Assembly (NCBI GenBank): GCA_021373175.1
Contig: JAJFTE010000021.1
Coordinates: forward strand, 1-35,058
Length of the DNA stretch: 35,058 nt
Direction: 5' to 3'
DNA from: Actinomycetes bacterium
Lineage (GTDB): Bacteria; Actinomycetota; Coriobacteriia; Anaerosomatales; Anaerosomataceae
Shown: piece by piece, positions 1 through 35,058 of the stretch
How the letters are laid out: each line of letters starts with the position of its first letter
Position numbering within the stretch: the stretch's first letter is position 1
The notes under the pieces: model-generated
What the model was told of the DNA's origin: nothing
Database searches by the model: none
What the model saw: the letters and a program-made list of their open reading frames with translations, nothing else
Position numbers and translations under genes: made by a program

Positions 1-168
1 CTGGACCTCGAGCTCGCACTCGTGAGCTACATCGGCTGGTACAACGCCCGCCGCAAGCATCGCTCGCTCAAGGTGGTCGAGGATGGCAGGATCAGGCGGC
101 TCTCACCGCTCCAGGTCCTCGAGCGATACAATCAGGAAGTCGCCATGCTATGCGTGGCATCCAAATGA
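1..168 (+). CDS. IS3-family transposase (OrfB-like), C-terminal 55 residues
   Basis: Frame 1 is open from the first base to a TGA at 166-168. It contains YIGWYNARRKH followed by RSL, the pattern at the end of DDE integrase-core (rve) transposases of the IS3/IS150 type, where a YN..R.H..L stretch follows the catalytic glutamate. The rest of the catalytic domain lies upstream of the window, so intactness cannot be judged. It sits at the left edge of an accessory region that carries a restriction-modification locus, which fits a mobile background. Family assignment beyond an rve-type transposase is tentative. Confidence 0.75.
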   Translation: MDLELALVSYIGWYNARRKHRSLKVVEDGRIRRLSPLQVLERYNQEVAMLCVASK

Positions 169-236
169 ACGAGCCGACGTGAAACCCGGGGCGTTTCAGT
201 TCGCCCAAAGGCAACTGGAGAGCTGCCGGCTCTGTC
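1..236 (+). mobile_element. Right end of an IS3-type insertion sequence
   Basis: The window opens inside a transposase gene that ends at 168. The short non-coding tail after the stop would hold the element's right inverted repeat. IS3-family ends usually finish in TCA. A candidate TCA lies at 234-236 and another at 244-246, but the left end lies outside the window, so neither the repeat nor a target duplication can be confirmed. The right boundary given is a guess. Confidence 0.4.
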
Positions 237-284
237 AAAGCGGTCACATCCAACGCTTCGGATTCTTGGGGCAAGCGCACTCGG

Positions 285-611
285 ATGCTGATCTATGCCC
301 CCGAGCTGCTTGCCGACTGCCCGGAGTTCACCCGCAACACATTCCTGCACTTCGTCGAGGACGATCTTCACCACTTCGGGTTGCGAGATTATCGGGATGG
401 CAAGCGCATCGAGGTCAAGAACGTGAAGGGCATCACGCTCTCGCGAGAGCTGGCGGCCGCATACCCAAGGTTCGAGCTGGAGTTCGACGACGACGAGGAG
501 CTGACTCCGCTCACCGACAACGAGTTCTGGGAGAAGCGGATAAAGGCACACAACGACAACCACCGAGCGTTGCTCGATCGCTCTGCTGCCATCGTCGAGG
601 CCGGAGACTAG
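285..611 (+). CDS. Hypothetical acidic protein, possibly an IS-truncated remnant
   Basis: A 108-residue open frame beginning MLIYAPELL and ending EAGD. I do not recognise a family. It is acidic, with a run of Asp/Glu near residues 66-73, and has no membrane segment or signal peptide. The frame stays open upstream to a stop at 180-182 with no good ribosome binding site before the ATG at 285. The IS end lies about 50 bases upstream. It may therefore be the 3' remnant of a gene cut by the insertion rather than an intact gene. The opposite strand is also open here but gives low-complexity Arg/Ser-rich products typical of shadows. Confidence 0.4.
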   Translation: MLIYAPELLADCPEFTRNTFLHFVEDDLHHFGLRDYRDGKRIEVKNVKGITLSRELAAAYPRFELEFDDDEELTPLTDNEFWEKRIKAHNDNHRALLDRSAAIVEAGD

Positions 612-662
612 GCTGACTTCCGAAGAGACTGTCTAGCGGGTCGAGTTCAACATCCTGATGAT

Positions 663-1376
663 CTATCCGTGATCCTCGGTTAGCGCCCCAGATGCTACCC
701 CTATGGTGCCAAGGTTGAAGGAAACCACTCTCAATATTGACCAGTAGTCTCCCACCAGGAGACCAAGAACCAAATCCGCTCCTGAGAAGAGTAGCCCGAG
801 GCCCACAAACACGGCACCGACGGACTTCTTGTGGGTTGGCGCGATGTAGGTCGCCACGAAGACCATGGCCGCGCCTGACGCCACACTGGAAATGAACTGG
901 ATCCAAATCTGCGAGAGGAAGGCACCAGGGTCAATGAAGCTGGGCAGCAGCGTGCGATTAGCCAATCCGACGATCAGTCCCGCCAGAACGCCTGCGGCGA
1001 TAGCACATGGCAGTACGGCAATCCATCGGATCACGCTCGAGTGGCCAACGTCTTTGAGATCACCGCTCAAAGACAATGGGGAGCCTGTTTGTCGCGCTGG
1101 GTACTCCAAGGAATCCACCTGTTGAAGACTACGGGTCGTCACTTGCTGGTCTGGGCCCGAGGGTGTCGCATGAGCTCCCGCAGACTCAGCTCCCGAGTCC
1201 CGGGACAACCTTTGCGACTGGATTGGTGGGGCTGCAAGTGGAAGGACACCCTCAGTGTCTGGACGCACGTCGTACTCGCTGCGAAGGCATGATCGAGGAT
1301 GCCCCGTCGCGCAGCCGCCGTCCAAGCCTACCCAGACCCATGCGGCACATTGAGAGCAGTACGCTGCCTTCGCCAC
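663..1376 (-). CDS. Zinc-ribbon membrane protein of unknown function
   Basis: This 237-residue protein starts at a GTG preceded by GAGGAGGGG at good spacing. The first 30 residues hold Cys7, Cys10, Cys22 and His26 in a C-x2-C-x11-C-x3-H arrangement that looks like a small zinc ribbon. A low-complexity Ser/Pro/Gln linker (about 35-110) follows, then four likely membrane segments near 114-139, 154-178, 185-208 and 212-232. The layout, a cytoplasmic zinc finger tethered to a small helical membrane domain, is common in actinobacterial proteins without known function. It has no operon partner: the neighbour to the left is unrelated, and the next gene to the right is divergent across about 276 bases. 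No reaction can be assigned. Confidence 0.65.
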   Translation of the reverse strand: MAKAAYCSQCAAWVWVGLDGGCATGHPRSCLRSEYDVRPDTEGVLPLAAPPIQSQRLSRDSGAESAGAHATPSGPDQQVTTRSLQQVDSLEYPARQTGSPLSLSGDLKDVGHSSVIRWIAVLPCAIAAGVLAGLIVGLANRTLLPSFIDPGAFLSQIWIQFISSVASGAAMVFVATYIAPTHKKSVGAVFVGLGLLFSGADLVLGLLVGDYWSILRVVSFNLGTIGVASGALTEDHG

Positions 1377-1652
1377 GACCCCTCCTCGTGCGATGCGTGT
1401 GTCGCGCTGGACGCAGTTTCAGAGCCCTGGGCCCCCACGACTACCCTAGGACACAATAGCGCTTCCCATCGCCGTCGTCTGTCCACGTGCGGATCCCCAC
1501 TTCATCAGAGCCAATGAACCAAGCGCCTCACAACCGCGTGCTCGAGGCCGCGATGTCCGTGTACTCGTGTATGCTTCATCATGAGTTGGGGGATCGCAAG
1601 ACGAGTGCGCCGCCCGTCTTTGGCGGGAAGTCACAACGAGGGGGACTCAGTC

Positions 1653-2048
1653 GTGAGGTGTATCCGGCGGCACGTCGATAGCAACTCCGGCTTCATTGCC
1701 ATTGGCGGTTGCGCGTTGGTGTTCGCCCTAGTCGTCTTGACCGGATGTTCTGCTCCTGCTAATCCGAACACCGGCTTCTCGCAATCCTCGCCGAGCGCAT
1801 CGACCACGCAGCAAAGCGGTTGGCAGCAGTATGCCGACCCCAACGGTGACTCCAGCGTCGATGCGTACGAAACCGGACCAGACTACATCCGAGTACGCTT
1901 CACTGATGGCTCCGTCTACCTCTACACGTATTCCAGCGCCGGCAAGTCCAACATCGAACGCATGAAGGAACTCGCTCAAGCCGGAAATGGCCTGAACTCC
2001 TTCATCATGAACAACGTCAAGTACGACTACGCCAGCAAGCAGCGGTAG
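1653..2048 (+). CDS. Small lipoprotein with KTSC-like domain
   Basis: I place the start at GTG 1653 because GAGGGGG (1638-1644) lies 8 bases upstream; the open frame extends further 5' but without a better site. The 131-residue product has a basic start, a hydrophobic stretch and a lipobox LTGC with the lipidated Cys at 32, so it should be exported and membrane-anchored. After a Ser/Gln-rich linker, the C-terminal 55 residues (IRVRFTDGSVYLYTY, then an alpha segment and NNVKYDYASK) resemble the KTSC fold, a short beta-alpha domain often found alone or fused to nucleases. Function is unknown. The 276 bases separating it from the divergent gene on the left show no other gene that I can support. 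Confidence 0.6.
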   Translation: MRCIRRHVDSNSGFIAIGGCALVFALVVLTGCSAPANPNTGFSQSSPSASTTQQSGWQQYADPNGDSSVDAYETGPDYIRVRFTDGSVYLYTYSSAGKSNIERMKELAQAGNGLNSFIMNNVKYDYASKQR

Positions 2049-2156
2049 ATGTAGCCTCGAGGGTAGGGGGCAAATATCCGCAGAATCCGGATGACCTCAA
2101 TCCTATTTGCCGCTCACGTACTGAAACCGATTTTGGATGCCGAAAACCCTTTTGCA

Positions 2157-2672
2157 TCACGCGCCAGTCACTTCGCTCCTGGCACAGGACGAGAGCGCCG
2201 GCAGTAGAGCCCGCAGCTCCTCGACGTATTCCACCTGGTGGCCTGAAGCAGGAAACGGAAGAACGTGAACCGATAAACCCGGGTCGCTTGCGATCTCCAC
2301 CGCCCGCACGACTTCCGGCTTGATGCCCTTCATCACGACCACCAGGGAACGCGGGCGAACCCTTGCGATGGTGGCTGCAAGGCCCTCGATTCCTCGTCGC
2401 CGTGCGGCGTGACGTGCCGGCCTCTTCAATCCATTCACGGGCTCAAGGCACAAATCGACCAAATAGAAGCCTCGGGCCTGAAAGTCGCGCAGGAAACCCA
2501 GCATTTCGGCATCGGACTCGGGGCGCCTCCCCCTGAATGCCTTAAACGTGAATCGCGCGAGGTTCGAGTTGCCAAGATAGAAGAACTTCTCTGAAGCCGG
2601 AGGTGACTCACCTACGAACAGCGCAGTCACCTTCTGCGGTCGATAGTCCTGACGAGTCTGCTCGAAGTCCAT
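2157..2672 (-). CDS. Uracil-DNA glycosylase-fold-like protein
   Basis: The gene is read from ATG 2672 (MDFEQTRQDY), 14 bases after the stop of the upstream nuclease-like gene, so the two are probably co-transcribed. Residues 15-30 (VTALFVGESPP) and about 146-154 (LPFPASGHQ) match the positions of the N-terminal GE.PG-type motif and the C-terminal H-P-S-type loop of the uracil-DNA glycosylase superfamily. Between them lies an alternating alpha/beta pattern with VVVMKGIKP. At 171 residues it is near the size of the core fold. The catalytic residues do not match a known active family exactly, so base-excision activity is not established. Its position downstream of a type III restriction-modification pair suggests a DNA-processing or defence-accessory role. 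Confidence 0.5.
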   Translation of the reverse strand: MDFEQTRQDYRPQKVTALFVGESPPASEKFFYLGNSNLARFTFKAFRGRRPESDAEMLGFLRDFQARGFYLVDLCLEPVNGLKRPARHAARRRGIEGLAATIARVRPRSLVVVMKGIKPEVVRAVEIASDPGLSVHVLPFPASGHQVEYVEELRALLPALSSCARSEVTGA

Positions 2673-2686
2673 GCTGCGCCGTCCAC

Positions 2687-3601
2687 CTACGCCCCGCCGG
2701 TGCGTGTCGCGTAGGCAAGGTCGAGAAGCTCCTTGGCCTTGGCGACGTCGTCGTCCGACTTGATGAAGAGCTGGAGGTCTCCGGTGCCCCACTTGCCTAT
2801 CGTGGTCACGTCTCTGCAGTTCTTGCAGTCGCCCATAATCGCCGGGTCCTTCGGATCCAGATGGAAAGTCATCGACAGACTCTCCTTGCCTCCTGTGAGA
2901 CACGCGAAGTTCTTGGAAGTCCGGATGGCGATGTAGACCTGGTGCGGTCGCACCGTCACGTCCGACCCAAGCTCAGCGGCATATTCGAGAATGTCCTCAG
3001 CCATACCTCGAGCGGCGCCGAGCTTCCCGAGAACCACCTCGGACGAGAACTCCTTCTTCTCAGCAGAGCTCGTTCGTGGTCCCGGGCCCGTCGCCGGGCC
3101 CGACGTGTCGGACCCACTGACCAGATTCAGCACGAGGTATCCGTCGGGGTAAAACGTGTATTCAACGAGCTCGATGTCGCGACCCATCTGCGCAACACCG
3201 TGCTGATCGAACTTCGTATACGACTCGGCGATACAGACGACCCGAGGGGAAGTCCAGTCCACCGTGCCGACAGCAGCAGCCCCCTCCTTGTCGGCCACGA
3301 GCTTCTCGAACTCAGCTCGATGATCGACGAGCCAATCCAGATAGTAGAGCGCCTGCATCACGACGTTCGCATCCACGGAACGTTTGTACTCGATCACGAC
3401 CGGCGAACCGTTCTCATCGATGCCGAGCGTGTCTATTCTGCCAGCATGCTTCTCACCCGTTGAATACTCCGTTGCGAGAAAGCGAACCCTGAACGCTTCC
3501 TGGAGGTTCTGCTCGATGAGAGCCTGAAGCACCTTCTCCTTGTCGACCCTCGCTGCCTTCACTGATGCGAGCTTGCCGTCGGTGATTCTGAAGAGATCCA
3601 C
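2687..3601 (-). CDS. NucS-like PD-(D/E)XK nuclease with C-terminal DUF5655
   Basis: It starts at GTG 3601 behind a strong AGGAGG. Residues 52-90 read GRIDTLG, then VVIEYKRS and QALYYLDWL, the Asp-x(13)-Glu-x-Lys arrangement of PD-(D/E)XK nucleases of the DUF91/NucS type (Asp57, Glu71, Lys73). A Ser/Pro/Gly linker near 170-185 leads to a C-terminal domain of about 105 residues resembling DUF5655, including KWGTGDLQLFI and a final helix. The 304-residue length fits this two-domain family, whose members act on or bind DNA but are poorly studied. It lies 143 bases after the restriction subunit gene and 14 bases before the UDG-like gene, pointing to a shared DNA-related job. Confidence 0.7.
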   Translation of the reverse strand: MDLFRITDGKLASVKAARVDKEKVLQALIEQNLQEAFRVRFLATEYSTGEKHAGRIDTLGIDENGSPVVIEYKRSVDANVVMQALYYLDWLVDHRAEFEKLVADKEGAAAVGTVDWTSPRVVCIAESYTKFDQHGVAQMGRDIELVEYTFYPDGYLVLNLVSGSDTSGPATGPGPRTSSAEKKEFSSEVVLGKLGAARGMAEDILEYAAELGSDVTVRPHQVYIAIRTSKNFACLTGGKESLSMTFHLDPKDPAIMGDCKNCRDVTTIGKWGTGDLQLFIKSDDDVAKAKELLDLAYATRTGGA

Positions 3602-3744
3602 AACTGCCTCCTACACAACCCACTCCGCAGACAGCACCTCTGCCTGTTCGGTGACCGTCTTGGTTGCTTCCTCCTGCTTGTCGAGGGAACAAGCACTCCG
3701 CGAGAGATCCGCTTCATTGCGTCTGATAGGAGACAAACGGAGCA

Positions 3745-6549
3745 CTAGTCCTCGGCGGCGTACTCGTCCTCGACGAATAGCGCACCCTCGGTAATCTGGC
3801 CAACTGAGAAGAGTCTTGACCTCGACCGGTACTCAACCGAGTCCGTTACGTCACCCAACTTTGCTTTGTACTGCAGGAATGAGTCCATCAGCTCACCGAG
3901 ACTCGTTGGCTGGTAGCGCTCGTAGCTTTCTTGATCGACGAAGACGAAGTCGAACACGACGTCGTCCTGGGCCCGATTCACGTCCTCGCACCACAAACGA
4001 AGTCGCTCCATCTTCAGCGGCACGTCAAGATCCTCAAGACCCTTGGTCTCAACGATGACCACTCGCCCATCCGACTTTCGCACGATGAAGTCCGGATAGT
4101 AGTTCGAGATATCGCCATCAGCATTCACGTAGTCCAGCTTGAAGTGCACGGCGAAGTAGTTCTTGGCGAAGGAGACGACATCGGGTGCCTTCTCGAGGAA
4201 TGCGGCGAACTGCAGCTCGAGATGGCTGTCTCCGATGATCCGATTGAAGACGCTCTTCGTCGGAACCACGTAGCCCTGCTCCTTGGCCACGAAGGGCCTC
4301 GTGTTACGGAGCTTGATCGTGTCCCGAATCTCGGCGTCACCCTTGTCGAGGACGGTGAGTGCATTGATGGCGGTCTTGAATGACTCGATGAGCGTCTTCG
4401 TGGCCGCCACCTCTGAGAGATTCCTCAGCGTATTTGCATCCTCGAGGTCAACGTCCCGGTCGAACAGACCCGCCTTGATGAACGTCTTCACCTTGCCGAA
4501 AAGGACGTCATATCCGCTCACGAGTCGCAGCTCTCGCATGATCGTCTGCACGAAGTACCCGACCACACTCCGGTAATCGATGATGCCCGTGGTATCCAGG
4601 ATCGTCGTGTGTGTGACCTCGCCGGTCGTGATGTCCTTGAAGACGATCTCCCGCTGCTCCTCATCAGTGAACTGCCTGTAGGCAACCCTCCGACCAGCAG
4701 GAAGCTCGACACCCAAGTCAGCGAGGTTCTTGTACTCGCGATAAACCCGAGGCGTCAGAAGGGGGAGCTCAATATCCAGAGCGTCCAGATCCTTCTTGGG
4801 ATCCTCGTGATCCACCTCGACGACCAGCGGAGTCTTCGCAGCGGTACCTTCGCCCATCGGCTTGCGTTCCAGCACGACACCTTCTGCTTGGATCTGCTCG
4901 ACGAAGTCCATGAACGCTTCGGTTCCGACAACGCTGACGTATTCCTCCACGCTGTTGCCGACGTACATCTTCCGGAGGCCCCGCCCAAGCGTCTGCTCAG
5001 GCAGGATGTTGCTCTGTGCCGAGTAGGCTCGGAGCCCGACAATCGTCGTCACATTGCGAACGTCCCAGCCCTCTTTGAGCATGAGCACGGAGACGATGAC
5101 CTTGGCCGGCGAATCCATACTGTCGATGTCGTTGGCTTGCTTGCGCAGCATCTCCAGCTCTTCCTTGCCCTTGCCGCTCGCAGCCTCGGAGATCTCCCCG
5201 TTGTTCTTGGTGTGGATAACGAGTACCGAGTCCTCGGCCCCGAAGTCCGCGTAGTGCCCACGCAGGTAGTCGGCCACCTCGTCGCAGTTGCGGGTGTCGT
5301 CCGTCATCACAAAGAGGATTGCCTTCTTGCCCATCTTCTCGTGTTCATCGAATGCCTTGCGCCACTCGATCACACCCAGGTCAAGGTAGTCCGTGTACTT
5401 CTCAGTGAACTTGGCCGATTGACGCTCGACGAGCTTGGCTCGGCTCGGTGCATCGGGCAGAACCGGGTGCTTCACCACATTTTGCGAGATGGCCTCTACC
5501 AGCGGGTAGTCGCACACGGTCTGGACGAAGATTCCGCCGTTGTTGTGCTTGGGCGTGGCCGTCACGTCCACTTGCAGCGAGAGTTCGCTGCCCTTCTGCA
5601 ATAGGCGATTGTGGATGTCCTGGATGGACTTGAACCATGCGAGCCTAGAGTCATGGACGTGGTGCGCCTCGTCGTTGAGCACCATCAGCTCTTCGACGTC
5701 ACGAACAATCATCCCGAGATCGACCTTAGAATCAGTGGTCGCTCCCGTAGGCCGCTTGCCCAGGAAGTAGTCCATCGTGTTCTCGTCCTCCGGAGCCGGC
5801 GGGATGTCGTCACCCGTGTAGACCCGGTGGATGTTAGTCAGGAAGATGTTACCGGTGGGTCTGGTGAGCTGCACCTCGTCCTGAAGATGCAGCGTCAGCT
5901 GGAAATCGCTTCTCCAGTCGCGACCATCATGCCCGTTGTCCGGGAGGATCGGATCCTCATGGAATATCCGAAGGCCCTGGAAGTCACGGTAGACGCGGTC
6001 GAGTACGATAATGTTGGGTGTGATGACGAGGAAGTTCCTCGAGAGCCCCGATTCTTCCTCGTACAGCTTGTGGAAGAAGCTCCATGCGAGCGTGAGTGCA
6101 AGCACCTTCGTCTTGCCGCTACCCGTTGCCATCTTCACCACGAAGCGGCGCCAGTCTTCGTCAAACATGCTCGCCGACACTGAACCAGTACTGTCGAACC
6201 GCATCAGGTCGAACTTGTCCTTCACCCCGACGACGTCGTACAGGTAGACGATCGTCTCAAGCGCCTCACGCTGGGCGAAGAAGTACTGGAACTCACCCAT
6301 CGTATCGTCTGACATGGCCAGGAGGTGTGGGGTACCAAACCACCATCTCAGGAGGCTGCGACTCGTCTCCGTCGCTCCAACATAGCCGCTGTCTCGAAAC
6401 TCCTTCACCTTGCGGCGAAGCTGTGGAACCAACGGGGGCATGAGCTTGTCCATGGTGGTCTCACGCATGGCCTCATCAGCCGGGAACCAACGGATCTCAG
6501 GGTTCAGAATCGCATATGGTGAATCAGGGAAGTCAGGGTGAAGTCCCAC
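3745..6549 (-). CDS. res: Type III restriction enzyme, Res subunit (helicase-nuclease)
   Basis: Res cuts unmodified DNA after ATP-driven movement along it, in a complex with Mod. I start it at GTG 6549, which shares one base with the Mod stop (TAGTG) and has a G-rich site upstream; the frame is open further 5' but inside mod. In this 934-residue protein the superfamily 2 helicase motifs are intact: MATGSGKT (about 140-147), DEAHH (about 293), TATP (about 330), and a late Q..GRGLR motif. The C-terminus keeps a PD-(D/E)XK nuclease: YYPDFIV (Asp about 820) and VVIVETKG (Glu about 834, Lys 836). All key residues are present, so the enzyme is probably active. Length is typical for the family. Confidence 0.93.
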   Translation of the reverse strand: MGLHPDFPDSPYAILNPEIRWFPADEAMRETTMDKLMPPLVPQLRRKVKEFRDSGYVGATETSRSLLRWWFGTPHLLAMSDDTMGEFQYFFAQREALETIVYLYDVVGVKDKFDLMRFDSTGSVSASMFDEDWRRFVVKMATGSGKTKVLALTLAWSFFHKLYEEESGLSRNFLVITPNIIVLDRVYRDFQGLRIFHEDPILPDNGHDGRDWRSDFQLTLHLQDEVQLTRPTGNIFLTNIHRVYTGDDIPPAPEDENTMDYFLGKRPTGATTDSKVDLGMIVRDVEELMVLNDEAHHVHDSRLAWFKSIQDIHNRLLQKGSELSLQVDVTATPKHNNGGIFVQTVCDYPLVEAISQNVVKHPVLPDAPSRAKLVERQSAKFTEKYTDYLDLGVIEWRKAFDEHEKMGKKAILFVMTDDTRNCDEVADYLRGHYADFGAEDSVLVIHTKNNGEISEAASGKGKEELEMLRKQANDIDSMDSPAKVIVSVLMLKEGWDVRNVTTIVGLRAYSAQSNILPEQTLGRGLRKMYVGNSVEEYVSVVGTEAFMDFVEQIQAEGVVLERKPMGEGTAAKTPLVVEVDHEDPKKDLDALDIELPLLTPRVYREYKNLADLGVELPAGRRVAYRQFTDEEQREIVFKDITTGEVTHTTILDTTGIIDYRSVVGYFVQTIMRELRLVSGYDVLFGKVKTFIKAGLFDRDVDLEDANTLRNLSEVAATKTLIESFKTAINALTVLDKGDAEIRDTIKLRNTRPFVAKEQGYVVPTKSVFNRIIGDSHLELQFAAFLEKAPDVVSFAKNYFAVHFKLDYVNADGDISNYYPDFIVRKSDGRVVIVETKGLEDLDVPLKMERLRLWCEDVNRAQDDVVFDFVFVDQESYERYQPTSLGELMDSFLQYKAKLGDVTDSVEYRSRSRLFSVGQITEGALFVEDEYAAED

Positions 6550-8801
6550 TACTTGCCACCCCCTACGTTGACCTCGACTATGGCCATCGTGTCGTTGCCG
6601 AAGATGTCGACCACCTTGACTGCGACCTTCCTCCTGCCGGGCAAGCACTCATGGAACACGCTCTTAAGTTCGAGCGATCTGTCGCGCTTCGTCCGGAAGC
6701 TCTGCCACTCGTTCTCGAAGATGTAGTCGCCGGTCCACTTCTCTTCCCACTCACCCGTATCAACGTCCTGCACACGGATGATCTCGGACTTGTTCTCGAA
6801 GTCGAAATCGACGGCCCAGTAGTCGATCCAGTCCGTCCATTCCTTGGTAAGTACCTCCCGGGTGACAATGCCGTCCTTGTCCTTACTCACCTTGATGATC
6901 TGCCCGCGCTCGACGACAACCTTGCTGCCTTTGTTCTTCACGGTCTCCTCGGCGCTTGCGACCGAGTCCTGCGAGTAGAACACTGAGAAGTCCGTCAGTT
7001 CGACTGACACCGTGTTTCCCACGATGTACGGCTTCACCTCGATGTAGGCCACATCGTGGAAGACGACTTGGTTCTTCTCGATAGCCCGCTTGTCGAAGAC
7101 GTCGGCAGGGATGTACTTCGGGGAGAGATCGATGCCCCTGCTCCGTGCATCATCCAAGACGTTGGGGAATAGTCCCATCTCGAACTCGAAGCCGAGGATG
7201 TCAGCTTTCGTGATGTGCTGTTTGCGGCACTCGAGGATGATCTCCTCGACGAACAAACGGGTCACGGGCATGTTGATGGGGCCCACCGCCACCATCCTCC
7301 CGGACTTCCTCCCATTGAAAGCGCTTGATCCAGTCGTAGGTTCCGCCTTGTAGGCACGGAGAATCAGGTCAGTGAACTCACGCTCACGAGCTTCAACCTG
7401 AATGCGTTGCTCTTCCTCTCTTAGGTTCGGGTTGATTCCCACGTAGTGCTGGCGCTCATAGCGACCGAGGTTCAGGATCTCAAATGCTCTGTAGTCCTTT
7501 CCATCCGCTTTCAGCTGCCTTTGCACTCCGATAATTCGCTTCCTTGTTGTGTGGACAGCGAACTTGCCAAGATCACTGACTATCCATTTTCTCCCTAGTC
7601 GCTCAGCGCTCGCAGCGAGGGTTCCCGAGCCACAGAAGAAGTCAGCCACCAAGTCACCCTCGTTAGATGACGACTCGATTATTCGGTCAAGAAGGGCTTG
7701 AGGCTTCTGCGTTGGATAGTCGAGCCTCTCCGCTGCCTGTGAGTTGACCGGGAAGACGTCCGTCCAGAGAGTCTGCAGTGGAACTCCTGGCGTCTCGTCA
7801 AGATAGCGCTTGAGCCGGATGCCCCCTGCCCTGGTGAAATGCAACTTGCCTTCGGCATCGAGGCGCTCCATCGTCGTCAGCGGACACCGCCACAGGGACT
7901 TGATGCCCTTGTACTCGTAGGTATATCCGCCTCCAGAAAGCCCCTTTGCGGTGATGTCTGCGTCAGTCCACAGACGACCGTCCGGATCCTCGTTGCGGAA
8001 TCGCATTTTGTACTCGTCCGAATGCAGGCAGTACTGCTGGTTCCAAGTGCGCTCAAGAGACTTCGAATAGTAAAAGATAGAATCGACGTTGACCCCGTAG
8101 TGGCCAGGATCGCTGTGGGCGCTCGTCCTCTGCCAGATGATTTCGTTCTGGTAGTTCGACGGCCCAAACACCTCGTCGAGAATGATCCTGAGGTGACTGT
8201 TGAGCCTCCAGTCACAGTGTAGATATATGCTCCCATCTGATGCGAGCAAGTCCCGCATTAGAAACAGGCGCTCGTAGATCATGGCCAGGAAAGAGTCGGC
8301 GCCCTTACCCCATGTGTCTCGGTACGCAATCTCCTCGAGAATACCTGGCTGCTTCGTAAGCTTGTCCTCACCGATCTCGATGTCCATAGAGAAGTCAGCG
8401 CCGACATCAAATGGCGGGTCGATGTAGACCAGTTTCAGTCCACCCTGTGCCTCAATCTCTTGACGCAAGGGCCCGCTATTCAACGATGAAAGAATTAGCT
8501 TGTTGTCGCCCCAGATGAGTTTGTTCGTCCAACCCTTGAGTTGGCGACCACGATCGTCCAACGAGAACAAGTCCAACTGAAGTAAGGCATCCTCTTGCTT
8601 CTCTGCCCTCGGCTCATCCACTTGCTCGATGGTCTGGAAAGGAAGTACGACGTTGGTGACATCGCCCGTCTTCCCATTCCAAACAAGCTCGACCTCTCGC
8701 TTGTCCTCGAACAGAAGGAACCTGTACTTGTCCGGCAAAGGCTTATCGGCCTCGAGGAAACGAATGACGTCTTGCTGCTCTTGATCAGTCAATCGAGCCA
8801 T
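6549..8801 (-). CDS. mod: Type III DNA methyltransferase, Mod subunit
   Basis: This is an adenine-N6 type methyltransferase that sets the sequence specificity of the type III system. The start ATG 8801 follows GGAGGA at good spacing. The 750-residue protein has the beta-class order of motifs: DPPF at 128-131 (catalytic motif IV) precedes FFCGSGT at 388-394 (AdoMet-binding motif I), with a roughly 250-residue region between them that should contain the target recognition domain. DWRLNSHLR and LDYPTQKPQ are further signature pieces. The C-terminal third is likely the Res-interacting part. The stop codon overlaps the res start by one base, so translation is probably coupled. A TATGAT-like -10 sequence lies upstream near 8853, with no convincing -35. 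Confidence 0.93.
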   Translation of the reverse strand: MARLTDQEQQDVIRFLEADKPLPDKYRFLLFEDKREVELVWNGKTGDVTNVVLPFQTIEQVDEPRAEKQEDALLQLDLFSLDDRGRQLKGWTNKLIWGDNKLILSSLNSGPLRQEIEAQGGLKLVYIDPPFDVGADFSMDIEIGEDKLTKQPGILEEIAYRDTWGKGADSFLAMIYERLFLMRDLLASDGSIYLHCDWRLNSHLRIILDEVFGPSNYQNEIIWQRTSAHSDPGHYGVNVDSIFYYSKSLERTWNQQYCLHSDEYKMRFRNEDPDGRLWTDADITAKGLSGGGYTYEYKGIKSLWRCPLTTMERLDAEGKLHFTRAGGIRLKRYLDETPGVPLQTLWTDVFPVNSQAAERLDYPTQKPQALLDRIIESSSNEGDLVADFFCGSGTLAASAERLGRKWIVSDLGKFAVHTTRKRIIGVQRQLKADGKDYRAFEILNLGRYERQHYVGINPNLREEEQRIQVEAREREFTDLILRAYKAEPTTGSSAFNGRKSGRMVAVGPINMPVTRLFVEEIILECRKQHITKADILGFEFEMGLFPNVLDDARSRGIDLSPKYIPADVFDKRAIEKNQVVFHDVAYIEVKPYIVGNTVSVELTDFSVFYSQDSVASAEETVKNKGSKVVVERGQIIKVSKDKDGIVTREVLTKEWTDWIDYWAVDFDFENKSEIIRVQDVDTGEWEEKWTGDYIFENEWQSFRTKRDRSLELKSVFHECLPGRRKVAVKVVDIFGNDTMAIVEVNVGGGK

Positions 8802-9003
8802 GGATCCTCCGAGGTCAGAAGCGAGCGCAGCTCCCCTGCTGCGATTCCAACCATCATAGCCAATCTAGCCCGACACATCCTGAACGCCCATTGAGTGAAC
8901 CTCGATCACCTTTGTCGGCTGATTGGGATTCCTTCCTCTTGCCTGGCGAAGCTTCCATTGTCAGGCCGTTGTCACGTATGTCTCCCGTAAATGGGCGTTC
9001 GAT

Positions 9004-9084
9004 GGGCCGTTAGCTCAGCTGGTAGAGCCTCGCAAACGGATCCCTCGCGTTTGCGTAGCGCAGCCGCAGGCGAGCAGGGGACTC
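9004..9084 (+). pseudogene. Broken partial tRNA-Lys copy with a palindromic insert
   Basis: Bases 9004-9028 match tRNA-Lys positions 1-25. The match is broken by a 43-base segment (9029-9071) and resumes at 9072-9084 with GAGCAGGGGACTC, the D-stem/anticodon-stem region of the real gene. The four bases GAGC occur on both sides of the insert, like a small target duplication. The insert contains the inverted arms CGCAAACG (9031-9038) and CGTTTGCG (9048-9055) and could fold. After 9084 the similarity ends, before the anticodon and T arm, so this cannot be a working tRNA. Confidence 0.75.
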
Positions 9085-9106
9085 CACATTCCCGCATATA
9101 GACAGT

Positions 9107-9137
9107 AGAAAAGCCAGCCCCCTCTCGGGAACCGGCT
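9107..9137 (-). terminator. Rho-independent terminator of the tRNA cluster
   Basis: Read on the minus strand, an 11-base-pair stem (9137-9127 with 9122-9112, including a few G-T pairs) closes a GAGA loop and is followed by TTTTCT. It lies 15 bases after the CCA end of tRNA-Lys, the last gene of the cluster. Confidence 0.85.
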
Positions 9138-9151
9138 CTTTGAAGTGCTGA

Positions 9152-9227
9152 TGGTGGGCCGTACAGGGATCGAACCTGTGACCTTGGGATTAAGAGTCCC
9201 CTGCTCTACCAGCTGAGCTAACGGCCC
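9152..9227 (-). tRNA. tRNA-Lys (anticodon CTT)
   Basis: A complete 76-base cloverleaf including an encoded CCA. Acceptor GGGCCGT pairs with ACGGCCC, the anticodon loop is CTCTTAA and the T arm contains GGTTCGATCC. It is the last tRNA before a terminator. Its 5' part is duplicated in inverted orientation about 170 bases downstream. Confidence 0.97.
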
Positions 9228-9323
9228 ATCGAACGCTAGGACATTCTAACGCCTGTTCTAGGAAATGCAAACGCGCCAATGACCTGCGGGAAGCCCAAAG
9301 ATTCCGGGGTCCCGGCAGCTACC

Positions 9324-9401
9324 TGGGGTGGGTGACGGGGCTCGAACCCGCGACCTTCGGAGCCACAGTCCGACGCTCTAGCCAACTGAGCTACACCCAC
9401 C
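9324..9401 (-). tRNA. tRNA-His (anticodon GTG)
   Basis: The 78-base gene carries the histidine hallmark: an extra G at -1 (9401) opposite discriminator C (9327). Acceptor GTGGGTG pairs with CACCCAC, the anticodon loop is CTGTGGC, and CCA is encoded at 9326-9324. Confidence 0.97.
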
Positions 9402-9411
9402 ATGAGTGGCT

Positions 9412-9488
9412 TGGCACGCCCGGAGGGATTCGAACCCCCGACCTAGAGATTAGAAGTCTCCCGCTCTATCCAACTGAGCTACGGGCGC
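9412..9488 (-). tRNA. tRNA-Arg (anticodon TCT)
   Basis: A 77-base gene with encoded CCA (9414-9412). The anticodon loop CTTCTAA gives TCT. The acceptor is GCGCCCG against CGGGCGT, ending in a G-T pair at position 1-72, and the discriminator is G. Confidence 0.96.
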
Positions 9489-9555
9489 ATCTATCACAGA
9501 CGACCGCCCAGGGTGCCGAGTGAGAACAGTACCCTTGGGGCCGACGCATTGTCAA

Positions 9556-9631
9556 TGGAGCGGCGGACGGGACTCGAACCCGCAACAATCAGCTTGGAAG
9601 GCTGATGCTCTACCAATTGAACTACCGCCGC
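9556..9631 (-). tRNA. tRNA-Gly (anticodon TCC)
   Basis: A 76-base gene with encoded CCA (9558-9556). The acceptor GCGGCGG pairs with CCGCCGC, and the anticodon loop CTTCCAA gives TCC. It is the first gene of the four-tRNA minus-strand cluster. Confidence 0.97.
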
Positions 9632-9805
9632 GAATCTGCTCGACACGATCGTACGCTATGCGAACACTCCCCAGCTATGACAGACTCACAGAGCCGGACG
9701 CCGCGGGCGGCCGAAACGAGACCAGCGCGTGGCAGCACAACGCATGGTAGCAGGTCTCACGCCGCTGTGTAGAGGCTCGCCCGACCGCATGGCCGTACCG
9801 GCCAC

Positions 9806-11518
9806 TCAGGCGCTCATGTGGTGCTTCTCGGCTTCCTCATGCACGAACTTGCCTCCGCGCAGCCACGACGCCCCGGCTGCTATCAGGCACATGATCGCCG
9901 AGAACATCAAGACCGCGGCCAGGCCGTGTATGAACGGCGTGCCGATAAGCTGCGGGAAGAACGTCTTGCCGCCAACCACCGCGGCGTCCGACGCGGGCAG
10001 CGCGGCGAACGCCGGCCCCAGCAGCGTCTTGACCGGGTTGAACCCAAGGAACGCCGAGAACAGATAGCCCGTCGGCGGCATCTTCGACAGCGTGGTGGCC
10101 GTCGCCGCGGCAACGTGATGCGCGGTCAGGCCATTGAACATCGCGCTCGGCACCGACGTGCTCAGTCCGAACACCATAAGCGAGAAGAAGACGCCCATGG
10201 ACAGCGGCTGTCCCACGCTTTGCGCCGTAGAGCGCATGCCCGCGGCAACGCCACGGTTGCGCGCCGGCACGCTGTTCATCACGGCCGCGGTATTGGGAGC
10301 GCTGAACATCCCGAAGGCCAGGCCATCCATGAAGAGCAGAACGGCAAACGCCGCGTACGAGAAATTGGCCGGCAACGTCAGCATCATGGCGAATGTCGCA
10401 GCCGCCAGGAGCATCCCGCCCGTAGCGAAGGGACGCGCTCCATACTTGTCGGACAGGCGGCCGAACACCAGTGCGGACAGCATGAACCCGACCGTGAGGG
10501 GCAGCATGAAGATCCCGGCCCACATCGGCGTCTGCTCAAAGCTGTACCCGTGAAGCGGCAACCAGATGCCCTGCAACCACATGATGAACATGAATTGCAT
10601 TCCGCCGTTAGCGACCGATGAGAGCAGCACCGCGATATTGCCCGCGGCAAAGGGCCGGATCTTGAAGAGCGACATGTCGAACATCGGTTCCGCGGTGTGA
10701 CGCTCGACGAGAACGAAGCCCACTAACGAGAGCACGCCCGCCGCGATCTCACCTAACACCGCCGGGTTCGTCCACCCGGTGTTCAGGCCCCCGTATGGCT
10801 GGAGACCACCGTTCACGCCCAGGAGGATCAGCCCGAGTCCGAGCGCGAACGTCACCATGCCGAGCCAGTCGATCCTCGCCGGATGGCGCTCGCCGGTGTC
10901 GCGCAGCTTCGTGTACGCCCACACGGTGCCAAAGAGCCCGATGGGCACGTTGACGAGGAAGACGAGCCGCCAGTTCACGGCAGCCAGCAGCCCGCCCAGG
11001 ACGAGCCCGACGAACCCTCCACCGAGTCCCGCGATCTGGTTCGTGCCGAGCGCCATCCCACGTTCATTGGACGGGAACACGTCGGTGAGGATCGCGGCCG
11101 AGTTCGCCATGAGCATCGCCCCGCCGACCGCCTGCACCATCCGGAAGGCGATGATCTCGATCGCCCCGGCCGGGCCCGTACTCCACACGAGGGATAACGC
11201 GACCGACGCCACGGAGAACACGAGGAAACCCAGGTTGTACATCTTCACGCGTCCGAACATGTCACCGATGCGGCCGAACGTGACGACGAGTACCGACAGC
11301 ACCAGCCCGTAGCCCATGAGCATCCAGAGCAGGTACATGAAGTTTTCCGGAGCAAGCGGATTCAACTTGATCCCGCGGAAGACCTCTGGCAGAGCGATCA
11401 GCAGGCTCGAGTTGGCCACAGAGGCCATGAGCACGCCGATCGTTGTGTTGGTCAGGACGATCCACTTATAGGGGATCCGATCGCGTTTGGCGACCGCGCT
11501 TGGTTGTTCTGTGCTCAT
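9806..11518 (-). CDS. DHA2-family (EmrB/QacA-type) multidrug efflux MFS transporter
   Basis: This is a proton-driven inner-membrane exporter of the 14-helix drug:H+ antiporter 2 family. The motif-A region reads GRIGDMFGRVKMY. A glycine-rich motif-C stretch (AGLGGGFVGLVLGG) is followed by NWRLVFLVNVPIG, the classic family signature. I favour ATG 11518 (MSTEQPSAV), about 570 residues, because GAGGATGGAAG precedes it; ATG 11530 is an alternative. The marR-type gene ends at 11533, 14 bases upstream, so the pair is one operon and the exporter is very likely controlled by that regulator. The substrate cannot be read from sequence. Confidence 0.92.
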   Translation of the reverse strand: MSTEQPSAVAKRDRIPYKWIVLTNTTIGVLMASVANSSLLIALPEVFRGIKLNPLAPENFMYLLWMLMGYGLVLSVLVVTFGRIGDMFGRVKMYNLGFLVFSVASVALSLVWSTGPAGAIEIIAFRMVQAVGGAMLMANSAAILTDVFPSNERGMALGTNQIAGLGGGFVGLVLGGLLAAVNWRLVFLVNVPIGLFGTVWAYTKLRDTGERHPARIDWLGMVTFALGLGLILLGVNGGLQPYGGLNTGWTNPAVLGEIAAGVLSLVGFVLVERHTAEPMFDMSLFKIRPFAAGNIAVLLSSVANGGMQFMFIMWLQGIWLPLHGYSFEQTPMWAGIFMLPLTVGFMLSALVFGRLSDKYGARPFATGGMLLAAATFAMMLTLPANFSYAAFAVLLFMDGLAFGMFSAPNTAAVMNSVPARNRGVAAGMRSTAQSVGQPLSMGVFFSLMVFGLSTSVPSAMFNGLTAHHVAAATATTLSKMPPTGYLFSAFLGFNPVKTLLGPAFAALPASDAAVVGGKTFFPQLIGTPFIHGLAAVLMFSAIMCLIAAGASWLRGGKFVHEEAEKHHMSA

Positions 11519-11532
11519 CTGGGCTTCCATCC

Positions 11533-12006
11533 TCACTTCACATCTTCCTTGCACGTTTGGCCGTTCCCGCCAACTGCCACGTCCACTAGAGCGCGCAACC
11601 CGCGGCTCAGCGCCTCAACATCGTCATCCTGCATCGCTGCCAGCCACTGTTCTATATGCTGGCGCCTTCCCTGCCGCAGCTCGGAAACGAGCTCCGCCCC
11701 AACGGGCGTGGCGGTCACGACGACCCGGCGCCGGTCGGAAGCGTCGGGGACCCGCTCGGCATAGCCCCGTCGAACGAGCTGCTCCACCAGCTGGCTTGCG
11801 GCAGGCTCGCCAATCGAGAGGCTGTGCGCGAGTCCGGTGACCGACACCCCCTCGACGCTCGCAAGAGCCACCAACGCCTTGAGCTGCGCCATCGGAAGCC
11901 CGAGCCGCAGCCACGCAGGCAGGCTGACACGGTGAAGCTCCGAGTTGATCAGGCGCAGATCGCATGCGGCCTGACCCTCGGAGGCGGCACGAACGCTCAT
12001 GGCCAT
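11533..12006 (-). CDS. MarR-family transcriptional regulator
   Basis: A 157-residue winged-helix protein, started at ATG 12006 behind GGAAGGA; an in-frame TTG at 12021 is possible but has no site of its own. Residues around 45-100 give the MarR helix-turn-helix and wing: LKALVALASVEGVSVTGLA, then a recognition helix with ASQLVEQLVRRGY, and the wing DASDRRRVVV. MarR proteins bind palindromes as dimers and release DNA when a phenolic or other small ligand or oxidant is sensed. It is co-transcribed with the efflux pump that follows and probably represses this operon, including itself. No conserved cysteine suggests a redox sensor; the two present are near the ends. Confidence 0.93.
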   Translation of the reverse strand: MAMSVRAASEGQAACDLRLINSELHRVSLPAWLRLGLPMAQLKALVALASVEGVSVTGLAHSLSIGEPAASQLVEQLVRRGYAERVPDASDRRRVVVTATPVGAELVSELRQGRRQHIEQWLAAMQDDDVEALSRGLRALVDVAVGGNGQTCKEDVK

Positions 12007-12035
12007 CGCTGTTCCTTCCAAGCCGAAAACGAGGA

Positions 12036-12060
12036 CGCCTCGCCCGCACGGGGCGAGGCG
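12036..12060 (-). promoter_or_regulatory. Perfect GC hairpin in the marR leader
   Basis: Ten base pairs (12036-12045 with 12051-12060) around a five-base loop lie between the likely promoter and the regulator's start codon. On the minus strand it is followed after a few bases by TCGTTTTC. It could be an attenuator/terminator, a stabilising leader, or an operator. The sequence alone does not decide. Confidence 0.45.
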
Positions 12061-12090
12061 CGCAAATCGCGCGTTACGTACGACGTGCTT

Positions 12091-12119
12091 ATTATATCAC
12101 GGATAGGAATCTAATGCCT
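12091..12119 (-). promoter_or_regulatory. Candidate promoter of the marR-efflux operon
   Basis: Bases 12096-12091 read on the minus strand give a perfect TATAAT. The hexamer 17 bases upstream is a poor -35 match. The region is AT-rich compared with its surroundings, and transcription would begin near 12084, giving a leader of about 78 bases. A TACGTA palindrome at 12075-12080 overlaps the expected start and is a possible regulator site. Confidence 0.5.
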
Positions 12120-12219
12120 GTCTCCGATGCGTTCGCGCGGCGGAACGCCGCAAGCGAGCCCAGGAACGGCGAGAAGGCCTGCCCGGTCCCCCGGAACAAG
12201 CCTTCCACCGGCAAAAGTG

Positions 12220-12296
12220 TGGTCGGGCTGACAGGATTCGAACCTGCGACCCTCTGCTCCCAAAGCAGATGCGCTACCAAGCTGCGCTACAGCCCG
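12220..12296 (-). tRNA. tRNA-Pro (anticodon TGG)
   Basis: A 77-base gene with encoded CCA (12222-12220). Acceptor CGGGCTG pairs with CAGCCCG, the discriminator is A, and the anticodon loop TTTGGGA contains TGG. It lies about 80 bases downstream of rdgB on the same strand. Confidence 0.97.
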
Positions 12297-12376
12297 AACC
12301 CGCCCGAGACGGGCATCTCCTTGCGAGGACCCGCCCCGAGGGCGACCAACAGTATATTCGCGCTGCGGATCGAGCG

Positions 12377-12997
12377 CTACCCGCGACCGGCGGCCGTAAG
12401 CGCCTGCCGAAGCGCTCGGAGCGCTTCGCCGCGGTGGCTGATCGCGTTCTTCTCGGCAAGCGAGAGCTCCGCCATCGTGCGACCCGGGGCGGCCGCGGGC
12501 AGGAACAGCGGATCGTAGCCGAAGCCGCCGGTGCCGGCCGGCCGCAAGCCGATACGCCCCTCGCAGGTGCCCTCGGCCGCCGTGACGGCGCCGTCGGGCT
12601 CTACGAGCGCCACGGCCGAGCGGAACCGCGCACTGCGAGCGGCTTCGGGAAGGCCCGTAAGCGCGTCGAGCAGCTTCTTGTTGTTGCGCGCGTCGGTGGC
12701 GCCCTCGCCCGAGTAACGTGCCGAGCGCACACCGGGCGCGCCGGCGAGCGCGTCGACCTCAAGCCCGCTGTCGTCCGCAAGCGCGGCCAAGCCGAACGCC
12801 TCGGCGTACGCACGCGCTTTGAGCAGCGCGTTCTCGGCGAAGGTGGCGCCCGTCTCCTCGACGTCGAGCGTCTCTCGGCCAAGGTCCGTGGCGGTCACGA
12901 ACTCCCAGCCGTCCAGATCGAGCGCCGAGCGGATCTCGGCAAGCTTGCCGTGATTCGTGGATGCCACGATGACGCGGCGGGCCTCACCAGCGCTCAT
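12377..12997 (-). CDS. rdgB: RdgB/HAM1 non-canonical purine NTP pyrophosphatase
   Basis: RdgB hydrolyses ITP, dITP and XTP to monophosphates, keeping deaminated purines out of nucleic acids. The 206-residue protein has the family landmarks: STNHGKLAEI (13-22), ADDSGLEVDAL (74-84) with the catalytic aspartates, TGGFGYDPLF (156-165) and SHRGEAL near the end. Its ATG lies inside the end of rph, overlapping by 14 bases, so translation is coupled. The gene order matches the mycobacterial murI-Rv1339-rph-rdgB cluster. All key residues are present and the length is typical. Confidence 0.96.
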   Translation of the reverse strand: MSAGEARRVIVASTNHGKLAEIRSALDLDGWEFVTATDLGRETLDVEETGATFAENALLKARAYAEAFGLAALADDSGLEVDALAGAPGVRSARYSGEGATDARNNKKLLDALTGLPEAARSARFRSAVALVEPDGAVTAAEGTCEGRIGLRPAGTGGFGYDPLFLPAAAPGRTMAELSLAEKNAISHRGEALRALRQALTAAGRG

Positions 12998-13733
12998 CGA
13001 GCGTCTCCAGGTTCTCGGCGATCACTCGATGCTGCAGTTCGATCAGCCGATTCGTGCCAACGAGCGCCAGATCAAGCAGCGCGTCGAGCCGGGCGCGATC
13101 AAAAGGCGTACGCTCGCCGGTGCCTTGTACCTCGATGAACCTGCCACGGCCGTCCACGACCACGTTCATGTCGACCTCGGCGTTGCTGTCCTCGGCGTAA
13201 TCGAGGTCGAGGAGCTCGACGCCGTCGACCATGCCAACGGATGTGGCGGCAACGTACTCGAGCAGCGGCAGCTCCTTGATCTTGCCGGCATCGCGCCACG
13301 TCGCGAACGCGTCGTGGACCGCGATGAACGCGCCAGTGATCGCCGCGGTGCGCGTGCCGCCGTCTGCCTGGATCACGTCGCAGTCGACGTTGAGCGTGAA
13401 CTCGCCGCCCATGCCGCCCATGTCGATGACCGAGCGAAGGGAGCGGCCGATCAAGCGCTGGATCTCGTGCGTGCGCCCGCCGGGCGCGCCCAGGTTCACC
13501 TCACGGCGAGTTCGGGTGTGCGTGGACGCCGGCAGCAGCGAGTACTCGGCGGTTATCCACCCCAGACCGGACCCGCGCCGCCATCCGGCGACGGAGTCCG
13601 ACATCGAGGCGGCGCAGAGCACGCGCGTGTCGCCGAGCTCGATGAGACACGAGCCGTGCGCGTGCTTGAGGTATTTTCGCGTCATGCGAACGGGACGCAA
13701 CACGTCCGGTCCGCGATCGTCCGATCGCCGCAT
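12984..13733 (-). CDS. rph: Ribonuclease PH
   Basis: A phosphate-dependent 3'-5' exoribonuclease that trims tRNA precursors and structured RNA ends as a hexamer. The 249-residue protein starts at ATG 13733 behind AGGGAG. Recognisable pieces are GSCLIELGDTRVLCAAS (28-44), GWITAEYSLLP (58-68), THEIQRLIGRSLRSVID (88-104), and DVIQADGGTRTAAITGA near 119-135, which contains the phosphate-binding GGTRTA. It overlaps rdgB by 14 bases, and nine bases separate it from the hydrolase gene upstream, so it is part of the murI operon. Confidence 0.97.
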   Translation of the reverse strand: MRRSDDRGPDVLRPVRMTRKYLKHAHGSCLIELGDTRVLCAASMSDSVAGWRRGSGLGWITAEYSLLPASTHTRTRREVNLGAPGGRTHEIQRLIGRSLRSVIDMGGMGGEFTLNVDCDVIQADGGTRTAAITGAFIAVHDAFATWRDAGKIKELPLLEYVAATSVGMVDGVELLDLDYAEDSNAEVDMNVVVDGRGRFIEVQGTGERTPFDRARLDALLDLALVGTNRLIELQHRVIAENLETLDERW

Positions 13734-13742
13734 ATGCGCTCC

Positions 13743-14492
13743 CTACTTTGAAGCGATCTCGTCGAGTTCGCTTGCCACGATGATACGTCCCTTGAATGAC
13801 ACGCCGGCCTCGGCGGCCGCAGCGACGCGGTCAACGGTCGGCCACAGGTGCGTGAGCACGAGCGTGCCCGCTTCGGCCTCACGAGCGAGCTCGCCCGCCT
13901 CGGCAGGCGTCATATGCGCCGCCCGGCCAGCGTACTCCGGCGGCAGCGTGGCTTCGGTGAGCAGGATGTCGGCCCCGCGTGCCGAGGCGAGCGCGATCTC
14001 GCCAAAGCGCGTGTCGGAGGTGTACACAAGCCGCGAGCGACCGTCTGAAGCGCTCAGCGTGAAGGTCGGGTCCACGTGGTCGCCCGCTCCGACGTGCACC
14101 GTGAGCCCGCCGAAACGGACATCCATGCCCACCGTGAGCTCGTGCACGACGAACGCCTCGGCAAGCTCGGCCTGGCCCTTAGCGTCGAGCACCGCTCCCA
14201 TGCGCCGGAACAGGCCCGGCGGCACGTACAGGGGCAGCGCCGGTGCGGGACCTGAAGGCGCGTAGCGCAGTGCGGCCTGCAGCGCGTAGATGTCCGCGAA
14301 GTGATCGATGTGCTCGTGTGTGACGAAGACCGCATCCAGGCCGAGCGGATCCATCACGCTCGCGAGGTTGGCGAGCACGCCGTTCCCGCAATCGAAGAGC
14401 ACGGCCGCGCCTTCGCCCCGCACGAGATGACCCGAGCACGCACGTCCCGCGTCGGCGTACGAAGCGGATGATCCGAGAACCGTCAGGCGCAT
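13743..14492 (-). CDS. MBL-fold hydrolase (Rv1339-like, possible cyclic nucleotide phosphodiesterase)
   Basis: A metallo-beta-lactamase-fold enzyme of 249 residues. The metal motif H-E-H-I-D-H lies at 59-64, with further ligands likely in VHVGAGDHVDP, YTSDTR and LTHLWP (final His region). The opening MRLTVLGSSAS and FDCGNG are typical of RNase Z/phosphodiesterase-like branches. In mycobacteria the gene at the same position, Rv1339, has been reported to be an atypical class II cAMP phosphodiesterase; that function here rests on position and similarity. It overlaps murI by 10 bases and is followed by rph after 9 bases. Confidence 0.85.
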   Translation of the reverse strand: MRLTVLGSSASYADAGRACSGHLVRGEGAAVLFDCGNGVLANLASVMDPLGLDAVFVTHEHIDHFADIYALQAALRYAPSGPAPALPLYVPPGLFRRMGAVLDAKGQAELAEAFVVHELTVGMDVRFGGLTVHVGAGDHVDPTFTLSASDGRSRLVYTSDTRFGEIALASARGADILLTEATLPPEYAGRAAHMTPAEAGELAREAEAGTLVLTHLWPTVDRVAAAAEAGVSFKGRIIVASELDEIASK

Positions 14493-15418
14493 GTCTCCTC
14501 CTCGGAATCGAAAGCAATGACAGCGGCACGCATATCGCCGCCGACAAGCGCGCCAAGCTTGGCCACGCTGACAGTGTCCACGGGTCCTGTCGTCCGGCCG
14601 AGGATCCTGCTCCCAAGCCGTTCGAACTCTCCCGGGTCGCCGGTCGTGTAAAACGCCCGCCCCGGCCGGCCGGTCTCCGCCGCAAGCTGCCCACGCGCCG
14701 CAAGCGTCTCGGCGACCTCGCGCGCGGTCTCCTCGGCGGACGAGATGAGGCGCACGTCCGGACCCACCACCTGCTGGATAGCGGTCGAGAGGAGCGGAAA
14801 GTGCGTGCAGCCGAGAACGAGCGTGTCGACGCCGGCCCGCTTGAGCGGATCGAGGTAATCGCGGGCGATCTCGTAAAACGACGGCCTCACGAACACCTCC
14901 GAGATCTGCGACATCCAGTCTTCGATGGGGCCGTCGTCCATGCGCAGACCCGCCTCGACGACATCGACGAAGCGCGGTGCCGCGGCCGAGAAGACGGTGA
15001 CGCCCGCATCGAGCGCGCGAACGGCGCGGCTGTACGCGCCGGACTGCACCGTGCCGACGGTCGCGATGACGCCTACGCGACGGTTCACCGTCGCCTGCAC
15101 AGCCGCGCGTGCGCCGGGTTCAACCACACCAACGACCGGCACGTCGAAGACGCGCTGCGCAAGCGAGAGCCCGGCCGCCGTGGCGGTGTTGCATGCGATG
15201 ACGATGAGCTTCACGGGCTGCAGCGTGAGCCACGTCCCGATCTGGAGCACGAACTCGCGTACCTCGGCCGGATCCCTCGGCCCGTACGGACAGCGTGCGG
15301 TGTCGCCGAGATACACGATGGCCTCGGAGGGCAGCGCGCGCATAAGCTCGCGCGCGACGGTGAGGCCGCCGAGCCCCGAGTCGAACACACCGATAGGAAG
15401 GGAGCGCGTCTCAGACAT
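14483..15418 (-). CDS. murI: Glutamate racemase
   Basis: MurI makes D-glutamate for peptidoglycan in the cytoplasm, without a cofactor. The 311-residue protein shows the substrate and catalytic motifs: FDSGLGGLTV (12-21), YLGDTARCPYG, ACNTAT with catalytic Cys76, and LGCTHFPLL with catalytic Cys204. It is about 40 residues longer than many homologues because of a C-terminal extension. It heads the murI-MBL-rph-rdgB run. Only 24 bases separate it from cheB upstream, so read-through from the chemosensory operon is possible; a GCTATACTG sequence in that gap is a weak candidate for a separate -10 box. Confidence 0.96.
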   Translation of the reverse strand: MSETRSLPIGVFDSGLGGLTVARELMRALPSEAIVYLGDTARCPYGPRDPAEVREFVLQIGTWLTLQPVKLIVIACNTATAAGLSLAQRVFDVPVVGVVEPGARAAVQATVNRRVGVIATVGTVQSGAYSRAVRALDAGVTVFSAAAPRFVDVVEAGLRMDDGPIEDWMSQISEVFVRPSFYEIARDYLDPLKRAGVDTLVLGCTHFPLLSTAIQQVVGPDVRLISSAEETAREVAETLAARGQLAAETGRPGRAFYTTGDPGEFERLGSRILGRTTGPVDTVSVAKLGALVGGDMRAAVIAFDSEEETCA

Positions 15419-15442
15419 GACAAGCAGTATAGCGGTTCCGCG

Positions 15443-16492
15443 CTACAGACCCGCGAGGCGCAGCATCTCCGCGGCAACATCCTGGACGGCGAGAACCACG
15501 CTCGCCGCGTGAAGCTCTATCGCCGCCCTCGGCATGCCGAAGACCGTGGAGGTCTCCTCGTCTTGCGCGATAGTCGCCGCTCCTGAATCGTGCATCGCCT
15601 TGAGGCCGACGGCACCGTCGGCGCCCATACCGGTGAGGAGCACGCCGATGCCTCGTGCACGATGCGTGCGCGCGACCGACGCGAAGAGCGTATCCGCCGA
15701 AGGGATGTAGAGCTGACCCTTCTCGGGCATCGAGAACATCAGCCGGGTGCCGTCCACCGTGAGGTTCATCCCTGTCGGTGCGAAATAGGCGACACCGCGC
15801 TCGAGGGTACCGCCATCAGTCGCCGCGCGCACCGAGATCGCACATGCCTCGTTGAGCCAGCTCACCAGACCCGGGATGAAGCCCTCGGCGATATGCTGCG
15901 CGATGACGATGGGGAGCGTGAAATCGCTCGGAAGCGGCTTGAGAACGCTCATGAGCGCCGACGGACCGCCGGTCGAAGAACCGATCGCCACGATGCTCCG
16001 GCCTTCCGGTACCGGCGTGACAGCGTGACGATCGCGTCGCGCCGGCACCGTCCGCCTTCCCCGGATGTGCGTGATCACCTTCACCCTCGCGAGGATCTTC
16101 ACCTTGCGAATAACGTCGTGCCCGATACGCTCAAGCTCCGCCCAGTCGCGCGGCTCGGGCTTCTTGATGACCTCGAGCGCGCCGGCCGAAAGCGCATCGA
16201 AGGCCAGTCCCATCCCCTCGCCATGCACCGAGGACGAGACCACCAGTATCGGGGTTGGTGTGAATGCCATGATGCGTTCGGTCGCTTCAAGACCGTCCAT
16301 GCGGGGCATGTGGATGTCCATGGTCACGAGGTCCGGCCGGAGCCGAGCGACCATGTCAACGCCCTCCTGGCCGTCGGCTGCTTGACCGACCACCTCGATC
16401 GAGGAGTCGGTCGCAAGAATCTGCGAGAGCATCTCCCTGGCCACGAGCGAGTCATCGACGATGACGACTCTTATGGGCGCTGAAGACGCCAC
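15443..16492 (-). CDS. cheB: CheB, receptor methylesterase with response-regulator domain
   Basis: CheB removes methyl groups from chemoreceptor glutamates when phosphorylated, giving adaptation. The 349-residue protein has an N-terminal receiver domain (about 7-125) with DD13-14, phospho-acceptor Asp59 and Lys111, and a C-terminal methylesterase domain from about 165. The catalytic triad is visible: Ser172 or Ser173 in IGSSTGGPS, His200 in AQHIAEGF, and Asp292 in GMGADGA. It is the last gene of the chemosensory operon, 33 bases after cheA. All catalytic residues are intact, so it should work against the methylatable receptor encoded in the same operon. Confidence 0.96.
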   Translation of the reverse strand: MASSAPIRVVIVDDSLVAREMLSQILATDSSIEVVGQAADGQEGVDMVARLRPDLVTMDIHMPRMDGLEATERIMAFTPTPILVVSSSVHGEGMGLAFDALSAGALEVIKKPEPRDWAELERIGHDVIRKVKILARVKVITHIRGRRTVPARRDRHAVTPVPEGRSIVAIGSSTGGPSALMSVLKPLPSDFTLPIVIAQHIAEGFIPGLVSWLNEACAISVRAATDGGTLERGVAYFAPTGMNLTVDGTRLMFSMPEKGQLYIPSADTLFASVARTHRARGIGVLLTGMGADGAVGLKAMHDSGAATIAQDEETSTVFGMPRAAIELHAASVVLAVQDVAAEMLRLAGL

Positions 16493-16525
16493 GTGCCGGT
16501 GCCCCCCTCTTGTGCGGGTACCATG

Positions 16526-18802
16526 CTATCTGATCAGCCGCTCAACGGTGTCTATCAGCGTGTCCTGGTTGAACACGGACTTAGTGATGTACGCATCCGC
16601 CCCCGCCTGGATGCCCTCAGCCTTCTCCTCTTCACGCTCGAGTGAGGTGACGATGACGACAGGGATCGTCTTGAGCAGCCCATCGGCACGGATCGCGCGC
16701 GTGAGGTCGAAACCGCTCATGTTCGGCATCTGCACGTCGGTCACCACGGCGTGGACCTTCAGCCCTTCCTGAAGCTTCGCCAGGCCGAGCGCGCCATCGG
16801 TAGCGGTCTCCACGTCGTAGCCTGCGGCTTCGAAGATCGACCGCTCCAGTTCCCGGGTGGTGAACGAGTCTTCGCAGATGAGGATGCGCTTCGGGCCCGT
16901 TTCGGCGGCGGCCGCCGCATCGGGCCGGACGCGCATACCCGTGATCTGACGAGCGTGATACATGAGATCGGGCACGTTGAGGATGGGGACGACCTCGCCA
17001 GCGCCGAGGATCGTCACGCCGGCGACGTTATCGACGCGCACCAGATGCGTGCCGAGCGTCTTGATGACGATCTGCTGCTCGCCAACGAACGCGTTCACGA
17101 GAAACCCAATCCGGTGTCCCGAGAAGCCGACGGTGACCACCGGAAGCTTGCGCCCGATGTTCTCGGCGGCTTCGAGTCCCAGCACGTCACGCAGATGAAC
17201 GATCGGAATGGTCCGACGCTGCCGCCTGATCACCTCTCGGCCCTCGACCTTGATGATCTCCGAGGGGTCGACGCGCAGCGTCTCTTCGATCGATGCTGTC
17301 GGGATGGCGAACGTCTGTCCACTCACGCTCACGAGCAGCGCGCGGATGATGGCGAGTGTGAGCGGGATCGTCAGCCTGAACGTCGTTCCCTGTCCCGGCA
17401 CCGAGGTGACATCGAGCGATCCTTTGAGCTTCTCGACGATGAACTCGCGAACCACGTCCATGCCAACACCGCGCCCGGAGATCTCGGTGATGATCGCGCT
17501 CGTCGAGAACCCCGCCTCGAAGATGAGGTACGTGGCTTCGCGATCGGACATCGCCTTCGCCTCGGTTTGCGAGACGTATCCCTTACGTACCGCAGCCGCG
17601 CGCACCTTCTCGGGGTCGATGCCCGCGCCATCGTCGGAGATCTCGATGACGATGTGATCGCCTTCTTGCCGGGCGGCAAGAAGGATCTTGCCCTTAGCCG
17701 GCTTGCCGGCGGCCAAGCGGTCGGGAAGGCTCTCAATGCCGTGATCAACGGCGTTGCGCATGATGTGGATGAGCGGGTCGTTGATCTCCTCGAGCACCTT
17801 CTTGTCGAGTTCGGTGTCACCGCCCTCGATTTGGAGCTCAACCTCCTTATTGAACTGGTGGGCCAGTTCGCGAACCGAGCGAGGAAAGCTGTTGAAGACG
17901 GTCGATACCGGCAGCATCCGGAGCGCCATGCTGTGCTCCTGCAGGTCCGCAACGACGGTGGAGGCGCGAGACGCATCCTCTGCATACGTCTTGACGATGC
18001 CCGACAGGCGCTTACGTTGATCGTTGAGCAGTTCATCGAGCAGGTTGAGATCCTCGTTGAACGCGAGACCCTCTCGGCTCTGAAGGTTGACTGCGGTCGT
18101 ACGCACGCGGCTCCACAACTGCTGGGTCTCGTTCATGCGCGCCTGCAGACTCCGCATGTCCCGAGCGTGTTGGTCGTCCTTGATCCGGGCGATCACGACC
18201 TCGCTTACGAGGTTCAGCAGCCGGTCGACCTGCTCGGTACGAATACGCACGGTTTGCTGGACGCGCGTCTGCAGCGTTTGCTCTTCATGCACCGCCTTCT
18301 TGGGCGACGGCTTCTTCGCGCTGGCGCCCGGCCGTTCGCGGTTGCGAGTGTCATCCTTTTCCGCGATCGGGGCTCGCTCCGGACCGCCGGGTGCCGATGC
18401 CGTCTCGCCAGACGCTGCGCCGGCGGCCTCGCCAAGCCGGCCGAGCAGCCCGGGGATGTCGACTTCGCCGCTCACGTCTTTGCCGGCACTCTCCGAAAGG
18501 AAGACGATGCTGTCAAGCGCCTCGAAGAACACCTCCGACATGTCGGGGACATAGCGAATCTCGCCGTCGCGCACCTTCACCATGATGTCTTCGAGCCGGT
18601 GCGCGATGTCGGAGATCTCGATGAGACCGACCATCCTCGAGGAGCCTTTGAGGGTGTGCGCGTCCCGGAGCATCTGGTCGATGAGCTCCCGGTTCTGCGG
18701 GTCGGCTTCGAGCGTGATGACGCCCTCGTTCAGGCGCTGGAGATACTCCGTCGCCTCCTCCTGAAACTTGCCTATGAACGCCGAGCGGTCGAACTCGACC
18801 AT
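16526..18802 (-). CDS. cheA: CheA histidine kinase with C-terminal receiver (CheA-REC hybrid)
   Basis: A 758-residue signalling kinase. Domains in order: Hpt (about 5-105, phospho-His49 in AHTLKGSS); a charged linker with no obvious CheY-binding P2 domain; dimerisation (about 185-300); HATPase with the N box LIHIMRNAVDHG (344-355), DDGAGIDP (390) and GRGVGMD (443); CheW-like (about 475-615); and a receiver domain (about 638-758) with Asp689 in TDVQMP and Lys about 741. The fused receiver and missing P2 are typical of type IV pilus and other alternative chemosensory kinases rather than flagellar CheA. It starts at ATG 18802 behind AAAGGA, 30 bases after the receptor gene. Confidence 0.95.
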   Translation of the reverse strand: MVEFDRSAFIGKFQEEATEYLQRLNEGVITLEADPQNRELIDQMLRDAHTLKGSSRMVGLIEISDIAHRLEDIMVKVRDGEIRYVPDMSEVFFEALDSIVFLSESAGKDVSGEVDIPGLLGRLGEAAGAASGETASAPGGPERAPIAEKDDTRNRERPGASAKKPSPKKAVHEEQTLQTRVQQTVRIRTEQVDRLLNLVSEVVIARIKDDQHARDMRSLQARMNETQQLWSRVRTTAVNLQSREGLAFNEDLNLLDELLNDQRKRLSGIVKTYAEDASRASTVVADLQEHSMALRMLPVSTVFNSFPRSVRELAHQFNKEVELQIEGGDTELDKKVLEEINDPLIHIMRNAVDHGIESLPDRLAAGKPAKGKILLAARQEGDHIVIEISDDGAGIDPEKVRAAAVRKGYVSQTEAKAMSDREATYLIFEAGFSTSAIITEISGRGVGMDVVREFIVEKLKGSLDVTSVPGQGTTFRLTIPLTLAIIRALLVSVSGQTFAIPTASIEETLRVDPSEIIKVEGREVIRRQRRTIPIVHLRDVLGLEAAENIGRKLPVVTVGFSGHRIGFLVNAFVGEQQIVIKTLGTHLVRVDNVAGVTILGAGEVVPILNVPDLMYHARQITGMRVRPDAAAAAETGPKRILICEDSFTTRELERSIFEAAGYDVETATDGALGLAKLQEGLKVHAVVTDVQMPNMSGFDLTRAIRADGLLKTIPVVIVTSLEREEEKAEGIQAGADAYITKSVFNQDTLIDTVERLIR

Positions 18803-18832
18803 TTCGGTCCTTTCGCGAGCATGGGTGGCAGG

Positions 18833-20059
18833 CTAGCCGACGATGCGGAACGCCGCGCCCACATTGCTCGATTCGCGGGCGATCGCGGCGAGCTGCTCTG
18901 CCGCCGACGCCACCTGCTTGCTGCCCGCCGCGGTCTGCTGCGCGACGGACGCGACCTCTCGCATCGCTTTGACCACCTGATCGGTGGCGCTCTTCTGCTG
19001 CTGGGTCGCCGCGGATATCTCTTTGGCGGCCGAGGTCGTCTCCTCTATCGTGTCGAGGATGTGCTCAAGGCTCTCCCCGGTCACGTTTGCAAGTTCGACG
19101 CCACCCAGGACCTGCTTGAGCTCCTGTTCCGTAGAGATGACGAGGTCGTTCGCCGCGGTCTGGATCTCGGTCATGATCGTCTCGATCTCACCCGTGGAGT
19201 CCACCACGGATTCCGCGAGCTTCCTGATCTCGACGGCGACGACCGAAAAGCCCTTGCCGGCGTCACCGGCCCGCGCGGCTTCGATAGCGGCGTTGAGCGC
19301 AAGGATCTTCGTCTGATTGGCGATGTTGTTGATGATGGCGAGAACCTGGGCGATCTGCTGGCTGCGCTCGCCAAGCTGCAGGATCTTGTTCGCCGACGCC
19401 TGCGCCCGCGCCTTGATCTGCTCCATCGCGTCAAGCGTGTTCGCGACCGCCTGCTGGCCGCTCTCGGCATTGCCAAGCGACGCCTCGGCCAGGTGCACGA
19501 CCTGGTTCGCGTTCTCCGCGATCTGGCGGTAGGTGGAGGCGAGCTCCTCCATGGTGGCGGTGGTCTCGCTGATCGACGCTGCCTGCTCGGCGGCACCGGA
19601 CGCCTGCTGCTCGGTGGCCGAGAGGATCTCGGAGGACGCTCCGGCAAGCCGATTCGACGATTCCTGCGTTTGCGTGATGAGGTACACGATCAGGTCGAGC
19701 ATCTGGTTGTACGAACGGGCAAGCACACCGAACTCATCCTCGGACTTGACGTCCACCTTGTGACCGATCTCGCCTTCGCACGCCGCCTGCACGCTCGTGA
19801 CGACGTGGCCGAGCGGAGCGGTGAAGCGCTTTCCAACCAGGAGGTACACGTAGAGAAAGACCGCACCGGTGGCAAGGAACACGCCGAGTACCACGGCCAG
19901 GTCGGTGAGAAGCTCGGGGGAATTGGCCAGCTCGTCGCCGAACATCAGCCAGGCGACCCCGAGCTGCACCAGGTTCAGTGCCACGACCAGCCCGAGGTTC
20001 ACGAGCGAGTACTTCCAGAGGAACGAGCCGCGGATCGTCTTGATCAGTCCCTTGAGCAT
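18833..20059 (-). CDS. Methyl-accepting chemotaxis protein with almost no external sensor
   Basis: I start this 408-residue receptor at ATG 20059 ([11 protein letters not shown]) because AGGGG lies upstream; an in-frame extension to 20119 overlaps the end of cheW. Two membrane segments (about 15-40 and 52-75) flank an outside loop of only about 15 residues. A HAMP domain (about 76-125) follows, then methylation helices rich in Glu/Gln/Ala and the conserved hairpin tip: [18 protein letters not shown], then [13 protein letters not shown]. The lack of a ligand domain suggests it senses membrane state, an internal signal or a partner protein. There is no C-terminal CheR-tethering pentapeptide. 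It lies between cheW and cheA. Confidence 0.95.
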
Positions 20060-20081
20060 GCGATAATCCCCTCTCGCGCCA

Positions 20082-20636
20082 TCAGGCGTTGTCACCGATC
20101 GGTTCAAGCACTCGGTCAAGATTCACGATGCCGATCAGCCGACCATCCCTGTACACCGAGCCGCTGATGAATTCGACTTGGCTTCTATCGAGGGTGACAA
20201 GCGGTGGCTCGAGTGCCTCGCGAGGTACGTCGAGGATGTCGCCGATCTCATCGACGACGATCGCGCTCACACAGCGATCAGTCTGCGCGATGATCGCCGA
20301 GGGCAGTTCTCGCCCGGCCCAAGTGCCATCGGACGCGATCCGCATCAAAGCTGCGATATCGGTGACCGAGACGATCTCACCTCGCACGTTCGTGACGCCC
20401 TGGATGAAGTCTGGAACGCGGGGAATCGGCGTGAGAACGAAGTCGTTAACGATCTCTCGAACGCCCGAGATGGGTACGGCATACCACTCCTCGCCCAGCC
20501 GGAACAGCAGCAGTTCGAGCAGCTCGGCGGCAGTGTCGACCGCTTCCACCTGGGCGAGCGACTCCGCCCGCCTGCGCAAGATCTCGAGCGACTGCTGCGC
20601 CTTGGACTCATCGATGGCCGGCGCGTCGCCGTTCAC
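20082..20636 (-). CDS. cheW: CheW coupling protein (copy 1)
   Basis: A scaffold protein linking receptor and CheA. The GTG start at 20636 overlaps the stop of the preceding cheW (GTGA), so the two are translationally coupled. The 184-residue protein has a helical N-terminal extension of about 40 residues, then the CheW beta-barrel with [41 protein letters not shown] and a final [13 protein letters not shown]. The NVRG motif that contacts receptor and kinase is intact. The two neighbouring CheW proteins are clearly divergent from each other, which suggests different partners. Confidence 0.93.
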
Positions 20637-21199
20637 CGTGCTCCCTCCTCAACGAACAAGTCGACGCTCGCCAGCGCTGCGTCCGGCACAAGCCGGTCGG
20701 GATCGAGCACCACGACGAGTCCGGCATCGACCTTACAGATGCCGAGCATCCGCTCCGCGAGCGCGTACAGGTTCGAAGGCGGTTGCATGCAACCCTCTGG
20801 CAGGTCAATCACGTCTTCGACGGCATCGACCAGGAGCGCTACGAGCCGATGGTGCGTATGAAGGAAGATCATCGGCGTGTCGAGTGTATAGTCGCGTACC
20901 GGCATGCCGACAAGCGCGCGCACGTCAATGGCCGGAACAACGCCACCGCGCAAATCAATCATCCCCACAAGCGCCGCCGAGCCACCCGGCACGGGAGTGA
21001 ACTCGACGATCTGCTGGATCTCCTGAACGCTGGCGATAGGAAGCGCATACCGTTGTTCGTCGAGCCGGAACACGACGGCCTGGGCAACCTTCGTTTCTGC
21101 CTCCGCTTCGCCGGTAGCCACCCCATCGCGCTCGTCGTCGCGCACCTGGGCTGCGACGGGTGCCGTCTCATCTGTCTTCTTCTTGCGAGGCACATTCAC
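20633..21199 (-). CDS. cheW: CheW-like coupling protein (copy 2)
   Basis: The second CheW in the operon, 188 residues, starts 10 bases after the stop of the degenerate ATPase gene. A charged, probably disordered N-terminal tail of about 38 residues leads into the barrel: AVVFRLDEQRYALPIASVQEI, FTPVPGGSAALVGMIDLRGGV and DVIDLPEGCM. The receptor-contact motif is IDLRGG where copy 1 has TNVRGE. Its position next to the GspE-like gene raises the possibility that it couples the kinase to that protein rather than to the receptor; this is inference from order alone. Confidence 0.92.
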   Translation of the reverse strand: MNVPRKKKTDETAPVAAQVRDDERDGVATGEAEAETKVAQAVVFRLDEQRYALPIASVQEIQQIVEFTPVPGGSAALVGMIDLRGGVVPAIDVRALVGMPVRDYTLDTPMIFLHTHHRLVALLVDAVEDVIDLPEGCMQPPSNLYALAERMLGICKVDAGLVVVLDPDRLVPDAALASVDLFVEEGAR

Positions 21200-21209
21200 C
21201 TTCCGCTGG

Positions 21210-23099
21210 TCAGGAGAACCTCAGGACTCTATCGAGCTCATCTGCGCTCACAGCGCCGGAGCGCATGCGAGCCAGGCCTGACGCCGCCAGGGGCCGCATC
21301 CCCGCGGCATCGGCAGCAGCCGCGATCTCGGACGCCGACGCGCCGGTGGCGACTTTCGCGCGAACCGGCTCGGTGAACGGCAGCACCTCAAAGATGCCGA
21401 CCGCACCACGAAACCCGGTCTTCCCGCAATTCGGACAGCCGGTCCCGGTTCTGTTCACGTCATCTGCCGTGACCCCGGGTATACGCACCATCGCGCCGCT
21501 CGGCGTCTCAACGGTGCAGTTCGGGCAATTCATGCGAACGAGCCGCTGTCCGACCCCGACGGTCAGCGCCGATGCCAGGCTGTGCGGCTCCACGCCAAGG
21601 TCAAGCATCCGCCGCACGCCGGAAGCGATATCCGCCGCGGGGAACGTCGCGATGACGAGCTTGCCCAGACCGGCCGCCTCAACCGCCAGATGAACGTCCT
21701 CGACGGTACGAAGGCCATCGATGGCCACCACATCAGTGTCCTGCTTCAGGCCGGCAGCCAGATAATTCGCTGCGGGAACCGGCGAGGCGGTGTTGATCAT
21801 GACCTGCGCCACGGCTGGAATCTCGTACTCCACGGAGTGCTCCACCGAGTAGACCGTCTTCCCCGTCGAAGCCGCGTGGGCGAGCAGCGCATAGTAGGTG
21901 GTACTGGCGCCGGCGGCCACCGGCGCACAAACGAGCAGAATGCCGCGACCGCGCTCGACCATGGCGTGCAGCGCACGGACCTCGGCCTCAGACATGCCAA
22001 GTTCCGCAAGCCCGCTCGGCTCCGGATTGTGCGACGCAAGCGACACCACAAGACGCTGACCGGCGATCGTCGGCACTGCCGAAACGGTCACCACCAGGTC
22101 CTTGTCGCCGACTCTCGCGCGTACGCGCGAGAGCGCGGGGCGAGAAGCCTGCACGCCGGACATCTTCGCGAAGCTCTTCAGCCCATCGACCAGCGCACCC
22201 TGCAGCGAAAGCGGCGCGCTCGCGACCTTCTCGAGCCCGCCTTTCACCCTGTATACCAGGAAGAAGTCGTCCTTGTACGGAAGCAGGTGGATCATGCTCG
22301 CTTCGCGTGCGACCGCATCCTCGAGGATCTCGGTCACGAGCACCGCGATTCTGCGGCTGTCGGCGACCGCAAGAACGTCCAGGTCGATCGCGGCGCGGCC
22401 GAGTCCCGGAGCCGCCATCCCCGCCATCTGCTCGATGGTCTCGGCTGGCAGCGGCACGGGCGTCGGAATCGACTCGAACTCCGCGACCGGCGCCACGGGG
22501 ACGGCCATCGTCGGCTCGAAGGGCGCGGCCTGCTCCTCGAAGAAGTCGGACGCGGCGAATCCGGGCTCGCCCGCATCCACTTCGGCTACCGGCGGAGGGG
22601 GCGGCATCTCATCGCCACGGGCGACGAGTGGCGGCGCCGCGGGCGCGGATTCTGCCGCATCGCCGTAATAGGTCGTGATCGCGCTTTCGACCGCAGCGGC
22701 GTCCGCCAGCACGGGCTCAAGTTCCATGTCCAGATCAGCAGCAAGTGCGTCAAGCATGAAGACGTCCATAGCGTCGCCGATAGCGACGGTGAGCATGCCC
22801 TCGATGTCGAAGAGCGGCAGCATGCGACGCGAACGAGCGACGCTTGCAGGCACCAGCGCGAGCGCGGCATCCTCCGGCGCGTAGCTCGACAGATCCACGC
22901 TCGGCACGCCCATCTCGTGCTCGAGGACCGACGCGACATCCGCCGCCGAGACGAGTCCTCGCTCGGCCAGCACGGTGCCCGGACCGACCCCACGCGTGGC
23001 CGCCTGCTCGGTCACACTGGCCAGCTGCTCGACGGTGAGCAGCCCTGCTCCCACAAGGCTGTCGAGCACACGGCTCGAAAGAGTGTTCGTGTCGCTCAT
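21210..23099 (-). CDS. Degenerate GspE/PilB-like protein with MshEN-type N-domain (predicted pseudo-ATPase)
   Basis: This 629-residue protein has the architecture of a type II secretion/type IV pilus extension ATPase. An N-terminal MshEN-like domain (about 8-146; LPLFDIEGMLTVAIGDAMDV at 94-113) is of the kind that binds c-di-GMP in MshE. A Pro-rich linker (150-220) follows, then the N2 and core domains and a zinc ribbon with CPNC at 525-528 and 555-558. The catalytic motifs are altered: the Walker A equivalent reads PVAAGASTT (393-401, Lys replaced by Ala398); the Asp box is VEHSVE (419-424); the Walker B equivalent is VVAIDGLRT (457-465, catalytic Glu replaced by Gly462); and the His box is ATFPAAD. 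ATP hydrolysis is unlikely. It sits six bases after the response-regulator gene, in a chemosensory operon. Confidence 0.88.
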   Translation of the reverse strand: MSDTNTLSSRVLDSLVGAGLLTVEQLASVTEQAATRGVGPGTVLAERGLVSAADVASVLEHEMGVPSVDLSSYAPEDAALALVPASVARSRRMLPLFDIEGMLTVAIGDAMDVFMLDALAADLDMELEPVLADAAAVESAITTYYGDAAESAPAAPPLVARGDEMPPPPPVAEVDAGEPGFAASDFFEEQAAPFEPTMAVPVAPVAEFESIPTPVPLPAETIEQMAGMAAPGLGRAAIDLDVLAVADSRRIAVLVTEILEDAVAREASMIHLLPYKDDFFLVYRVKGGLEKVASAPLSLQGALVDGLKSFAKMSGVQASRPALSRVRARVGDKDLVVTVSAVPTIAGQRLVVSLASHNPEPSGLAELGMSEAEVRALHAMVERGRGILLVCAPVAAGASTTYYALLAHAASTGKTVYSVEHSVEYEIPAVAQVMINTASPVPAANYLAAGLKQDTDVVAIDGLRTVEDVHLAVEAAGLGKLVIATFPAADIASGVRRMLDLGVEPHSLASALTVGVGQRLVRMNCPNCTVETPSGAMVRIPGVTADDVNRTGTGCPNCGKTGFRGAVGIFEVLPFTEPVRAKVATGASASEIAAAADAAGMRPLAASGLARMRSGAVSADELDRVLRFS

Positions 23100-23105
23100 G
23101 CCAGC

Positions 23106-23483
23106 CTAGCCCTGCACCTTGGCGAGCTCCTCGGCGACCGCCGAGAGCAGCGTATCGGGTTCGACAGGCTTGGTGAGATACTGGTTGGCGCCGGTCCGGA
23201 TCCCGGTTGCCATCGACTGTTCCTCGGTCTTGGCCGTGAGCATGATGATGGGGATGCTCTTGTAGTTCTGGTCGAACTTGAGCAGACGACAGACGCGGTA
23301 GCCGTCAAGTTTGGGCAGCATGACATCAAGCAGGATCAAGTCAGGCTTCTCGTTGCGAGCGGTCTCAAGCGCCTGCGCGCCATCCGCCGCGGTGATAACG
23401 TCGTATCCGCCGGCCTCAAGGATCGCTTTGATCATCTCAAGGATCGTCGGACTGTCATCAACCGCGAGTATACGTGCGGCCAT
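23106..23483 (-). CDS. Single-domain response regulator (CheY/PilH-like)
   Basis: A stand-alone receiver of 125 residues, read from ATG 23483 (MAARILAVDD); the frame is open a little further 5', but GGAG-rich sequence precedes this ATG. It has the acidic pocket DD9-10, phospho-acceptor Asp53 in LLLDVMLPK, Thr in MLTAKT and Lys in YLTKPVEP. The tail after the receiver is short and there is no output domain, so it should act by binding a target. DVMLPKLDGY and the downstream sequence resemble PilH/PilG-type regulators of twitching systems. CheA-REC is its probable phosphodonor, and the adjacent GspE-like protein is a plausible target. Confidence 0.93.
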   Translation of the reverse strand: MAARILAVDDSPTILEMIKAILEAGGYDVITAADGAQALETARNEKPDLILLDVMLPKLDGYRVCRLLKFDQNYKSIPIIMLTAKTEEQSMATGIRTGANQYLTKPVEPDTLLSAVAEELAKVQG

Positions 23484-23558
23484 TCTCCGCTCCCTCCTCG
23501 GCATCGCTCTGTGGTGATGTATCGCCCCGTGCGACCCGGAGCTTTAGGGTCGGCTCCC

Positions 23559-25067
23559 TCACGCGGCACCCATCGCCTTCCGACACTCTAACAGACTGCG
23601 CTCACACGTCTTGGCGAGCAGATCTGCTTTGAAACCGCCAAGGAACTCGGTCCAGGAACCCTCGGGACTCTTATAGAGCGCTCGCAGTGCGTTCTCGTAC
23701 TCGCGGGCGGCGGCTTCCCACTTGCGTTGGGACTTGTAGATGTTGGCGAGGTTCAGATGCGCAAGCGCGAAATCCGCGTCGATGTAGATGGTCTTCTTGA
23801 GCTCGCTGATCGCGCGAACCGGATCTCCCTGTCGCTGGTAGATGATGCCGAGGATGTAACGCGCCACGGGCAAGAGCGGATTGATGGCAAGCGCCCGGTG
23901 ACACGCTTCAAGTGCCTGGACGTAGTCGCCGGAGTCAGCATGGACATACGCCGAGAGAAGATGCGCCTCAGCGTTGCCCGGATCAGCCGCGAGGATGCGT
24001 TCGACCAGTTCGAGCACCCGCTCGGGATGCCCCTGCTCGAGACACTGCCGCGCCTGCACGATGAGCGTGTCTTGGTCTTCGGCCTCGGCGGGTTTCAGCG
24101 TCTCGGTGCGCGCCGCGGCGTGAGCACGCGCGGGACGCGTCGATCCCCTCTTGGCACTGGGAAGGATCGGCGCGACAGCAGGGATCTGCGGCTTCGGTCG
24201 AGCAACCGCGAACATGCGCTTCGTGCGCGGCTTGCGATACAGAAACACACCGCCCGTCTCAACCACCTCGAACACGTCGCTGATTGACGATAGGGTCTCT
24301 GAGTGTCCGATGAACAGGTAGCCGCCCTCGTTCAGGCTGTTGTAGAAGTTGGCGACCACACGCTTGGTGGACTCGAGCTTGAAGTAGATCGTGACATTGC
24401 GGCAGAAGATGATGTCCCAGTTCCCCATGAGCGACAGCGGATACGGTTCTTTGATGAGGTTGTGATAGCCAAAGTCGACGATTCCGCGCACGTGTGGCGC
24501 CACTGAGTAGGCGTCACCGCTGGGTTCGAAGTGCCTCGCAAGGACTTCTTTGGGCACGTTGAGCATCGCGCGCTTGCCGTAGACGCCCTTCTTCGCCATC
24601 GAGAGCGCCTTGGTCGAGACATCGGTGCCGAGAATCTGCGGCTTCCAGCCGAGGCCTTGGATGCCGGCGTCGACGCACGACATCCCAAGCGAGTACGGCT
24701 CCTCACCAGTGGAACAGCCCGCCGACCAGATCCTGATGGTCCGGTTGGACTGGGGCTTGGCGGCCATGATCTCAGGTAAGACCTTGCTCCCGAGCGCATC
24801 GAACTGCTGCGGGAACCGGAAGAAGCTCGTCTCGTTGATGGTGATCAGGTTGATGAGCTCGTTGAACTCGCGCTCGTCTTGGACGAGCAGGCGGTAGTAG
24901 TCGTCGAAGGAGGGGTACCCGAGCCGCGTCGCGCGTGTCACAAGCGAGATGCGCAGCGAGTCGAGCTTGCCCTCCTCGAAGAAGATGCCCGAGAAGGAAT
25001 GGATGAAGTCCCGGAAGCGGGCGAACTCCTCGAGCGTCAGATCCTTTGCCAGGCCCTCACCGTTCAC
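23559..25067 (-). CDS. cheR: CheR receptor methyltransferase with C-terminal TPR repeats
   Basis: CheR methylates receptor glutamates with AdoMet. The GTG start at 25067 follows TGAGGA, 11 bases after the DUF4388 stop. In the 502-residue protein, the N-terminal helical domain (about 8-80) precedes INETSFFR (77-84), the AdoMet motif SAGCSTGEEPYSL (115-127), an LGTDVS segment and the FCRNVTIYF motif, all typical of CheR. After a basic linker (about 285-320) comes a helical TPR region (about 325-480) with repeated AxxxLxxAxxxxP patterns, including LACEHRAL-like and FALAHLNLAN units. TPR-CheR fusions occur in non-flagellar systems, where the repeats bring the enzyme to partners; the receptor here lacks the tethering pentapeptide. 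Confidence 0.94.
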   Translation of the reverse strand: MNGEGLAKDLTLEEFARFRDFIHSFSGIFFEEGKLDSLRISLVTRATRLGYPSFDDYYRLLVQDEREFNELINLITINETSFFRFPQQFDALGSKVLPEIMAAKPQSNRTIRIWSAGCSTGEEPYSLGMSCVDAGIQGLGWKPQILGTDVSTKALSMAKKGVYGKRAMLNVPKEVLARHFEPSGDAYSVAPHVRGIVDFGYHNLIKEPYPLSLMGNWDIIFCRNVTIYFKLESTKRVVANFYNSLNEGGYLFIGHSETLSSISDVFEVVETGGVFLYRKPRTKRMFAVARPKPQIPAVAPILPSAKRGSTRPARAHAAARTETLKPAEAEDQDTLIVQARQCLEQGHPERVLELVERILAADPGNAEAHLLSAYVHADSGDYVQALEACHRALAINPLLPVARYILGIIYQRQGDPVRAISELKKTIYIDADFALAHLNLANIYKSQRKWEAAAREYENALRALYKSPEGSWTEFLGGFKADLLAKTCERSLLECRKAMGAA

Positions 25068-25078
25068 CGGTCACGTCC

Positions 25079-25825
25079 TCAGTGGACGACGCCCTCGGCG
25101 TCGTTCCCGATCTTCTCGATGAGGCCGGCCGAATACATGCCGTACAGGATCCGAGCCGTATCAAAGTCGTTGTAACCGGTGACGTCGACGAGCTCTCTGA
25201 CTGAGCGTCCGCCGTGCAGATAGCACAGCAACATCCATTCCTTCGGTTTGAGGTGAATCTCCATCGATTTATCGCCCGGTGCCGAGGCCATGACGAACTG
25301 CGTCTCAAGCGACGGTATCTTCTGGCGGATACGACTCCACAGCTCAAGACGCCGGGACGACTCCATGATGATGTTCTCCACGGAAACCGAGATCCCGATG
25401 TCCTCTTCCTCGCAGGTCTCGTCGCCTTCAAAGCGCAGCTGACCTTCTTCCCAGCGGAACAGGTCGAACAGCGTGTCGTTGATCTGCTCCTGAATGAAGG
25501 TCTCGAGCACCTTCGCGTCCAGATAGCCTTCATCCACGAGGATCTGCCCGAGCCTGCGGTCGGCCTTTTCCTTCTTCTGGATCTTCTGGAGGCCGAGCGC
25601 CTGGCGCAGCTGCTTCTCGGAGATCACACTCGCCTTCACGATGCGCCTGCCGAGCGACTCTCGGTGCCAGTTGCTCGACGCGAAGAAGACACGCCCCTTC
25701 TTGAAGCAGACCTTGCCCTGCGCGTCGGGGTGTTCGAGATACAGCGTCCCGGTCTTTCGGCCGGACGCGAGCAGGCGGAACATGTCCGCGAGTGAGAAGT
25801 CCTTGAGGTTACCCTCGAGGGCCAA
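25079..25825 (-). CDS. DUF4388 (PATAN) domain protein
   Basis: The likely start is TTG 25825 (LALEGNLKDF), which has GGGGAGG at ideal spacing; the frame upstream gives unlikely Arg-rich sequence. The 248-residue product begins with the DUF4388/PATAN signature: NLKDFSLADMFRLLASGRKTG, YLEH and GKVCFKKGRVFFA. A second half follows, with LGQILVDEGYLDAKVLE and LFRWEEGQLRFE, and then a C-terminal winged-helix-like segment (YLHGGRSVRELVDVTGY). PATAN domains occur with chemosensory and gliding or twitching regulation in several phyla and are thought to mediate protein contacts. It is the first gene of the nine-gene chemosensory operon. A TACGAT sequence near 25924-25929 is a weak promoter candidate. 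Confidence 0.85.
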   Translation of the reverse strand: MALEGNLKDFSLADMFRLLASGRKTGTLYLEHPDAQGKVCFKKGRVFFASSNWHRESLGRRIVKASVISEKQLRQALGLQKIQKKEKADRRLGQILVDEGYLDAKVLETFIQEQINDTLFDLFRWEEGQLRFEGDETCEEEDIGISVSVENIIMESSRRLELWSRIRQKIPSLETQFVMASAPGDKSMEIHLKPKEWMLLCYLHGGRSVRELVDVTGYNDFDTARILYGMYSAGLIEKIGNDAEGVVH

Positions 25826-26016
25826 CGTGTCCCTCCCCGTCCGGTTCGAGTCAGCGCGGCAACCGCACCGGCTTCGAAGAGATCCGGGGCGACGGCACCC
25901 ACGCAAGGGTTCGTGCGCGTTCAATCGTAACACGCGCCATCAGGCGTTAGAAGCAGCTCCGGCATGCGTCCGGTGAGCGTCGGACGGACGGTCGCCAAAC
26001 TCGCTTGTGAAACTTG

Positions 26017-26076
26017 TTGCTTTGCTCGTTAGCTTGTCTTAACATGATGTCAACAACATTCGCATATTCGCATATG
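26017..26076 (+). promoter_or_regulatory. Promoter and operator region of the sulfur-redox operon
   Basis: TTGCTT (26017-26022) and TAACAT (26040-26045) are spaced by 17 bases and could be -35 and -10. Three repeats lie at or just downstream: ATGATGT/ACAACAT as an imperfect inverted repeat (26044-26059), a tandem octamer ATTCGCAT (26058-26065 and 26066-26073), and CATAT-TCGC-ATATG (26063-26076). Such sites between promoter and gene fit repression by the ArsR protein encoded next. Promoter assignment is weak; the repeats are certain. Confidence 0.5.
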
Positions 26077-26099
26077 TGTTTTACAGCATGGAGGTCGTC

Positions 26100-26459
26100 A
26101 TGGAAGACGAGAGCTTCTACTGCCTGCACTCGGAAGTGTGCAAGACACTGGCGAACGCGAAGCGGCAGATGATCCTCGAATCCCTGCGCGACGGAGAGGT
26201 CTCGGTAAGCGACATCGCCGCTCGGACCGGCATTCCTCAGGCAACCCTCTCCCAGCACCTCTCGATTCTCCGCAGCCGCGGCGTTGTTCACAGCCGGCGT
26301 GCCGGAGCCAACGTCTTGTACACCATCGCAAACCCCAAGATCCTGACCGCGTTCGACCTCATCACTGAGGTCATGCGCGAGTCGCTCGTGGAGCAGAGCC
26401 GCTCGGCAGCGCTCGGCAGCGACAACGACGAGGCTGGAACGGCCCGCAGGGCCGTGTAG
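26100..26459 (+). CDS. ArsR-family regulator with N-terminal cysteine pair
   Basis: A 119-residue winged-helix repressor. I choose ATG 26100 because GGAGG (26090-26094) lies five bases upstream. The ArsR fold is clear: VCKTLANAKRQMILESLRDGE, VSVSDIAARTGIPQATLSQHLSILRSRGVV (recognition helix) and a wing ending in YTIANP. The arsenic-type ELCVC box is missing. Instead, Cys8 and Cys14 lie in the first helix with His10 between them, and these could sense thiol, persulfide or metal. It leads an operon of sulfur carriers and a membrane redox pair, so regulation by sulfur species is a reasonable inference, not shown by sequence. Confidence 0.9.
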   Translation: MEDESFYCLHSEVCKTLANAKRQMILESLRDGEVSVSDIAARTGIPQATLSQHLSILRSRGVVHSRRAGANVLYTIANPKILTAFDLITEVMRESLVEQSRSAALGSDNDEAGTARRAV

Positions 26460-26489
26460 ATACCCTACGTCATAAGGGAGGAAGACTAG

Positions 26490-26978
26490 ATGCCGGAAGA
26501 GGAGCCTCATCAAAAGAGTCTGGCAATGGTGGTGATGAGCGGCGACTTCGACAAGCTGTTCGGCGCATTCATCATCGCTACAGGTGCCGCGGCGATGGGC
26601 ATGGAAGTGACCATGTTCTTCACCTTCTGGGGACTGCGCGCTATCAAGAAGAACGTGAGCACGGGCAAGACATTCCTCGGCAAGATGCTTGGCGTGGTGT
26701 ATGGCGGCGACATCAGCAAGTCGAATCCGTCTAAGTTCAGCTTCGGCGGCATGGGCCGGTGGATGTTCAACAAGATGATGGGCAACCACAATGTGAGCAC
26801 GCTCACCGAGCTCCGCGACCTCGCGATCGATCTTGGTGTGAACATGTACGGCTGCCAGATGTCGATGGACGTCATGGAGATTCCGCGTGAAAGCTTCATC
26901 GACGGCGTCAAGGAGCCGGTTGGCGTCGGGTTCTTCCTGATGAAAGCTCAGGACGCCGAGATCCAGCTCTTCATCTAG
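26490..26978 (+). CDS. DsrE-family (DsrE/DsrF-like, DsrE2-type) sulfur carrier
   Basis: The 162-residue protein starts behind GGGAGGAAG. It belongs to the DsrE/DsrF/DrsH-like family: LAMVVMSGDFDKLFGAFIIATGAAAMGMEVTMFFTFWGL is the family opening, and GVNMYGCQMSMDVMEI carries the conserved cysteine (about 126) that accepts sulfane sulfur in studied homologues. A Lys/Gly-rich middle portion with MGRWMFNKMMG and a hydrophobic N-terminal stretch is seen in the DsrE2 branch, which may be membrane-associated. TusA is encoded next, and DsrE2-TusA pairs are known from sulfur-transfer clusters. The role here is most likely persulfide relay; direction of sulfur flow is not known. Confidence 0.9.
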   Translation: MPEEEPHQKSLAMVVMSGDFDKLFGAFIIATGAAAMGMEVTMFFTFWGLRAIKKNVSTGKTFLGKMLGVVYGGDISKSNPSKFSFGGMGRWMFNKMMGNHNVSTLTELRDLAIDLGVNMYGCQMSMDVMEIPRESFIDGVKEPVGVGFFLMKAQDAEIQLFI

Positions 26979-27047
26979 GCTCGCAAAACCAGCACGCATG
27001 CATGAGCAGCCGGTCGCGCACCCGCGCGACCCGTGAAAGGAGCAACC

Positions 27048-27290
27048 ATGTCCGATGAGACCAACATCGACCTCGAACTCGATCTTAAGGGCCTCTTGTG
27101 CCCGCTTCCGATGGTGAAAGTCAGCCAGAACATCGGCAAGGTACCCGTCGGCGGTGTCATTCGAGCTGTCGCGACCGACCCGGGTGCCATGGCCGATATC
27201 CCGGCATGGGCCAAGAGCACCGGCAACGAGGTGCTGCAGGCCGAGAAGGAAGGCGGCGAGTTCGTCTTCCTGGTCAAGCGCGTGAAGTAG
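27048..27290 (+). CDS. tusA: TusA-family sulfurtransferase
   Basis: An 80-residue protein starting at ATG 27048 after AAAGGAG (27036-27042). It has the hallmark LKGLLCPLPMVK with the sulfur-accepting Cys18 in a CPxP motif, and the conserved GGVIRAVATDPGAMADIPAWAKSTG core. TusA passes persulfide sulfur between proteins in the cytoplasm, in tRNA thiolation, molybdenum-enzyme maturation or dissimilatory sulfur metabolism. The location between a DsrE-type carrier and a membrane/iron-sulfur redox pair points to the last type. Its stop is one base before the next start, so coupling is likely. Confidence 0.95.
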   Translation: MSDETNIDLELDLKGLLCPLPMVKVSQNIGKVPVGGVIRAVATDPGAMADIPAWAKSTGNEVLQAEKEGGEFVFLVKRVK

Positions 27291-27291
27291 C

Positions 27292-28029
27292 GTGGGGCAC
27301 ATGGAGACATACCTCTGGATAACATCGGTGTGGGGCGTGTACCTCACTGCGATCGTGTTCTTCGGCGGCATGGGGTGGCGCATCTACGAGTGGTCCACGA
27401 CGCCGAAGTCTGCGGTGCGGTTGGGCATGTTCCCTAAACCCAAGAGCGGTGCAGGCCGGTTCGCCAAACTGCTCGGCGACACGTTCATCGCACCGCAGTC
27501 GGCCAAGATCGAGCCGACGATGTGGACCTTCGCGTTCGCATTCCATCTGGCCGCGCTCGGCGCGTTCGTTGGGCACGGTCGCCTCATCAAGGAGTTCCCC
27601 GTCCTGCCGGAGATGCTCGGCGAGGCTGGCATGAACACGTTCGCGGCTTGGACAGGGAGCATCGCCGGCATCGTGATGCTCGCGGGCGTGCTGTTCTGGA
27701 TCGCCCGCAGGACGTACGGCCCGTTCAAGAACCTCTCGGTGCCGGAAGACTACCTGCTGCTCTTCTTGCTTCTCGGCGTCGTGGTCATGGGCGACCACAT
27801 GCGGTTCGTCTACGGCGGCACGATCCATGCAGGGGTTTACCGCGACTGGTTCATGAGCGTGCTCACGTTCAAGCCGGCGTTCCCATCCGAGCTGCTCAGC
27901 AGTAACGTCAGCGTCTCGCTTGGCACGCACATGCTGTTCGCGGACCTGTTCCTGATGTACTTCCCGTTCAGCAAGCTCGTGCACTCCATCGGCGCATTCT
28001 CGTCCAACCTTGTAAGGAGTAGTGAGTAG
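27292..28029 (+). CDS. NarI/DsrM-like membrane cytochrome b subunit
   Basis: A 245-residue membrane protein; GTG 27292 follows the tusA stop after one base, and ATG 27301 is an alternative start. There are about five to six hydrophobic segments: near 8-28, 78-98, 118-138, 152-170 and 205-225. Histidines fitting b-type haem ligands occur in AFHLAALGAFVGHGR and GDHMRFVYG, and a further one in TIHAG. The pattern matches the nitrate-reductase-gamma/DsrM/TmcC family, which exchanges electrons between menaquinone and a cytoplasmic HdrD-type partner. That partner is encoded immediately downstream. The extra-membrane electron donor or acceptor is not visible. Confidence 0.88.
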   Translation: MGHMETYLWITSVWGVYLTAIVFFGGMGWRIYEWSTTPKSAVRLGMFPKPKSGAGRFAKLLGDTFIAPQSAKIEPTMWTFAFAFHLAALGAFVGHGRLIKEFPVLPEMLGEAGMNTFAAWTGSIAGIVMLAGVLFWIARRTYGPFKNLSVPEDYLLLFLLLGVVVMGDHMRFVYGGTIHAGVYRDWFMSVLTFKPAFPSELLSSNVSVSLGTHMLFADLFLMYFPFSKLVHSIGAFSSNLVRSSE

Positions 28030-28031
28030 CC

Positions 28032-29315
28032 ATGGACTCTCAGCAGCTCACGACCCTGACCGGGGTTATCGACAAGAAGATGAACCGCCAACTCAAGCAG
28101 TACATGGACATCTGCGCGCGCTGCGCGATCTGTAAAGACGCGTGCCACCAGTACGTCGGCACCGGGGACTTCAAGTACCTCCCCGCCCGTCGTGCCGAGC
28201 TGATTCGCCAGATCTACAAGAAGTATTTCACGAAGAGCGGTGAGTTCGTGCCCGCGCTGTACGAAGCGCGAGATCCCGACGACAACCTGCTCGACGAGCT
28301 GTACGACTCAGCGTACGCATGCACCGGATGTCGGCGCTGCATGTACTACTGCCCGTTCTCGATTGACACCGCGTGGATCCTCTCGGTGGCCAAAGCGATC
28401 CTCATCGCTGCCGGTCGGGGCAACGAGATGCTCGGCCAACTCGCCGACGCGGCCATCTTCAAGGGCGATAACGCGGAGATGTTCAACGACGTCATGATCA
28501 GCGGCTTTGAGGACATCCAGGAAGAAGTGCGTGAGATCACCGGGAACCCGAACTCGCGGATTCCCGTGAACAAGGAGGGTGCTGACATCCTGTATGTGGC
28601 GCTCGCCGGTGCCCACACCATCCGCCCCGCGGCGGTTATCTTCGAGGAAGCGGGCGAGAATTGGACGATCTCGATGTTCGAGGCGGCCAACTACGGCTTC
28701 TTCTACGGCGATACCGACAAGGCCCGGCTGATTACGAAGCGCTATATCGACGAAGCCAAGCGCCTTGGCGTGAAAGAGATCGTCGTGCCCGAGTGCGGTC
28801 ATGCGTATCGCGTCGCCGAGATGTTCTACGAGGCGTGGTCAAAGGAGCCGATGCCTTTCAAGATCAGCCATATCCTGGAGAAGGTGGATGAGTACATCAA
28901 GTCCGGCCGGATCACGGTAGAGAAGGGTCTGATCGAGGGGAAGGTCACGTACCACGACCCGTGCCAGATCGGCCGCAACGGCGGCATCTTCGAGCAGCCG
29001 CGCGACATCGTGAAGGCCGTGACCGACGACTTCGTCGATCTCATCCCCAATCGCCAGGAGCAGTGGTGCTGCGGTGGCGGAGGCGGCATCGTCGCGATGG
29101 ACGAGTTCAAGGAGACGCGGCTGGCATCTGGGAGCAAGAAGGTCGAGCAGCTACGCGCGAGCGGCGCGAGCGTACTGGCATGCCCGTGCGAGAACTGCCG
29201 GCTGCAGATCGAGGAGCTAAACGAGATGCATGGGCTCGGGCTCCAGGTCTGGCAGGTCATCGATCTTGTGGTAGCGGCAATGCCGCTCAAAGGCAAGAAG
29301 CCGGTGCACGTGTAA
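28032..29315 (+). CDS. HdrD/DsrK-like iron-sulfur oxidoreductase
   Basis: The 427-residue soluble subunit starts two bases after the cytochrome gene. The N-terminal region holds two ferredoxin-type 4Fe-4S motifs: CARCAICKDACH (about 28-39) and CTGCRRCMYYCP (about 97-108). The C-terminal half carries a CCG-type domain with HDPCQIGR, WCCGGGGG and ACPCENCRLQI, the cysteine-rich cluster site that splits disulfides in heterodisulfide reductase HdrB/HdrD and occurs in DsrK and TmcB. An earlier ECGHAYR segment is a partial first copy. With the NarI-like subunit it should form a membrane-bound quinone:disulfide/thiol oxidoreductase. The operon suggests a persulfide or protein disulfide as substrate. 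Confidence 0.93.
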   Translation: MDSQQLTTLTGVIDKKMNRQLKQYMDICARCAICKDACHQYVGTGDFKYLPARRAELIRQIYKKYFTKSGEFVPALYEARDPDDNLLDELYDSAYACTGCRRCMYYCPFSIDTAWILSVAKAILIAAGRGNEMLGQLADAAIFKGDNAEMFNDVMISGFEDIQEEVREITGNPNSRIPVNKEGADILYVALAGAHTIRPAAVIFEEAGENWTISMFEAANYGFFYGDTDKARLITKRYIDEAKRLGVKEIVVPECGHAYRVAEMFYEAWSKEPMPFKISHILEKVDEYIKSGRITVEKGLIEGKVTYHDPCQIGRNGGIFEQPRDIVKAVTDDFVDLIPNRQEQWCCGGGGGIVAMDEFKETRLASGSKKVEQLRASGASVLACPCENCRLQIEELNEMHGLGLQVWQVIDLVVAAMPLKGKKPVHV

Positions 29316-29338
29316 GCGCCTGTCGCCAGGTATCGAGC

Positions 29339-29364
29339 GGGGGCGTCCCTTCCGGGGCGCCCCC
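29339..29364. terminator. Hairpin terminator between convergent genes
   Basis: An 11-base-pair GC-rich stem (29339-29349 with 29354-29364) closes a TTCC loop. It lies 23 bases after the HdrD-like stop and 27 bases before the end of the convergent uroporphyrinogen decarboxylase-like gene. There is no long T run, but stability and position argue for termination of the sulfur-redox operon, perhaps in both directions. Confidence 0.75.
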
Positions 29365-29391
29365 GTCGCGTTCACCACCCACCGACTCGCC

Positions 29392-30231
29392 CTAGACATC
29401 GCTCTTCGCGACAGCAAGCGCGTGGCTGAGCGCTGCGACCTCCTGCCCGGTGGTGATCCCGCCGTCATCGGCAACCAGCAGGCCGCCGGCGCGGGCGAGC
29501 AGCCCGACACGGCTGCCGAGCACCTCGGCACGTGCCAGGCCTCCGGACAGCTCCACCGACTGCATCCCGCCGATGACCGCCAGATCGAGCGCGCGGGCGG
29601 CCCAGAAGAGCCGCTCGAACGCATCGAAGGACAGCCCGCCACCGGCGTGCATCGCGCTGAACCCCGCCCGCTTGACCGCGCCGAGCAGCCAGCGAGTCTC
29701 TCCGTCCGAGTGAAGCACGGCGGGGCACGAGAATCCAGCTGCTGTGCTGGCGACCGCTGAATACGCGGGCAGGAGCCGCTCGATCGCGAAATCCGGAGCG
29801 ACGAGCGGGCCCTCGGTACCGGCGAGATCCTCGGCGAGCACCACCGCGACTGCGCCAGACTCTAGCCCGTGCCTTGTACGTGCGACGACCGCGTCAAGGC
29901 CGTCTTCGATGCGCTCGGCGATCCCGTCCGGATCGGTAAGCGTCCGTCGCAGTCCGCTGGTGAGCTCGCCGGCATCCAGGATCGGCCACAGCGGCCCCTG
30001 CACGACCCACAGGGGGCTCACGCCGGTGTCGATGAGCGCGTCGAGCGCTTCGTTCGCCCACGGCGCCCAGGACGGCACGAACGCAAAAGCGGCGCCCAGC
30101 TGATGGCATGCCCGCGCCAGCACCTGTGCCGGCCCTGCCACGTCCGTCACGATGGCGCCGAGTGTCTCCGTGGGAACGAAGGTAAGGCCGAAGGCGAAGG
30201 GTGTCGCGCGTGGCAGGTGTCGCTGCGTCAT
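29392..30231 (-). CDS. Uroporphyrinogen decarboxylase-fold protein (URO-D/methyltransferase-like)
   Basis: A 279-residue protein with an alternating alpha/beta pattern resembling the URO-D/MtaA barrel: [16 protein letters not shown] followed by [11 protein letters not shown], then [22 protein letters not shown] and AVIGGMQS. In true family members the Asp and the HSDG stretch line the active site; MtaA-type enzymes instead bind zinc and transfer methyl groups to corrinoid or coenzyme M. The N-terminus is rich in Ala/Trp/Pro and less familiar, and the protein is shorter than standard HemE (about 350). I therefore call fold rather than reaction. Downstream of the small-multidrug-export gene by 24 bases, it may share its transcript. 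Confidence 0.55.
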
Positions 30232-30255
30232 ACGTGCGAGTGTAGCGCGTCTACG

Positions 30256-30720
30256 CTAGAGGAGCTTGAAGCCCGCTGTGACACCGGCCGACAGACCCCA
30301 GATGATCACGAACGCCACTACCACGCCGAGCGAGACCGCTACGAATGCCTTCTTTGGCTCCATCTTGAGCAGCCACGCGGCGGCAGTGCCGGAGTAGGCA
30401 CCCGTGCCCGGCAGCGGGATCGCTACGAACACAGCAAGGCCAAGGAGACCATACCTCTCAACGAGCGGATGCGCTTTCACGCGGATGCCTTCGAGTTTGC
30501 GGTGCACCCAGCCGTTCTCGGGCAGCCGATCGTAGACAAGCTCGAGGAAGTAGTAGCCCGGCCAGAAGATCGCGAGGTTCGAGAGCAGGATCAACGGCAG
30601 GTAGACCTGCTCGGCTTGCTGGAACGCAAGCGGGATCGCGCCCCTGAGCTCGATCCACGGCACGATGGTGATGACGACGTACTTGAGCCAGGCGGGAAGC
30701 CCGGCGACGAATGCCGGCAT
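30256..30720 (-). CDS. Small multidrug export family membrane protein (COG2426)
   Basis: A 154-residue protein with about four hydrophobic segments, some of them re-entrant-like. It carries the family signature [12 protein letters not shown] near residues 21-32 and [15 protein letters not shown] near 102-116, the twin motifs of the Sm_multidrug_ex family. The name comes from early annotation; a real drug-export role is not established, and the fold is thought to resemble DedA/VTT proteins. It starts at ATG 30720 after GAGGAG, six bases after the stop of an unknown gene, so the two are probably translated together. Confidence 0.85.
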
Positions 30721-30726
30721 GTGAGT

Positions 30727-31101
30727 CTACTCCTCGGGAGGGAACGCAGCGTAGATGCGCTCGGTCTCCGAACGCCAAAACGCCTCACGGTCAGCGGAAT
30801 CACGCCCAAGACCCGCTGCGAACTTGAAGTAGCCGTTGCCGGGCAGCCCGGTATCACGCCGTGTCACGAGCGACGCCAGCATCACGCCGTGCTCGGCGTC
30901 TTCCGCGGCGCAGACCTCGTTGAGAAACGCCACCATCGCGAAGGAGTACGGGCGCAGGTGCACCGCCGAGACGACCTCGCAAAGCTCCGAGTACGTGGTC
31001 GTGCCGCGCTCCCGGGCGCGGGTGATGAGGAAGTCGCGCGCCTGCTCCTTGGCAGCGCGCCAGAGATCAAGCGGGAATCCGTATCGTGTGTCATTCGGCA
31101 T
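30727..31101 (-). CDS. Conserved-looking hypothetical cytoplasmic protein
   Basis: I start this at ATG 31101 ([10 protein letters not shown]); the open frame upstream runs into the divergent gene and is not credible. The 124-residue protein has no membrane or signal sequence. Striking pieces are [40 protein letters not shown] and a C-terminal [11 protein letters not shown]. The TTYSEL and TG.PG.G patterns look conserved, but I cannot name a family. It is divergent from the release-factor-like gene (72-base gap) and six bases upstream of the membrane protein. Function unknown. Confidence 0.65.
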
Positions 31102-31173
31102 GCCGAAAGTATGCCACACCGCGCAACACTGCATCGTCAACGGTACAGCAACCGGCGGCGTTACAATGGCGGA

Positions 31174-31533
31174 ATGGATTCCGCGTATCACGTCCCTGAA
31201 AGCGACGACGCGCTGCTGACCGAGTGCGACGTCACGACGTTTCGCGCCACAGGGCCAGGCGGTCAGGGCGTGAACACTACCGACAGCGCCGTTCGCCTGA
31301 AACATCGGCCGAGCGGCATCGTCGTGGTCGCCCGGCGCGAGCGGAGCCAGTACCTCAACAAGAAGGCGGCTCTCGCACGCCTACGCGTGCGCATCGCGGA
31401 GCAGGCGCGCGTGGCGCCTACGCGCGTGGCCACGCGCAAGTCGCGAGCGGTCCGTGAGCGCGAGCTTAGAGCGAAGCACCTCGCAGCGCGGCGGAAGAGC
31501 GCCCGGCGCAAAGTTGACGCGGACGAGGAATAG
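31174..31533 (+). CDS. Release-factor-like protein with GGQ motif (ArfB-type)
   Basis: A 119-residue protein with a class I release factor catalytic domain: [27 protein letters not shown], with Gly29-Gly30-Gln31 as the ester-hydrolysing motif. The codon-recognition domains of RF1/RF2 are missing. The C-terminus is long, basic and Arg/Lys-rich ([20 protein letters not shown]), resembling the ArfB/YaeJ tail that enters an empty mRNA channel on stalled ribosomes. It starts at ATG 31174; the frame stays open far upstream through opposite-strand genes, but that part is not real. Its neighbours tmRNA and smpB suggest a ribosome-rescue role, although the tail is not an exact ArfB match. Confidence 0.82.
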
Positions 31534-31555
31534 CCCGGCTAAGCGTTGCGCGAAC

Positions 31556-31585
31556 AGGAGCCTGCCGGAAGACCGGCAGGCTCCT
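31556..31585. terminator. Hairpin terminator between release-factor-like gene and tmRNA
   Basis: A perfect 13-base-pair stem (31556-31568 with 31573-31585) with loop AAGA. It sits 22 bases after the plus-strand stop and 11 bases after the tmRNA 3' end on the minus strand, so it could stop transcription from both sides. T runs are weak on both strands. Confidence 0.75.
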
Positions 31586-31596
31586 GTGTTCATACG

Positions 31597-31946
31597 TGGT
31601 GGAGGCGCGGAGAATCGAACTCCGGTCCACAATAGACCCCCGGGTAGTATCTCCAGGCTCAGACACCGATTATCGTCAGTGCGAGCGACACCCGGTGACC
31701 CGCGTGCCCGCACCCTGGCCGTTCATTCTCGCGCTAACGGCATACAGCCTACGTCCGTCGCGCATGTCCCCTGAATGACGTCGGGACCGGTGACGGGGAC
31801 GCTCACCGGGCGACGTCGCTACTTATTTAAGCAGCGAGAGCGTAGTTATTGTCGACGCTTGAGCGTCTTTACCCCTGTTTAACGAGGCGAGGAGACCTCG
31901 GCCTGCTGCTACCCTCGAACCTATCATGTCGAATCCAGTCGCCCCC
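31597..31946 (-). ncRNA. ssrA: Transfer-messenger RNA (tmRNA)
   Basis: A 350-base one-piece tmRNA. The 5' end GGGGGCG (31946 inward) pairs with CGCCTCC at the 3' end to make a tRNA-Ala-like acceptor with the G3-T70 pair, followed by discriminator A and encoded CCA at 31597. GGTTCGA and CGACTGG near the 5' end and GGAGTTCGATTCTCC near the 3' end are the expected arms. The tag frame reads DNNYALAA (codons at 31853-31830) with stop TAA at 31829-31827. The codon before the Asp is GTC rather than the usual Ala codon, so the resume codon is uncertain. SmpB is encoded 100 bases upstream on the same strand. Confidence 0.95.
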
Positions 31947-31991
31947 GGAATCGAACGTTGTCAACGTTCCGCCGCGCTTTCGCGCGGATGC

Positions 31992-32020
31992 GTAGTATAT
32001 GCCCGCGAAAGCGCCGCGTC
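31992..32020 (-). promoter_or_regulatory. Promoter of ssrA
   Basis: On the minus strand, GTGACG (32020-32015) and TATACT (31997-31992) are spaced by exactly 17 bases. Transcription would start near 31985, giving a precursor leader of about 39 bases. That leader contains two short hairpins (31972-31987 and 31953-31969) which RNase processing would remove. Confidence 0.65.
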
Positions 32021-32045
32021 ACGCCCACGTGCTAGCGCTGTGCCG

Positions 32046-32516
32046 CTATCTGCCGAGCGTGCGGTCTTTGAGCGCTCGCTCGACGTCACGCTTCGAGTCC
32101 TTCTCGGCTAAAGCGTCGCGCTTGTCGTATGACTTCTTGCCGCGAGCAAGGGCGAGCTCGACTTTGACCAGCCCCGACGTCGCGAAGTACATCTTGAGTG
32201 GGACAAGCGTGTAGCCGGTCTCCTTCGTCTTACCGATAAGGTACCGGATCTCGTTCTTGTGCAGCAGGAGCTTGCGGGCTCGCGTGGGATCCACGTTGCC
32301 GCGGTTGCCGTGGCTGTACGGCGCGATGTGGACCTGGTGCAGCCACACCTCGCCGCGTTTCACCGAGGCGAACGAGTCGCGCAGGCTCGCCTTGTTCTCA
32401 CGGAGCGATTTCACCTCGGTGCCGGTGAGCGCGATGCCGCACTCGAAGGTCTCGTCCACGCTGTAGTCGTGGAAGGCCTTCTTGTTGTTGGCTATGAGCC
32501 GTTCTTCTTTGGGCAT
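32046..32516 (-). CDS. smpB: SsrA-binding protein SmpB
   Basis: SmpB delivers tmRNA to stalled ribosomes. I start it at ATG 32516 (MPKEERLIANNKKAF); the frame extends 15 residues upstream with Arg-rich sequence of no family match. The 156-residue protein has all core segments: ANNKKAFHDYSVDETFECGIALTGTEVKSLRE, HIAPYSHGNRGNVDPTRARKLLLHKNEI and GYTLVPLKMYFATSGLVKVELALARGKKSYDKR, and a basic tail that lies in the mRNA channel. The M42 peptidase gene ends 16 bases upstream, so co-transcription with it and rnr is likely. ssrA has its own promoter downstream. Confidence 0.97.
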   Translation of the reverse strand: MPKEERLIANNKKAFHDYSVDETFECGIALTGTEVKSLRENKASLRDSFASVKRGEVWLHQVHIAPYSHGNRGNVDPTRARKLLLHKNEIRYLIGKTKETGYTLVPLKMYFATSGLVKVELALARGKKSYDKRDALAEKDSKRDVERALKDRTLGR

Positions 32517-32532
32517 CGGTGACGTCCAGCGC

Positions 32533-33594
32533 CTACGGCGTGAAGTCGGTACCCGGCTCAAGGCGAAGAACGAATGCCGCGAGAAGTTTCGCGGTGTTCT
32601 CTAGATCCTTGAGCGAAAGCACTTCGGTTGGCGTGTGCATGTAGCGCAACGGCACGTTCACCAGTGCAGCCGCCTTGCCGCCGCGCGAGAGCTGGATGGC
32701 GTTCGCATCGGTGCCGGTGCCTCTGGGCGCACCTTCGATCTGGTATGGGATGCCCTCGGCCTCGGCTGCCTCACACAGCAGCGAGAACACTTTCGGGTTG
32801 ATATTGGCACCGCGGCTGATCACGGGGCCGCCGCCGCACTTGATCTCGCCGTGCTTGCGCTTGTCCACGTCAGGGTAGTCCGTCGCGTGTGTGACTTCGA
32901 GGGCGATGCCCACGACCGGGTCCACGCTGTACGCCGACGTCGTGCCGCCTCGCAGCCCGATCTCTTCTTGCACCGTCGCCGCGGCGACCATGTCGCCTTG
33001 CGCGCCGCCGGCTTCTTTCACCAGCCGCAGCACCTCGGCCGCAGCCCAGGCGCCCATCTTGTCGTCGAAAGCGCGCGAGACGGCCATGCCCGTGCCGAAC
33101 GTCTCCATGCCGACAGCGTAGGTGACGGGGTCACCGATGCGAACACGCTTCTTCACATCTTCGCCGCTCATCCCCAGATCGATGAACATCTTGTGCATCT
33201 TGACGACCTGCTTGCGCTCTTCTTCATCCAGCAGATGGATGGCGAGCCGCCCAAGCACGCCGAGCAGCGGACCGTCGGCGGTGTGCACGGTCACGCGAGA
33301 GCCGGGCAGGATCTGCGGATCGTGCCCCCCGATGGGTGCGAAAGCACAGAAGCCGTCGTCGGTGATGTAGGTGACCATGAAGCCGATCTCGTCGATGTGT
33401 CCGGCGAGCATGACCGAGGGGCCGCTCGCGGTGCCCTTGAGCACGGCGTGAACGGAACCCATCACGTCGGTCGAAACCGCATCGGCGATCGGCGTGACAT
33501 ACTCGCGGAACACCTTCGCCGCTGGCTGTTCGTATCCTGACGGTGACGGCGCCTCAATGAGCGTCTTGAGAAAACTGAATGAATCCGCGCGCAT
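32533..33594 (-). CDS. M42-family metallo-aminopeptidase
   Basis: A cytoplasmic dinuclear metal peptidase of the M42 (glutamyl aminopeptidase/TET/FrvX) family that trims peptides from their N-terminus in large tetrahedral assemblies. The 353-residue protein contains AGHIDEIGFMV with metal ligand His66, RAFDDKMGAW with bridging Asp177 or Asp178, QEEIGLRGG with catalytic Glu210 and Glu211, and RYMHTPTEV with the last His ligand at 320. The start ATG 33594 follows GAGGAGGG. All catalytic residues are present. It lies between rnr (about 75 bases upstream) and smpB. Confidence 0.94.
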   Translation of the reverse strand: MRADSFSFLKTLIEAPSPSGYEQPAAKVFREYVTPIADAVSTDVMGSVHAVLKGTASGPSVMLAGHIDEIGFMVTYITDDGFCAFAPIGGHDPQILPGSRVTVHTADGPLLGVLGRLAIHLLDEEERKQVVKMHKMFIDLGMSGEDVKKRVRIGDPVTYAVGMETFGTGMAVSRAFDDKMGAWAAAEVLRLVKEAGGAQGDMVAAATVQEEIGLRGGTTSAYSVDPVVGIALEVTHATDYPDVDKRKHGEIKCGGGPVISRGANINPKVFSLLCEAAEAEGIPYQIEGAPRGTGTDANAIQLSRGGKAAALVNVPLRYMHTPTEVLSLKDLENTAKLLAAFVLRLEPGTDFTP

Positions 33595-33668
33595 TAAATG
33601 CCCTCCTCAGTGCATAACTGCAGGTGAACGTAGAGTGTACCGCCGAGCCGTGACACGCGCCAGCGTGC

Positions 33669-35058
33669 CTATGCGACCTCGAAGTCGATCCTGCGCTCGC
33701 TCACGCTCACATCGAGCACGCGAACCTTCAGCCGCTGTCCAAGGCGATACTGCGTGCCGTGGTTCTCCCCCCGAAGCATGAACCGCTCGGCATCGAAGCG
33801 ATAGTAGTCATCCTTGAGCGCGTTCACGTGCACGAGCCCCTCGGCGGTGTTCTCGAGTTCCACGAAGAAGCCGAAAGACATCACGCCGGTGACGATGCCG
33901 TTGAAGACCTCGCCGAGGTGGTCGGCCATGAGCCGAGTGAGCTTCACCTTCTGCGACGAGTCCTCGGCGGACTCGGCCTCTCGCTCCATGGCCGAGCAGT
34001 GCTCGGCCAGCCAGGACAACTCCTGCGCCATGCTCGCGACCGGCTCGCGGTCCAGGGTGCCCACGAGCTGCGCTTTCAACAGGCGATGTACGATGAGGTC
34101 CGGGTAGCGGCGAATGGGGCTCGTGAAGTGGCAGTACGCATCGCTCGCCAGGCCGAAGTGGCCCTCAAGGACCTCGGAGTAGCGCGCGCGTTCGAGCGCC
34201 CGGAGCAACAGCGAGTTGATGAGGAGCTCCTCGGGACGGCCCTTGGCGAAGGCGACGATGCGCTGGAAGGTCTGCGGGCTTGCACCGTGGATGTCCTTCA
34301 TGGGGTAGTCGAATTCCTTCAGGATGACCGCGATCTGGTCGAGCGCGTCGGGATCGGGATCCTCGTGGATGCGATACACCATCGGCGCCCGGGCATCGCG
34401 CATGTGCCGAGCGACCACTTCGTTCGCGAGCACCATCGCCTCTTCGATCATGTTCGTGGCAACCGTACGCCTGCGCAGCACGACCTCGAGCGGCTTGCCG
34501 CTCTCGTCGAGCCGGACGCGCGCCTCCACGGTGTCGAAGTCGAGCCCGCCGCGCGAGATGCGGCGCGTGTGGATCGCCTCGGCCACCTGGCGGAAGTCCG
34601 TGAGCATCCCCTTGAGCTGCTCGTCGGGGAACTCGCCGCTTGAGAGCCATCGGTCGACAGAATCGTAGTCGAGCCGACGGTCGCTCCGCATCACCGAGGG
34701 ATACAGCCTCGCGCCCTCCACGAGTCCTGTCTTGTCGAGATCCATCTCGATGGTGAAGGTGAGCCGGTCCTCGGCGGGGTTGAGCGAGCACACGCCGTTG
34801 CTGAGGCGCTCGGGCAGCATGGGGATAACGCGGTCGACAAGATAGACGGACGTCGACCGCACGCGCGCTTCTTCGTCGATGACGCTTCCCCACGGCACAT
34901 AGTGACTCACGTCCGCGATGTGCACCCACAGCCGGAAGCCGCCCTCGCGCCGCTCGATCGAGATCGCGTCGTCGAAGTCCTTAGCGTCTGTGGGGTCGAT
35001 CGTCACGGTGAACAAGTCGCGCACATCGGTCCGGTCACGCGCGATCTCCCCGACCACA
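33669..35058 (-). CDS. rnr: RNase R (RNB-family 3'-5' exoribonuclease), 5' end outside the window
   Basis: The C-terminal 462 residues of an RNase R/VacB protein, open to the window edge; the cold-shock domains and start codon are not visible. The RNB catalytic centre appears as TIDPTDAKDFDDAIS, whose aspartates bind two metal ions, followed by WVHIADVSHYV, MLPERLSNGVCSLNP and HFTSPIRRYPDLIVHR. An S1 RNA-binding domain (GIVTGVMSFGFFVELE onward) ends the protein, with only a short tail beyond it. RNase R degrades structured RNA and the faulty mRNAs freed by tmRNA. Its position upstream of smpB on the same strand is common in bacteria. Confidence 0.95.
   Translation of the reverse strand, partial: VVGEIARDRTDVRDLFTVTIDPTDAKDFDDAISIERREGGFRLWVHIADVSHYVPWGSVIDEEARVRSTSVYLVDRVIPMLPERLSNGVCSLNPAEDRLTFTIEMDLDKTGLVEGARLYPSVMRSDRRLDYDSVDRWLSSGEFPDEQLKGMLTDFRQVAEAIHTRRISRGGLDFDTVEARVRLDESGKPLEVVLRRRTVATNMIEEAMVLANEVVARHMRDARAPMVYRIHEDPDPDALDQIAVILKEFDYPMKDIHGASPQTFQRIVAFAKGRPEELLINSLLLRALERARYSEVLEGHFGLASDAYCHFTSPIRRYPDLIVHRLLKAQLVGTLDREPVASMAQELSWLAEHCSAMEREAESAEDSSQKVKLTRLMADHLGEVFNGIVTGVMSFGFFVELENTAEGLVHVNALKDDYYRFDAERFMLRGENHGTQYRLGQRLKVRVLDVSVSERRIDFEVA

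Follow-up and report, generated by a model that had tools for sequence, protein, structure and literature searches.

A conserved PilB-fold pseudo-ATPase in the chemosensory operon of bacteria lacking a flagellar switch

In M. xanthus the PilB Walker A mutant K327A assembles no pili, yet it retains signalling activity upstream of the Dif MCP-CheW-CheA complex (PMC5544727). ATPase-deficient PilB in this organism has its place in the pathway after the pilus and before Dif (PMC5544727, PMC4319316), and PilB is proposed to signal in its apo form (PMC5544727). Light-sensing systems of Synechocystis have as their output PATAN response regulators, which interact with PilB1 (PMC12288463, PMC7690835). 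Inactive Walker mutants of PilT still give retraction through PilU (reviewed in PMC11656802). The locus analysed here carries a PilB-like gene, termed X, inside a chemosensory operon, and the protein that it encodes lacks the catalytic residues of a pilus motor.

Fold and remodelled nucleotide site of X

The window (the whole 35,058-nucleotide stretch of DNA analysed) carries X on the minus strand at 21210-23099 (open reading frame and profile matches). The 629 codons are uninterrupted and encode an MshEN-type N-domain (residues ~10-150), a linker, and an N2D plus RecA-like core (245-629) with a zinc tetracysteine (C525/C528/C555/C558). X belongs to the T2SSE superfamily, matching PF00437 with 208.8 bits (1.2e-61; gathering threshold 24.9) across the domain (X residues 247-624, profile positions 4-370 of 370), and it matches MshEN PF05157 above the cut-off (1.2e-13). 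Its closest solved relative is Geobacter PilB (1.6e-75), and it falls below the curated cut-off of the PilB equivalog model TIGR02538 (289.4 versus 675.65 bits). The AlphaFold model of X (mean pLDDT 57, shallow alignment) is adequate solely as support for a PilB/GspE fold; Foldseek with this low-confidence model gave PilF, PilB and GspE as top matches.

Alignment to the canonical PilB of the same genome and to solved structures locates four lost catalytic residues. The Walker A motif GPTGSGKS/T has become APVAAGAS, with Lys replaced by Ala398 (residues 390-399, VCAPVAAGAS; 21903-21932, minus strand, computed from the reading frame). The Asp box ED reads EH421. Walker B GE is now DG, with Gly462 in place of Glu and a new invariant Asp461 (residues 454-463, DTDVVAIDGL; 21711-21740, minus strand, also computed), and in the His box LHTND reads FPAAD, His giving way to Pro487. 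The initial annotation had described an uninterrupted frame in which all four nucleotide motifs were changed together and both CPNC pairs were retained; each of these points is borne out, and its residue numbers Ala398 and Gly462 are correct. The N2D segment, absent from its list of changes, is also altered (RRxPQDGR to ASRPALSR), and Arg 319 and Asp 323, conserved in canonical PilB, are gone. A substitute catalytic Lys or Glu near the lost positions was sought in the alignments and rejected, and no canonical Walker A Lys or Walker B Glu occurs elsewhere in the protein.

The loss is universal among the orthologues of X examined. Walker A Lys, Asp-box Asp, Walker B Glu and His-box His, the residues expected of a PilB/GspE enzyme, are each found in 0 of 51 aligned orthologues, against retention of each in at least 95% of 37 canonical PilB proteins from the same phylum. 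The Walker A Lys position is occupied by Arg (25 orthologues), Ala (15), Ser (7), Gly (3) or Cys (1), the Asp-box Asp mostly by Arg, Gln or His, the Walker B Glu by Gly, Ser, Pro, Ala or Thr, and the His-box His mostly by Pro, Ser or Ala. Around these sites P393, V394, G397, S418-V419-E420, E426, D454-T455-D456, A459 and D461 are invariant. X keeps 46 of the 101 positions conserved in the canonical set, among them the four zinc cysteines of the structural family (each in at least 90% of orthologues). A further 46 positions are specific to X and at least 98% conserved among its orthologues, which argues that the site was remodelled and did not simply drift.

Estimates of dN/dS for X lie at 0.07-0.11 for all but one of eight pairs, the exception being 0.25, and are similar to cheA in most pairs. 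Given this purifying selection and the universal loss, chance or artefact is an unlikely explanation; X has been maintained, and its site has been remodelled. No internal stop occurs among the X matches listed except in one genome (G023), where the gene is split over two frames (L047:8644-10829) by either an assembly error or a real frameshift.

Operon, distribution and relatives

X was originally described as lying within a cheR-cheY-X-cheW-cheW-mcp-cheA-cheB operon, and the analysis agrees, extending the order with a DUF4388 gene ahead of cheR and murI behind. All of the following are on the minus strand. The DUF4388 protein (25079-25825, start codon inferred from orthologues), which carries an MshE-type c-di-GMP motif and whose domain we take to be PATAN, is the most conserved in the operon (94% to the nearest relative). 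Profile matches identify a CheR methyltransferase with TPR repeats (23559-25067), CheW 1 (20633-21199), CheW 2 (20082-20636), a CheA with Hpt, kinase, CheW-like and C-terminal receiver domains (16526-18802) and a CheB methylesterase (15443-16492). A CheY-like single receiver domain (23106-23504, reading frame and profile match) is encoded 6 bp upstream of X. The MCP (18833-20119) has two transmembrane helices separated by a very short loop, a HAMP domain and a signalling domain. Of its orthologues, 39 of the 40 scored have two transmembrane helices joined by 17 residues or fewer, leaving no extracytoplasmic ligand domain; the remaining one was scored with a single transmembrane segment.

Some further features were noted. 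In three relatives cheR is seemingly in two pieces (L050, L056, L085). A 1138-residue open reading frame antisense to cheA and mcp (16751-20167, plus strand) is probably a high-GC artefact and not a gene. Elsewhere in the window are a tmRNA gene (31597-31946, minus strand; tag peptide VDNNYALAA) and adjoining ResIII-type and N6/N4 DNA methylase genes (3745-8801, minus strand) that resemble a type III restriction-modification pair.

A first search of 61 genomes found X orthologues above 450 bits in 54, with canonical PilB at about 200 bits or below. A second, with a profile built from 17 orthologues, found X in 58 of 69 genomes of the host order and, at E <= 1e-75, in none of the other sampled orders of the class. 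The named members are metagenome-assembled genomes labelled mostly Actinobacteria or Coriobacteriia. Every locus of sufficient length has the order DUF4388-cheR-cheY-X-cheW-cheW-mcp-cheA-cheB, often followed by murI, and X always lies between cheY and cheW; random placement is thus rejected. The matching cheA is present in 56 of the 69 genomes, and X accompanies it in every case: both genes occur in 56, neither in 11, X alone in two and cheA alone in none (Fisher 4e-11, a value that overstates independence, since the 11 genomes lacking X include incomplete ones and five of one genus). The two genomes with X alone are one that is 70% complete and one in which a short contig ends within the operon. 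Canonical PilB is kept in 9 of the 11 genomes that lack X, which indicates that the occurrence of X tracks the chemosensory system rather than the pilus motor; every X-bearing genome has one to four canonical copies. FliM was found in 0 of the 69 genomes by a search that was positive in flagellated control species, so the operon system cannot act on the usual flagellar switch and is non-flagellar. With its CheA/CheW/MCP/CheY set, pilus motors in the same genomes and no flagellar switch, it has the composition of a type IV pilus-type chemosensory system and may control the pilus itself. Orthologues, synteny, dN/dS and the FliM search together support X as a conserved, selected pseudo-ATPase of a chemosensory system in bacteria that have type IV pili.

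Three PilB homologues encoded directly after cheY were found in another class of the phylum. One (G461) has all canonical motifs. The other two (G524 and G471) share the gene order of the window; in their proteins the Lys of Walker A and the Glu of Walker B are still present, but the His is gone and so are parts of the Asp box. The cheY-linked homologues thus form a graded series from canonical (G461) through half-decayed (G471, G524) to the fully decayed X of the host order. A tree built without the motif columns, with E. coli HofB and GspE as the outgroup, places X, G524 and G471 together (99/98) and adds G461 to them with support of 95/86. X, G524 and G471 are long branches. When G524 and G471 are omitted the support for G461 falls to 80/18; when X is omitted the other two still group (99/99). 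Because the G461 join weakens in this way, the order of decay is suggested and not proven. A phylum-wide search with a mixed alignment (A2) was swamped by canonical PilB. In a further genome (G304, L159:1-10270) che genes are again close to pilB: a different che cluster is located some 3 kb ahead of a canonical copy.

Candidate roles for X

An intact protein with a lost ATP site, a fixed place in a chemosensory cluster and a host order without flagella together indicate that X is probably a signalling part and not a motor. We propose, with a probability of roughly 0.6, that X is a dedicated PilB-derived pseudo-motor which, having no ATPase cycle, serves as a nucleotide-insensitive adaptor linking this chemosensory system to the base of the type IV pilus. 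The observations behind this proposal are the universal site loss, the kept fold and zinc ribbon, purifying selection, the strict place beside cheY, the joint absence of X and cheA from genomes that mostly retain PilB, the lack of FliM and the graded relatives. A canonical PilB captured beside cheY would be the likely origin of X, freed from motor work by the one to four other PilB copies. X would still dock on pilus-base partners or on canonical PilB, and also on a chemosensory protein (the neighbouring CheY, the PATAN/DUF4388 protein or both), and would in this way couple array and pilus. Arg at the Walker A Lys position in about half of the orthologues, the kept Ser399 and the invariant Asp461 count against complete insensitivity to nucleotide, and X may bind ATP.

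As judged from sequence, the adaptor could act in either direction. An output from CheY or the PATAN protein to the pilus is plausible, though short of an even chance, and is somewhat likelier than an input because cheY-pilB adjacency is common to X and its canonical relative; other arrangements would be less probable than either. The input form, in which X would be a locked mimic of apo-PilB and would inform the MCP/CheW/CheA array of how the pilus base stands, is possible but doubtful. X would then provide a signal to a receptor that cannot sense the outside, the MCP having no extracytoplasmic ligand domain, and two cheW genes come straight after X; ATPase-deficient PilB of M. xanthus, with the pilus upstream of it and Dif downstream, is a precedent (PMC5544727, PMC4319316). 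However, cheY also directly precedes X, and in G461 it is cheY, not cheW, that links pilB with canonical motifs to the chemosensory genes.

X could instead poison or assist the motor ring, co-assembling with or stacking on canonical PilB hexamers and altering their activity much as PilU does with PilT. The kept fold and zinc ribbon, a canonical PilB in every X genome and the retraction that inactive PilT Walker mutants still support via PilU (PMC11656802) agree with this. On the other side, X keeps only 46 of the 101 conserved PilB positions, so its contacts with other subunits may have diverged, some genomes have PilB and no X, and the structural model of X is poor. We regard a ring partner as unlikely.

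The initial annotation had cast X as a signal receiver that could connect chemosensing to the pilus, perhaps by joining or capping the motor ring on a cue from c-di-GMP or the adjacent CheY. The conserved pseudo-ATPase in a chemosensory operon agrees with the first part; a place in or on the PilB ring and a contact with CheY would be conceivable, and c-di-GMP as its signal finds no support. The MshEN-like N-domain is retained as a domain (PF05157 above cut-off), but its c-di-GMP contact residues are lost. The binding motif consists of two 24-residue stretches, RLGxx(h)(h)xxG(h)(h)xxxxLxxxLxxQ (PMC5013675), and its relaxed form fits 0 of 51 X orthologues, neither half surviving. RLG has become RVL (Gly to Leu), the first Gln is Ala in 43 of 50 orthologues and the second is Glu in 41 of the 50, and the second Arg is mostly Ser, Thr, His or Gly. 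Against the NCBI c-di-GMP_motif model NF053729 the X of the window scores 20.1, below the cut-off of 38, although 11 of 17 orthologues match it weakly. A c-di-GMP receptor function for X is therefore rejected as very improbable. The neighbouring DUF4388 (PATAN) protein is the better candidate: it passes NF053729 narrowly (39.4), the model matches 14 of 14 homologues tested, and 43 of 46 have one relaxed half-motif, though only one half is intact. Its structural model is unusable (pLDDT 40). A DUF4388 paralogue lies just after canonical pilB elsewhere in the same genome (C139, L002:3169-4155), so PATAN and PilB are paired again, here next to the gene of a pilus motor.

That X is a decaying duplicate without function, as the loss of every catalytic residue might suggest, is extremely improbable given dN/dS of about 0.1, newly invariant residues, a fixed gene position and, G023 excepted, no internal stop among the matches listed, and a pseudogene is ruled out by selection and conservation.

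Returning to the adaptor, its history may tentatively be read as the capture of a pilus motor ATPase by a chemosensory operon, followed by stepwise loss of catalysis until it became an obligatory non-catalytic signalling component, with the intact G461 and half-decayed G524 and G471 as living intermediates. If true, this capture and decay would be a natural counterpart of the apo-PilB signalling state of M. xanthus, with a motor fold as messenger between pilus and array, and evolution would have split signalling from motor function within the PilB fold. The graded relatives allow the residue needs of the two roles to be asked. Communication from chemosensory arrays to the type IV pilus is unsettled beyond a few models, and a dedicated pseudo-PilB fixed in this operon, in an order that has no flagella, offers a clean genetic handle. 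For annotation there is a warning, since the matches of X to PilB/GspE models could lead it to be counted wrongly among pilus motors.

Comparison with described systems

The fold family and signalling by PilB are known. In the open literature searched, we found no description of a degenerate PilB in a chemosensory operon, nor of a separate conserved non-catalytic PilB fixed in one. Relative to PilB/GspE (PF00437, TIGR02538), X has the same fold, MshEN-type N-domain and zinc tetracysteine and is collinear over 245-625; it differs in lacking the four catalytic residues and part of RRxPQDGR, and in the placement of its gene in a chemosensory operon. The cyanobacterial regulators PixE, PixG and LsiR, which act on PilB1, direct a chemosensory-type output onto PilB, and the X operon too has a PATAN protein (PMC12288463, PMC7690835). 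Here, in contrast, the PATAN protein is unfused to a receiver and has an MshE-type motif, and the operon has its own pseudo-PilB. The paralogous pilus ATPases PilT and PilU are both catalytic in their native form, and one of the two, when mutated, works with no hydrolysis of its own; X, unlike them, has lost its catalytic residues. In the M. xanthus PilB-Dif system a PilB without ATP hydrolysis signals via MCP-CheW-CheA, as X may do, and K327A is a Lys-to-Ala change like Ala398. M. xanthus uses a single PilB as motor and as signal, with a dead form that was made by mutation in the laboratory, whereas X is a separate, naturally dead gene inside the che operon.
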